Part shown: positions 1 to 64,000 of the stretch, piece after piece
Layout of the letters: the number at the start of each line of letters is the position of its first letter
Position numbering within the stretch: position 1 is the first letter of the stretch
From: Brachionus manjavacas
Taxonomy: Eukaryota; Rotifera; Eurotatoria; Ploima; Brachionidae
Assembly (NCBI GenBank): GCA_019054805.1
Contig: JAHQIY010000002.1
Location: forward strand, 9,176,001 to 9,240,000
Direction of reading: 5' to 3'
DNA length: 64,000 bases
Made by a program: the position numbers and the translations under genes
The notes under the pieces: model-generated
Told to the model about the DNA's origin: nothing
Database searches by the model: none
Seen by the model: only the letters and a program-made list of their open reading frames with translations

Positions 1-71
1 TTATCAAAAAGCGTTCGAAACTGTGGTCAAATTTCACCCTAATGCAGAAATAATGCTTTTTTCAAATGAGC
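1..71 (+). pseudogene. A4GALT-like glycosyltransferase, 5' piece (split by transposon)
   Basis: The first 71 bases match 13,702-13,771 almost base for base, where the same stretch lies inside a longer glycosyltransferase copy. The reading frame continues at 10,131, beyond a 10-kb insertion. The peptide here (motif KAFETVVKFHPNAEIMLF) is the N-terminal strand-helix region of the lumenal catalytic domain. The last eight bases, AAATGAGC (64-71), recur at 10,123-10,130 as a target-site duplication. The real start codon lies upstream of the window; copy 2 suggests a signal anchor there. Identification rests on the downstream half. Confidence 0.75.
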
Positions 72-117
72 GAGCAATAGACAATGAACATATTTTACCA
101 TACTATTCACTTGAATA

Positions 118-605
118 AAAAGTGTCCTTTTGTGTCCTTTTGTGTATTTTTGTAATGAATCTTTTTTTTCCTAGCAAAAAAAGTGTCCTTTTGTGTCCTT
201 TTGTGTACTTTTGTTATGAAAACTATTTATCCTAGCTAAAAAAGTGTCCTTTTGTGTACTTTTGTAATGAAAACTATTTACCCTAGCAAAAAAAGTGTCC
301 TTTTGTGTACTTTTGTGTACTTTTGTTATGAAAACAATTTTCTTTAGCAAAAAAAGTGTCCTTTTGTGTACTTTTGTTATGAAAACAATTTTCATTAGCA
401 AAAAAAGTGTCCTTTTGTGTACTTTTGTTGTGAAAACTATTTACCCTAGCAAAAAAAGTGTCCTTTTGTGTCCTTTTGTGTACTTTTGTTATGAAAACTA
501 TTTACCCTAGCAAAAAAAGTGTCCTCTTGTGTCCTTTTGTGTACTTTTGTTATGAAAACTATTTTCCCTAGCAAAAAAAGTGTCCTTTTGTGTACTTTAG
601 TTATA
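118..605. repeat. left subterminal tandem array of the KDZ element
   Basis: Roughly eight units of 55-70 bp built from AGTGTCCTTTTGTGT, ACTTTTGTTATGAAAAC and TATTTACCCTAGCAAAAA. Units differ by having one or two GTCCTTTTGT steps. The array is the inverted counterpart of 9,578-10,080, so together the two form long, repeat-built terminal inverted repeats. Such arrays may hold many transposase-binding sites. Short open frames here on either strand are by-products of the repeat and not genes. Confidence 0.9.
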
Positions 606-890
606 AATCCGCATTAACTAAATAAAAAAATTGTTCTCTTGAGTACTTTTGGAGACTTTTGTTACATAATCATTTTTCTTTAGTTAAAGGTGTGTTTTGT
701 TAACTTTTTTTAAATTTTTTAAAATATTGTTCAGAATTTTTAAACATAATTTTTCTATAAAAATTACAAATTTTTTAAAAAATACAGAAATTAAATCATG
801 ACGAGAATAAATTGAAGATTTCAAATATAGAATTTTTATAATTTTAAATACTGTATTAATACCTTTTTATGTAATTATAATAGTTTAGTA

Positions 891-3400
891 ATGGCGAAAA
901 AAAACTTGGTCCTTGAAAATTTTTGCAAGAATTTGGAAATCAGTCGCGTTCAGGAAAAACTTTATAAAATTCCATTCGAACAAGTTTTTGATGGAGAAAT
1001 TGGAAGTTACCTACATGGAATTGGGTAAACAATTTCATCTAATATAAAATTCATTATTTTAATTAAGCTTAGATAAATTTTTAATTTTCTATATATATTT
1101 CATGAATGATTTTTGAATTAGCATTAATATTTTAAATTAAAAATCTTAATTAAAATTTAAGATAATTATTTTTAAAGAGCAAGACATTCTGTTTGCAAAG
1201 AATTTTTAATTTGTCCACTTTTTACTGGTATTGCACATTTAATGCAACATTCTTATGTTTCCACCTTAACAACTTTGAGCGAGAAGAGCGTTTTTTATTC
1301 ATGTTTGGTAGCAAATCCTTCTACTGGCAAAAGTACTGCAATGTCTCTAATTAAAAAAGCCTAAATCAAATCGAAGAATACAAGAAGATTCCTAGAAAAA
1401 AATCAAATCTAATTAATGGTAAAATTTAAAATGAATATATTTGAAATAAGATGTATAAAAATTTTTAGCTGGTACAGTTGAAGCTTTATTAACAAACTTG
1501 GAAACAAATCCTTGCATGGTCAGCTTTTTTGACGAGTCCTCAACCTTTATGAGTTCGTTTGGTTTATATAAAGGTGGAGACGGTAAATAAGACCGAAGTG
1601 TTTACTTAGAATTGTATACCGGCCCAGATGGTTACGACAGAACACTGACAAGTAATCCCTTTTATATAGATCGACCGAGATTCAGTGTATGCTTATTGGG
1701 TAAATATTTTTTATTTCAAAATGTATCCAATGTTGAAATAACATTGAAATAGTGCATATTCAAAATAAAAAATGATGTTTTAAAATAAAAAATTATTTTA
1801 AATTACTGTTGCAAGCATTAAAAACTTAGTATTTTTTATTTTTCCATTATTTTCACCTTTTTTTATATTTTTTCATCTATTTAGAATAAAAAACTAAATG
1901 TAATATAAAAAAAAGATATTAAGAAAATATTAATAAAAAATTGAAAATAAAGGAGCAGACAAAACTGGAAATTAATGAATTTATGTTCCCCAAAGTACTT
2001 GAAGGGTGAATATAAATTTTTTTTTAAATTTTATTACTTATGTTTTAAACCAAAGATTTAAGAAGAGCATTTAATGAACATAATACATAAATCGGAAAAT
2101 AATACCTATATACCTAAAGAACCCATCATCTTTCGAACCAAAGATTTATTTTTTCCAAATTTTGTGCACTATAAATTTTAAAATTTTTTAAAGGAAAATT
2201 CAATTTAAAGTAGCGCTACGCCACATGGATTTTACGTAAATTTACGTCAAATTACGTTAATTTACGTAATTTTACGTAAAAAAAAGTAAATTTACGTAAA
2301 TTAACGTAAAGATAGAAAAGTAAAATTACGTTTATTAACGTAAAATAACGTAAATTTACGTAATTTTACGTAAAATTACGTAAATTAACGTAATTTGACG
2401 TAAATTTACGTAAAATCCATGTGGCGTAGCGCTACTGTATTTAAATTTTTGAATTCTTATTAATTCAACAATTAAAAATTAGGACACATGAGTGATTATA
2501 TTAATTTTGTGCGACAAGAAAAAAATTCACGAGATGATGGATTAATTCAACGTTTCCATATTTGTGCTCCAAGATCCATTTATTTCAAGACAGAGGATAT
2601 GGTTAAAATACCTCCTGAAAAATATTGTTTAACAGTTCTGTTGTACATCATAAGCAAACTAAATGAAATTCCTATTCAATATATTCTAGAAGAAAAAGCT
2701 ACTCATTATTTCTATAAAATATATGATTCTTTTAAAATCTTCGCTGAAAAGTTTGGAAATAACTACGATCTATTTATGGCGTAAGCTTATTATAAAATTT
2801 GATTTTTTAAAATGAGTTTTGATTGAAAGCGCAATGTGTGGAAAATCTGCTTCACAAATATTAAGAATTGCGATGTTTATCCATATTTTCAAAAAATCTT
2901 ACTCAATTTTAAAACAATTGGAAGCCATAGAACAATTGAATTTAAATATCCAGAAGATAAATCCAAGACTGGAATCGGCTATTATATCGATAACTAAGCA
3001 AAATAATAAATTCAATATAATAAGTGAAGAAAGTCTAAAAAAAGCTGTAAATTTGGTTAATTATTTTAATAAAAATAAATTATGCTTTGCTGAATATGAA
3101 AATATCGATTATACCCTTGATTTATTTCAAATAATGGATAGAATGGCGAAAAAAATAATTTTGCCTGAGAACATTAAAAATTATAATAGTAAATTTAATG
3201 AATTATCAAAAAAATTTTATTTTTTCCAACGGATGAGTCTCTTACTTTCAAAATTAACGATCTGAATCAAAGTTTGTCTAAAACTTATAAAAAAACGACA
3301 TTTGTACCGTGGCAATTGAATTGGAAAATTTGGGACTTGGCACTTTGACTGACGAAAAGTTAAATAGAATTTTAAAAAAAGTAAATTTTATTGAATTTTT
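891..3400 (+). pseudogene. DUF3987-like P-loop ATPase (intron-containing transposon gene)
   Basis: Proposed exons are 891-1024, 1178-1418, 1469-1699, 1953-2005, 2483-2780 and about 2817-3370, with GT..AG introns and phases that mostly agree. The second exon holds a Walker A motif (ANPSTGKST) and the third a Walker B (VSFFDESSTF) followed by a sensor-like strand (RFSVCLLG). Exon 5 has DDGLIQRFHICAP and the last exon SAMCGKSASQILRIA, both in the order and spacing seen in DUF3987 proteins, which are found in phages, bacteria and eukaryotic mobile elements. Breaks: a frameshift in an A-run near 1,357, a TAA in exon 3 near 1,588, and a T-run shift at 2817. The first and last may be sequencing errors. 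It probably acts as a helicase-like or DNA-remodelling partner of the transposase; this is inference. The family name is from memory of motif layout. Confidence 0.65.
2209..2436. mobile_element. palindromic MITE of TTTACGTAA units
   Basis: A 228-bp near-perfect palindrome inside an intron of the ATPase gene. The outer arms start AGTAGCGCTACGCCACATGG and end with the exact complement; the centre is a run of TTTACGTAAA-like steps, themselves palindromic. It has no coding capacity. A clear target duplication is not visible (AT-rich TTTAA-like flanks). It is probably a non-autonomous foldback or MITE nested in the larger transposon. Confidence 0.8.
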
Positions 3401-3660
3401 TATATTATTTTTATAAATGAGCCTAAAATAATTCAAAATATTTTAATTAATTTTTTTAATTTTTAACTTCATAAATAAAAATATTAATTATTCAAAGCCA
3501 AATAAGTATTTTACAAAGATAAATCAACATGAGCTAAATAAAAATAATCAAGCAATATCGAATCTTGCAAAAATTGGAATAAGCCCTGCTGATTTTATGT
3601 CTAGTAAATTAATTAAATCGATTTTTTACAACACTAAATTTTTAAATTCTATAAGGAGTG

Positions 3661-4780
3661 TACAAAGCGACTTTTAATGACTCATTAATATCTTTAAATA
3701 AAAAGAAAAATACAAAGAATCAATTTGATGATATTGTAGATATCCCAGAAGAATTTCTAGACTTCTCGACTCAAAAAGAGAGTAATTCAAGTAATAATGA
3801 TTTTCATATATGATTTTGTTAATATTCACATTTTTTACTATCAAAATCTATAAATTAAAAAGGAGTAAACAAAGCGAGCATCGAGACCAAAAAAACCAAT
3901 ATGTCCAATGAAAATGACTTATCGACGCCTAAAAGTTTTTTAATTTATTTTCGGAATTTTTGAAATAATTTTTTTAAAGGAAAAATGACTTTTGATGACC
4001 CTTTTTCATATCTAAAGAATAAGAAAAATACAGAGAAACAATTTGATGATAGAGTTGATATCCCAGAAGAATTTTTAGACTTCTCAACTCAAAAAGAGAT
4101 TAATTCAAATGGTAATGATTTTCAAAGAATGATTTTGTTAATATTCACATTTTTTACTATCAAAATCTATAAATTAAAAAGGAGTAAACAAAGCGAGCAT
4201 CGAGACCAAAAAACCAATATGTCCAATGAAAATGACTTATCGACGCCTAAAAGTTTTTTAATTTATTTTCGGAATTTTTTGAAATAATTTTTTTAAAGGA
4301 AAAATGACTTTTGATGACCCTTTTTCATATCTAAAGAATAAGAAAAATACAGAGAAACAATTTGATGATAGAGTTGATATCCCAGAAGAATTTTTAGACT
4401 TCTCAACTCAAAAAGAGATTAATTCAAATGGTAATGATTTTCAAAGAATGATTTTGTTAATATTCACATTTTTTACTATCAAAATCTATAAATTAAAAAG
4501 GAGTAAACAAAGCGAGCATCGAGACCAAAAAAACCAATATGTCCAATGAAAATGACTTATCGACGCCTAAAAGTTTTTTAATTTATTTTCGGAATTTTTG
4601 AAATAATTTTTTTAAAGGAAAAATGACTTTTGATGACCCTTTTTCATATCTAAAGAATAAGAAAAATACAGAGAAACAATTTGATGATAGAGTTGATATC
4701 CCAGAAGAATTTCTAGACTTCTCAACTCAAAAAGAGATTAATTCAAATGGTAATGATTTTAAAAGTATAATCTTTTGAAT
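3661..4780 (+). repeat. 319-bp tandem repeat, an amplified exon pair
   Basis: Units begin near 3,661 (diverged), 3,985, 4,304 and 4,623; the last three are nearly identical, period 319 bp. Each has an acceptor (TTTTTTAAAG), an exon beginning MTFDDPFSYLKNKK and ending near EINSNG, a donor GTAATG, a second acceptor (AATTAAAAAG) and a small exon ending DLSTPK. Exon phases let successive units splice together in frame, giving a protein repeat of about 80 residues. Copy number is likely to vary between elements. Confidence 0.8.
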
Positions 4781-5629
4781 ATTAAATTTTATTTACTAAT
4801 AAATAGGAAACTTTGAACATGAAATCTCAAAAGAGCTTATCAATGAGATAAGTTTTGTTGATAGGAATGAAATTAAAGCTAATGAACATAGACAAAATAT
4901 TTTATTTTCAACTCCACAAAAGACAAATAAAACCACCAATTTAGCTCAAAATGTTGAAATGGATTCAAGCAATAAAAAAAAAAACATGTCAAGCACTAAA
5001 AACATAAAGGATTTTCCAGTAAATATTAAAATTAATAATATAATTAAATTAAAATTTAAAACTAAGTAAAAAAAGTGAAATTAAAGGATCGTAAAATAGA
5101 ACCAAGTGTTTTGACTAAAATTTGTTAAAGAAATTTATTAATAAAAAAAAAAACATAATAATCAAATCATAATAATAACTAAAAGAAAGATATGCATTTA
5201 ATTTACAAAACATTATTTTTTTAAGACTTAAAAATAAGATTTTTTTTTAAAAAAATTATTTTTAAAAAATCAATTAATTTGAAAAAAACAGATAAAAAAT
5301 GCCATGACTTGACTTTGAAATTTTGACAAATGTATCTGAAGCTATAGTAATTCTTCTCTAATATATAAACACTTAAAACTTAAACATTTTAACTAAATTA
5401 AATTAAACTTAAATTAGTGATGATCAATAAATATTTGGAAATACAATGAAAATTTAAAAAGTAAATATCCTCCCTATACTGTTTGTACATTGTATTAATT
5501 TTAGAATCGTTTGACCCTGATTTATGTCTTGAACTTTCTGGACTTTTAAATAACTAAATTAAAATTTCATTTTATTATTAGTTAAATAATTAATTTGAAT
5601 TATAACAAAAACTTTTCTAATCTTTAACA

Positions 5630-5752
5630 TAGACAAATCCCTTAACCAGTGCTCCGCCACGGACCCCGTTTAATTTTTAAACAAATACTTCTCTAATCTT
5701 CAATATACACGAATCCCTAAACCAGGGCTCCGCCCCGGACCCCGTTTAGTTT
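5630..5752. repeat. two-copy GC-rich direct repeat
   Basis: Two neighbouring copies of about 60 bp ending GCTCCGCC(A/C)CGGACCCCGTTTA (centred at 5,660 and 5,730). Their GC content stands out sharply from the surrounding 80% AT sequence. No gene is visible. Confidence 0.6.
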
Positions 5753-6958
5753 TTTATTTATGATTAAAAAAACTAAAAAGAACATAGGAACATGGAAAAT
5801 AAAAAAAAATATTGATCAAGTACATAATGGTGCAGGATCAAATAAAATCAAATTCTGAAAAAGGAAAAACAGCAAATTTTTATTTTATAGTTAAATCTAA
5901 TTGACTATCCATGGAAATTTTAAGATTTTAATTAAATAACCTTTATTTTAATCTCTATTCAATTTAAAAAATAATATGAAGTCTGTTCATGCGATTTGAA
6001 TAGAAAGTCTAATTCAAACTGAATAAGACCTTTAGAGAATTAAAAATTCTCAAATAAATTTATAAAACTTCTTTTGCATGCATTTCTTTAAGATTAATAT
6101 TAAAAAAGATTCTTATATAAAAGGATCAAACAAAAGAAAATTAAGATCTAAGCTGCAACACAAAAACCCTTTTAAAACGAACAGATATCAATCGCTTTCA
6201 AAATTTCTTGGAAAATAATTCAAAAAAAGTAAAAAAAAAAATAACTGAAGATAATTCAAATCAAGATTCCAATATAGATACAAAGACCAAAAAAAAATCC
6301 AAATTAAAATTAAAATCAATGGAATCAAAAAGCGATGAGTACTTAATTATCGATCCGAAAGAGTTGTGAAATTTTAAAACTTTATTTTTTAATTTTGTTC
6401 GTAATTTCTTTATTATTTTTAATATCTAAATATTTGTAAATTAAACTAAATTGACGAAAATTAAAATCTTAATATGTAACTTTATCTATATTTGAACATA
6501 AAATTAAATTTTTCATTATAAATCACAAGAAAAGAATTTAATCTGCAAGCGAAGTAAAAGTCAATTATCAAAACCTCAATACTTTTTTCGATAAAAATTT
6601 CTTATGTTCGAGATTTTGTACAAAATTTGAAATAATAAACTATAAAATATTTTATAATTTTTTTTAATTATGGTCATTAGAACTTAAATGCTGAACTACA
6701 ATTAAGACATGCAAATAAAATCATCAATAAAAAATGTTAAAAATGTGTAAATTCGCCATGATACATGGTCCAAAAGCTGGTAGCTAAGCTTTTTAAATAT
6801 TTATTTATTTTTATTTAATAAAATTTATAAAAAAATTATTTTACAGACAAGTAAAAACTTTTCATATAATCTTTAAATGAAAATTTGTTTCAATATCAAT
6901 AAAAATTATAAAATTTTAACATATTTTTTAAGAAAATATCTTTATTAAAATATCGACT

Positions 6959-8800
6959 ATGGATACATTTTTGGAACCATTTAGTTGCATTGATGATCTT
7001 TTAGTGTTCCATCGAATTCTATCTAAATTAAAAAGTTCGGATATTTCAGTCATTATTAATATATTAAATATTTTCACAGGCAAGAATTTTGAAAAAACAA
7101 GCATCGAAAGTTATTTAAAAAGGATTAAATTTGGTTCTCAAATCTATCCATTAAATTTTTTCGAAAATATAAACGAGTTAGATATGGTGATAGACAGATT
7201 CAAATTAAACAATTTTTCAGTAGATCTAAAATATTGCCTATTTTGTCCCATCGAGCATCTGGATGTATTTAATTATTTTGATGTAGTCTTATATAGCTTT
7301 GATTTTAAAGCTAGCAAGGTCAACTATACAATAAAAATTTGTCTGAGATCTGGCAAAAAATACTATTTAAATTTTTACACTGATAAATGCGGTAAACGAA
7401 CTTTTTACTCGGATGTTCTGAAATCAAATTATTCTTTTTCGAATGAAATTATTTTTGATGAAAAAATTTTGCTTAGTTTGACTTGTGATATTTTATTTAA
7501 GCATTCTTCATTTAAATCTTTTACAAATTCCTATAATTTTTTTTTTTCACAATGTCAAAATCTAACAATAAAGATTTTATCTTCTTACAAGAAAAAAGAA
7601 TAACCGAATGCTATCTTTATTATAATTTATTGAAATCAAAAATAGAATTAGAAAACTTAAGTGACATTGATGCATTTTATATAAATCAATTGGATTTAAA
7701 TTTAAAAGAGTTCAATAGATCAGTTTTCTCCTTATTTAGTAATATTTGGGGTGGACCAATTCATAGAAATGCTTGTCAGTTTCAAAATTGCTCTCAAGTA
7801 ATTAGTATCGATGGAAATTATAAGATTAATCGATTAAAATGTATGTTTCCTTTAGTGAAAATGAAAAACTTAGAATTCGGTAGCAAATTTAAATTTTAAT
7901 TGTTAATAAATTCTAATCAATGATTATATTAGGTGATGTTGATATTGGATGTCCAAATTCACCTAAAAGAAAAAGCTATTTCTGTGAAGATCATCAACAT
8001 ATTGATCCGCTAGTTAAATTCAAGTACGGAAATACAACATTTGAATGTAGTTTAAGTCAAATAAAGCCAAGTAGAGGAAAACTTTCCAAAGAAAATTTAA
8101 ATATATATGATAGTTTTCTTAGCAAAAATGATCAAGTTATGTATTTGGTAGATTATTCTGATAAATCTCCTTTCTGGGCAACCGAAAAACAGATACCAAA
8201 TTCGATTTTAACATCATTTTTAAGAGATGTCCATACATATAACAATTCATGCAAAACACTAAAAACATTTGCCTTGCCGTGTGAAAAAAAATCAAGAACT
8301 GTAGGTGAGTTTTTAGCCGTCTACAACTGTGGAATTATATGTGGATTTAGGGAAATTTTTGGCTCAGAAACACTTGTTCAATCTACATGTTTTTTAATGG
8401 ATGTTTACGAAAATATTGAACAGAAACCTCTTTATATCGGATATGATGACGGTTGTCATCTAAAAAAATTTATTGACTCAAGCGAAAAGATTAAACTAGA
8501 AACAGCAAGATTAGTTGAATTAAGAAAAAATTATTATTATTGATCGATTCCATTATAAAGGGCACAAAAAGGCCAATGAATACTGCAAAACAAAAATGTA
8601 ACCCAAACAATTATGTTGAGATAAAGGATGCTAATACATCAATTGTAGAACAAGTAAATTTTTGGTTCTCAGGTTACAAATATGCATTAAAACATATGAA
8701 TAAGGAGCGATTTAAGTTTTTTATATTTTTAATTTGTAATGAATTTAATAAAGCAAATTTATCATTCAAAATTATTGAAAAATTAACACACAATAAATAA
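6959..8800 (+). pseudogene. KDZ-type (Dileera/Zisupton-like) transposase, frameshifted
   Basis: Four overlapping blocks (6,959-7,603; 7,552-7,899; 7,920-8,543; 8,540-8,800) read as one protein of about 600 residues with frame changes. In order: an N-terminal Cys-containing region (KYCLFCPIEHLD), CQFQNCSQVISIDGNYKINR with the first likely catalytic Asp, a Cys/His cluster (GCPNS...YFCEDHQH), CGIICGFREIFGSETL, then YIGYDDGCHLKKFI, and finally RFHYKGHK...NPNNYVEI and NTSIVEQVNFWF. DGN, YDxxC and NTSxxEQ are the hallmarks I associate with KDZ transposases, an RNase H-fold family; the Glu of NTSIVEQ would be the third catalytic residue. Frame changes at about 8,528 and 8,598 lie in or beside A-runs, and 7,900-7,919 may be a mini-intron. 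The gene is the cut-and-paste enzyme of the element. Confidence 0.8.
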
Positions 8801-9054
8801 TTATTAAAAATTCAGTTTTGCTTTTAATTAGTCATAATATTATAAAAAATTAATTATTTAATTTTTGATACAGATAATATAAAAAGAAAAATATTAAAAG
8901 AACATATATATAAATAAGATGTAACAAGATTAAAATGCCAAGATTTAAATGTTGAATTACAAAAATAACTAAAATGGGTTGTTTAAAAAAAACAATTTCA
9001 TGAAAAATCATTAATTGCAATGCCAGCAATGTTTCTTGATTTATTTTAAAGCGA

Positions 9055-9570
9055 AAGGGTTCCACATTAAATGGTTGAATCAAGACTTGTGCGTAAGTCA
9101 AAAACTTAAGTCATTTTTAAGTCATTTTTTGGTGAAGTCAAAGATTTGACTTGACTTAAGAAATTTTTTTTTAAAGTTAAGTCAAGTCAAATGACTTGAC
9201 TTTAAAAAAAATTTAATTTGTGTTTACGAAGGAATTTGATAAAAAAATCTTCTAATTAATTTACTAATATTTACAACATTAAACTTTAAAGAATCATAAT
9301 TAGGATTTGATGCTTGATAACCGTTATTCATTAGCTTCCCAAAAAAAAATCAAGACATTCTAAGTCAAGTCAAGTCAAATGACTTAACTTTAAAAGGAAA
9401 AATCTTAAGTGATGGAATTAGATGGTGGAACCACAAAGGTTCCACATTAAATGGTGGAACGTCTGGTTGAATCACAAAAGTTCCACATTAAATGTTGGAA
9501 CCACAAAAGTTCCACATTAAATGTTGGAACCACAAAAGTTCCACATTAAATGGTGGAACCACAAAGGATT
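9055..9570. repeat. AAGTCA palindromes and GTTCCACATTAAATG tandem repeats
   Basis: Two interleaved repeat types. First, 9,094-9,205 and 9,360-9,412 hold steps of AAGTCA arranged as palindromes (AAGTCAAATGACTT). Second, 9,058-9,075 and 9,428-9,570 hold about 29-35-bp units of GTTCCACATTAAATGTTGGAAC joined by CCACAAAA. The second type flanks the first on both sides, suggesting one inserted into the other. No gene. Confidence 0.75.
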
Positions 9571-9577
9571 TATAACA

Positions 9578-10080
9578 AAAGAAAACAAAAGTACACAAAA
9601 GGACGCTTATTTTGCTAATGAAAATTGTTTTCATAACAAAAGTACACAAAAGTACACAAAAGGACACTTATTTTGCTAGGGAAAAAAAGATTCATAACAA
9701 AAGTACACAAAAGGACACAAAAGGACACTTTTTTTGCCAGGGAAAAAAAGATTCTTTACAAAAGTACACAAAAGGACACAAAAGGACACTTTTTTTGCTA
9801 GGGTAAATAGTTTTCATAACAAAAGTACACAAAAGGACACAAAAGGACACTTTTTTTGCTAGGGAAAAAAAGATTCATAACAAAAGTACACAAAAGGACA
9901 CAAAAGGACACTTTTTTTGCCAGGGAAAAAAAGATTCTTTACAAAAGTACACAAAAGGACACAAAAGGACACTTTTTTTGCTAGGGAAAAAAAGGATTCA
10001 TAACAAAAGGACACAAAAGGACACTTTTTTTGCTAGGGTAAATAGTTTTCATAGCAAAAATACACAAAAGGACAATTTTT
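9578..10080. repeat. right subterminal tandem array of the KDZ element
   Basis: Inverted counterpart of the array at 118-605. Units are ATAACAAAAGTACACAAAAGG, one or two ACACAAAAGG steps, ACTTTTTTTGCTAGGG(A/T)AA, repeated about eight times. Together with the left array it gives the element fold-back ends. The transposon ends 42 bp further on, at 10,122. Confidence 0.9.
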
Positions 10081-10130
10081 TTGCATATTAATTTTTATTT
10101 AAAAGTTCATTGTCAATCCATGAAATGAGC

Positions 10131-10836
10131 TCGAAGATGACTGGTTTTCTTCTTTAAACAAAAGTGGTAATATATTTGTTGTGCGTTTCAATATGCTTGA
10201 ATTTTTTTATCGGAAGAAAGGTTGGAATTTCGCCGAAAAAGCGATTCGTTTATTTAACGGAGAAAAACTTAATAACCTAACAGTGACACATAATCATTTT
10301 TCAAATTTTCTTCGTCTTTTTCTCGTTTATTATTTTGGTGGGTTGTATCTTGATATAGATATGATTGTTTTAAGAGATTTATCTATTTATAAAAATTTCA
10401 TTGGAGTAGATGAAGAGCAAAGTTATATATGCAGCACAGAAAGCTTTTCAACTGAACAAATAAAAAATTTTTCATGCCTATGTAATTGTATTTTCTCGTT
10501 TGAAAAAATCATCCTTTTATAGGAAATGCCCTGGATAATTTTGAATCTCACTGGAAGAATAACCAAGTCTATGGTTCAGGAGGAGCAACAATGTTGATAA
10601 ATATTATTAAAGATTATCTAAATGTGATCAATTTAATGCCAAATTATTATTTGAATTGTTTGAAGCATTATAAGATACGATTTCAAGAAGTTCCTAAAAA
10701 TGATTCAAATATTGAAGATGCGATAAAAAATTGTTTTGTTTTGCATCTTTATGGAGCTGGAAATAAGAGTATAATTATAGACAGATTTGAAGAAAAATTT
10801 GCCGGAAGAGTTTGGAACGCCATTTATTTTGGCTAA
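10131..10836 (+). pseudogene. A4GALT/A4GNT-like glycosyltransferase, 3' piece (copy 1)
   Basis: Continues the gene cut at position 71. The frame encodes the sugar-nucleotide and metal-binding region YYFGGLYLDIDMIVL with an intact DxD (DID), then FSFEKNHPFIGNALDN after one frame change at about 10,510, then GSGGATMLIN and CFVLHLYGAGNKS, ending with a stop at 10,836. This order matches the alpha-1,4-galactosyl/N-acetylglucosaminyl-transferase family (DxD domain followed by the Gb3-synthase C-terminal domain), type II Golgi enzymes that extend glycolipids or O-glycans. The gene is disrupted here by the KDZ element. The donor and acceptor sugars cannot be told from sequence. Confidence 0.75.
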
Positions 10837-12139
10837 ATTTTGTTTTTTAATTTCTTTGCATTTTTTTTAATAAATTATCTTAAAAGGTAAAGTATAAGCT
10901 CCTAAATCAATTCTCGATATTTTCGAAAAAATTGTTTCTTATTTTATGGAAAGCCCTAAATTGTCCTAAATGTCCAGTTTGCCTTAGAAAGGCGACTGAT
11001 GGACCATGTTCAAAAGCAACACAGTTTTTTTGGCCAAAGCCATTCATTTTTTTCACTCATGCCTCTAAGAAACTTTGTCTCGATTTACGCAACTTGACAA
11101 CTTAGAAAACTGCCCTCTTGTTGCTATTTAAAATTTAAGCTCACATCTGTATGCTGTTGCAGCTCTTTTTTATTCATGCTTATTTTCAATTATATTCCAA
11201 TAAAAATTATAATTGAGATATTTGTATAAATATAAATAGTAATAAAATAATAATTTAAGCTAAAGCAGGAGAGCTGCGGAGCAAGGCAATACGTAAACTA
11301 GCTATAGTAGCTCTCTGGTTTTTACATACCATAAAATAAAGTTATCTTTTAATTCTACAATAAAAAAGTAAATAAAATAAAAATAACGTAAAAAGCTAAA
11401 GTTTTTTCCGTTACTTCATTTTTTAATAATTATCCAGCTGGTTTTTAAAAGCATTTCTTCCTTTACGCTTTGATTAATTTGGCAGGCAGCCCAATCCAAC
11501 TGATTGTTTACTCATCTTTTTGTCAGAAAGTTGTCTCGTTGTTTTGTGATGCTGAGCTGGTAAGTCATTCTGTGCTGATGACCTCGAAAGCCACCGGTTG
11601 GACCTTCGCTTGTCAGTTAGTTGCTTTATAAAGTTTAGTTATGCCACACTCCCGAGCTAAAATCATTTGTGATCTTAAAAAACTCTATAAGCTCGCCTCT
11701 TTATCGTCTCACTCTTAGGGTGGTAAGTTCTAACTTGGCTAGATGTCTGAGATCATACAATAATTTTGTGGCTGGACTTTGTACTAATCCTAGTATATTT
11801 TTAGAAATTTTTGTATTAAAGGTTCCAAGCAGCAACAGCGTTCTCTTAGTGCGTTCTCACGAAAGCCAACATCAGTTGCCTGAAAGCCTGATTAACAAAA
11901 AATGAAGATATAAAAATAATTGAGATCATTAATACAATGAATCTTTGAATTTTTATCCTCTAAAACGTTTTATTGCTTGTCTTAATTTTGTTAAAATAAT
12001 TGATGAAAGTTCAAAGACTGCTAAGAAAAAGATTCTTATTTGCATCAAAATCTTTAACTTTTAAATTGAAAAATCAACAAAAATATTTTCAAAGTCAATG
12101 AAATATGCAGTTACATCTGCAAATTGCATAGATTTGTAT
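10837..12139. other. intergenic, no gene seen
   Basis: AT-rich with somewhat more balanced composition at 10,960-11,110 and 11,450-11,900. A 78-residue open frame at 11,669-11,905 has no recognisable motif. The balanced stretches could be old element remnants. Confidence 0.4.
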
Positions 12140-12895
12140 AGATAAATTAAACGTAATAACCACTAAAATAGAAAGTAAAAATGTCAAAATAATTGAGTTT
12201 CAAGACAATGAAACGGCATTAGAGGAAGAAAGTTGTCAGCAAAATAATAAAAATCAAAATCGTAAGATTATTGTTGAAACAGAAACAATTCCAACGGAAT
12301 AGACAACCCAAAGAATATAATACTTTAAAAAATTGAAAATAATAATAGAATCTAAATATTATTAGGCTTTACCCGTAAATGTACACCAAAGACGACTTTT
12401 ATTTCGATAAAATTTATTTGATAAATTTAAAAAAATTTTTGACGCAAGTTTACGAAAAATGAGTGCAAAACAAAATTAAGCGGTCGAATCTCGGCGGGAT
12501 TGATTTCAAACCGTCTAATATTTAACAAAAAATTTCTTTATTCGCGTTTTGATTTTTTAGATAAATCAATCGTTTCTTGGAATTGTTTAAAAAAATCGTA
12601 TCTTAATCGTAAAAATCGATCGTATCTTTAGTTTTTCCAATTTAAGTTATTGTTTTTCCAATCCAGTCCGTGGGAGAACTTTTTAATGATTTATCATGGA
12701 GTTCTATACGAAAGACCTAAAATCCCAGCAAAAAAGTCAGCGCAATTTTCATATTTCAGACATACAAATCCTGAAAGAAACAATGAATGAATTCAAAAAA
12801 TGCCGAAGTACAAATTTTAAATCAATAGATTTTTATCATATTTTTTAAATAAAATATTGATCATGTTTCGTAATCTCGTAGAATATTCTTCTTAA
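12140..12895 (+). repeat. dispersed 750-bp repeat, inverted relative to 24.5 and 32.1 kb
   Basis: About 750 bp here match the reverse complement of 24,485-25,235 (and its duplicate 32,138-32,888) with scattered differences. A short frame best seen in the 24,683-24,868 copy contains FLYSRFDFLDKSIVSWNCLK; it could be a FLYWCH-like zinc finger remnant or the tail of a LINE, and I cannot decide. Homology stops sharply at both ends, so it is a discrete mobile-element relic. Confidence 0.65.
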
Positions 12896-13512
12896 TGTAG
12901 AGCTTAGTTCCTCACTTCAGAATTGTCTCATCGAGGCGTTTCATCCATTCGGTCTAAGCCTCTTCATTTTTCAAAATTATAATATGGCAACAAAAGCCTT
13001 TGAAATCAAAAGTTAAGAAATTTTCAAAAACTTTTTTAGGTTACATCGAGAATGCTATTATTTAAATAGCTAAAAATGGAACATTTCAAATATATTTTTT
13101 GACTTTAATGCGCTTTTAATATTTTTTATTGCAATACAATTAATTCTTAAATCATCAAAATATGATTTATTCTATGGAGCAAAGCATTAGTTAATTTATT
13201 TTTGCACGTAGTTATAATAGTTTTATTTAATAATAATTAATTCTTTTACGAATTTGTTTAAAAACTATTTTTCTATAGGTTTCTAAGGCTTTTGTTGCTA
13301 TAGAATTTGATTTTTAGAAAATTTGATATTTTAAGAAAACTAATTCGTGTAAAAACAAAATGGATAATATTTCAAAATTTTTTAAATCTTTTTGATTTAA
13401 CCTTTTAAATTAATACAAGTTATTTATTTAGTTGCATTCATTCTTTAAATTTATTTTATTTATTTTTTTTAAATTAATTAAATCATCAAAATTATTAATT
13501 TTTTGTTTGTGA

Positions 13513-14010
13513 TGAGAAGAAATATTCGGTGCATGAGTTTTTTTCTCTTTTTAATTGCTTGTTTTCTTTTTATTGCTTCTTACAAGACTATGTTTACAAA
13601 AACCGTTGACACTGAACTTAATTTTTATTATTTGTCTCATACTCCATCCAATGATAAATTTCATATTTTTTGATTTGGCGAGGAAGCTCTTTTTCACTCA
13701 TTTATCAAAAAGCGTTCGAAACTGTGGTCAAATTTCACCCTAATGCAGAAATAATGCTTTTTTCAAATGAGCTTGAAGATGACTGGTTTTCTTCTTTAAA
13801 CAAAAGTGGTAATATATTTGTTGTGCGTTTCAATATGCTTGAATTTTTTTATCGGAAGAAAGGTTGGAATTTCGCCGAAAAAGCGATTCGTTTATTTAAC
13901 GGAGAAAAACTTAATAACCTAACAGTGACACATAATCATTTTTCAAATTTTCTTCGTCTTTTTCTCGTTTATTATTTTGGTGGGTTGTATCTTGATATAG
14001 AAATGATTGT
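13513..14010 (+). pseudogene. A4GALT-like glycosyltransferase copy 2, truncated
   Basis: ATG at 13,513 opens a typical type II signal anchor (Arg-Arg start, then a hydrophobic run SFFLFLIACFLFIASY), followed by a stem and the catalytic domain start. One frame change sits in the T-run at 13,669. From 13,702 it is nearly identical to copy 1 and keeps the empty transposon site at 13,764-13,771. The DxD metal site reads DIE rather than DID, which should harm catalysis. After 14,010 the match stops abruptly, so the Gb3-synthase C-terminal half is missing. It is a partial gene duplication joined to the end of an unrelated gene on the other strand. Confidence 0.75.
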
Positions 14011-14028
14011 GATGTTAAGAATCGGGTT

Positions 14029-16740
14029 TTATTCAAAGACTCTTTTATAAATGTCCTTTGGACCCACATATTTATGATCAGAGCAAGAAGAAACACAAAC
14101 AAAAAAATAATATTTTGAGACTAAACTTATTGTTGACCAGTAAATGCAGTGACCACAAATCAGGTGACCGCACGCTGTCCGCATTAACTCATTCGAGCTT
14201 AAGAAAATAATCGGACGTAAGCAGAGTCCGCACTCCATCTCGGCGAGTTCTTAAACGACGGATTTGCTGGGTTCGAACCTTTGTTTACGATGTGCAACGG
14301 CAAGGGCCATCACTTCGAATTTTGATTTAAGCTTTTCATCGAGGAATCCGATTCTGGCTTAGTCACCCATTCTTCTTCTGTTGGCTTTGAATTTCTGGCT
14401 GTTGTTCTGGAGCGAAGGTCTACAAATACGGGGACCAACGCAGGCGGTGGTGGATCTGGGCGATTTGCAATCCGGGCCTCAACTCTTGTCTTGACTTCTT
14501 CGGCGATGCGTTGCGAGAACCTTGTTTCGTTAAATTTGAGCTCGGCTTCCCGGATGCGTACTTCGCCCTTTCTCTCATTGAGTTACTTTACTCTTGCTAA
14601 CTGGCTAGTCAGGTTGTTTCTATATTGCTTACGGACGCAATCTATATAGCTCCATTCTACGTCGGTCTGTTGTTCACGATGTTGAAGGTGCTCGTTAAGA
14701 GCTTTAAGTGCCTGGTTCTCTTCTTCAAGAAGGTGAATGTATTTTTTTTGTCGTGGGTATGAATTGATCAAAAAGACAGTTCTCGTTGCTCGAGGTCCGA
14801 TTCGAGTTCGTCCAATTCAGCCTTCCTTCTTCTAAGTTCGATATCTCGTATTTCTATTCGGTTCTCGAGTGTAAACTCTGTGATCGGCCGTTTATATACG
14901 TGTTCTAGCTTTGTTCTGCTAGGATTAACACACGCGACGATCTCTTTACTGTGCCATATTGCGCCATCATGAGACTTGACTATTTGCGGATGTAAATTTT
15001 TTTGGCGTGAAACGTACGAATGCAATTGTTGTAACGATGTTCTTTGGTTGCTCAATCACCTTAGCCCATTCTATGTCCCCCGAGTGATAGGTATAAGCAT
15101 GATGTCGAAGCGCACGTCCAAACATAATCGCGTAGTCTGAGATTGTCGGAATCGACTTGATATATATGTTATGTATGTTGTTATATACTACGTTGAAATT
15201 AAACTCTAGGTCTTTAAACTTTTGAGAAATACTTTTGGACCTTGGAGAAATTGAAGCGATTGGATTCGATTTCTTCCACTTGGGGCGACATATATTGCAT
15301 TGTCAACTCAAGTTCCAGTTTGTCGGCGAGACGTGCGGTACTTTCAAAAATACTAATACAGTGCACTCGCGCTACAACGAATGAGCGGGACTTTATAATG
15401 TCATTTGTTATATGAAAAATCGTTATATCAAATTTTCCATGTTAATTGATTGGTGTTAAAAAAAATATCTAATTTGGCGGCTGATAGATTTTTTTAGTTA
15501 TTTAATGACAAAATAAGATAAAACACAAAGTAATTTACATAAACAATAAAAATAAGAAAAAATTAAATAAACTAATTTGATAAACTTAAAAAACTTGTGA
15601 TTTTCCATTGTTTTTTTGATTCGATTGATTGAATAGAGGCGATGAGTTTGAAGACTGAATTTATCTCATTTCTACAGTCTTCTTTGCTATTCATAAAATA
15701 TTCTCTAGCTGTATTCAGTCCGGCGATTGCTTTTTCTTTGCTTATAAATTCTGTTTCTGTGGTTAGGGATGGTTCTGCTTCTTCGGTTTGCCCACCTTAT
15801 ATGAGATGTTGTGTCTTTTTAAAAACTATTTAGCCACCCTGAACTTGCCTTGAAATCAGGTTTCTGAAGCATTGTTGCTATTTTGAGAGCTTGAGCTTGT
15901 ATTAGAGGACCATCGAGTGTAATTGAATTATGCGCTTTTTGTCTCTGAACCACATATCCAGGTATTTTTCAAGCTCTTTGTACTCAGGCTCTCTCAATCT
16001 CTTAGCTTTTTTAATGTCACGCATGGACTCAGATGCTTTTTTGATCGCTTCTTGAATCTTAACGATTGTTCAGATAGTCGAAGCTGCTAATCCATACTTG
16101 CGGGATAGTTCAGTTGGAGTTGCTTTATTATTGTAATCCTCTATTATCTCAAGCTTTAAGCTTGTCTCAGGACTCTTTCTTTTTTTACTTTCCATTATTG
16201 AAACAATAAAAAAACACCAATAAAAATTTACTATTAAACAAACAAAAGTTTATATAATAATTTTTGATTGGTTGGTTTCTTTTTATTTTGTCGTTATTTT
16301 TCAGGAGTTGACCCATACAGATTAAAATTTCATTGATAAACAAAAATTATAACGAATGTGCTAAAAAAAATTGTATTCGTTAAAGAAAGTGACAATTAAC
16401 GTTATTAAGTATGAAAATGGGCTTTGATTTCCCATTCGCAGTAGCGAATTTTTCATAATTTCATATTCGTAATATGATATTTTGTTAGCCATTGATTTGA
16501 ATGAAGAGGAAATCGGGGCTTATACATCATTCGCTGTAGCGCGATATTCGTAATAAAGCCAATCGTTATAGCGCGAGTGCAATGTACGGGGTGCCGTCAC
16601 GTCCACGTTGTTCTCAACTGTGAGGTCATTTGTGATTGCACTCTCGAGCGTATTGTTTTGTTCTTTTGAAGCCTTGCTAAGTTGACTGCACGAGGTGTTC
16701 GTCCTCTTCCTTTTGGTTTTATCTGGTTATTAAAGGACAT
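14029..16740 (-). pseudogene. coiled-coil protein with C-terminal RING finger, split by Tigger
   Basis: On the minus strand: start near 16,740 (MSFNNQIKPKGRGRTPRAVN, basic), then after removing the Tigger insertion (15,359-16,584) SIFESTARLADKLELEL, then a long Arg/Glu-rich coiled coil (15,055-14,768, 14,771-14,583 and a further helix to about 14,300), and finally a RING-like domain (14,238-14,029) with CGLC, RTACGHLICGHC and a Cys pair, ending DIYKRVFE and a stop. RING fingers usually recruit E2 enzymes for ubiquitin transfer, so an E3 ligase is likely. The last metal pair is C-x3-C rather than C-x2-C. Several frame changes separate the blocks. I do not recognise the protein outside the RING. 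Confidence 0.55.
15359..16584 (-). mobile_element. Tigger-like (pogo/Tc1-mariner) element, internally deleted
   Basis: Ends CAGTGCACTCGCGCTACAAC (left) and the complement of CATTGCACTCGCGCTATAAC (right) form inverted repeats, flanked by TA at 15,357-15,358 and 16,585-16,586, the target of this superfamily. The minus strand encodes the N-terminal CENP-B-type helix-turn-helix region (ETSLKLEIIEDYNNK, ELSRKYGLAASTI) and then, after a gap, a C-terminal segment rich in Glu and Lys. The DDE catalytic core is missing, so the element cannot move on its own. It sits inside the coding region of the RING gene. Confidence 0.8.
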
Positions 16741-17339
16741 GTTTTTGATTGTTTATTTATATTTATATTTTGAAATTGAAGAAAATGTGAGAATATTTGA
16801 AATTATGAAATTATTAAGTAAACAAAATTAGTGATTCAATGGTTTATTATGCAAAACTCAAATTGAATTTGTTCATAAAAATGTCTTGGCAATTTGGAAT
16901 TTTAATAATTAAACAAGTTTAAATTTGAAGCGAAATTATAAAGAAAAAAAATATAAATTTTTGTTGTTTTAACTAGGTTAATTAAAATTTTGGGTAAGAT
17001 GTCAGGCGATCGACTGGATGTCTGTTCCAGGTGGGTCGGTCAGTTTCATGATCGCGTCTTGGGTTATTTTGGGCAGGTTCGGCGGGTTTAAAATTTGGAT
17101 GAGGCTGTTTTGGAATGGGGTTAGTGGGGGTTATATTTCTTTTTGGAGGGCCAGTTTTTCTATTTTTCTTTTTTCTGGGTTTTGGGACTTTATTTATATT
17201 TACCGCCACATTCCTAGCACATTTCCTCTGACGACCCCTTTTTTTCACATTTCGACTATTCAAATTACTATGCGTTGTTGGCTGGGTTAATTCGGGCTCG
17301 TTACTCGAGGGTTCATCAGATATGGTTGGAAAAGGTCCA

Positions 17340-18417
17340 AAATACCTCCCACTTATGAGCAAGTTTCTTTGAAAACCCTTGTTTGATCGTTATTCCGTTC
17401 TTGAACACTAATTCACCAACTTGATAGGTCTCTGGTTTTAAATTCCGATTATAGAGCAAATGGGTTTTTTCTAATTTTAAATCTCTATTCAATTTTACTT
17501 TTTAAAATGCCTCGGCTTGATGCTTTTTCAATTGTTTCAAATACATTTTCACTTTGGACTGTTCGGGGTTTGGGGGTCTACTAATACGTCCCCACAGTCC
17601 ACTTGATTGATGGCCCGTTGGAATCGTCTAATTGGAAGTTATGGTTTACGGCCGAACATCGGCTCATACAGAGTGTACCCAGTAGCGCTATGAACGGACA
17701 CATTATATGTGAAAATAAGTTTGTCTAAGAGTCGGTCCCAATTGTTCTGGTTTTCGTCCACGATTCCTGAAAGCATCATTTTAAGTGTCCTGTTAAATCT
17801 CTCTGTCAAGCCCTTGCACTCAGGGTGGTATGCACTTGTCCTCATTTGAAACACATCCAAAAGTTCATAAAGTCTTGTCATAATTTCTGCTTGGAAATTT
17901 GTACCGAGGTCTGTTAGCACATTAGTGGAAAAGCCAAAAAGTAGTGCGAAAGAGAGGTATTTTTCGATGATTGTATCCGCCGTTTGGTCTGGCAAAGAGT
18001 ACAAGACGACGAATTTTGAGAAATGGCAACAGATGACTAAGATGTATTTGTTCCCGCCTGTTGAGACGGGCAGCGGTCCGACGATGTCCATTGTCACTAA
18101 TTGAAGTGGATGGTCGGTAATGATTGGTTTTAACTTAGCTTTGGGAAGTCTATTGGGGTTTTCGTTTTTTGGCAAAACTTACAAAACTTGATAAACTGAT
18201 CGACATACTGTCCAAATTTTGGTCTGAAAAATCTTGCGAACAATTTTTCTTTGCTTCTTTTTGAACCCAAGTGTCCACTTAGAATATTCGAGTGGATTTG
18301 ATCAATGGCTGTAAATATCTTGTCGTTTGGTAACACCAGTTTGGTCCTTTTGTCACGCTTGTCAACATTGTAGAGTTTTTCGTCAATTACCGACAAATCT
18401 TCATAAAATCTCATCAA
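17340..18417 (-). pseudogene. Gypsy 1 integrase
   Basis: Two blocks with a frame change near 18,150. The first (18,417-18,130) holds the HHCC zinc site (IHSNILSGH and CKFC). The second (18,175-17,639) holds the catalytic core: VTMDIVGPLP, LTDLGTNFQAE and CKGLTERFNRTLK give Asp, Asp and Glu. A degraded C-terminal region (YQVGELVF, FSKKLAHKWE) follows to about 17,340 with stops. The enzyme would insert element cDNA into the genome; this copy is unlikely to be active. Confidence 0.8.
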
Positions 18418-18659
18418 AGATTTTTTTACCGTCAGTTAAATTGCTTTTGGAGATCGAAGAGCCTGGAATTTTTTTGTTTTTAAATTCAATAATCCATTCA
18501 ATGTCAGGATCGTTTGATTGGTCCATTAAGTTTATATCAGAAAAATCGTACGCTTTTCCCCTTAGATTCTGGTTGACATTGATAATGAGCGGTGTTACTG
18601 ACTCGTCTTCTTCTGACATTGGGGGTAGTTCAATCGACCATCTTGACAAAGCGTCAGCG

Positions 18660-18924
18660 TTTGAGTGTTTGTTTCCGTTTCGGTAAATAATCTTGAAGTC
18701 GTAGTTGTCGTAGTAGTTAAAATGTTTCCATATAAATATTGATGGAAGTGTTCCACCGATAAGACGCTCGCTAAAAGCTCTTTCTCCGTCGTACTATAGT
18801 TGCGCTGAGCTGAGTTTAGACCTCTACTAAAGTAGGCGATCGGTCTCCAGGAACCGTCTTGAAACTGAGACAGTATCGCACCAACACCGGTATTGCATGC
18901 GTCGGTACTCGCCTCACTTTGCAT
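18660..18924 (-). pseudogene. Gypsy 1 RNase H domain
   Basis: The frame holds STDACNTGVGAILSQ with the first catalytic Asp, RPIAYFSRGLN, and NYSTTEKELLAS with the catalytic Glu, in the order usual for Gypsy RNase H. The RT that should precede it is missing. The left breakpoint of the 7.65-kb duplication (18,876) falls inside this domain, so the duplicate at 26.5 kb has only its first residues. Confidence 0.8.
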
Positions 18925-19182
18925 TGTATTGGGGTATGGAAGGGGTTAATAAAGCTGATCTTATGCTTAACTGGACATAGTACCTTTTGTTTTAACTCAA
19001 GGAGACAAGATGCCGATACTTCACCCTATTTGGTTTTAAACATCTCGATTGTACTTGCCACTTCGTCCAAGTTATCCTTTATGCAGTTGAGGACCAATCG
19101 GCTTCCCCTTCGTGAGTTTTCAAACATTCGTTTTGTTATTGACCTTTTTGCTTTATCGGTAGACTCATTGACTTTTCCGTCT

Positions 19183-19590
19183 TTATCCATTAAAAGTATT
19201 TCCGACACAGCTTGAATTTTCTTTTGTATTAAGTTTTGACATGTTTTTTAAGGAGCTTGAGTACGGGAGTAAGTCACGACCAAGTAGGCAATCGACCATT
19301 AAATTTTCGACAACTAAAAAGTGAGAGGAAACCGAATCGTCACCTATTTGTAAGTCGACCCTGGCCAGACCAAGTACATTGTCCATTACACCACCAGCTG
19401 AGTATATTTCAGAATTAACTGTGATCAGTTTTGGTTGGGGTTGTAAGGAGTCGTATGCCTCTTTGCTTATTGCTGAAATGTCGGCACCTGTGTCGAGATC
19501 ACACGCCACTACTTGCTTGTTTATTTTGCGCACACCGCGGATCGGTTCCGTTCGTCTGGAATGGATGTGTTCACTCGTGGGCTGAGTCAA
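19183..19590 (-). CDS. Gypsy 1 protease (retropepsin)
   Basis: A 135-residue frame with the aspartic protease signature VACDLDTGADISAIS near residue 30, and MVDCLLGRDLLP near residue 95, the second conserved strand. Retropepsins work as dimers to cut the Gag-Pol precursor. An overlapping block at 19,208-19,026 carries the linker toward RT. The N-terminus overlaps the gag end by a few bases. An identical frame lies at 26,835-27,242. Confidence 0.75.
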   Translation of the reverse strand: MTQPTSEHIHSRRTEPIRGVRKINKQVVACDLDTGADISAISKEAYDSLQPQPKLITVNSEIYSAGGVMDNVLGLARVDLQIGDDSVSSHFLVVENLMVDCLLGRDLLPYSSSLKNMSKLNTKENSSCVGNTFNG

Positions 19591-20280
19591 CTGGAATATT
19601 CTAAAATTTTTGAGTTCTCAGGTTTTTCCTTATTACTGATACGTCCAAAGTCCTCGTTTTCAGTTGAGTAGAACCTTAGTCTTTTGTTCTCTTTATTGGG
19701 AACACGTGTTTTAGGTTCTCGTCGCCACTTTTGATCGTACTTAGCTTGTTGATATGAGGTTTTAATTTGACCATGCCTGTTTTTTTTAATTTGCTTTTCC
19801 ATTCATTGGCCAAGTCCATCATCTCGTTGAGCGAGAGGTTGTACCGGTCACACAGTTTGTTTTTAATTCGCTCGTCTTTGATTCTGCGCACAAATCCATC
19901 CTTGATTAACTCATCTCTAGGTAATGAATCTTTTTCGAAAGCCTCTCTTGAGAGTCTTTTTAGTGCTCCCATGTATTGGAATAAGTTTTCGTAATCATGT
20001 TGTGTCCTATTTACAAGCGTCATAATAGGATCATGGACCGTTTCTAGCTTTGCAAAAAGTCTGAAAAGTGCTTTGCGTACATCATGACACCCTGGATTTG
20101 GTTTATCTTTCAAAACGAAACTCTCTAGTTCTTCATTTACTTCAGGGGATAATAAGTCAAGGACGAGACGAACCTTCTTGCCGTTGGACAGCGCTTGGTT
20201 CTGACGCTCGAACATACTTAACCAGCCTCGTATATCGTCTTTGCTCTTGAATATTGTTGTTCGCTTGTTTGTTGATTGGG
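19587..20280 (-). pseudogene. Gypsy 1 Gag (copy in unit 1, frameshifted)
   Basis: The capsid-like frame includes KSKDDIRGWLSMFERQNQAL, then helical segments with NLFQYMGALKRLSREAFEKD and DELIKDGFVRRIKDERIKNK, typical of Ty3/Gypsy Gag capsid. No CCHC zinc knuckle is seen. A one-base difference from unit 2 at 19,714 (GG against GGG) shifts the C-terminal 45 codons into another frame; unit 2 (27,239-27,868) keeps one frame. Confidence 0.7.
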
Positions 20281-20640
20281 GCCACGAGCCATCGCGTGGT
20301 TTTAAACATGAAAACTAATACCTGCCACGCGGTGGAAACCGTGCCGAACAAAAATAGTTCCTCGAATAGAAATACTGGCCATGTCGTGTCAAAAGAAAAG
20401 TTGTAGCAACTTCGCAAGGTCGTAAACAATCTTTCATAAGAAGATTGACTACTTGGTATTGATTCTGGGGAGGATTAAATCGGATATCTTGAGTAAAGTT
20501 ATCCTGGAAGCTCAACACAGCTTCTTCATTGTTCTTCGCCCAATAGAAGATTTTCCTGCTAACCATAAATATGAGCGCTACGTACAAGGTACGAATCTCT
20601 CTGATCATTCTAGCGTTCGGTTAACTGCCACTTAAGGAAA

Positions 20641-22919
20641 ATTTGAACCTTACCAAGTGTTTTTATCGGGCGCTAATGTATCGAATTTTATTCAAAGACT
20701 CTTTTATAAATGTGCTTTTTATTCCTGAGTTTAAATTAATCTTGTTTTTATATTAAAATTACTAAAGAAAAGAGAAGTAAGTTTTGCTGGCATAACATAG
20801 GCCCCATCCATGAAAAGAATGGACCCACATTCTTATGCTGGCATAACATTACCATTAGTGTAATATTGATGAAGACTGCTCCTAATCCAAATCCTGAAGC
20901 GTATGTTGCTAGGTAGGATCTTTGATATAAATCTAAAACAACAAAATTTGGGGGCTAATAAGAAGATTGATTATTTTTTTGAAACTATCTTCATATCTTC
21001 TTGTCGCGTCGAATTCCGTATTTTTCTTTAAAGTCTATTAAACGGTTTGAGATTAAAATAATTCAAAATAAACTTTCGATAATGTAAGACGAAACCGAAA
21101 AGAACTATTTTATTCCTTAGGATTTTTAGTTACTTAAAAAAGTTAAACTATCTAGTGACAGATTTTGTAGCTCGCCAAAATATTCTCCTTCGTTATGTTT
21201 CCTAAAAAATCAAAACTTTTACCACGCTTTTACCACTTTTTTTATTTTTTGAATTCTTTTGAAAAAAGAATTTACTGCTGTTATAAATTTAGGACGATTT
21301 GAGCCTTAGACAAAAAGTTTTAATTTTGACCATTGAATTGGAGAAATAATAAAATAATCTGATTGGATTAACAGATTTCGGTTTCATGTCATCATTTTCT
21401 ATCTAATCAGGAGTGTATTTTTAATGTTATTAATTTGGTTTAGATTTAAAGTTTTCTTTTGAATATCTTAGATGGCGAGTGGCACGAATTCGTGACTTAC
21501 ACACGATTCTCACAAATGTTTGATTTTTAGTACTGCAGAAATTAGAACGAAAAGCTTTTCTTGATTTAAATATTAGATATTTATCTTCGGGATTAATTCC
21601 TAGTTGGAGTCCGTGAAAGAGAAATGGTTGAAAGATTAGCTGTATCACGAAAACTAAGAGATGTTGGTCCTCAGGACTTGAGTTGATATAGTGGAATTTT
21701 TGAGCGAAGCAGAATTATGTTTAATCAAAGAACAGGAAGAGAGATAACAGAAGGATGGACCAAAAAACTTAATTACACCTAAGTAAGAAATGATTATAAT
21801 GTTTAGAAGCTAAGATAAACTTTATAAAATTCACAAAACAACGTTTAAAAAAAGCAATAGAATAAAGAATAAAAATAGTTCTGTTAATACTAATTTGTAT
21901 AATACGGCCAATTATTAAAAATTGTTAAATAATACAAAAGATGGATCGTTTCTTAATTCAATGAAAAGAGATCATGAGACACATAACCAAGTTCAAAATC
22001 AAATTTTTGTGCAAACTGGAAGGACATATAAAGAGGAATTGCCCAAATGCTATTACAAATATAAACAATCATTACTATAGATTGATTTACCATATTCAAT
22101 AAAATTGATTAAGTAGATCGACGCCAATGACTTCATTAAGAAAAAATCAAAGAAATCAATTTTTCACCAACACAAATAACATAAATGAAGAATTAAATGT
22201 TAACGGCTTAAAATATGGCTACAAATATCAAAACGGAGAACATTTAGAATATTGGACACTTGAAGTGTAAAGTCGTTAATTAGTCATAAAATATGAGAAA
22301 ACTAGGGTGCAAAAAATTACGATAAAAGAAAGGTTCCTTTACAACTCCTTATGGTCAACCCTTGAATATGATTGGATCATAGACGGCTCCATTGAGAATG
22401 GGCGTTAATTAAGTTGTTTTTTTTGATGCAGTGGATCAACAACATGATTGCTTAATTGTTCTTGACAATATGGGAAAAGACTAAGGAAATTGGGATAAGC
22501 TTAAAAAAATTTAAAGTTTTTTTGGTGGGAAAGAAGGATTTAAAGATAGGAAAAAAAAAGCAGGAAACCGAATAGAAATTTCTCAAGATGAACAAAAGAA
22601 GACGAAACCTATTATGAAGATTGTCTAAGCCCATCACTGCCAATTGGCCGTGTAGAGCTGTAGCAGCCGATTCCATTGAACTTATCAAAAGCCATTTTAA
22701 AATTAGCTGTCGACTTGGATTTCACCAAATTTTCTGGCAATTCTTCCAATGCGAAACTACTCTGTTTGTGAAAAATACATGTATGGCATTTACTACAGCC
22801 GCAAAATCGTCTAATTTGAGCTGGGAAACTTTCTCTTTGGACTCTTGGATGCTATTTTCTCTTAAAACCGCGGCTGTCCCTTGTTTTCTGATTTTTTCAC
22901 TTGATTCTTGACATGCTTA
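20641..22919. other. no confident gene; duplicated in unit 2
   Basis: Degraded AT-rich sequence. A hydrophobic minus-strand stretch near 20,815-20,920 (FGLGAVFINITLMVML) could be an old transmembrane exon. A 27-bp segment at 20,686-20,712 also occurs at 14,027-14,053, at the end of the RING gene. No complete gene is seen. Confidence 0.35.
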
Positions 22920-24225
22920 CCTTTTCCATTCCATTCACTAATTGTACATTCTAACCAAGTCCCCTCTCACTCTTCTTGCACTCAGCTTTCTCAGTCCTAA
23001 TTTTGTCAGCCTCATTTCATACGGCATGTTGCTTACAGACAAAGAAATTGTGTTGCCCTCTCTTACACCTTTTCTAACGAATTCACGTCCATTTTCATAT
23101 TTGGATTCCAAACCTGCAGTGCATAATCTAGGTGGATATATAAAATCTTATCCAAAGTCTTTCCTCTCTTCTTGTATACGTTCGCTTTAGCATTCCAAAC
23201 ACTTTTCACTTAGCTGGACCATTTTAAATCTGATGAAACTCTCACTCTAAGATCCCTTTCACACTCTGTGGTCGCTAGTATAATATTCCTGTGGCTTTTT
23301 TGTGTATATTTATTCCTTTCATTTAGTCTGCCGAAATGCATTACTTTACATTTGTTAGCACACAGTCCCATACGCCAATCCTCAATCTATTGACATACTG
23401 CATCCAGATCTTTCTTTAACATCGCTCTCTCATAAATATTGTTAACTTAACCGAGTATTTTTGAGTCATCTGCATTTTTGAGTCATCATCTGAATTCTAT
23501 TCTATTTGAAACGCAGTCAGGTAGGTCATTTATGTAAAGAACAAATAGCAGGGGTCCAAGGACAGACCCTTGCGGAACTCTACTCAGTTCTTCTGACCAT
23601 CTAGAAACTCCATCAACAAGTACAACTCGCTGAGTTCTCATACTCAAAAAGTCTTCGAGCCACCTTCCTATTCTCTCACCCAGCCCATAACCACGAAGTT
23701 TATGAAGAAGTCGTTGATGCGGTACCGTATCAAAAGCCTTTGAAAAGTCTAATAGTATTTCATCCACAATGTTAACTTTGGCCAACTCAGTTGTGATCAT
23801 ATAAAGCGTTCCAAGTATGTTCGTTACACATCCTTTCTTTAGAACAAATCCATGTTGACTTCCATTTATTAGATTATTCTCTTGAAGGTAAAACATTAGT
23901 CGGTCCCTGACAAAACCTTCCAAATTTTTACAAGCGACTGACTTAAGTGATACGTGTCGATAATTTACTGGCTCTAATTTTCTTCCTTTTTTATTTATCG
24001 GTGACACTTTTGCTATTTTCCACTATTTTGGGATTTTTACTGTTTCTAATGATTTTGCGAAAATTATCTTCAATGGCACTGACATCTTTTTTTGCGCAGT
24101 TTTTTTGTATCAGCGGATTTATTTGGTCTGTGCTCATCGATTTGTTGCCATTTAATTTCTCTAGTCTCCGTTCAATCAGATCTTCGTTTGGCTACTGTAT
24201 GACATTCTCAATATCCAAAGTATAG
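22920..24225 (-). mobile_element. CR1-like LINE fragment, RT to C-terminus (unit 1)
   Basis: The minus strand starts within RT: SPINKKGRKLEPVNYRHVSL, GSQHGFVLKKGC, EILLDFSKAFDTVPH, VPQGSVLGPLLFVLYINDLP, then ADDSK just after a frame change near 23,475. Downstream come CKVMHFGRLNERN and, to about 22,930, the C-terminal region LDYALQVWNPNMK. These are ordered motifs of CR1/Jockey-type reverse transcriptases. Endonuclease and ORF1 are missing, as expected of 5'-truncated LINE copies. Stops and shifts make it inactive. Confidence 0.85.
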
Positions 24226-24484
24226 GAAGTACGAAAAGGAAAAAAAAGGAATATTATCATTGGTTTCTTTACTAAAGACTAAATGATATTAATCATTTCT
24301 CAGCTATCAGTTTTTTGTCACTCGTAACATCTTAGCATTCTTATTTTTCCTTTAGTCTTATTTTACTTTTTAAAATGGCATAATTTAGTTCCTGATCTCT
24401 TTTTGCTTTTTAAAAAAAATATATTTGCACTAAAAATGAAGCAATTAAAGGCTTTAAGAGAGTGACAAAGTGAAAAAGAAAGAA

Positions 24485-25235
24485 GAAAATTCTACGAGAT
24501 GACGAAACATGATCAATATTTTATTCAAAAAATATGATAAAAATCTATTGATTTAAAATTTGTCTTCGGCATTTTTTTGAATCATTGTTTCTTTCAGGAT
24601 TTGTATGTCTGAAATATGAAAATTGCGCTGACTTTTTTTGCTGGGATTTTAGGTCTTTCGTATAGAACTCCATGATAAATCATTAAAAAGTTCTCCCACG
24701 GACTGGATTGGAAAAACAATAACTTAAATTGGAAAAACTAAAGATACGATCGATTTTTACGATTAAGATACGATTTTTTAAACAATTCCAAGAAACGATT
24801 GATTTATCTAAAAAATCAAAACGCGAATAAAGAAATTTTTTGTTAAATATTAGACGGTTTGAAATCAATCCCGCCGAGATTCGACCGCTTAATTTTGTTT
24901 TGCACTCATTTTTCGTAAACTTGCGTCAAAAATTTTTTTAAATTTATCAAATAAATTTTATCGAAATAAAAGTCGTCTTTGGTGTACATTTACGGGTAAA
25001 GCCTAATAATATTTAGATTCTATTATTATTTTCAATTTTTTAAAGTATTATATTCTTTGGGTTGTCTATTCCGTTGGAATTGTTTCTGTTTCAACAATAA
25101 TCTTACGTTGTTGATTTTTATTATTTTGCTGACAACTTTCTTCCTCTAATCCCGTTTCATTGTCTTGAATCTCAATTATTTTGACTTTTTTACTTTCTAT
25201 TTTAGTGGATAATACGTTGAATTTATCTATTGGCT
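24485..25235 (-). repeat. dispersed 750-bp repeat (unit 1 copy)
   Basis: Reverse complement of 12,140-12,895. The minus-strand frame 24,868-24,683 is the least damaged part. It abuts the short direct repeats at 25,235-25,510. Confidence 0.65.
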
Positions 25236-25510
25236 ATGGCATTGTGAATTTTGGTACAAAAACAAATACAAAAAAGCCAAAGCTCAGGTTCTAAAGGATC
25301 AAAACATGTCCTGTAAATTGTAGCAACTGAAACATCCTTTGTACCAACAATACACTGATTCTGCAAAACTCTGCAATAAATCTGCAAAATTTAGAATTTT
25401 GTGAATTTAAGTACAAAAACAGAAACAAAATACAAAATACACCAGAGATTTGAAATAGACAAACGAAAATGTATACTGTATATTGTTTATCCTCTGTACC
25501 ACCACTTAAT
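25235..25510. repeat. two imperfect 155-bp direct repeats
   Basis: Two units beginning GTGAATTT(T/A)(G/A)GTACAAAAACA near 25,235 and 25,393 and ending near CC(T/A)..TGTACCA. They are diverged. A second pair lies at 32,893-33,165 through the large duplication. Confidence 0.5.
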
Positions 25511-25749
25511 TTATAATTCCATATTCAAAATCTTTCAAATCATTTAAACAACACTAAATAACTTAAAAGTAAATAATTTCAAACTTTTATTATGTTCTTA
25601 ATGTTTCTTGAAATTATTATTTTGTTAAATTAATTTTGAAAAAAAATATTTATAGCAGAAAAAAGTGTTAATCTATTTTCTAAAATAAAATTGATATAAT
25701 TAAAAAAATTAAAAACTGGTACTAGCGAGTCCTTTCACAAAAAGCGTAA

Positions 25750-26527
25750 TTTTGAAAAAACAGATCTGCTGACTGGCACATCGACCAAGCGGAACTTGTC
25801 ATCGGCAACGTTCGTCCTAACCCACGCAGCAACAGTGCGCCCGTCAACCAGCCGCAAAATTTAATGGCGAGAACAAGAAACACAACCAGAGTTTCCTTTT
25901 TTGATTTTTTTACTCAACTTTTGAACAAATATAAAAATAGAAAAAAAAAATTTTATTATCAATTTATTAAAAATAAAAAATAATTTTAGAAAAATAATCG
26001 GAGAGAACAGACTGAACTAGTCGACCCTCAAGCCGCTTAAAGATGAACAAGAGCGCCAAATGCGTCGAAACATCGATTCATACAAAAATGCTCAGTCGTC
26101 TTCGAATCAGTCAGTTCTGATTCTGGATAACGAAACCTGCAAAACAGGTTCATTTGGCGACATCAACAAGCACTAGGCAAAAAACTCGATTCAATCAGCG
26201 CCAATGTTCTCTTTTCAAATGGTAGCTGAAATCAAAAATAGAAATAAATAATAAATAAATTTATATGGGTGCTTTGATTAATGTTAAAGACAATGATGGA
26301 AACACACCTTTGCATTTGGTTGCATCCAATTGCCAAACATCGATGGTAGAATTTTTGATTGAATCTGGTGCTAACATTTATATGTAGGTAAAAATTAAAT
26401 TTTATTATTTTTCTAAAAATAAAAAAATAGTAAAATTTAAATTTCCTAAAATAAAAAAAAATTTTTTAGTCGAGGACAAAACGAAATGCTGGCATGGGGG
26501 CTTTCAGCTGTCAATGGTCACTTTGAA
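25750..26527 (+). pseudogene. ankyrin-repeat gene, 5' exons (unit 1, cut by duplication)
   Basis: Coding blocks at 25,763-25,975 (SADWHIDQAELVIGN), 26,022-26,220 (LKPLKDEQERQMRRN, with one TAG near 26,174) and 26,263-26,384, an ankyrin repeat beginning VKDNDGNTPLHLVA and ending IESGANIY. The next exon starts at 26,470 after a short intron and is cut at 26,527 where unit 2 begins. This partial copy cannot give a full protein; the other copy at 33.4 kb continues. Confidence 0.6.
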
Positions 26528-26834
26528 TCGCACCAACACCGGTATTGCATGCGTCGGTACTCGCCTCACTTTTCATTGTATTGGGGTATGGAAGGGGTTA
26601 ATAAAGCTGATCTTATGCTTAACTGGACATAGTACCTTTTGTTTTAACTCAAGGAGACAAGATGCCGATACTTCACCCTATTTGGTTTTAAACATCTCGA
26701 TTGTACTTGCCACTTCGTCCAAGTTATCCTTTATGCAGTTGAGGACCAATCGGCTTCCCCTTCGTGAGTTTTCAAACATTCGTTTTGTTATTGACCTTTT
26801 TGCTTTATCGGTAGACTCATTGACTTTTCCGTCT

Positions 26835-27242
26835 TTATCCATTAAAAGTATTTCCGACACAGCTTGAATTTTCTTTTGTATTAAGTTTTGACATGTTTTT
26901 TAAGGAGCTTGAGTACGGGAGTAAGTCACGACCAAGTAGGCAATCGACCATTAAATTTTCGACAACTAAAAAGTGAGAGGAAACCGAATCGTCACCTATT
27001 TGTAAGTCGACCCTGGCCAGACCAAGTACATTGTCCATTACACCACCAGCTGAGTATATTTCAGAATTAACTGTGATCAGTTTTGGTTGGGGTTGTAAGG
27101 AGTCGTATGCCTCTTTGCTTATTGCTGAAATGTCGGCACCTGTGTCGAGATCACACGCCACTACTTGCTTGTTTATTTTGCGCACACCGCGGATCGGTTC
27201 CGTTCGTCTGGAATGGATGTGTTCACTCGTGGGCTGAGTCAA
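26835..27242 (-). CDS. Gypsy 1 protease, duplicate
   Basis: Same 135-residue retropepsin frame as at 19,183-19,590, with DTGADISAIS and VDCLLGRDLLP unchanged. It is followed downstream only by a remnant of RNase H, so it is an orphan. Confidence 0.75.
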   Translation of the reverse strand: MTQPTSEHIHSRRTEPIRGVRKINKQVVACDLDTGADISAISKEAYDSLQPQPKLITVNSEIYSAGGVMDNVLGLARVDLQIGDDSVSSHFLVVENLMVDCLLGRDLLPYSSSLKNMSKLNTKENSSCVGNTFNG

Positions 27243-27930
27243 CTGGAATATTCTAAAATTTTTGAGTTCTCAGGTTTTTCCTTATTACTGATACGTCCAA
27301 AGTCCTCGTTTTCAGTTGAGTAGAACCTTAGTCTTTTGTTCTCTTTATTGGGAACACGTGTTTTAGGGTTCTCGTCGCCACTTTTGATCGTACTTAGCTT
27401 GTTGATATGAGGTTTTAATTTGACCATGCCTGTTTTTTTTAATTTGCTTTTCCATTCATTGGCCAAGTCCATCATCTCGTTGAGCGAGAGGTTGTACCGG
27501 TCACACAGTTTGTTTTTAATTCGCTCGTCTTTGATTCTGCGCACAAATCCATCCTTGATTAACTCATCTCTAGGTAATGAATCTTTTTCGAAAGCCTCTC
27601 TTGAGAGTCTTTTTAGTGCTCCCATGTATTGGAATAAGTTTTCGTAATCATGTTGTGTCCTATTTACAAGCGTCATAATAGGATCATGGACCGTTTCTAG
27701 CTTTGCAAAAAGTCTGAAAAGTGCTTTGCGTACATCATGACACCCTGGATTTGGTTTATCTTTCAAAACGAAACTCTCTAGTTCTTCATTTACTTCAGGG
27801 GATAATAAGTCAAGGACGAGACGAACCTTCTTGCCGTTGGACAGCGCTTGGTTCTGACGCTCGAACATACTTAACCAGCCTCGTATATCGTCTTTGCTCT
27901 TGAATATTGTTGTTCGCTTGTTTGTTGATT
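27239..27930 (-). CDS. Gypsy 1 Gag, duplicate with longer frame
   Basis: 209 codons from the Met at 27,868, extending upstream in frame to about 27,930. Capsid-like helices as in unit 1; the C-terminus stays open to SKILEYSS because the GGG run at 27,366 restores the frame. The basic tail has no CCHC knuckle. Confidence 0.65.
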
Positions 27931-30569
27931 GGGGCCACGAGCCATCGCGTGGTTTTAAACATGAAAACTAATACCTGCCACGCGGTGGAAACCGTGCCGA
28001 ACAAAAATAGTTCCTCGAATAGAAATACTGGCCATGTCGTGTCAAAAGAAAAGTTGTAGCAACTTCGCAAGGTCGTAAACAATCTTTCATAAGAAGATTG
28101 ACTACTTGGTATTGATTCTGGGGGAGGATTAAATCGGATATCTTGAGTAAAGTTATCCTGGAAGCTCAACACAGCTTCTTCATTGTTCTTCGCCCAATAG
28201 AAGATTTTCCTGCTAACCATAAATATGAGCGCTACGTACAAGGTACGAATCTCTCTGATCATTCTAGCGTTCGATTAACTGCCACTTAAGGAAAATTTGA
28301 ACCTTACCAAGTGTTTTTATCGGGCGCTAATGTATCGAATTTTATTCAAAGACTCTTTTATAAATGTGCTTTTTATTCCTGAGTTTAAATTAATCTTGTT
28401 TTTATATTAAAATTACTAAAGAAAAGAGAAGTAAGTTTTGCTGGCATAACATAGGCCCCATCCATGAAAAGAATGGACCCACATTCTTATGCTGGCATAA
28501 CATTACCATTAGTGTAATATTGATGAAGACTGCTCCTAATCCAAATCCTGAAGCGTATGTTGCTAGGTAGGATCTTTGATATAAATCTAAAACAACAAAA
28601 TTTGGGGGCTAATAAGAAGATTGATTATTTTTTGAAACTATCTTCATATCTTCTTGTCGCGTCGAATTCCGTATTTTTCTTTAAAGTCTATTAAACGGTT
28701 TGAGATTAAAATAATTCAAAATAAACTTTCGATAATGTAAGACGAAACCGAAAAGAACTATTTTATTCCTTAGGATTTTTAGTTACTTAAAAAAAGTTAA
28801 ACTATCTAGTGACAGATTTTGTAGCTCGCCAAAATATTCTCCTTCGTTATGTTTCCTAAAAAATCAAAACTTTTACCACGCTTTTACCACTTTTTTTTAT
28901 TTTTGAATTCTTTTGAAAAAAAGAATTTACTGCTGTTATAAATTTAGGACGATTTGAGCCTTAGACAAAAAGTTTTAATTTTGACCATTGAATTGGAGAA
29001 ATAATAAAATAATCTGATTGGATTAACAGATTTCGGTTTCATGTCATCATTTTCTATCTAATCAGGAGTGTATTTTTAATGTTATTAATTTGGTTTAGAT
29101 TTAAAGTTTTCTTTTGAATATCTTAGATGGCGAGTGGCACGAATTCGTGACTTACACACGATTCTCACAAATGTTTGATTTTTAGTACTGCAGAAATTAG
29201 AACGAAAAGCTTTTCTTGATTTAAATATTAGATATTTATCTTCGGGATTAATTCCTAGTTGGAGTCCGTGAAAGAGAAATGGTTGAAAGATTAGCTGTAT
29301 CACGAAAACTAAGAGATGTTGGTCCTCAGGGCTTGAGTTGATATAGTGGAATTTTTGAGCGAAGCAGAATTATGTTTAATCAAAGAACAGGAAGAGAGAT
29401 AACAGAAGGATGGACCAAAAACTTAATTACACCTAAGTAAGAAATGATTATAATGTTTAGAAGCTAAGATAAACTTTATAAAATTCACAAAACAACGTTT
29501 AAAAAAAAGCAATAGAATAAAGAATAAAAATAGTTCTGTTAATACTAATTTGTATAATACGGCCAATTATTAAAAATTGTTAAATAATACAAAAGATGGA
29601 TCGTTTCTTAATTCAATGAAAAGAGATCATGAGACACATAACCAAGTTCAAAATCAAATTTTTGTGCAAACTGGAAGGACATATAAAGAGGAATTGCCCA
29701 AATGCTATTACAAATATAAACAATCATTACTATAGATTGATTTACCATATTCAATAAAATTGATTAAGTAGATCGACGCCAATGACTTCATTAAGAAAAA
29801 ATCAAAGAAATCAATTTTTCACCAACACAAATAACATAAATGAAGAATTAAATGTTAACGGCTTAAAATATGGCTACAAATATCAAAACGGAGAACATTT
29901 AGAATATTGGACACTTGAAGTGTAAAGTCGTTAATTAGTCATAAAATATGAGAAAACTAGGGTGCAAAAAATTACGATAAAAGAAAGGTTCCTTTACAAC
30001 TCCTTATGGTCAACCCTTGAATATGATTGGATCATAGACGGCTCCATTGAGAATGGGCGTTAATTAAGTTGTTTTTTTGATGCAGTGGATCAACAACATG
30101 ATTGCTTAATTGTTCTTGACAATATGGGAAAAGACTAAGGAAATTGGGATAAGCTTAAAAAAATTTAAAGTTTTTTTGGTGGGAAAGAAGGATTTAAAGA
30201 TAGGAAAAAAAGCAGGAAACCGAATAGAAATTTCTCAAGATGAACAAAAGAAGACGAAACCTATTATGAAGATTGTCTAAGCCCATCACTGCCAATTGGC
30301 CGTGTAGAGCTGTAGCAGCCGATTCCATTGAACTTATCAAAAGCCATTTTAAAATTAGCTGTCGACTTGGATTTCACCAAATTTTCTGGCAATTCTTCCA
30401 ATGCGAAACTACTCTGTTTGTGAAAAATACATGTATGGCATTTACTACAGCCGCAAAATCGTCTAATTTGAGCTGGGAAACTTTCTCTTTGGACTCTTGG
30501 ATGCTATTTTCTCTTAAAACCGCGGCTGTCCCTTGTTTTCTGATTTTTTCACTTGATTCTTGACATGCT

Positions 30570-31880
30570 TACCTTTTCCATTCCATTCACTAATTGTACA
30601 TTCTAACCAAGTCCCCTCTCACTCTTCTTGCACTCAGCTTTCTCAGTCCTAATTTTGTCAGCCTCATTTCATACGGCATGTTGCTTACAGACAAAGAAAT
30701 TGTGTTGCCCTCTCTTACACCTTTTCTAACGAATTCACGTCCATTTTCATATTTGGATTCCAAACCTGCAGTGCATAATCTAGGTGGATATATAAAATCT
30801 TATCCAAAGTCTTTCCTCTCTTCTTGTATACGTTCGCTTTAGCATTCCAAACACTTTTCACTTAGCTGGACCATTTTTAAATCTGATGAAACTCTCACTC
30901 TAAGATCCCTTTCACACTCTGTGGTCGCTAGTATAATATTCCTGTGGCTTTTTTGTGTATATTTATTCCTTTCATTTAGTCTGCCGAAATGCATTACTTT
31001 ACATTTGTTAGCACACAGTCCCATACGCCAATCCTCAATCTATTGACATACTGCATCCAGATCTTTCTTTAACATCGCTCTCTCATAAATATTGTTAACT
31101 TAACCGAGTATTTTTGAGTCATCTGCATTTTTGAGTCATCATCTGAATTCTATTCTATTTGAAACGCAGTCAGGTAGGTCATTTATGTAAAGAACAAATA
31201 GCAGGGGTCCAAGGACAGACCCTTGCGGAACTCTACTCAGTTCTTCTGACCATCTAGAAACTCCATCAACAAGTACAACTCGCTGAGTTCTCATACTCAA
31301 AAAGTCTTCGAGCCACCTTCCTATTCTCTCACCCAGCCCATAACCACGAAGTTTATGAAGAAGTCGTTGATGCGGTACCGTATCAAAAGCCTTTGAAAAG
31401 TCTAATAGTATTTCATCCACAATGTTAACTTTGGCCAACTCAGTTGTGATCATATAAAGCGTTCCAAGTATGTTCGTTACACATCCTTTCTTTAGAACAA
31501 ATCCATGTTGACTTCCATTTATTAGATTATTCTCTTGAAGGTAAAACATTAGTCGGTCCCTGACAAAACCTTCCAAATTTTTACAAGCGACTGACTTAAG
31601 TGATACGTGTCGATAATTTACTGGCTCTAATTTTCTTCCTTTTTTATTTATCGGTGACACTTTTGCTATTTTCCACTATTTTGGGATTTTTACTGTTTCT
31701 AATGATTTTGCGAAAATTATCTTCAATGGCACTGACATCTTTTTTTGCGCAGTTTTTTGTATCAGCGGATTTATTTGGTCTGTGCTCATCGATTTGTTGC
31801 CATTTAATTTCTCTAGTCTCCGTTCAATCAGATCTTCGTTTGGCTACTGTATGACATTCTCAATATCCAAAGTATAGGAA
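30570..31880 (-). mobile_element. CR1-like LINE fragment (unit 2)
   Basis: Duplicate of 22,920-24,225. The RT frame at 31,660-31,139 is identical at protein level; the frame at 31,024-30,839 (CKVMHFGRLNERN, ECERDLRVRVSSDLKM) is open here because of a run-length difference near 30,875. Confidence 0.85.
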
Positions 31881-32137
31881 GTACGAAAAGGAAAAAAAGG
31901 AATATTATCATTGGTTTCTTTACTAAAGACTAAATGATATTAATCATTTCTCAGCTATCAGTTTTTTGTCACTCGTAACATCTTAGCATTCTTATTTTTC
32001 CTTTAGTCTTATTTTACTTTTTAAAATGGCATAATTTAGTTCCTGATCTCTTTTTGCTTTTTAAAAAAAATATATTTGCACTAAAAATGAAGCAATTAAA
32101 GGCTTTAAGAGAGTGACAAAGTGAAAAAGAAAGAAGA

Positions 32138-32888
32138 AAATTCTACGAGATGACGAAACATGATCAATATTTTATTCAAAAAATATGATAAAAATCTATT
32201 GATTTAAAATTTGTCTTCGGCATTTTTTTGAATCATTGTTTCTTTCAGGATTTGTATGTCTGAAATATGAAAATTGCGCTGACTTTTTTTGCTGGGATTT
32301 TAGGTCTTTCGTATAGAACTCCATGATAAATCATTAAAAAGTTCTCCCACGGACTGGATTGGAAAAACAATAACTTAAATTGGAAAAACTAAAGATACGA
32401 TCGATTTTTACGATTAAGATACGATTTTTTAAACAATTCCAAGAAACGATTGATTTATCTAAAAAAATCAAAACGCGAATAAAGAAATTTTTTGTTAAAT
32501 ATTAGACGGTTTGAAATCAATCCCGCCGAGATTCGACCGCTTAATTTTGTTTTGCACTCATTTTTCGTAAACTTGCGTCAAAAATTTTTTTAAATTTATC
32601 AAATAAATTTTATCGAAATAAAAGTCGTCTTTGGTGTACATTTACGGGTAAAGCCTAATAATATTTAGATTCTATTATTATTTTCAATTTTTTAAAGTAT
32701 TATATTCTTTGGGTTGTCTATTCCGTTGGAATTGTTTCTGTTTCAACAATAATCTTACGTTGTTGATTTTTATTATTTTGCTGACAACTTTCTTCCTCTA
32801 ATCCCGTTTCATTGTCTTGAATCTCAATTATTTTGACTTTTTTACTTTCTATTTTAGTGGATAATACGTTGAATTTATCTATTGGCTA
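32138..32888 (-). repeat. dispersed 750-bp repeat (unit 2 copy)
   Basis: Duplicate of 24,485-25,235, also inverted relative to 12,140-12,895. Differences from unit 1 are run lengths, such as the A-run at 32,461. Confidence 0.65.
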
Positions 32889-33399
32889 TGGCATTGTGAA
32901 TTTTGGTACAAAAACAAATACAAAAAAGCCAAAGCTCAGGTTCTAAAGGATCAAAACATGTCCTGTAAATTGTAGCAACTGAAACATCCTTTGTACCAAC
33001 AATACACTGATTCTGCAAAACTCTGCAATAAATCTGCAAAATTTAGAATTTTGTGAATTTAAGTACAAAAACAGAAACAAAATACAAAATACACCAGAGA
33101 TTTGAAATAGACAAACGAAAATGTATACTGTATATTGTTTATCCTCTGTACCACCACTTAATTTATAATTCCATATTCAAAATCTTTCAAATCATTTAAA
33201 CAACACTAAATAACTTAAAAGTAAATAATTTCAAACTTTTATTATGTTCTTAATGTTTCTTGAAATTATTATTTTGTTAAATTAATTTTGAAAAAAAATA
33301 TTTATAGCAGAAAAAAGTGTTAATCTATTTTCTAAAATAAAATTGATATAATTAAAAAAATTAAAAACTGGTACTAGCGAGTCCTTTCACAAAAAGCGT

Positions 33400-34802
33400 A
33401 ATTTTGAAAAAAAAACAGATCTGCTGACTGGCACATCGACCAAGCGGAACTTGTCATCGGCAACGTTCGTCCTAACCCACGCAGCAACAGTGCGCCCGTC
33501 AACCAGCCGCAAAATTTAATGGCGAGAACAAGAAACACAACCAGAGTTTCCTTTTTTGATTTTTTTACTCAACTTTTGAACAAATATAAAAATAGAAAAA
33601 AAAAATTTTATTATCAATTTATTAAAAATAAAAAATAATTTTAGAAAAATAATCGGAGAGAACAGACTGAACTAGTCGACCCTCAAGCCGCTTAAAGATG
33701 AACAAGAGCGCCAAATGCGTCGAAACATCGATTCATACAAAAATGCTCAGTCGTCTTCGAATCAGTCAGTTCTGATTCTGGATAACGAAACCTGCAAAAC
33801 AGGTTCATTTGGCGACATCAACAAGCACTAGGCAAAAAAAACTCGATTCAATCAGCGCCAATGTTCTCTTTTCAAATGGTAGCTGAAATCAAAAATAGAA
33901 ATAAATAATAAATAAATTTATATGGGTGCTTTGATTAATGTTAAAGACAATGATGGAAACACACCTTTGCATTTGGTTGCATCCAATTGCCAAACATCGA
34001 TGGTAGAATTTTTGATTGAATCTGGTGCTAACATTTATATGTAGGTAAAAAATTAAATTTTATTATTTTTCTAAAAATAAAAAAATAGTAAAATTTAAAT
34101 TTCCTAAAATAAAAAAAAATTTTTTAGTCGAGGACAAAACGAAATGCTGGCATGGGGGCTTTCAGCTGTCAATGGTCACTTTGAATTCTTTAAAGTATTG
34201 GAAAAAATAGTGCCAAATATTTCAAGTATGAAACAGTATTTTGAAACCAAAGACGAGTTCGGCCGATCTTTTATGCATCTGGCGGCAAAGTCAGGGTAAA
34301 ATAAATGAACAAATTCAATCAAAAATTACAAAATATATTTTTTTTTTAAAATTTTGAGTGTCTTTTAATGTTTACTAAATGTGACTGCGATATTAATGCT
34401 CAAGAAAAATACAGAAAGTAAGATTTAAAATTTTTCCAGTTAATTGAGAAATTACGAGTGTTTAAGATTTATTTTTAACTTTCACAAAAGAAAATTGGCA
34501 AATTTAAGCTCAAGTTCTGATTATGTAAATGATGAGTTGGATAACATTATGGATAATTATCAAAGAACACCATTAATGAACGCCGATGAACAAGGCTATC
34601 TAAAAACTATAAATTTTTTGATCGATGAGTATTCTGCTGATATCCTTTTAAGCGATGACAAGCAAAGAACTGCACTACACAGAGCTTTAAGTAATTTTAA
34701 TAGGATACCAAACGTATTTATAAAAATCAGGATTTTGAGTAGGATATGGTTAAACAATTTCATAACTTGCATGAGAGAAGTGAAATTGCTTAACTTTATT
34801 TA
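33400..34802 (+). pseudogene. ankyrin-repeat protein gene (continuous copy)
   Basis: Same first exons as 25,750-26,527, then exon 34,129-34,296 (LAWGLSAVNGHFEFFKVLEK, DEFGRSFMHLAAKSG), a short exon near 34,360-34,417 (KCDCDINAQEKYR) and 34,450-34,700 (TPLMNADEQGYLKTINFLI, DDKQRTALHRALSN). That gives at least four ankyrin repeats, which act as protein-binding scaffolds. Introns are 32-110 bp. Splice phases fail at the GGG of 34,298, a homopolymer, so the frame may be intact in reality. An in-frame TAG near 33,830 remains unexplained. Partner and pathway are unknown. Confidence 0.6.
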
Positions 34803-35190
34803 AATAAAAAGCTATATTTAATCTTGAGCTAAATTAAGTAACTAAACGTATTTATAAAAATCAGGCTATTTACTAGGATATGGTTAAACAATTTCATAAC
34901 TTGCTTGATGAAGTGAAATTGATTTACTTTTTAATATTAAAAAGCTAAATTTTATCTTTAGCTCAATTAAGTAACGAAACGCATTTATTAAAAATCAGGC
35001 TATTTAGAAGGATAAGGTTAAGCAATTTCATAACTTGAATGAAAGAAGTGAAATTGTATAACTTTATTTTATTAAAAAATATAATTTAAATCTTGAGCTG
35101 AGTTAAGTAACTAAACGCATTTATAAAAATCAGAATTTTGAGTATGATATGGTTAAACAAATTTATAATTTGTAGGCTCAATAATTAAGC
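34709..35190. repeat. 135-bp tandem repeat, four units
   Basis: Units start at about 34,709, 34,843, 34,977 and 35,113 with AAACG(T/C)ATTTATAAAAATCAG, then GATATGGTTAAACAATTTCA and ATCTTGAGCT..ATTAAGTAAC. The first unit begins inside the last ankyrin exon block. Related units lie at 54,365-54,540 and 61,885-62,060, so it is a dispersed satellite. Confidence 0.8.
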
Positions 35191-35499
35191 AAATTTGCTT
35201 AATTAGAAATTTGAATTTAATTTTTTTTTTTTTAAATTAGTCGTTCAGGTGTCATTTTGAAAAACAAATTAAAATTATGAAGACAAAAATTAAATCAAAT
35301 CCAGATATTTTTGCAAAATGAAATAGATCTTTTTAAATAATTATTCAAAATTCAAAAAATCAAAAAATAAGCTCAAATTTCGACTGGATGGTTCCAATCC
35401 GCGACACAATGACATTACCACAGTCAAATCAGAGTGTGTTATGAAAAAAAATTTTATCAAAATGCTTACATTATAAAATTCAGGTGAAAAATCAGCTCT

Positions 35500-36470
35500 G
35501 TTTTTGATTTAGTGGAAAAGTTTGGCATTTGTAATTTTACCAGACTGGACGAATTTATTGAGGAAAATGTTGGTTTTAAACAAGGCCTAATCTTGCCCAT
35601 ACTGGACTATCTATTTTCACTGCTGACAGATTCGGACACCTTGGTTGTGAAGCGTAGGTCTTTATTTTTTCCTCTTTTGGTTGACAATTCCCTGATTGAG
35701 CTAGATCAGTCATCTACGAACATGAATGAACACTTGAACAAAAACATTTTCAAATCAATTGAATCAATTTTGGTACAAATGTCAACAAAAAGTCTCATTT
35801 TGGTCATTTATTTGACTGGTGGCCTCAAAAAATTTGCCAAATATGTCCAAATAAATAAAGAGAAAAAATCAGAGAATTCAATCAATCTGACCATTTTGTA
35901 CCAATACATGATTGCCAAAGTGTTTTATATGCAGAAAGGTTTGCTCAAGCTTCTGGCTGAAAAAGATGCCGATGAGACCAAAAATAAATTGTTTAATGCT
36001 GTATGTGGTTATAACTTTTACTTTTTACCAAACTGAATTGGAAATAATTGAGCATACATACGACATAATGTATCATATAAGTTCTCTTGACATTTCAGAA
36101 TCGTTTTTGACCAGCATATTTGAGCTAATGGTCGACAATCAATTTCAATACAATATTTTAGACAAAAAACATATATCTTCATCAAGTATTAAAATAATCA
36201 GCTTGTTGAACAAAATTGTAATTTTACATCTTTTTACAGAATATAAAATAATCTTTTTTTAATAGAAAAAATTGAGTGCTAAAATTGTCAAAAAACCTAA
36301 ATTTTGTTCACTTCTCATATTCAGTTCATGATTTGTTTCGACAAGAACTCCATCAATTATTCAAGTAATTCAAATGACTCGTACATTCATTTGTTTTCAA
36401 TAAATCTCGAGGACGAAAATTCAGGTTTTGAGATATGGCTTGGTCAAAATGAAAGCATACTTTTTATGTA
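35500..36470 (+). CDS. unrecognised intron-containing gene
   Basis: Three coding blocks on the + strand: 35,510 to about 36,025 (FTRLDEFIEENVGFKQGLIL, LLDYLFSLLTD-like helices), about 36,030-36,245 (LEIIEHTYDIMYHISSLDIS) and 36,325-36,469 (MICFDKNSINYSSNSNDSYI, FEIWLGQNESILFM, stop), the last after an acceptor TATTCAG. The first two look like alpha-solenoid helices; the last, with alternating strands, might be part of a beta-sandwich. I do not recognise the family. It could be the 3' part of the ankyrin gene. Confidence 0.45.
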
Positions 36471-37923
36471 ATTTTATTTTAAAATCATTACTCTTCATTA
36501 ATTTAAAATATCTTAAAAAGGCTTTTTATGAGTATTTTAAGTGGAAAAAATTAATTTTAAAAAAAATTTTTTTGAAAAAAAAATCAAGTTAATATTTAAA
36601 ATTTTTTGGAGTTTTATTATGTAAAAAAATTACTCAAAGATAAACTTATAGAGCTGATCTGAATTTTTTTTCTTTTAAATCAATATTCCTTTTTTATATC
36701 TTGAGGAGAATTTTGTTTTATTTTAAGCATTTTAACAAAAATTTTGCCATCTTAAGTCACATGAGGTAAGGCTTTAAAGGGCGAAAATTTTGGAAGATTA
36801 GGATTTTTTTACTGATTTTCATCTTAAACATAATAAACCAAACAAAAATTTTCTAGTTTTGAACACATAGATTTTGGGCCTGCAATTATTTTTGATTAAA
36901 GTGAATTTATATTTAACTTTTAGTTAAAAAGGGGTGAAATTTAAAATTTTTGTTTGTTGAAGTTTTGTAGAATTTATACTTTTAATTTAAACAAAATTCG
37001 ATTAAATTATTAATTTGAAATTCAAATTTAAAAATTGATACAAGAAATCTAAATAAGGTTATTTTAAAAAAATTGTACCAAATCCCCATTAAGCTTTACT
37101 CAATGTTACTATATAAAATAATCAATCATTAAAATTTTCAAAAAAATTAGTTTTAAATTCTTTTTGAAAAAAATTAAAAAACAATTAAAAGGTTAGAAAT
37201 AAAATTCCTGGGCAAAACTGATAAAAAATGGAACAATAAATTAAACTCTAATAACAAACATTAATTTTTACCAAAACTTACGTAAAAATTTTCTAGTATT
37301 AATTATCAGAAATTTATGTTTTGTTTACATTATTAACTATTTTGATTTACTTGCTTGAAATTAAGAAAAAAAGATAAAAATTATTTTGTCTATTTTTGCA
37401 GAATTTTAAAGAAAATTTTTGCATAAATCAAAAATGTTGATATATGAAAAATTGTGTTTTAAAAATTTCGGTAAATTTCAAAGAAATACCAAGGTAAAAA
37501 ATCTATATTCTTAAAGGATATTAAATTTTTTTCTGGATTTTTAATTTTAATTTTATTTCACAAATTAAATAACTGAATAAAATCAACTTTAAAATTATCA
37601 AAAGGTCTTACAGGATCATTGGAAACATTATTAAGTTACTGAGTAAGTTTTTCATCTTTCGTTATTCAACAAAACAATAAAATTATCAAAAATAAAGAAA
37701 AAAATTGTCTTGTAAAAAGTTCAAAAAAAACTCCTATTTAAAATTAAATTTCTGATTTAAAATGTTTAATTTACAGATAAATTTAAGTGTGTTTTAAGTT
37801 TTTATGATTTGGAACTCTTTAAAAATTGTAATTTACTATATCTTTATTTTCAGACGCCGAAGTAACCATTCTGAATTTGAAATTTGAAAACTTTTAAAAA
37901 ATTTTTGAAAATTTGCACCGTAA
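36471..37923. other. AT-rich intergenic, no gene seen
   Basis: Low-complexity A/T sequence without a coding block longer than chance. It ends where the LINE begins. Confidence 0.5.
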
Positions 37924-37929
37924 TTGACG

Positions 37930-38838
37930 ATGTCCATACCAAGTCAATGGAAGGACGACCCGTTCGTTATGATCGAAGACTTTCCTAAACCAGCATCTAC
38001 CAGCGCTGATTACAGCAAAAAATACCACCTATGGTTTAAAAAAATCGTTCAAACAATTGATGGTATGCAAATCAAAATATCGCATTTGGAAGAGGCAAAT
38101 GAATCGTTGAAGGAGCAAAATAAAGCCTTGAAGGACCGACTCGACGCAAGTGAGGGAAGCCGAACAGCTGTCCCTGTTGAAGCTGCAACAAACATTAACA
38201 ACTGGTCCCAAGTGGTTAAAAACCTGGCTAAAAAAGGAACCAAACCGCATAACGAGCTATTAGCCGCAATAGACTCGCACATGAAGGAACAATCAAACCG
38301 GGCCAAAAATGTCGTAGTTGTCGGGGTGCCGTTGTCGACAAAGACCACAGAGATAGCAAGGATGGCCGATGATGAGGCCTGGAATGATCGTATTCTCCAC
38401 AAGCTTGGAGTCGATAAGAGCAGAAGGCGAAGAATTCGACGATTGAGATCAACAAAGAAGAGGGACTCAAATGAGACGGTGCACGGCGCAAAAGTCGTTG
38501 AGATGCAGGACGAGGAGGACAAAAGGACGCTACTGTCAGAGGCTAGGAAACTCAATGCCGATCCTGAACTAAACCGAATAAGCATCCGCCCAGACCGCAC
38601 CCCAGCCGAGCAAAAGCAGTTCAGCAAGCTATTGAAAGAGCGCATACAAGCCAACAAGGACTTGGAGTCAAACGACAAGCTTGACCAACCATTCCGATTC
38701 GTCATACGAGGTGACAGGATACGTTGCTTGGACGTGTTAAGGGGGCAAGATGACGGTGGAAAGTATCCATATGCCAACTGGAGAGAAGCTTGCAAGGCGA
38801 GAGGGAGACCTGCCACAGCAGCAACTACCAACAACTAG
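37930..38838 (+). CDS. CR1-like LINE ORF1 protein
   Basis: 302 codons from the ATG at 37,930 (the frame opens two codons earlier at a TTG). Residues 40-75 form a coiled coil (KISHLEEANESLKEQNKALK), followed by a basic region (SRRRRIRRLRSTKKR) and a C-terminal domain with RFVIRGDRIRCLDVLRG. This matches ORF1 proteins of CR1/L2-type LINEs, which bind element RNA and trimerise through the coiled coil. GC content is far above the flanks, a sign of recent arrival. The frame is intact. Its last 89 bases overlap ORF2. Confidence 0.75.
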   Translation: MSIPSQWKDDPFVMIEDFPKPASTSADYSKKYHLWFKKIVQTIDGMQIKISHLEEANESLKEQNKALKDRLDASEGSRTAVPVEAATNINNWSQVVKNLAKKGTKPHNELLAAIDSHMKEQSNRAKNVVVVGVPLSTKTTEIARMADDEAWNDRILHKLGVDKSRRRRIRRLRSTKKRDSNETVHGAKVVEMQDEEDKRTLLSEARKLNADPELNRISIRPDRTPAEQKQFSKLLKERIQANKDLESNDKLDQPFRFVIRGDRIRCLDVLRGQDDGGKYPYANWREACKARGRPATAATTNN

Positions 38839-39859
38839 CCACTGGCTGAAAACGATAACACTACCAGAGCCGAGGCAGTCGGACAGGGAGCTACCAACGG
38901 TAGCTTCTAGCTCATCAGCCATCAACGAAGCACCCAGCGCGCAGTCAAGTCCACTAAAATTTCTTTATACAAATGCAACTTCATTGAACCAGGGGAAGTT
39001 AAGTGAGTTGGCTATAATAGCAGCATTAGAGTCGCCTCATCTGTTATGCATCACCGAGACATGGTTCGACGAAACATCAGCACCGCATTTGAGTAACTAT
39101 GTGCTTTATAGGAGGGATAGAGCTGGAACAAGGAGATGCTGCGGCGGAGTGGCCATTTACGTGCGCTCAGACTTGAAGTCATCCGTGGTACTGGACGGCG
39201 TATTGATAGAACAACTGACTTCTAATGACACAGAGAAAGTCTGGTGCGAAATTAATTTAGGTAAGGATAACATCCTTGTCGGCTGCATTTATCGTCCACC
39301 ACCTGCATGCATTCGCGACTCGGCACGAACTAAAAATTTATCGGAAAGGATTAATAAGTCGATTGTGTCGGCCAAGAAAGCAATCGACGATAAGCGCTAC
39401 TCGGCACTGATAATATGCGGAGACTTCAACTATCCAGAGATTGAGTGGAGGCACAATTTTCCATCAGTACTGAGCGGCGAGACTTCTCTCGGGCAAAAGT
39501 TCGTGGACGCAATCAACGACGGCGACTTGACGCAACTGGTCCGGTTTCCAACATTTATTAAGGCGGATGGCAAAACCACTAAGACCTTGGACCTGATTTT
39601 AACCGACGATCCATCAAGAATCGACGAGGTGAAACAGGCCCCTCCCATTCAAGGACACGTAGTGATGCAATGGGAGTTAGCCCTAGCACCAGCAAGCAAG
39701 CAACAAGGCTCACCGCCTCGTCGTCGATTGGCTGTACACAAGGGAGACTTCATTACGATGGAGAAAGAGCTCCGTAAATTTGACTGGCCCAGACTTCTCA
39801 AGGGACAGCGAGTCGACGTCATGTACAGTTTAATCCTTCACTTCTACAGCCAGCTATGA
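38750..39859 (+). CDS. CR1-like LINE ORF2, endonuclease part
   Basis: ATG at 38,750 in the +1 frame relative to ORF1. From about residue 70: LKFLYTNATSLNQGKLSELA, LLCITETWFDE (metal-binding Glu), CCGGVAIYVRSDLKS, VGCIYRPPPA, ALIICGDFNYPEIEW (catalytic Asp/Asn), TKTLDLILTDDPSR and a final GHVVMQWEL, where the usual SDH His is found as H in QGHVVM. This is an AP-like exonuclease-endonuclease-phosphatase domain that nicks target DNA. The frame stops at a TGA (39,857-39,859); the linker to RT continues beyond it with further stops. Confidence 0.85.
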   Translation: MTVESIHMPTGEKLARREGDLPQQQLPTTSHWLKTITLPEPRQSDRELPTVASSSSAINEAPSAQSSPLKFLYTNATSLNQGKLSELAIIAALESPHLLCITETWFDETSAPHLSNYVLYRRDRAGTRRCCGGVAIYVRSDLKSSVVLDGVLIEQLTSNDTEKVWCEINLGKDNILVGCIYRPPPACIRDSARTKNLSERINKSIVSAKKAIDDKRYSALIICGDFNYPEIEWRHNFPSVLSGETSLGQKFVDAINDGDLTQLVRFPTFIKADGKTTKTLDLILTDDPSRIDEVKQAPPIQGHVVMQWELALAPASKQQGSPPRRRLAVHKGDFITMEKELRKFDWPRLLKGQRVDVMYSLILHFYSQL

Positions 39860-40505
39860 AGTGATTTCATCCCAATAGCACGAACCAGAAAGAGGACCGA
39901 TGCCCCGTGGATGAACAACGATCTAAAACAAATGGTAAACGGAAGAGACAGTTGAAGTACATAAACGACAATACGAGGAGCAAGTCCACAATTGAGGCAT
40001 ACCGAGCTATGAGTTCAAATGTTTAAAGGGCCTCAAAAAAAGCCGTGAGATCATTTGAATTAAGCCTCGCTAATGACAAGAAGAATCCAAAACGATTATT
40101 CACCTACATCGGCTCAACGCAGTCAGTCAAGCAAGGAATCGTCAAAATCTCTTCAAATGGTATCGGGTATAGCGGTGGTAAGGAGATTTCTGACGCAGTA
40201 AACGCCCATTTCTCTTTAGTTTTTGCAGACGAAAGAGAAGATGAAGTCTTCCGGACTTCGAGGATAGACCCGGCATTAAAACTCGCCTAGCGAATCTAGA
40301 AATAACAACTGCAGAAGTAGAAAAACGTATTTCGAGCCTGAAGGAAGATAAGTCGCCAGGTAATGACCTCGTTCACCCTCTAGTTCTCAAGAAATGTGCC
40401 GCCGCTTTGGCAGTGACATTGGCCATGATCTTCGAGCGCTCACTCGCGAAAGGAGAGGTACCGTCATACTGGAGGCATGCCAACGTGTCTCCAATCTTCA
40501 AGGAT
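39860..40505 (+). pseudogene. CR1-like LINE, linker and start of RT, truncated
   Basis: Past the TGA the same frame continues (FIPIARTRKRTDAPWMNN) to a second stop near 39,952; the block 40,045-40,290 (SFELSLANDKKNPKRLFTYI) and then 40,300-40,505 (SSLKEDKSPGNDLVHPLVLK, GEVPSYWRHANVSPIFKD) are linker and RT motif 0-1. The match ends at 40,505 in the middle of RT, replaced by unrelated AT-rich DNA. LINEs normally lose the 5' end, so loss of the 3' side implies a later break. Confidence 0.8.
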
Positions 40506-41223
40506 TTGGTTTTTTTTTTAAACCCTCTGCTAAATTTATGTTTCGACAGTGCCAGCAATGAATGCGAATTTCTTAATTATAACATTAAATCAATTGTTTT
40601 GTCAATTATTCGATCTGTAATGGCTGGTTTGAACTCAAGTAAAATTTTCAAAAATTTATGCATTTTTTTAAATTTATTCTTTCATAGTCAATGTTGTCCA
40701 AGAATCATCCAAAACCACATATATCATCAAAAAGATAATTGCACCATTGATGTATTTTTTTTTATTTAAAATAAATAAAGTTCTGGTAATTTAAAAAAAT
40801 AAATTATAGGCAATGAAAATCTTAAAATCAATCCAAAAGTACACAAATGAGCCAAATTTATGAAAGCAACTCATTCAATATGTTTCAAAGTGATTTAGTA
40901 TTCCAAAAATTGGTCGTTTTTGTGGTAGATTTTAATATAATCTAATTAAAAAATTTTTTCTTCAGTAAAAATAAATGAAATTTTTTTTCCAAAATACCTA
41001 ATTAAATTTATAAAAAACAATTTTTTTTAAGTTTCGAAGAATATTTCTGTTCCTTCTTCATCCGAACCACAAGCTCCAGACGCGTCTTCAAATTGTCAAG
41101 CGTCTTTTAATTTTTTAATTTCAAACAAACAATACTTCTGGCATTTTCTGATTCAAAGATAAGGTTAAAAAAATTATATGCTTTAGGCTATTGACAATTT
41201 TAATACAATATTTTAAATTAAAA
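40506..41223. other. AT-rich, no confident gene
   Basis: Mostly low complexity. A possible small exon at about 41,033-41,110 (SSSEPQAPDASSNCQASF) is preceded by AG, but nothing else supports it. Confidence 0.35.
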
Positions 41224-41224
41224 T

Positions 41225-41585
41225 TTGGCACTGATAATATGCGGAGACTTCAACTATCCAGAGATTGAGTGGAGGCACAATTTTCCATCAGTACTGAGCG
41301 GCGAGACTTCTCTCGGGCAAAAGTTCGTGGACGCAATCAACGACGGCGACTTGACGCAACTGGTCCGGTTTCCAACATTTATTAAGGCGGATGGCAAAAC
41401 CACTAAGACCTTGGACCTGATTTTAACCGACGATCCATCAAGAATCGACGAGGTGAAACAGGCCCCTCCACTTGGCCCAGCCATTCAAGGACACGTAGTG
41501 ATGCAATGGGAGTTAGCCCTAGCACCAGCAAGCAAGCAACAAGGCTCACCGCCTCGTCGTCGATTGGCTGTACACAAGGGAGACT
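41225..41585 (+). pseudogene. detached internal fragment of LINE endonuclease
   Basis: Matches 39,404-39,752 almost exactly, from ALIICGDFNYPEIEW to LAVHKGDF, with one difference: 12 extra bases near 41,469-41,480 (residues PLGPA present) that copy 1 lacks. Both ends stop abruptly in AT-rich DNA, without a LINE 3' end or poly-A. It is an internal piece, not an ordinary retrotransposed copy. Confidence 0.9.
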
Positions 41586-42854
41586 ATTTTGAGAGAAAGT
41601 TGTTTTTTTGATTGTAAAAATCATTAATTTATGGGAAATGATAAGCATTAAATTTTCTCTATATTTATGATCAATTTAAATTAAAAAAAATTAAGAGTAT
41701 TTATCGCGATTTCTTTCCTTCTTTTAGTTTTAATTTTTTTTAAAATTTTTTTGTCATATTTTTATGATTTACTATTTTAAGAAAAATAAAACAGTCAAAA
41801 ATTATCTTTCTTTTTTAAGAATAAACCTTTTCTTTAAAATAATCGTATCATTATTGATTTTTAAGCAAAGTACTTTCAGAATTTTTAGCAGATAGTTAAA
41901 TGAGGTGAATATAAACTTGGATAAATTTGACCCAAAATATTTAAGATTTAAAGAAAAAATACTAATTTCAGTTCTTTCTTTTTTTAAAAATTTTTAAATT
42001 TATAAAATTTATAAAATTTTTTTTTTAAAATAACAAATCATTCTTTGTTCTTCGGCAAATCATGTGACTTCCATGCTTCTCCTAAAGCTTCCAATAATGG
42101 CTCTTAAATGGATTATTATTAAATGGGTATTTATATTTTTTATTTAGGTGTAAAAATAAACATTATTTGGATATTTATTTTTTTTTTAATTATTGCAAAA
42201 CAAATAAAAATTGGGTACATAAAAATTATATTTGGGTATAAGAAAAATTCGAGCACTTTAACTTACTACTAATCCAAAAGAATGGAAAACTCTATCTTTA
42301 TCAATAGATCCTACAGTTAGTATAGGGAACCTTTACCAAACTAGCTTGTAAGTTGCATCAGCATGAAAATAAGTAGAAATCGACATCGATATATTTAATA
42401 ATCTTATTGATTAGAGAAAAAAAGAAAATTTAGCATCGTTATAGCTGTATCATATTTGATGCATTTTAACCTTTCCTTTACTATACTTTTTTCTGCATCA
42501 TCGGCGTTGTCAAATGTTTGAAAAATTTCCCAAATGGGCATTTTTGTTATCTTCTTTTGAGATTTATGGACTGTTTCATGAGTTTATTTTTTTAGGCAAA
42601 AAGACCATACTTTTGTTAATATTTTTCAATCTGTTAAAAGATTCGGAAAATTTAGTTGTTCAGCTTCATATAGAGTGCCTATAAATCGTAATTGAAAAAA
42701 ATATTAGGAAGTTAGGAACTCAAGGCAAACTTTTACAAATCCCCAAATAAACACTTAAATACTTAATTATTTTAATTAACACTCTTTCATTATTTTAAGC
42801 ACTCAAATTATTTATATAATATCCGAATTGATTTTTTGCTGAATACCCAATTAT
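41586..42854. other. AT-rich, no gene seen
   Basis: Low-complexity A/T sequence with scattered short frames; no motif, tandem array or long inverted repeat is evident. Confidence 0.4.
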
Positions 42855-42863
42855 ATTAATAAA

Positions 42864-43491
42864 GGGATCGTATCAAAATAGCAATTATCAAAATAGCAAT
42901 TATCGAAATAGCTAAAAATTTACCTGAGATTTTCATTTTAATCAAATTAGCTAAATTAAAAATCGCTAAATGCCAATTAAAAATAGCTTAAAAAAAATAG
43001 CTATAAACAAAAATTAATTAAATTAAAATAGCTATTTTATTTTTTTAGTCAATTTAAATAAAAATCCAATAAAAATCATAAAAATCAAAAAAATCATCCC
43101 TAATATTAATATTTTAAAAGTAAACATAGACTAATTAAAGTTTTTTCTTTATCGGACGAATCATGTTCTTTGATTATATTTTGGATACGTTCGTCTAGCA
43201 ATAAATATTTTGGCTTTTTTTTATAAATTACTCCAGTTTTCATCTAACAAGTTCATTTTCTGTTCTTTTTTGTTCCTTTATTAGCGAATATACCAACGAA
43301 TAGACCAATGGATGTTTAATAAAATAAATCACAGTAAAATTTTTATTTAATTGAAACTTTTGTTTGTAGCTATTTTGATAATTGCAAATTTAATTTAACA
43401 ATTAGGGGAATAGCTAAAAATAAATTAGCGGTTCTAATAATAGCTATTTCGATAATTGCTATTTTGATAATTGCTGTTTTGAAACGGAGCC
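42864..43491. mobile_element. short inverted-repeat DNA element, MULE-like
   Basis: 628 bp with ends GGGATCGTATCAAAATAGC and the complement of GGCTCCGTTTCAAAACAGC, both followed by AATTATCAAAATAGCAATTA and ATCGAAATAGCTA. Flanked by a perfect 9-bp duplication ATTAATAAA (42,855-42,863 and 43,492-43,500), the size usual for Mutator-like elements. The interior is AT-rich with many ATAGCT words; a minus-strand stretch near 43,150-43,250 (KKKPKYLLLDERIQNI) could be a coding remnant. It is non-autonomous. Confidence 0.8.
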
Positions 43492-43904
43492 ATTAATAAA
43501 TACTCATTTTAATGAAAGCCCTCCTAAATTTTGAATATTAATTTTTTCACCAGTTGTTGTCATAAAATCAACTTTCAAATGATCCTGTAAGAGTATTTGA
43601 TAATTTTATATTTTGATAAAGTTGATTTTATTCAGTTATTTAATTTGTGAAAAAAATTAAAATTAAAAATCAAGAAAAAAAATTTAATATTCTTTTAAGA
43701 ATATTGATATTTTAACTTGGTATTTCTTTGAAATTTGCCGAAATTTTTAAAACACAATTTCTAATTCTCAACATTTTTGATTTATGCAAAAATTTTCTTT
43801 AAGATTCAAATCGAAAAATTTTAATCTAATAAATGAAGCTTCGAATTGGTTTCCATATGTGAAAATGATAATTTTAAGCGGGTCAAAACGACATTGAGGC
43901 TCTT

Positions 43905-44450
43905 ACACAAATTTGCAGAAAATCCTTGAGCGTCTACGCTACCAATTTACTACTAACTGGCTGTACACAGATAACATTCTTGGAGAATGGGGCGCCTTCA
44001 ACGAAATCCTCAAACGCAAAACCTTGGCTAGAAAAAGTTGTCCAACTCTACTCTATATCCAACAAAGAAAACGAGAGAACGTTAGGACAAGAACAGACAA
44101 ATGCCATTACCAACGTAATTTATTTTTTTTTAAATTTAAGTGCAGATTTTGAAAAAATCAGAAGAAAATTGTTCGATTCTCGACAAGGAAAAATAAAGTA
44201 CTTGGAATGTATGAAAGAGCCCAAGTTCTAAGTTCTCTTTTTTTCAAGAGTCAAAGTTTTTTTTCAGATTTCATCAAACTCTGTATTCTTAAACACGTAG
44301 GAAAAATTGAATTTTTTTATAAAAATTTAAAAATCATTTATAATTAAAAATTTTAAATTATTAAAAAAAATTAAAAAATATATTTTATTTTTTTCGGTTT
44401 AAAAATTTACTACGTTATATATAAATAAATGTCAATTTTTTTATATGCAA
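43905..44450 (+). pseudogene. unrecognised gene fragment, paralogous tail to 47.3 kb
   Basis: The frame 43,926-44,231 contains SVYATNLLLTGCTQITFLEN and SNKENERTLGQEQT. From 44,060 the DNA resembles 47,310-47,490, including the shared non-coding string ATAAATAAATGTCAATTTTT. Its composition is richer in GC than its surroundings, like the dynein fragment. I do not recognise the protein. Confidence 0.4.
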
Positions 44451-44566
44451 AACAAATAATCTAAATTACTGACAATCTGGTTTTTTCCAGCCGAATCGTT
44501 TTTTTACGATTCTAGAGTCATGCAAATGCATGTTTAGTGATCTGATTTACGAATGATTTAGATTTT

Positions 44567-45830
44567 TTGTTTTGTAATATATTTAAATTGATCATATATA
44601 AAGATTTTGCATTTAAACTTTTTTTCAAGAATAAAAAGTTTCAAAAAAATTCAATTTTAAAAAACTATTCTAATTTTTTTGTTATGAAACCAAGTCAAAT
44701 TAAAAAATTTTATAAAAATTCCTTGTTGTCTGCTCCTCAGTATTTGCAAATAACAATCCTCAAAACAAATTGTCAACAAGAGAAATCCGTCAGAGATTTC
44801 AGCGTAATCATTTAATTAAATTAATTTTTAAATTTAAATTTTTTATTTCTATTTTCTTAAAAGGTTTCATTGAAAAACCATCTTTTGAGGAATGGTTTAA
44901 AAATAAGTGCTTTATTACCTTAAATAAAGAAGCAAAAAAATTAACCTTAGGTAATTAATTCAAAAACAAATTTTCAATTAATTTTTTAATAAAGAAAAGT
45001 AAAACGGATTGCATTCTCAAGAAGTGCGAAGCCCCATCCTTTCAGATATTAGTATGATAGAAGGTAAAATAATTTAAGAAATTTATTCTATAAGTTACTA
45101 AAAATTGTAGGACCACTGGAAACAAATTTCGAAGAATATCCTGAATAATTAAATCAAACCATTCAAAATAATTTAGAAGATGTTCCTCAAATTGAATGTA
45201 GAAATTAAATTTTTTTAAAACAAAATAAACAAGTTGTAAATTAAAGCTCCTACCGGAATTAATTTGTCAGAAGTTTTAAATGAACAACGGACCCAATCAG
45301 AAACGTCAATTGATTCAGAAGGATCAAAAACGCCAATTAATTCGGAAGAATGGACAAATCAAGAAAACTCAACTGAAAATAATGGCAAAAGGAATTCGAT
45401 TCCTTTGACAAAAAAGAAACAGTTGTCAAAAAAAAAAAATATACACAAAAAAGTTATTTTTCGAAATCTTGCTCAAAGTTATAAAGATCTTACTGGTGCT
45501 AATATTGAGGATACATCTTTCAAAGAAAATTAAATTTTAAAATTTAACTTCAATTAATTTTTCTTATTGATACATTTTCTACTAGGTTGATAACGTAATC
45601 GACAACAAGTTTAATAGTAGCAGAAACAAGCTAGAACTCAAAATTCAATGGGCTCCAGATAAAAAGCATAGGGTCAAATATAAACCGTAAGAAAAATAAC
45701 AATATTGATCTTCTTAAAGTAAAATTAAAAATGTTTAGAACATATGAAAGTGCATCATTATGTTCCTGTTCAACAGCTGTTTATCAACAGTTTATCAAAA
45801 ATACCAGAAGATCAAAAAAAGGGCATATTT
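44567..45830 (+). CDS. multi-exon acidic/basic gene, function unknown
   Basis: A chain of small exons: 44,567 to about 44,807 (YKNSLLSAPQYLQITILK), 44,864-44,950 (GFIEKPSFEEWFKNKCF), 45,002-45,062 (LHSQEVRSPILSDISMIE), 45,112-45,197, 45,247-45,533 (Ser/Glu/Asn-rich then Lys-rich, ending NLAQSYKDLTGANIEDT), 45,586-45,688 (VDNVIDNKFN, KIQWAPDKKHRVKYKP) and 45,738-45,830. Introns are about 40-60 bp with GT..AG ends. The 45,586-45,688 exon has a faint chromodomain-like look, too weak to call. It precedes a transposase and may belong to the same element. Confidence 0.4.
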
Positions 45831-45999
45831 TGAGAAAAAATTTCATATTTCTAAAGCTACGAATGAAGCTTTTTTTATACTTATTTTTATTAAATAATTT
45901 TTGTTTTGTAATAAATTTAAATTGATCATATTTAAATAAAATTTTTAAAGATTTTATCAAATTTTATTAATTTTTTTATCACTTAAATTTGCTAAAACA

Positions 46000-46525
46000 A
46001 AAAATTACCCTTTATACGGATGAACTTTTTCCTATAAATTAAAAAATATTTTATACTAAGACCAAAATTACTAGTAATTCCTGTTTTTATTCGGTATCTA
46101 TTTCAAATTATAGATAGGGTAATTTGAAATTTACCCTTTTACGTAAATTAAATGATAAATTTAATATTTTCCCTTTTTACAGATGAACTTTTTCCCTTAA
46201 ATTAAAAAATATTTTATACTTGAACAAAATAACTGGTAATTACTGTTTTTTGTTCGGTATCTATTTCAAATCAAAGATAGGAAATTTTAATTTTACCCTT
46301 TTTACGTAAATTAAAATACGCAAATCTTATTGACGCAAGTTAAATAAAAAATTTAATATTTACCCTATTTACGGATGAACTTTTTCCTTTGAACTTAAAA
46401 ATATTTTATACTTAGACCAAAATTACTGGTTATTACTTTATTTTGTTCGGTATCTATTTCAAATTAAAGATAGGGTAATATGAATTTTCCTTTTTTTACG
46501 TAAATTAAAACACGTAAATATTGTA
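46000..46525. repeat. about 180-bp tandem repeat, three units
   Basis: Three units (near 46,008, 46,174 and 46,360) of TTTACGGATGAACTTTTTCC, ATTTTATACT(T/A)AGACCAAAA, TTCGGTATCTATTTCAAAT and GATAGG(G)TAATTTGAA, diverged by 10% or more. Non-coding. Confidence 0.75.
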
Positions 46526-46898
46526 AACATGTTGGTATATCGTATGGATATGTATTTGCCAAAAAATTGCCTAATTTCAAAGCGAACTCTCTCAATAACC
46601 TATTTTCGATTAATACGGACATGTGTGACTTGACAAACAATTTCGAGGAAGAATTATTGAATGAAAAATTGTATTTTTTACAAAATCTTTTAACAGATTG
46701 ATTTATTTTTTTCTATTGACATTTTTTATACATCCGGTCTTTTGATTAAAAAAAAAAAGGATTTAATTTTTAAAAAAATTCAAGCATTTTTTCACTTAAG
46801 ATATTCATTGAAAATATTTTATTCCTTAAATTAGACTTAAATTAAAATTGAAAATTAGCTGAATTTTTTTTTTTTAATTCACCTTGATCGCCTAGGGA

Positions 46899-47283
46899 CC
46901 AAGTTTCTTCTAGCAGAGAAGCCAAAGCCATGCAAATGGATCACTGACTCCACATCGCTTATTTTGGTCGAGCGAAGCAAATTGTTCCATTTCACTGCCA
47001 TTTTGGAGCAAATACCTCGCAATGAAAGGCAATGGAAGCAATGGTTTGACAAGGACGCGCCCGAGGAAGAACTGATCCCGGACGGCTACAAATTCACTGG
47101 ACATATTCCGCAAGTTGCTTTTGAACTAGTCCTGGTGTCCCGATCGAACTCTGCCTCAGACCAAAAAAACATTGGCGATTCGATTGGCGAAAAATTTATC
47201 GAAGGAGTTCACCTTGACTTGGAAAAAATATTCGACGAATCGGACCAATGCACACCTTTTGTATGCTTTGGTCCATTGGAATG
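46899..47283 (+). pseudogene. axonemal-type dynein heavy chain fragment
   Basis: Reads PKPCKWITDSTSLILVERSK, then NERQWKQWFDKDAPEEELIP, a frame-shifted stretch with SWCPDRTLPQ in another frame, then GDSIGEKFIEGVHLDLEKIF and TPFVCFGPLE. This is the C-terminal motor region of outer-arm dynein heavy chains (DNAH5/8 group), the ATP-driven force generator of cilia. Only about 130 of more than 4,000 residues are present, the ends are abrupt and at least two frame changes exist, so it is a captured fragment or a decayed exon. It shows that the source is a ciliated eukaryote. Confidence 0.8.
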
Positions 47284-47499
47284 ATACGAAAATATGAAGA
47301 TAAGAAAAAAGATTCCGGCAGCAACAAAGAAAACGATAGATCGTCCGAACACGAACAGACAAAAACCATTTAAACCGTAATTTATTTTTTTAATTAAAGA
47401 ATTAAAAAAAATATTTTATTTTTTATTGTTTTGAAAATTTTCTAGGTTATAGATAAATAAATGTCAATTTTTTTATATTCAATTGTGAGTTATGATCCA

Positions 47500-48420
47500 A
47501 TTAATAAATCATTGATTCCAATAGCAGATTTTTTTTCAACTGAAAATGACACGTCATCATTTAAGAAATTAAAACCCGATTGATTTCCGAAAACCATTGT
47601 TACAGATTTTAGCTAGGCAAATATAAACGCACTTTTGAGGATCATTTTTTTGAACTGTGATATTATTCAATATCTGAAATTAAGCTACAACATTGTCGTT
47701 TTGAAAGATTATTCCTTTTCGAAAATTTTAAATTCAAAAATCTATATTTTTTCAACTCATTTTTTAAAAATAATAATCGATGATCTTGATAATGTTAGTA
47801 TAACAAAGGGAAAAATAAACGATAAGATGCGTGCAGCATTTATTAATTGCTTTACAATGCTTCAAAACTCTTCCTCGATTGATGAATTTAATCAGAATTT
47901 GGAAGATATGGTCACTCTATTTTGTCAACCTAAATTATCTCAGTTATTACTTCGTTCGCTAGTAAGAAAGAGATTAGCATTAGGAATTATGACTGGCTGA
48001 ATCAACTTTTTTAAAAATTTGATCGAAGTTTTTGATAACTTCAAAGGAATCTCGAAAAGAAGATATATATTTCCCACATGATATGTCTAAAAATTATATT
48101 TTGGGTTCAACATTTACAAATGTCTTTGAGAAACGGTTGAGTTTTTATAAAAAATGCATTTAAGAAGAGTCTAAGGATCAAATTATTAAAACAATTGAGT
48201 TTTACAAGCCAATTTTGATGAAAATAGAAAAAGGATTCATTTGGTACCTTTATGGAGTGGAGTTCTAATTTCGTTGGAAAAAGACTATTTTCCTCAAAGA
48301 TCTCGACTAACACGATTGACTAATAATCCTGTAGAATAATGGTTTGGATATTTCAGAAATAATATTCTAGACATAAATAAACGTTTAAATTTAATCGTCT
48401 TCTATTTCAAAGCGAAATTA
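47500..48420 (+). pseudogene. DDE-like transposase with invertebrate-type motifs, decayed
   Basis: Blocks in several frames: PKTIVTDFS (47,585; likely first catalytic Asp), SKIYIFSTHFLKIIIDDLDN, KMRAAFINCFTMLQNSSSID (47,635-48,000) and LTRLTNNPVEWFGYFRN-like sequence near 48,310-48,360, where a TAA replaces the residue after PVE. The order TDFS...THFLK...NNPVE matches a widespread but poorly classified group of invertebrate transposases often joined to a Ulp1-type protease, which indeed follows at 48.95 kb. The superfamily name is uncertain. Confidence 0.55.
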
Positions 48421-48949
48421 TAATTCCATTTTACAGTTTTCTTTCGATGAAATTTAAACAGTTTTATGAAATAGATTGTATCGATTTCTCTAAAATCAAA
48501 GATGGACACAACAATTCTGAGGAAGAAGAAAATGGGAGTTTAAAAAGGAAAATTAATTAACAAAAGAAAAAGGAATATATTTTACTAACAAGTTTATTTT
48601 TGGGATTGACAATTTTAAGCAGGAAGATTCCCTCAAAACTCAGTTTCGTGGAAAAACAGAATTGTTTTAAATACCATTAATAGATGTTGAGAATTCCGAA
48701 ATTTAGTGCCGAAGTTTCGATTTGTTTCAGGGACCAAATCTTTTTTTATTCAAATTATTCGAAAATGACATGCAAAAATGTTTTTGAGCTTCTAAATAAT
48801 GACCTGTTAAGTGACGAAGTAAATATTATTTTTTAAAAATATTTTAGTTTTTAAATTTGATTTGTCAATTTTAATTTTTAGATTATTTTCAATTATTTCA
48901 AAACTAAAGGCCAAACATTTAATATTCATTAAGAATCATTGATTATTTT

Positions 48950-49288
48950 TCGATGATTTTCAAAAAATGGATTTTAAGGAAATTTGTACATCCTTTGCAA
49001 AATGATGGAGTAAGCTGTGGTGTTTTTGTTTGTATGTTTTTCGAAAACTTATTAAATGAAAAATGCCCATATCGATTCAGAAAAGTGATTTTTGATGAAT
49101 TATATAAAGAAAATTTGAAATATGTAGGCAAAGTGTATTTATGTTGTATATGTGGTAAGAAAGATTCCGATCAAGAAATAATAGGTTTTGATTGCATTCA
49201 TTCTTATCATTCAAAATGCTTAAAAATAAGAGAAAGCGAGCAATGTGATATTATTGATTGCTTACTTGTAAAATACAACCATTCTTAA
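48950..49288 (+). CDS. Ulp1-type cysteine protease tail with zinc-binding C-terminus
   Basis: Residues 15-35 read HPLQNDGVSCGVFVCMFFEN, the Gln...Asp-Gly...Cys-Gly active-site block of C48 (Ulp1/SENP) proteases, with the nucleophile Cys and the oxyanion Gln. The catalytic His/Asp region should lie upstream near 48,700-48,900, where the frame is broken. The C-terminal 50 residues hold CCICGKKD, DCIHSYHSKC and a CDIIDC pair, a PHD- or RING-like treble of metal ligands. C48 proteases remove SUMO-like tags or act as element proteases. It is probably the C-terminal part of the transposase polyprotein. Confidence 0.65.
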   Translation, partial: SMIFKKWILRKFVHPLQNDGVSCGVFVCMFFENLLNEKCPYRFRKVIFDELYKENLKYVGKVYLCCICGKKDSDQEIIGFDCIHSYHSKCLKIRESEQCDIIDCLLVKYNHS

Positions 49289-49467
49289 ATCTGTGTTTCT
49301 TAAGATCAAATAAACTCTAAATTTTAAAATTATAAATCTAAAAATTCTTTTTTTTTAATTTGTTCGCCATTTTATCGTCTTTATAAACAACACTTATTTA
49401 AAAATTCATATTTAATATTGATTTAAAAACTCGAAATTTAGATTTTAAAAAAAATTTAAACTAAAAA

Positions 49468-52400
49468 ATGAACGGAAACTTCAGGAAGTCGAATTCTAAC
49501 GAAATATTGGCTAGTTTGGCCAAGAAAACTACTGGAAATACACTTGTAAGGGAATCGAAAAGTGAATTAAATATTGTGAGACCAAAAATTCAGGAACAAT
49601 ACAAAGAAGTTTTAAAGAGATTTTTCGCAAACTACCCAAAAAATCTTTTTAATAACTACATCAATTGTTTAAAGGTTGTTTAATTTTAATTATAAATATA
49701 AATTTATAAATTTTTCTTTAGAAATATGTTGATAAAAACCCTTTTGAGCATCAGAGAGAAGATAATGAATTCTTTTAAAGGGAGTTCAGAAATAAATCAA
49801 CAATCTCGTAAAGATTTTCTTTGTTAAAATTTTATTAAAATGTTAAATAATTATTAACAAAGAACAACCAACAACAACAAGACGAAAAAGAAAAGCGACA
49901 GTTGTTAAATCTAATTCCGAATCAGAAACACCTCTTTCACTAATAATCGATGGTCACCTCTTTCACTAATAATCATCAAACAATCAGAAACACCTCTTTC
50001 ACTAATAATCATCAAATTCTGAGCATGAAATAATAAATTTCATGCTTAGAATTTGATGTAGAAGAAGTTATCAGCTCAGAGAAAGAAGATGGTGAAATTT
50101 CAGATTCTGTAAAGGAGGATGGTGAAATTTCATATTCACAGTTTGATGAATAAGAAGTTATCAGCTCAGAGAAAGAAGATGGTGAAATTTCAGTTTTTGT
50201 AAAGAAGGATGGTTAAATTTCATGCTCAGAATTTAATGTAGAAGAAGTTTTCAGCTTAGAGAAAGAAGATGGTGAAATTTCAGATTCTGTAAAGGAGGAT
50301 GGTGAAATTTCATATTCACAGTTTGATGAATAAGAAGTTATCAGCTCAGAGAAAGAAGATGGTGAAATTTCAGTTTTTGTAAAGAAGGATAGTGAAATTT
50401 CATGCTCAGAATTTAATGTAGAAGAAGTTATCAGCTCAGAGAAAGAAGATGGTGAAATTTCAGATTCTATAAAGGAGGATGGTGAAATTTCATATTCACA
50501 GTTTGATGAATAAGAAGTTATCAGCTCAGAGAAAGAAGATGGTGAAATTTCAGTTTTTTTAAAGAAGGATGGTTAAATTTCATGCTCAGAATTTAATGTA
50601 GAAGAAGTTTTCAGCTTAGAGAAAGAAGATGGTGAAATTTCAGATTCTGTAAAGGAGGATGGTGAAATTTCATATTCACAGTTTGATGAATAAGAAGTTA
50701 TCAGCTCAGAGAAAGAAGATGGTGAAATTTCAGTTTTGTAAAGAAGGATAGTGAAAATTCATGCTCAGAATTTAATGTATAAGAAGTTATCAGCTCAGAG
50801 AAAGAAGATGGTGAAATTTCAGTTTTTGTAAAGAAGGATAGTGAAATTTCATGCTCAGAATTTAATGTAGAAGAAGTTATCAGCTCAGAGAAAGAAGATG
50901 GTGAAATTTCAGATTCTGTAAAGGAGGATGGTGAAATTTCATGCTCAGAATTTGATGTAGAAGAAGTTATCAGCTCAGAAAAAGAAGATGGTGAAATTTC
51001 AGATTCTGTAAAGGAGGATGGTGAAATTTCATATTCACAGTTTGATGAATAAGAAGTTATCAGCTCAGAGAAAGAAGATGGTGAAATTTCAGTTTTTGTA
51101 AAGAAGGATGGTTAAATTTCATGCTCAGAATTTAATGTAGAAGAAGTTTTCAGCTTAGAGAAAGAAGATGGTGAAATTTCAGATTCTGTAAAGGAGGATG
51201 GTGAAATTTCATATTCACAGTTTGATGAATAAGAAGTTATCAGCTCAGAGAAAGAAGATGGTGAAATTTCAGTTTTTGTAAAGAAGGATAGTGAAAATTC
51301 ATGCTCAGAATTTAATGTATAAGAAGTTATCAGCTCAGAGAAAGAAGATGGTGAAATTTCAGTTTTTGTAAAGAAGGATAGTGAAATTTCATGCTCAGAA
51401 TTTAATGTAGAAGAAGTTATCAGCTCAGAGAAAGAAGATGGTGAAATTTCAGATTCTGTAAAGGAGGATGGTGAAATTTCATGCTCAGAATTTGATGTAG
51501 AAGAAGTTATCAGCTCAGAAAAAGAAGATGGTGAAATTTATGATTCTTTTGAGGAGTACGGTGAAATTTTATGCCCAAAGTTAGATGAAATGTTTCATAG
51601 AATTATGAAAAAGTTGTAAAAGAACAAGAGTTTTCAGAGCAAGAAACCTCAAATATTAAAAGAGAACTTGAGAAAATCATGATAAGATTCAATTTAGAAG
51701 ATGATCATGAGGACCTAAAGAAGACATATGAAGATATTCAAAAAGATAATTCACTATTGCAGTCCACAATGAAGTATAATTCTTCATTAATTGCTGAATT
51801 AAAAGATTCGTTATCAAAAGGTAAAAATTAAAATTTGTGAAAAAAATATTTTGAAATATATTTCTAGAGTCCCAACAATTTAACCAAATTCAAATAAAAA
51901 AGAAAATTTATCAATATACAATGAAAATGAACAAGGTATATTTTTAAAATATATTGTTTGTTCATTTAATTTTTTCAATTTCTAATTTAAGAAATGTCCG
52001 ATTTGAGTAAACGACTTAATGAGAGAATAAAAATTAATGAAGAACTAAAAAATACATATGAAATTAAGCTTAAGAAGACAGCTGAAGAATTTGAATCAAA
52101 TTAAGACAAAGCATCTTTACTTAGCATTTCAAAAATTTTAATTATAATTTTAAAAGTAATTTCTTGCAATCAGGAAATTTTTTTTAAAAATCTAGAAAAA
52201 TTAAAAAGCGAATATGAGGAAAATATGGTAATCCTGAATTCCGAATTTGAAATTAAAAATAACAACCATTAAATAATGCAGTAATCAAACAATTCAGAAA
52301 AACTGAAACTTAGAAAGCAGATTTCTGATCTCAAATTTGCGAATAAAACTAAGAAACAAAACTTGTCGACAATTAAATCGAAAAGTAAAACTATTTAATT

Positions 52401-53750
52401 TCATTCTTTAATACAATTTTATACTAATATTTAAATACTAATTTAGTTCTGAAAGAAAACAATGAAAAATTAAATGCAAAAGATGAGCGTCTAAAAGAAT
52501 TAGAGCAAAAAATAAAAGAAAATGAGAGTATGACGTCAAATCTCGAATCGGACCAGAAAGCGATTTTTGAAAAATTACGAACGTCAAAAGTTCAAGGTAT
52601 AATCACTTTTCGATGAAATATTGAATATTTTTTATTTGTTATTATTTTAATTTTTAAGAGACTAAGCATAAAGATGATTTGCTAAAGGACAAAGAACAAC
52701 AGCTAAAGGAATATGAATTAGCACTAGATGACAAAAGAAAAGCAAAGTTCTGATCTCAAATTTGCAAATAAAATGGAAAGCTCTTTCCTCTGGCAAGATA
52801 CTAATAGCCAGAATTCTTATAGAAAAACTGATTTTGAAAAGGGCTATGGAAGCAAATTATCAGTTTCTGTCGATGTTATTTAATTTTACAAATTAGATAT
52901 ATACATATATTTTTTATTCAGATTTTAATAAAAATCATAATTTGGAACATAATGATTTTACAATAATATCAAATAATCAATCAAAATGTCCTTCAAAAAA
53001 TTGCGATGGTTCTGGAAACACTGAGATTGGTCGTAATAAGCATTATTGGTATGATCTTATTTCATATTTATTAAATTATCAAAGTTATCATTATATTTAA
53101 AGTTTTGCTAATTTTCCGAAAAATTCTGTCAATGCTATAATTATCAAGTACAAAAACTTTTTCGAAGAAAAAATATTAGATCTCAAATCGGAAAATGTAT
53201 ATCTTAACAACCTAATTAAACCGGACGATTTAAAAAAGAATATTTTTTTTTTTGCTTGAGGATAGCAATTTTTTAGTTGAACGAAAGTCAGATTATAATA
53301 AAGTAATTCTATTTTTTTAAACAATTTCAAGACCATTTTATTTTTGAAGAATATGAATGATAATAAGAAAGAGTTTGTCAATGAAAATAATGAAAGCCAT
53401 TACGATGATCTTATAACCAAAATTCAACAATTGGTAAATTTTAAAAAATTCTGAACTAATAATTTTTTGTTTTTCAAATTTTTATCCTTATTTTGAAATC
53501 GCTTTGTTGTTTTACTTTAAATATATCATAGGGATTTCATAATTCTCTGAATTAAAAGATAAAAAGACATTATTGGAAAAATTTAGATAAATTAAAGCTT
53601 GAATTTCAAAATTCATTAAAACATTTAAATAAAAGACAAAAATTTCCACGTAAAATCTTTGTTAAAATTTACTAAAATTAAAGGAAAATGAGCAAATAAT
53701 TTTAAAAGAAAGATTTGATGAGAAAACTTTACCCCATGGAGATACCAAAG
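49468..53750 (+). pseudogene. acidic-repeat coiled-coil gene, interrupted by Gypsy 2
   Basis: First exon 49,468-49,674 (EILASLAKKTTGNTLVRESK, VLKRFFANYPKNLFNNYINC), then 49,722-49,780 and a Lys/Arg-rich block at 49,885. The repeat array of 50,030-51,540 follows. From 51,590 come coiled-coil exons: EFSEQETSNIKRELEKIMIR, DLSKRLNERIKINEELKNTY, NEKLNAKDERLKELEQKIKE, DDLLKDKEQQLKEYELALDD, each bounded by short introns. The frame is cut at 53,750 by the Gypsy element; a last block lies at 60,150-60,350. Several stops fall inside the repeats. Long coiled coils suggest a structural or scaffold protein; the role is unknown. Confidence 0.45.
50030..51540 (+). repeat. acidic coding minisatellite, about 120-bp higher-order units
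   Basis: A 60-bp basic step (GAAGTTATCAGCTCAGAGAA, AGAAGATGGTGAAATTTCA) alternates with variants to give 120- to 240-bp higher-order units, more than twelve in all. Reading frame: EEVISSEKEDGEIS, DSVKEDGEIS, CSEFDV. Some variants contain TAA (GAATAAGAAG, GGTTAAATT) in the same phase, repeated with the unit, so stops were amplified with the repeat. Confidence 0.85.
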
Positions 53751-53920
53751 TTTAATAGCGTGAGCTATTAGATAACTAAAAAGAGAGAGAGGGAAAGGAA
53801 AATAAAAAAACTTTCTTCTCTACTTCTTTATTAAATATTAAAAATAAAAGTTAAAACAAATATATTTAAGAAATCCAGCAAGCTCCCAGAAGGCCGGGGT
53901 CAGCTGGAGGGGGTGTTACA
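53751..53920 (-). repeat. Gypsy 2 3' LTR
   Basis: 170 bp, matched by 59,909-60,078. Preceded (coding strand) by a purine-rich GAGGGAGTAA that may act as the polypurine tract. Confidence 0.9.
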
Positions 53921-54097
53921 TTACTCCCTCGCCGTGGGAGAACGGTTCCCGACGTTCGGGGAGTAAAAATAACATAAAAATACAAATTAACACAAAAAGC
54001 AAAAAATGGAAATCAAAACAAACTAATAACAATAAAAATAAAAAACAAAAATAAAATAAATAAAAAAAATAATAATAAAATCTAATTGTGAAGTTCC

Positions 54098-54645
54098 TTC
54101 GTGATTTGGGCTGCGGGTCCCAAATCACGAATAAAAATAAAAAATTATATATCACTTCGATTTTAAAGGGTTTACTTATTTAAATCCTAATTTAAATTTA
54201 ATTTAAATTAAATTTACATATTAATTCATATTTTGACATTTTTATTCTTTTTCATTATTTTTAATTATCTTTTACGATACATTTTCAAAAAACTTTTCAA
54301 TTGATTTTTTTTTACTTGAAAATTTTTCTTTTAAAACTTAAAAAGATATCAAATTGTTTAATTTTATTAAATTAAAAAGCAAAATTTAATCTTGAGCTCA
54401 ATTAAGTAACGAGACGCATTTATAAAATTAAGCTTTTGAGTTAGATATGGTTAAACAAATTCATAACTTGAAAGAGAGAATTGAAATTGTTTAACTTTAT
54501 TTTATTCAAAAATTGATTTTAAATCTTGAGCTCAGTTAAGAAACAAACAAATAACAATAAAAATAAAAAACAAAAATAAAAAAAATAAAAAAAATAATAA
54601 TAAAATCTAATTGTGAAGTTCCTTCGTGATTTGGGCTGCGGGTCC
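54098..54645. other. fold-back junction and foreign insert inside Gypsy 2
   Basis: A 13-bp palindrome (TTCGTGATTTGGG and its complement, 54,098-54,110 and 54,119-54,131) leads into about 415 bp of AT-rich DNA carrying one to two units of the 135-bp satellite. About 100 bp before the palindrome (54,020-54,118) are then repeated at 54,545-54,645, after which the element resumes. The AT-rich part is also present at 61,649-62,063 beside the second Gypsy 2 copy. It looks like a template-switch or recombination scar. Confidence 0.75.
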
Positions 54646-55178
54646 CCTTGAGTTCCTAGCTCTTGCCATCGTCGCTGAGAGACCTATGCCTCTACCTCGC
54701 CCAATTACCGCTCCGAACAGGGTGTCGAGGCGGACACTTATTTGGGAGTCGGGGTACAGTTCGATTCCCCGACCTGGCGTGGAGACGAGTGTGTGTTCTG
54801 TTTCCTTTTCCGTCTCACTGCTGGTCGTATTTGAAGTGGCGTCTTCTTCTGACCGGCTCCGATCCGTCCGTTCATAGGGTCGGTTAACTGGTACCCAACA
54901 GGAAATATAATTTTCCGGACCACAAATCATAATCTGCCCATCGAAGGAAGTGGTCCGGATCATTTGCATGAGCCATTTGTTCTCTTGTCACTTGTTCATT
55001 GTTAGGAACAGTATTGGGGTGGGCCGCCTTTCTACGATGCGGCACCTGAGAAGTCCCCACGCTCACGACCACCATTTACCCAAATCCACTCTTCTACCGC
55101 GCAACGGGTGACGTTGACGTCTCGATCGGGACGGACCTCGGACGGAACTTGCTGTTCTGAGCAGAGTTGCTGAGTCAT
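54607..55178 (-). CDS. Gypsy 2 extra ORF downstream of integrase
   Basis: Two consecutive frames: from about 55,178 (TQQLCSEQQVPSEVRPDRDV, CAVEEWIWVNGG) and 54,969-54,607 (TSFDGQIMICGPENYISCW, PYERTDRSRSEED, a Thr/Ser/Glu-rich middle, LYPDSQISVRLDTL, GRGRGIGLSATMARARNSRG). A TGA separates them in both copies. No transmembrane segment, so not an envelope. The Gly-Arg-rich tail suggests nucleic-acid binding. The same ORF at 62,125-62,697 shows that it belongs to the element. Function unknown. Confidence 0.55.
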
Positions 55179-55557
55179 GTTTCAGTTTTGAAAATTAAAA
55201 GTTTTGAAAATTTTAAAATGAAATTTTCTCTTTCTTTTTTCACGTGCTAAGGAAAGCACAACTTTCTTACAAAAACTTTCTTTTCAACGTGCCGTTGAGA
55301 GCACATCTTTCTTACAAAAAGGTTTTTTTTTTTTTAATAAAAATTAATTTAAAAAAATCCTAATACTTTGATATAGTGCAACCGATCTTGTGGCCTCCTA
55401 GACCTTTTTGGACGCACGGTGTCTTCTAGTTTACCCCCGTTCAACTCGTTTTTAGCAACATCCACTTGCCTTCGCAAATAGTTGTTCGGTTCAAAAACGG
55501 AGGTACCGGAACCCGATTCGGTACGGTTTTCCGGCTGAGTGTTGTCTTCATTCAGAT

Positions 55558-56798
55558 CTAAAAATCTGGATCCATCCAGTAACTGTCTGAGTTAATTCCA
55601 GCAGCGCTGTTATGTATGTCGTTGGTTTCGGTAACTTGAGTTTCCGCGTCTGTCGACCATTTAGCTTGGGCGTTACCTGAACTGTTCACTGATTCCTCGA
55701 TCATTGTTTTATAGTAGGTGTTACTGGGTGGTTTAAAACACCTTTTTAACCTATTAGCGTGGACCAACTGTTTCTTTTGGTTAGCATCGGCCCGGATCAG
55801 GTAATTATTTTCACTTAGGACTTCGACAACGGTGAAAGGCCCTTTCCATTTATGGCTCAGTTTCTTTGACACGCCCTTCTTGTTAGCTTGCTTTAGCAAG
55901 TATACCCTGTCCCCGAGAGCGTAACCAAAAGGCCTTACATTTCGGTCCGCGTAGAATTTAAATTTACTCACTTTGACGTCTGCATTTTGGGCTACGGTCT
56001 CATAACATCTGAGCAGATCGGCTCGGACTTTGCTTGCATACGACAGTAAATCTAAATTCAAATCCAGGTCTGGGGCAGGGAACAACAAGTCCACGGGTAA
56101 CTTTGGATTTCGACCATAGATGACTTCAAACGGTGTTAAGCCCGTCGTATGGTGCACCGCAGTGTTATAGGCAAACGCTAACTTAGGTAGGTATTTGTCC
56201 CAGTCTTTTTGTGAGTCGGCCACATAACACGCCAACATTTGTTCCAACGTGCGGTTGAATCTCTCAGTTTCCCCGTCACATTGCGGATGGTACGCAGATG
56301 TCCGCAGTCTTTGAATGTCTAGCAACTCATAGAGCTGATTCATCAGTTCCGATTGGAAGTTGGTTCCTCTGTCCGACAGCGCAGCTTCAGGTACACCATG
56401 CCGACAGATAAATTGAATCAAACAATCCGCCACTTCTTCCGCCTTTTGCGACTTCAGCGGAAACAGCTCCACGAATTTTGAAAAATGGCAGACAATCACC
56501 AAGATGTAAAAAGAATCGCTTTCTGTCCGGGGTAACGGACCCAATATGTCTATGTTATTAAACGGAAAGGTCTGCTGGACCTAATCGGAACTATGGGCTG
56601 CTTGGTATAATTTTTTGGGGCTTTTACTAATGCGCATTGATCGCATTGCTGGATATACTCGGCTACATCTTTTAAGTATTTGGGCCAGTAGAACCTATGT
56701 CTGATTTTGTCGGTTGTTTTATCTACCCCAAGGTGTCCCCTGAACGGATCGTTATGAACCTTTCTTAGGACTTCTGTTCGATCCTTTACCGGGACCAC
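55558..56798 (-). pseudogene. Gypsy 2 integrase
   Basis: Frame 56,798-56,550 holds the HHCC zinc site (HNDPFRGH, CDQC). After a frame change, 56,544-55,558 holds the core: the Asp of NIDILGPLP just upstream, ALSDRGTNFQSE and CDGETERFNRTLE, giving the Asp-Asp-Glu triad, and a C-terminal GPY/F-like SHKWKGPFTVVEVL. All catalytic residues are present; only the frame change near 56,547 separates the domains. A serine/asparagine-rich tail ends the protein. Confidence 0.85.
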
Positions 56799-57077
56799 AT
56801 ATTGATAATGTATCCCAGACTCATCTTTGTCATAACGCCGATAAACGTTTTTTCCGAAAATTTTAAAACGCCCAAATTGGCACCAGTAGATAAAAAGTTC
56901 TGGATTTGTTTTGTCACATGTATCCGGTCTCGCCCTTGTTCTTATCCAACTGTGCAGCTCTGCTATAGCATCATCCTCGAGCTGGTCTTCATTGAAATCG
57001 GTTTGTTGAAAAAACCAGATTATTAATCACTAATCCTGGGTCCCTAGTGCTCTCTTCTTCCACGTCGTTTTCTTCTT

Positions 57078-58604
57078 CTAACAGCCATCTAGACAGTGCA
57101 TCCGCGTTACCGTTCTCATGGCCTTTGCGGTATTTAATATCGAACTCGTACATCCGTCGTTAATTTTTAAAACTGCAGCTCGGATCCGTTCAAGCACTGT
57201 CCGTACGTGAATGTAATGCTCCTCCAACGTCTTCGAGAAAATGATAATGTCGTCCAAATAGACAAGGCAAAAAACGTTCAGGATTCCTTTAAGTGCTTTT
57301 TCCATTGTCCGCTGAAACGTCGCCGGTGCATTTGTCAGCCCGAACGACATGACGTTGAATTCAAATAAACCAAATTCGGTGATGAATGCAGTTTTCGGCT
57401 TGTCATCCTCCTTAATTCTAATCTGATGATAGCCCGAAGTCAAATCCAATTTTGAAAATTTAGTCGCTCCGTTCAGCAGGGCAATCAACGTTTCAATTTT
57501 TGGAAGTGGATAGCTATCCTTGGTGGTAACCTCATTAAGTTTCCGATAATCGATACACAAGCGAATTTTCCCATTAGTTTTCTTAATTAACACTATGGGG
57601 GAGGCCCATGGAGAATCGCTTTCTCGGATCAGATCTGCCATCAACATGTCATCGATTTGCTTTTTGACTTCGTCACGCAGCGAGAAAGGGATCCTTCTTG
57701 CGGGCTGTCTTATGGGTTTATTGTTAATTAATTCTAACCCATGTTCGCAAATGTTCGTTTCTGTTATCGAATTCAAGTCTTTTCCTATAATATCGGAGAA
57801 CTCGTCTTCAATTATTAACTTGTACGTAGCAGCATTTACAGTCCCGATGTTTGCCGGCTCTTCCACCGTTCCGGAGTTATCACCTTCTAAATCGGGCACC
57901 TTTGTAAAGTTGCAAGTTAAAATTGTCCCTGATTTTTTTTGTGACAGCGCGGACCTGATGCATTCCAGATAGTCCTTTATGTCTGCCAGTTTAAAGGCTA
58001 CGTCTAACCCGAGTAAACAGTCGTTTACCAGTTCATCCACTACAATTATTTCCACCTCACTCTCAAAACTTATCAATTTCACGGAACATTTTCCCTTTCC
58101 AATTACTTTGACGGGGCCACCCACACAAGTCTCCAAAGTTTCATCCAACGGTTCCAAGGCTGCATCGGGTGTCTTACAATGATCCCAGATTCGCTTCGCA
58201 ACTATTATACTAACCGTCCCAGTGTCTAGTAGGAAACTCACGGGTTTGCTGTTCATTTCCAAAGTTCCCACGATACTTTTGTCAAATATTATCTGGTTGA
58301 TTACTTGATTAGACAGGCTCTGCTCTACTCTATTCTTATTACCCAGCATTGACAGTTTCATTTGGTTTTTTCTTGAATAGCAGTCTGCTATCAGAAGACC
58401 TGGTTTTCCACAGTGCAGGCATAATTTTCCATTTCCTTGTGAGGTTGGTTGTTCAAATTGCTCTCGCATTTTCGGACTAGATTCATTCATTTGATTCTTC
58501 CTTAGGTAACAGTCGGCTCCCCAATGACCTTTTTTGCCGCAGAAAAAACACCTTCTCACCGCTTGGATTGTTATATTGGTCAATTTGGTTCGACCAACTA
58601 ACAT
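57078..58604 (-). CDS. Gypsy 2 Pol: zinc knuckles, protease and RT
   Basis: 508 codons. Residues 17-32: CFFCGKKGHWGADC, a normal CCHC knuckle; residues 60-75: CLHCGKPGLLIADC, where Leu replaces the His. The protease follows with FLLDTGTVSIIV and DCLLGLDV. RT: SPWASPIVLIKKTNGKIRLC, IDYRKLNEVTTKD, FSKLDLTSGYHQI, FEFNVMSFGLTNAPATFQ and YLDDIIIFSK with the catalytic YLDD. After the palm the frame jumps near 57,160 to the end of RNase H (other frame: YEFDIKYRKGHENGNADALS), so thumb, connection and most of RNase H are deleted. Confidence 0.85.
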   Translation of the reverse strand: MLVGRTKLTNITIQAVRRCFFCGKKGHWGADCYLRKNQMNESSPKMREQFEQPTSQGNGKLCLHCGKPGLLIADCYSRKNQMKLSMLGNKNRVEQSLSNQVINQIIFDKSIVGTLEMNSKPVSFLLDTGTVSIIVAKRIWDHCKTPDAALEPLDETLETCVGGPVKVIGKGKCSVKLISFESEVEIIVVDELVNDCLLGLDVAFKLADIKDYLECIRSALSQKKSGTILTCNFTKVPDLEGDNSGTVEEPANIGTVNAATYKLIIEDEFSDIIGKDLNSITETNICEHGLELINNKPIRQPARRIPFSLRDEVKKQIDDMLMADLIRESDSPWASPIVLIKKTNGKIRLCIDYRKLNEVTTKDSYPLPKIETLIALLNGATKFSKLDLTSGYHQIRIKEDDKPKTAFITEFGLFEFNVMSFGLTNAPATFQRTMEKALKGILNVFCLVYLDDIIIFSKTLEEHYIHVRTVLERIRAAVLKINDGCTSSILNTAKAMRTVTRMHCLDGC

Positions 58605-59733
58605 GCTTCTGGGTCTCCACGTGATTAGTTTCGTTGTCTCCCATTTTTTCCGAGCCGATCGGATTATGTTGGTTTCTGTTTAAAATTTGATGCCTGGCAT
58701 ATGTTTGAACCACTAAGTCATACGCCTCAGAGCAAGTTTGTGGATTCGAAACATCGACTCTCCAAAATACTGCTTTTTCGCTCAGGCCGGTGATAAATCT
58801 TTCTTTCACCAAATAATCGTAGCGGCTCTGCTCGAAACTCCCCGTATACACGAAAGCATTTCGTGCCAAGATCCACAGGTTGGTATAGAAATCACGAAAA
58901 TCCTCACCAGTTTGTTGTTTTCGATTGTAGAATTCGGCTTCCGCATCTGTTTGGGAAGCCGGTTGTTGTCCAAACATTTTGACCATCAGTTTTTCTAATT
59001 CGAACATATCCACAGGTCCCTTAGGAACCCTGAATTCGAACCTACTCAGGCAATCGTCGTCCAAAAAGGTTGCCACACAATTCCGAAGATCAGCTTCCAT
59101 AATTCTGTTGTTTTCAACAAATAATTTGAATCGATTCCACCACGTGCGAATATCTTGCTTCAGTGTGAAAATTGTTGGCTTAAACGACCATTCTTTAGAC
59201 GGCGCCGAATCTTTCGTTGTTTGAACTGCCATTAATTTTTGTTCTCCTCCTTGTTGTGTGTATTCGTTAGCACCTTCTTCCGACTCCTTGTATATGTCAA
59301 ACATTTCGGAATTTTTAAATGGGTTAATTGGCGTGTCCAAATTAGCATCTCGCCTTCTATAATTAGGGAGAAACACATTTTGTCCTAATGCCTCATTAGA
59401 CTTAGGCTCATTCCACGACTCTCTGAAAGGATTTGTTTGGTGCCATTTGTACCCCATTGCATCATCGTTAAAAGAACTCTTTTGTGTTTTGATCGGCTCT
59501 AACAAAGATTTTCCCCCGTGTTGTTCCGGCTCAGGACTGCTGTACAAATTTCGACCTGTGTTAGGAAAAGAACGTCCCCGGCTATTCCCACTGAATCCTA
59601 TTTGATCATCATTTCGCCATTTGTTTCTCGGTTCGGTTTTGATCGCTGACTTTTCAAAATAATCTTGGCGAACTTTTTCCGGAGTCCCGTTGAACAACTC
59701 ATTTGTGTTGGCGAATTGAAGACCAGCATTTTA
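58483..59733 (-). CDS. Gypsy 2 Gag
   Basis: About 410 codons open from just after the TAA at 59,731-59,733. The N-terminal 150 residues are polar and Asn/Arg-rich; the capsid core holds IRTWWNRFKLFVENNRIMEA, FEFRVPKGPVDMFELEKLM, EDFRDFYTNLWILARNAF and RFITGLSEKAVFWRVDV. There is no ATG until about residue 80 (DDAMGYKW), so translation likely starts upstream, in the membrane-peptide frame. The CCHC knuckles lie in the +1 frame at the start of Pol, with a 122-base overlap. Confidence 0.8.
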
Positions 59734-59862
59734 ATTTTTTTTCTGACCAGTCCAGAGGTACATAATGACTTTTAAAGCACTAGCTCCAACAATCATGGTT
59801 AAAGCTAGCACAGCTATGAGATAACACAGCTGTACGAACAAAAACACGTGTTCATTCAACAT
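59731..59862 (-). CDS. 43-residue hydrophobic leader peptide before Gag
   Basis: ATG at 59,862 follows the 5' LTR and an oligo-T/A tract. The peptide has one long hydrophobic segment (VQLCYLIAVLALTMIVGASA) with a short polar N-terminus and a basic C-terminus (GQKKN), then TAA. The stop is in the same frame as gag, which continues open immediately after it. It would be either a separate membrane peptide, a read-through leader of Gag, or a Gag N-terminus broken by one change next to an A-run. Confidence 0.55.
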   Translation of the reverse strand: MLNEHVFLFVQLCYLIAVLALTMIVGASALKVIMYLWTGQKKN

Positions 59863-59888
59863 TGTTTTTTTTTTTTTTTTTTTTTGTA

Positions 59889-59907
59889 AGCTTAACAGCT
59901 GCCACCA
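59889..59907 (-). promoter_or_regulatory. Gypsy 2 primer-binding site
   Basis: On the coding strand TGGTGGCAGCTGTTAAG starts one or two bases after the 5' LTR end. TGG complements the CCA of a tRNA 3' end, as expected for a minus-strand primer. I cannot name the tRNA. Confidence 0.7.
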
Positions 59908-59908
59908 A

Positions 59909-60078
59909 TTTAATAGCGTGCGCTATTAAATAACTAAAAAGAGAGAGAGGGAGAGGAAAATAAAAAAACTTTCTTCTCTACTTCTTTATTAAAAATTAAA
60001 AATAAAAGTTAAAACAAATATATTTAAGAAATCCAGCAAGCTCCCAGAAGGCCGGGGTCTGCTGGAGTGGGTGTTACA
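59909..60078 (-). repeat. Gypsy 2 5' LTR
   Basis: 170 bp; starts TGTAACACC, ends CGCTATTAAA on the coding strand; about six differences from the other LTR, so insertion is not very recent. Promoter activity is expected here but no TATA box is certain in such AT-rich DNA. Confidence 0.9.
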
Positions 60079-60082
60079 AAAG

Positions 60083-60350
60083 AGACAAGAGTAATTTAAA
60101 TAAAAAGAAAATTTTTAAATTTAAAATTAAATTAATTTAAAGCCATTCTGTACGCGAACATGAGAGAAAACAAAGGTTGGTAAATTTGTGAGTAGCCGTA
60201 GTCGTTGTGGCAGAAACGTTTATCTTGGGCCACAAGGAGGACCTTTTCTTGAAAATCCAAGTGGTTCACTTTATTTTATTCGTGGAATGGAAAGACTCCC
60301 GATAAATTTTTTAGCTGAATATAAATATTTAGAAAACTACATTTAAAAAC
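60083..60350 (+). pseudogene. 3' end of the coiled-coil gene beyond Gypsy 2
   Basis: After the target duplication the interrupted sequence resumes. A coding block near 60,190-60,346 reads SSRSRCGRNVYLGPQGGPFL, GSLYFIRGMERLP, ending YKYLENYI and a stop. The GPxGG...Y pattern recalls short modules found in large DNA viruses and mobile elements, but the match is weak. Confidence 0.4.
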
Positions 60351-61648
60351 GTCCTTGTTTTTTTGTATTTAATTATTATTTTTGTTAAAGTTTTTTTTTA
60401 CACTTTATATTTTCATTTTTTTGTGTTAAAGATTTTCTGATATTATTCTTTTTATTCTAAAATGAGTTTTTTATTTTTCACGTTGTATTACTTTTAAGAA
60501 ATTTTTAAGAAAGCTGGAATAAATCTAGCTTATTTAATGTAAATTCATCAAGAAAGGTATTTTTATATAGATCAGAATCATTTTTACTATTCTGATCTAA
60601 TAAAAATTCAATTTTTTAACCCTCTCATTAAAATTTAATTTTAAAAAGTCCTGCTTTTTCGCTTAAAATCCGAAAATCTGCTCGATTGGTCTGGCTTTTT
60701 TGACTTCTGAAAGAACAGATGTTAAAAAAGCTAATACGGAAAGTGAAAAAAAAAACAGCTTATTGGGAGGGACTGTAAAAAAGGAATTGGAAGTGTACAA
60801 ATCGTTTTTTGACTGTTTGTGTAGAAAAGCAATATTTCTTTTTGTGAAAAACTTAAATGCATTCAAAATGCCTTTTGAAAGGATGAAAAGATCATTATGT
60901 TCTAAAAAATTCATTATGAATTAAATAAGTAATCCTGTCTAAAAGAAATTAAAATTGTTAGTTAAAACAAAAAGAGAGTTGAATTTTCGAAATTCAGTTA
61001 ATTCTCGTTTCGACACGATCCTTTCCTTTTTTGCCATAATCCAACAATGCTTGTTTTTTACCGATCTAAATGAGCGTACTAAGAGTGAACAGGAAATGCT
61101 TACTCATTAAGCATTTCAAGCGATAAAGTATGATATTTTTTTAATATTAAATTTGTAATAGTTAAAATTAAATAATTTAGCTGATTTTTTCAACAATTTT
61201 AAAGAAATTTTATTAGTAATACAATGAGATGAAATGAAAATCGCTTTTTTGATGAAAAAGAACAATATTAGTGATTTTGAGTTTATTTTCTTTCTATTTT
61301 TTTTCTATTTTTTATATGTTTAATAAATTGAAAAAAATTATTTTCATTTTAATTATTGTTGCGAACAAATCAAATTCACTGTTTAAATAAATTTTTTTTT
61401 GATTATTTAAATTGCACCAAAAATTTGTATTTGCTTTCATTCTGTATTTAACATTTAAAACAATTGTCAAACTAGCTGTCGAGTTAATAAAAAAATGAAA
61501 TTTCAATGGGGCATTGAAAAACAAGGCAAAAACAATTATTTACAAATAAAACTTTCATTTTAGATTTAAGTCAGACAAAATTAAAGAAAATGATTAATAA
61601 AAATGACCTCTTAATGAATTAATTTAAGTTTTATAATCCTTTAAATAA
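60351..61648. other. AT-rich, no confident gene
   Basis: Low-complexity sequence. A 74-codon frame at 60,700-60,924 (TVKKELEVYKSFFDCLCRKA) is longer than most here but has no support on either side. Confidence 0.35.
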
Positions 61649-64000
61649 ATAAAAATAAAAAATTATATATCACTTCGATTTTAAAGGGTTTACTTATTTA
61701 AATCCTAATTTAAATTTAATTTAAATTAAATTTACATATTAATTCATATTTTGACATTTTTATTCTTTTTCATTATTTTTAATTATCTTTTACGATACAT
61801 TTTCAAAAAACTTTTCAATTGATTTTTTTTTACTTGAAAATTTTTCTTTTAAAACTTAAAAAGATATCAAATTGTTTAATTTTATTAAATTAAAAAGCAA
61901 AATTTAATCTTGAGCTCAATTAAGTAACGAGACGCATTTATAAAATTAAGCTTTTGAGTTAGATATGGTTAAACAAATTCATAACTTGAAAGAGAGAATT
62001 GAAATTGTTTAACTTTATTTTATTCAAAAATTGATTTTAAATCTTGAGCTCAGTTAAGAAACAAACAAATAACAATAAAAATAAAAAACAAAAATAAAAA
62101 AAATAAAAAAAATAATAATAAAATCTAATTGTGAAGTTCCTTCGTGATTTGGGCTGCGGGTCCCCTTGAGTTCCTAGCTCTTGCCATCGTCGCTGAGAGA
62201 CCTATGCCTCTACCTCGCCCAATTACCGCTCTTAACAGGGTGTCGAGGCGGACACTTATTTGGGAGTCGGGGTACAGTTCGATTCCCCGACCTGGCGTGG
62301 AGACGAGTGTGTGTTCTGTTTCCTTTTCCGTCTCACTGCTGGTCGTATTTGAAGTGGCGTCTTCTTCTGACCGGCTCCGATCCGTCCGTTCATAGGGTCG
62401 GTTAACTGGTACCCAACAGGAAATATAATTTTCCGGACCACAAATCATAATCTGCCCATCGAAGGAAGTGGTCCGGATCATTTGCATGAGCCATTTGTTC
62501 TCTTGTCACTTGTTTATTGTTAGGAACAGTATTGGGGTGGGCCGCCTTTCTACGATGCGGCACCTGAGAAGTCCCCCACGCTCACGACCACCATTTACCC
62601 AAATCCACTCTTCTACCGCGCAACGGGTGACGTTGACGTCTCGATCGGGACGGACCTCGGACGGAACTTGCTGTTCTGAGCAGAGTTGCTGAGTCATGTT
62701 TCAGTTTTGAAAATTAAAAGTTTTGAAAATTTTAAAATGAAATTTTCTCTTTCTTTTTTCACGTGCTAAGGAAAGCACAACTTTCTTACAAAAACTTTCT
62801 TTTCAACGTGCCGTTGAGAGCACATCTTTCTTACAAAAAGGTTTTTTTTTTTTTTTTTTTAATAAAAATTAATTTAAAAAAATCCTAATACTTTGATATA
62901 GTGCAACCGATCTTGTGGCCTCCTAGACCTTTTTGGACGCACGGTGTCTTCTGGTTTACCCCCGTTCAACTCGTTTTTAGCAAAATCCACTTGCCTTCGC
63001 AAATAGTTGTTCGGTACAAAAACGGAGGTACCGGAACCCGATTCGGTACGGTTTTCCGGCTGAGTGTTGTCTTCATTCAGATCTAAAAAATCTGGATCCA
63101 TCCAGTAACTGTCTGGGTTAATTTCAGCAGCGCTGTTATGTATATCGTTGGTTTCGGTAACTTGAGTTTCCGCGTCTGTCGACCATTTAGCTTGGGCGTT
63201 ACCTGAACTGTTCACTGATTCCTCGATCGTTGTTTTATAGAAGGTGTTACTGGGTGGTTTAAAACACCTTTTTAACCTATTAGCGTGGACCAACTGTTTC
63301 TTTTGGTTAGCATCGGCCCGGATCAGGTAATTATTTTCACTTAGGACTTCGACAACGGTGAAAGGCCCTTTCCATTTATGGCTCAGATTTCTTTGACACG
63401 CCCTTCTTGTTAGCTTGCTTTAGCAAGTATACCCTGTCCCCGAGAGCGTAACCAAAAGGCCTTACATTTCGGTCCGCGTAGAATTTAAATTTACTCACTT
63501 TGACGTCTGCATTTTGGGCTACGGTCTCATAACATCTGAGCAGATCGGCTCGGACTTTGCTTGCATACGACAGTAAATCTAAATTCAAATCCAGGTCTGG
63601 GGCAGGGAACAACAAGTCCACGGGTAACTTTGGATTTCGACCATAGATGACTTCAAACGGTGTTAAGCCCGTCGTATGGTGCACCGCAGTGTTATAGGCA
63701 AACGCTAACTTAGGTAGGTATTTGTCCCAGTCCTTTTGTGAGTCGGCCACATAACACGCCAACATTTGTTCCAACGTGCGGTTGAATCTCTCAGTTTCCC
63801 CGTCACATTGCGGATGGTACGCAGATGTCCGCAGTCTTTGAATGTCTAGCAACTCATAGAGCTGAGCTGAAATCTTTCTTTCACCAAATAATCGTAGCGG
63901 CTCTGCTCGAAACTCCCCGTATACACGAAAGCATTTCGTGCCAAGATCCACAGGTTGGTATAGAAATCACGAAAATCCTCACCAGTTTGTTGTTTTCGAT
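61649..64000 (-). mobile_element. Gypsy 2, second copy, truncated and internally deleted
   Basis: 61,649-63,865 matches 54,131-56,335 (offset about 7,518), covering the AT-rich insert, extra ORF and integrase C-terminal half (63,951-63,376 and 63,293-62,874, separated by an inserted base near 63,386). At about 63,866 the sequence jumps to gag (matching 58,797-58,926), removing about 2.46 kb of integrase core, RT, protease and zinc knuckles. It has no 3' LTR; its 5' end lies beyond the window. Confidence 0.9.
62125..62697 (-). CDS. Gypsy 2 copy 2, extra ORF
   Basis: Same two frames as 54,607-55,178. The first is longer here (to 62,506) because one C-run is a base longer near 62,577. The TGA between the two frames is kept, as are the Gly-Arg tail and CGPENYISCW. 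Confidence 0.55.

What the first reader, a model, noticed from the sequence alone, without database searches (positions are those of the whole stretch)
891..3400. DUF3987-like ATPase encoded beside a KDZ transposase
Walker A, Walker B and downstream motifs are seen in spliced order inside the transposon boundaries. A P-loop ATPase partner would make this a two-component transposition system, like the ATPase partners of Tn7-type bacterial transposons (analogy only).
Basis: partly seen in the sequence, partly recalled or inferred. Interest (0 to 1): 0.85.

Follow-up and report, generated by a model that had tools for sequence, protein, structure and literature searches.

The report
KDZ transposon carrying helicase-like ATPase
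A DNA transposon of the KDZ superfamily in an AT-rich eukaryotic genome carries, besides its transposase gene, a second gene for an ATPase of a kind annotated as a DNA helicase in phages and bacterial mobile elements, and the two genes occur together in several divergent branches of the element.

Summary
Window 72-10122 is one KDZ DNA transposon: same tips and a perfect 8-bp target duplication in 7 of 7 near-identical copies, plus an empty paralogous site. It holds two genes on one strand: a multi-exon ATPase gene (891 to at least 3380) whose exons match Pfam DUF3987 in order (60 bits for pieces joined from copy L015), and a CxC5+KDZ transposase gene (6959-8800). The ATPase gene is inside the boundaries in 5 of 7 copies; the other 2 keep a 21-bp scar of it. 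ATPase exons precede the transposase on the same strand in 11 of 16 transposase loci read. ATPase and transposase distances correlate (r 0.77; 4 of 720 permutations as high), and against subfamilies L025 and L053 ATPase exons give dN/dS 0.03-0.11. So the ATPase is a long-standing part of the element, not a neighbour. Its nearest annotated relatives are phage DNA helicases, which makes a helicase or remodelling partner likelier than a Tn7 TnsC-like selector; neither was tested and the fold is unresolved. The window copy is broken.

The parts
64..71 (.). left copy of the 8-bp target-site duplication, AAATGAGC
72..10122 (+). whole KDZ element of this copy, 10051 bp
   Evidence: same tips in 7 of 7 near-identical copies; empty paralogous site
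72..89 (+). left terminus GAGCAATAGACAATGAAC; its last 10 bases (GACAATGAAC) are inverted at the right end
10105..10122 (-). right terminus GTTCATTGTCAATCCATG
10123..10130 (.). right copy of the target-site duplication
117..598 (+). left subterminal tandem array (61-bp units built on GTGTCCTTTT / GTGTACTTTT), candidate transposase binding region
   Evidence: binding is inference
9563..10084 (-). right subterminal array, the same kind of units inverted
891..1024 (+). ATPase gene, exon 1 (ATG at 891; GT donor at 1025)
   Evidence: read; matched in L025 and L028
1178..1418 (+). ATPase exon 2 with Walker A (1311-1334); in this copy a 1-base deletion leads to TAA
1469..1699 (+). ATPase exon 3 with Walker B (1516-1536); one TAA in this copy
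   Evidence: DUF3987 33.9 bits
2483..2780 (+). ATPase exon 4 with DDGLIQRF motif (2533-2556)
   Evidence: DUF3987 profile 211-243
2830..3380 (+). ATPase exon 5, C-terminal part; frame break at a poly-A run near 3205 in this copy
   Evidence: DUF3987 profile 311-355
3498..5069 (+). probable tail exons of the ATPase gene, with a 319-bp unit repeated 3.5 times (3695-4798)
   Evidence: ORFs, tandem array; assignment to the gene is inference
6959..7601 (+). transposase gene, first part, CxC5 cysteine cluster
   Evidence: PF18718 E 1.2e-5; 3.6e-10 in L015
7552..7899 (+). transposase, next part; proposed first catalytic D in SIDGN (7810-7812)
   Evidence: role of the residue inferred
7932..8543 (+). 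transposase, KDZ core; proposed second D in YDDGCH (8445-8450); frame break at its end in this copy
   Evidence: PF18758 E 7.6e-4
8518..8800 (+). transposase C-terminal part; proposed E in VEQVNFWF (8648-8650)
   Evidence: role inferred

Best explanation
A KDZ DNA transposon with two genes. The transposase (CxC5 + KDZ, presumably DDE-type) acts at the 18-bp termini, probably bound through the inverted subterminal arrays, and inserts with 8-bp duplications. The second gene makes a DUF3987 P-loop ATPase that entered this KDZ lineage, probably from a bacterial or phage replication module, before the subfamilies in this genome split. It most likely acts as a DNA helicase or remodeller for the same element: opening DNA at the ends or target, or helping to copy and repair DNA after excision. 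Shown: two genes in one bounded element, recurrence in divergent branches, congruent distances, signs of purifying selection. Inferred: the enzyme activity, the step at which it acts, and the prokaryotic origin.
For: Perfect 8-bp TSD at identical tips in 7 of 7 copies, 6 independent sites. ATPase gene inside them in 5 of 7; the other 2 keep a 21-bp match to its Walker B exon, absent from 3 of 3 sampled copies of the repeat that fills the gap. ATPase exons upstream of the transposase, same strand and order, in 11 of 16 transposase loci read, in six branches by my grouping. Of 24 ATPase places, 9 have a transposase match within 10 kb downstream on the same strand, 0.03 expected by random placement (copies are not independent). 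Distances congruent, r 0.77, 4 of 720 permutations. dN/dS of ATPase exons 0.03 and 0.11 against L025 and 0.05 and 0.09 against L053; transposase 0.19-0.25 against L025, 0.30 against L053. DUF3987 E 2.2e-16 and 7 of 7 relatives match; PHROG 2373 'DNA helicase' in 5 of 7, best 1.3e-6, the family of E. coli YfjI.
Against: No activity is shown. The two copies without the ATPase gene moved after losing it (same junction, different TSDs), so it is not needed in cis; they also lack the end of the transposase gene, so supply in trans is possible. 8 of 24 ATPase places have no transposase match in the roughly 7 kb read beyond them. Against L055, a 94% identical truncated copy, dN/dS is 0.15 in one exon but 0.97 in another; among the near-identical copies several values are near or above 1. 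Profile comparison with a shallow YfjI alignment is weak (39.5%). PDB holds no sequence relative, phages none by tblastn, NCBIfam none. Each of the five ATPase copies of this family is broken somewhere.
Confidence: 0.55

Rival explanations
1. Target-selection regulator: the ATPase forms an ATP-dependent filament or ring that brings the transposase to target DNA, as TnsC does for Tn7.
For: A separately encoded P-loop ATPase beside a transposase, conserved with it.
Against: Nearest families are phage DNA helicases; no Pfam AAA family was listed for any of 7 members at E up to 1 (HMMER's filters can drop weak matches). The insertion flanks of 7 copies, looked at only by eye, show no shared target.
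Confidence: 0.15
2. Passive or indirectly useful cargo: a captured gene kept for something other than transposition, such as escape from silencing.
For: KDZ elements carry accessory genes, for example TET/JBP in fungi (PMC12730594, abstract and sections 4 and 19); ATPase-less derivatives moved.
Against: Retention across divergent branches with congruent distances, and lower dN/dS than the transposase in the L025 and L053 comparisons.
Confidence: 0.2
3. Replicative element: the ATPase is the helicase of an extrachromosomal or copy-and-paste phase.
For: DUF3987 relatives sit with primases in bacterial mobile elements (PMC5862659 passages; PMC10803314 passage); one of 7 members also has a weak match to PHROG 3022, DNA primase (E 0.43).
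Against: No primase or polymerase family was listed for the 9 window pieces scanned with Pfam; no circular or multimeric form was looked for.
Confidence: 0.1

Closest known systems
KDZ (Zisupton) DNA transposons
   Same: KDZ transposase domain, CxC cysteine cluster, 8-bp TSD (Zisupton 8 bp per PMC12730594 section 4), multi-exon genes (PMC9297572 passages)
   Different: second gene is a DUF3987 ATPase; of 16 papers in the library with 'KDZ transpos' or 'DUF3987', none holds both
TET/JBP-bearing KDZ elements of fungi
   Same: KDZ element with an accessory enzyme gene (PMC12730594, abstract and sections 4 and 19)
   Different: accessory enzyme is a dioxygenase acting on DNA methylation
KolobokH transposons
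   Same: eukaryotic DDD/E transposon with an accessory helicase, RecQ (PMC9587614 passages)
   Different: other superfamily; RecQ is encoded downstream of the transposase domain
DUF3987 proteins of phages, satellites and prophages (E. coli YfjI)
   Same: same Pfam and PHROG family
   Different: prokaryotic, no introns; YfjI sits in prophage CP4-57 near an integrase, not beside a KDZ transposase
Tn7 with TnsC
   Same: ATPase plus transposase in one element (recalled)
   Different: no homology shown; Tn7 features not tested

Membership tests
KDZ DNA transposons | KDZ transposase domain PF18758 | tested here: met
   34 bits, above cut-off, in the C3 copy of the same family; in the window E 7.6e-4, below cut-off
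KDZ DNA transposons | KDZ-associated cysteine cluster | tested here: met
   CxC5 40.5 bits in L015, above cut-off; 25.9 bits in the window, just below
KDZ DNA transposons | 8-bp target-site duplication | tested here: met
   7 of 7 copies
KDZ DNA transposons | terminal inverted repeats | tested here: met
   10 bases inverted within the 18-bp tips, long inverted subterminal arrays
KDZ DNA transposons | active DDE catalytic residues | not testable with these tools
   candidate residues named from conserved motifs only
DUF3987 ATPases (PF13148) | score above curated cut-off (27 bits) | tested here: met
   33.9 bits for one window exon, 60.4 for joined exons of L015
DUF3987 ATPases (PF13148) | Walker A and Walker B in order | tested here: met
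   Walker A changed in L025 (GTS) and missing in L030
DUF3987 ATPases (PF13148) | ATP hydrolysis or DNA unwinding | not testable with these tools
   prediction only, PMC5862659 (passages)
Tn7-type two-component system | AAA+ fold of the ATPase partner | tested here: inconclusive
   no AAA family listed by Pfam at E up to 1; structure job failed
Tn7-type two-component system | ATPase directs target choice | not testable with these tools
   needs experiment

The most novel reading that the evidence does not exclude
A eukaryotic DDE-type transposon that depends on a phage-type helicase ATPase as an obligate partner encoded by the element, so that DNA unwinding or helicase-driven synthesis is part of KDZ transposition in this lineage.
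Probability: 0.3. Interest if true: 0.8.

Novelty: new variant of a known kind. Interest (0 to 1): 0.6.

Why it matters
Eukaryotic cut-and-paste transposons are usually pictured as needing only a transposase. A conserved ATPase of prokaryotic replication type inside a KDZ lineage would show that an energy-using partner can be a lasting part of such an element, would give DUF3987 a place in eukaryotes, and offers a genetic test (with or without ATPase) of what such partners do.

Tried and rejected
Unlinked host gene: rejected, the ATPase exons lie inside exact element ends in 5 of 7 copies. Chance order of motifs: rejected (0 hits of the same queries on the reversed sequences). ATPase-less copies as the ancestral form: rejected by the 21-bp scar (E 7e-5 against the window alone), found in the ATPase exon and in both such copies but in 0 of 3 copies of the filler repeat that I read. 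Relatives in viral contigs: 28 pattern matches, 0 confirmed. Phages by tblastn: none. NCBIfam: none for 7 members. PDB by sequence: no relative. hhalign of A2 with the YfjI alignment A3: 39.5%, weak. Structure of a YfjI-like protein: not obtained. An exact-string search for the empty site found nothing because one base differs; the alignment has 2 mismatches in 309 bases, neither in the duplicated 8 bases. A first DNA query for the filler repeat used wrong coordinates and hit the transposase region; it was redone, and three transposase fragments that it showed by accident (C11, C12 twice) were kept in the count. Species: not identified.

Full report

The element. Seven near-identical copies share the same tips, 5'-GAGCAATAGACAATGAAC and GTTCATTGTCAATCCATG-3', and each is flanked by a perfect 8-bp duplication: AAATGAGC (window), AAATTTTA, TGAAAAAA, GGAATTGG, CGTAATTT (twice, same flanks, so one insertion duplicated later) and ATTTTAGG. 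Joining the window's two flanks gives 309 bp that match window 13702-14010 with 2 mismatches and no gap, an empty paralogous site; the flanking gene is glycosyltransferase-like (PF04488). Inside each tip lies an array of about 61-bp units built on GTGTCCTTTT, inverted at the other end.

The genes. On the + strand, exons between 891 and 3380 match DUF3987 in the order of the profile. The pieces of copy L015, joined at approximate splice points, reach 60.4 bits over profile 131-330 of 364. A Walker A, a Walker B and a DDGLIQRF motif follow in that order. Downstream, 6959-8800 encodes CxC5 and KDZ; the curated KDZ model passes its cut-off in another copy (C3, L013), not in the window. The window copy is broken in both genes, and each of the five ATPase-bearing copies has at least one stop or frame break in its ATPase exons (read).

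With and without the ATPase. Five of seven copies (window, L013, L015, L017, L019) hold both genes. Two (L011, L021) lack roughly the window equivalents of 720-5063 and 8714-9563. In place of the first stretch they have 21 bases identical to the Walker B exon followed by about 580 bases of another repeat, which has 18 other full-length matches at 97-99% and many partial ones. The 21-base match was sought as a 20-base string: it is present in the ATPase copies and in L011 and L021, and absent from 3 of 3 copies of the filler repeat that I read. These two copies therefore descend from an ATPase-bearing element, and they moved afterwards, since they share the junction but have different duplications. 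Because they also lack the end of the transposase gene, they do not show that transposition works without the ATPase.

Relatives in the same genome. A transposase exon search gave 35 matches; ATPase searches gave 11, 17, 17 and 30. By hand I collapsed these to 29 transposase places (three of them added) and 24 ATPase places. I read 16 transposase loci with flanks: window, L011, L013, L015, L017, L019, L021, L023, L025, L026, L027, L028, L029 and L030, read because of the transposase, and L052 and L053, read because of the ATPase. ATPase exons lie upstream on the same strand in 11 of the 16: window, L013, L015, L017, L019, L025, L026, L027, L030, L052, L053; that is 9 of the 14 read because of the transposase. 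In L026 only the C-terminal ATPase exon was matched, and in L052 and L053 only the first parts of the transposase. Of the other five, L028 keeps a match to exon 1 only (E 1e-6), L029 has ATPase exon matches about 12 kb upstream, L011 and L021 carry the scar, and L023, a transposase fragment, has nothing.

Of the 24 ATPase places, 11 are linked: 9 within 10 kb and one at 14.6 kb, plus C4 (L052). Eight show no transposase match in the roughly 7 kb read beyond them (L001/L031, L002/L032, L054, L055, L057, L058, L059, L060), and 5 were not read far enough. In three of the eight (L054, L055, L002/L032), retroelement-like frames, recognised by eye only, lie in between. Random placement would give 0.03 linked pairs within 10 kb downstream on the same strand; copies are not independent, so the weight lies on the divergent branches (window family, L025, L030, L053, L026/L027, L052).

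Co-evolution and selection. Pairwise identities of the ATPase Walker B exon and of the transposase CxC region over six loci (14 of 15 pairs; one dropped for short overlap) correlate with r 0.77; 4 of 720 permutations do as well. dN/dS of ATPase exons: against L025 0.03 (75 codons) and 0.11 (57), against L053 0.05 (41) and 0.09 (95); against the truncated near copy L055 0.15 (98) but 0.97 (60); against more distant loci 0.18-0.48 where not saturated. Transposase: 0.19-0.25 against L025, 0.30 against L053. Codons with stops were dropped and dS is high, so the figures are rough. Among near-identical copies the ratios scatter from 0 to 1.5, as for decaying copies.

What the ATPase is. All 7 members of A2 match DUF3987 and 5 of 7 match PHROG 2373, DNA helicase, best 1.3e-6, the family of E. 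coli YfjI in prophage CP4-57. The passages that I saw call DUF3987 a predicted helicase associated with primases (PMC5862659), a putative phage helicase (PMC8004638) or part of a satellite primase definition (PMC10803314). I saw no structure or biochemical test of DUF3987, and my attempt at a model failed.

Comparison. KDZ elements with accessory genes are known (PMC12730594 abstract and sections 4 and 19; PMC12477816 passages), and a DDD/E transposon with a helicase is known (KolobokH with RecQ, PMC9587614 passages). In the library, 16 papers hold 'KDZ transpos' or 'DUF3987' and none holds both; one paper holds PF13148, a phage-satellite paper; broader searches listed 15 of 16 and 12 of 994 papers, of which I saw passages of a few. 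The founding KDZ papers (Iyer 2014, not held; Boehne 2012, not looked up) were not read, so the pair may be mentioned there. I rate it a new variant of a known kind.

Mechanism. The most likely reading is an element-encoded DNA helicase or remodeller serving transposition or the repair that follows. The Tn7-like target selector remains possible but has no support beyond the presence of an ATPase.

Noticed in passing
window 2207-2438: A palindromic array of TTTACGTAAA units sits in an ATPase intron of the window copy only; the four other ATPase-bearing copies of the family align straight across it.
   Followed up: partly
window 3695-4798: A 319-bp unit with an exon-like segment is repeated 3.5 times in the tail of the ATPase gene; L015 shows fewer units.
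   Followed up: no
L011 and L021; L049, L050, L051: The filler in the ATPase-less copies belongs to a repeat with 18 other full-length matches, often paired with an inverted half close by; it includes a short frame with a basic GRKKGSKNK stretch, read by eye.
   Followed up: partly
genome, 8 places: Eight further left ends, 81-88% identical to the element's, have no ATPase or transposase match listed close by in the searches made; they may be non-autonomous relatives.
   Followed up: no
L001 and L002: Two DUF3987 genes of another subfamily share about 2.2 kb at 86-90% identity, with no transposase match in the roughly 7 kb read beyond them; they may belong to a separate element.
   Followed up: partly
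window 17600-64000: Many retroelement-like frames (integrase-, reverse-transcriptase- and gag-like by eye); an endonuclease-type frame at 38741-39856 matches PF14529.
   Followed up: no
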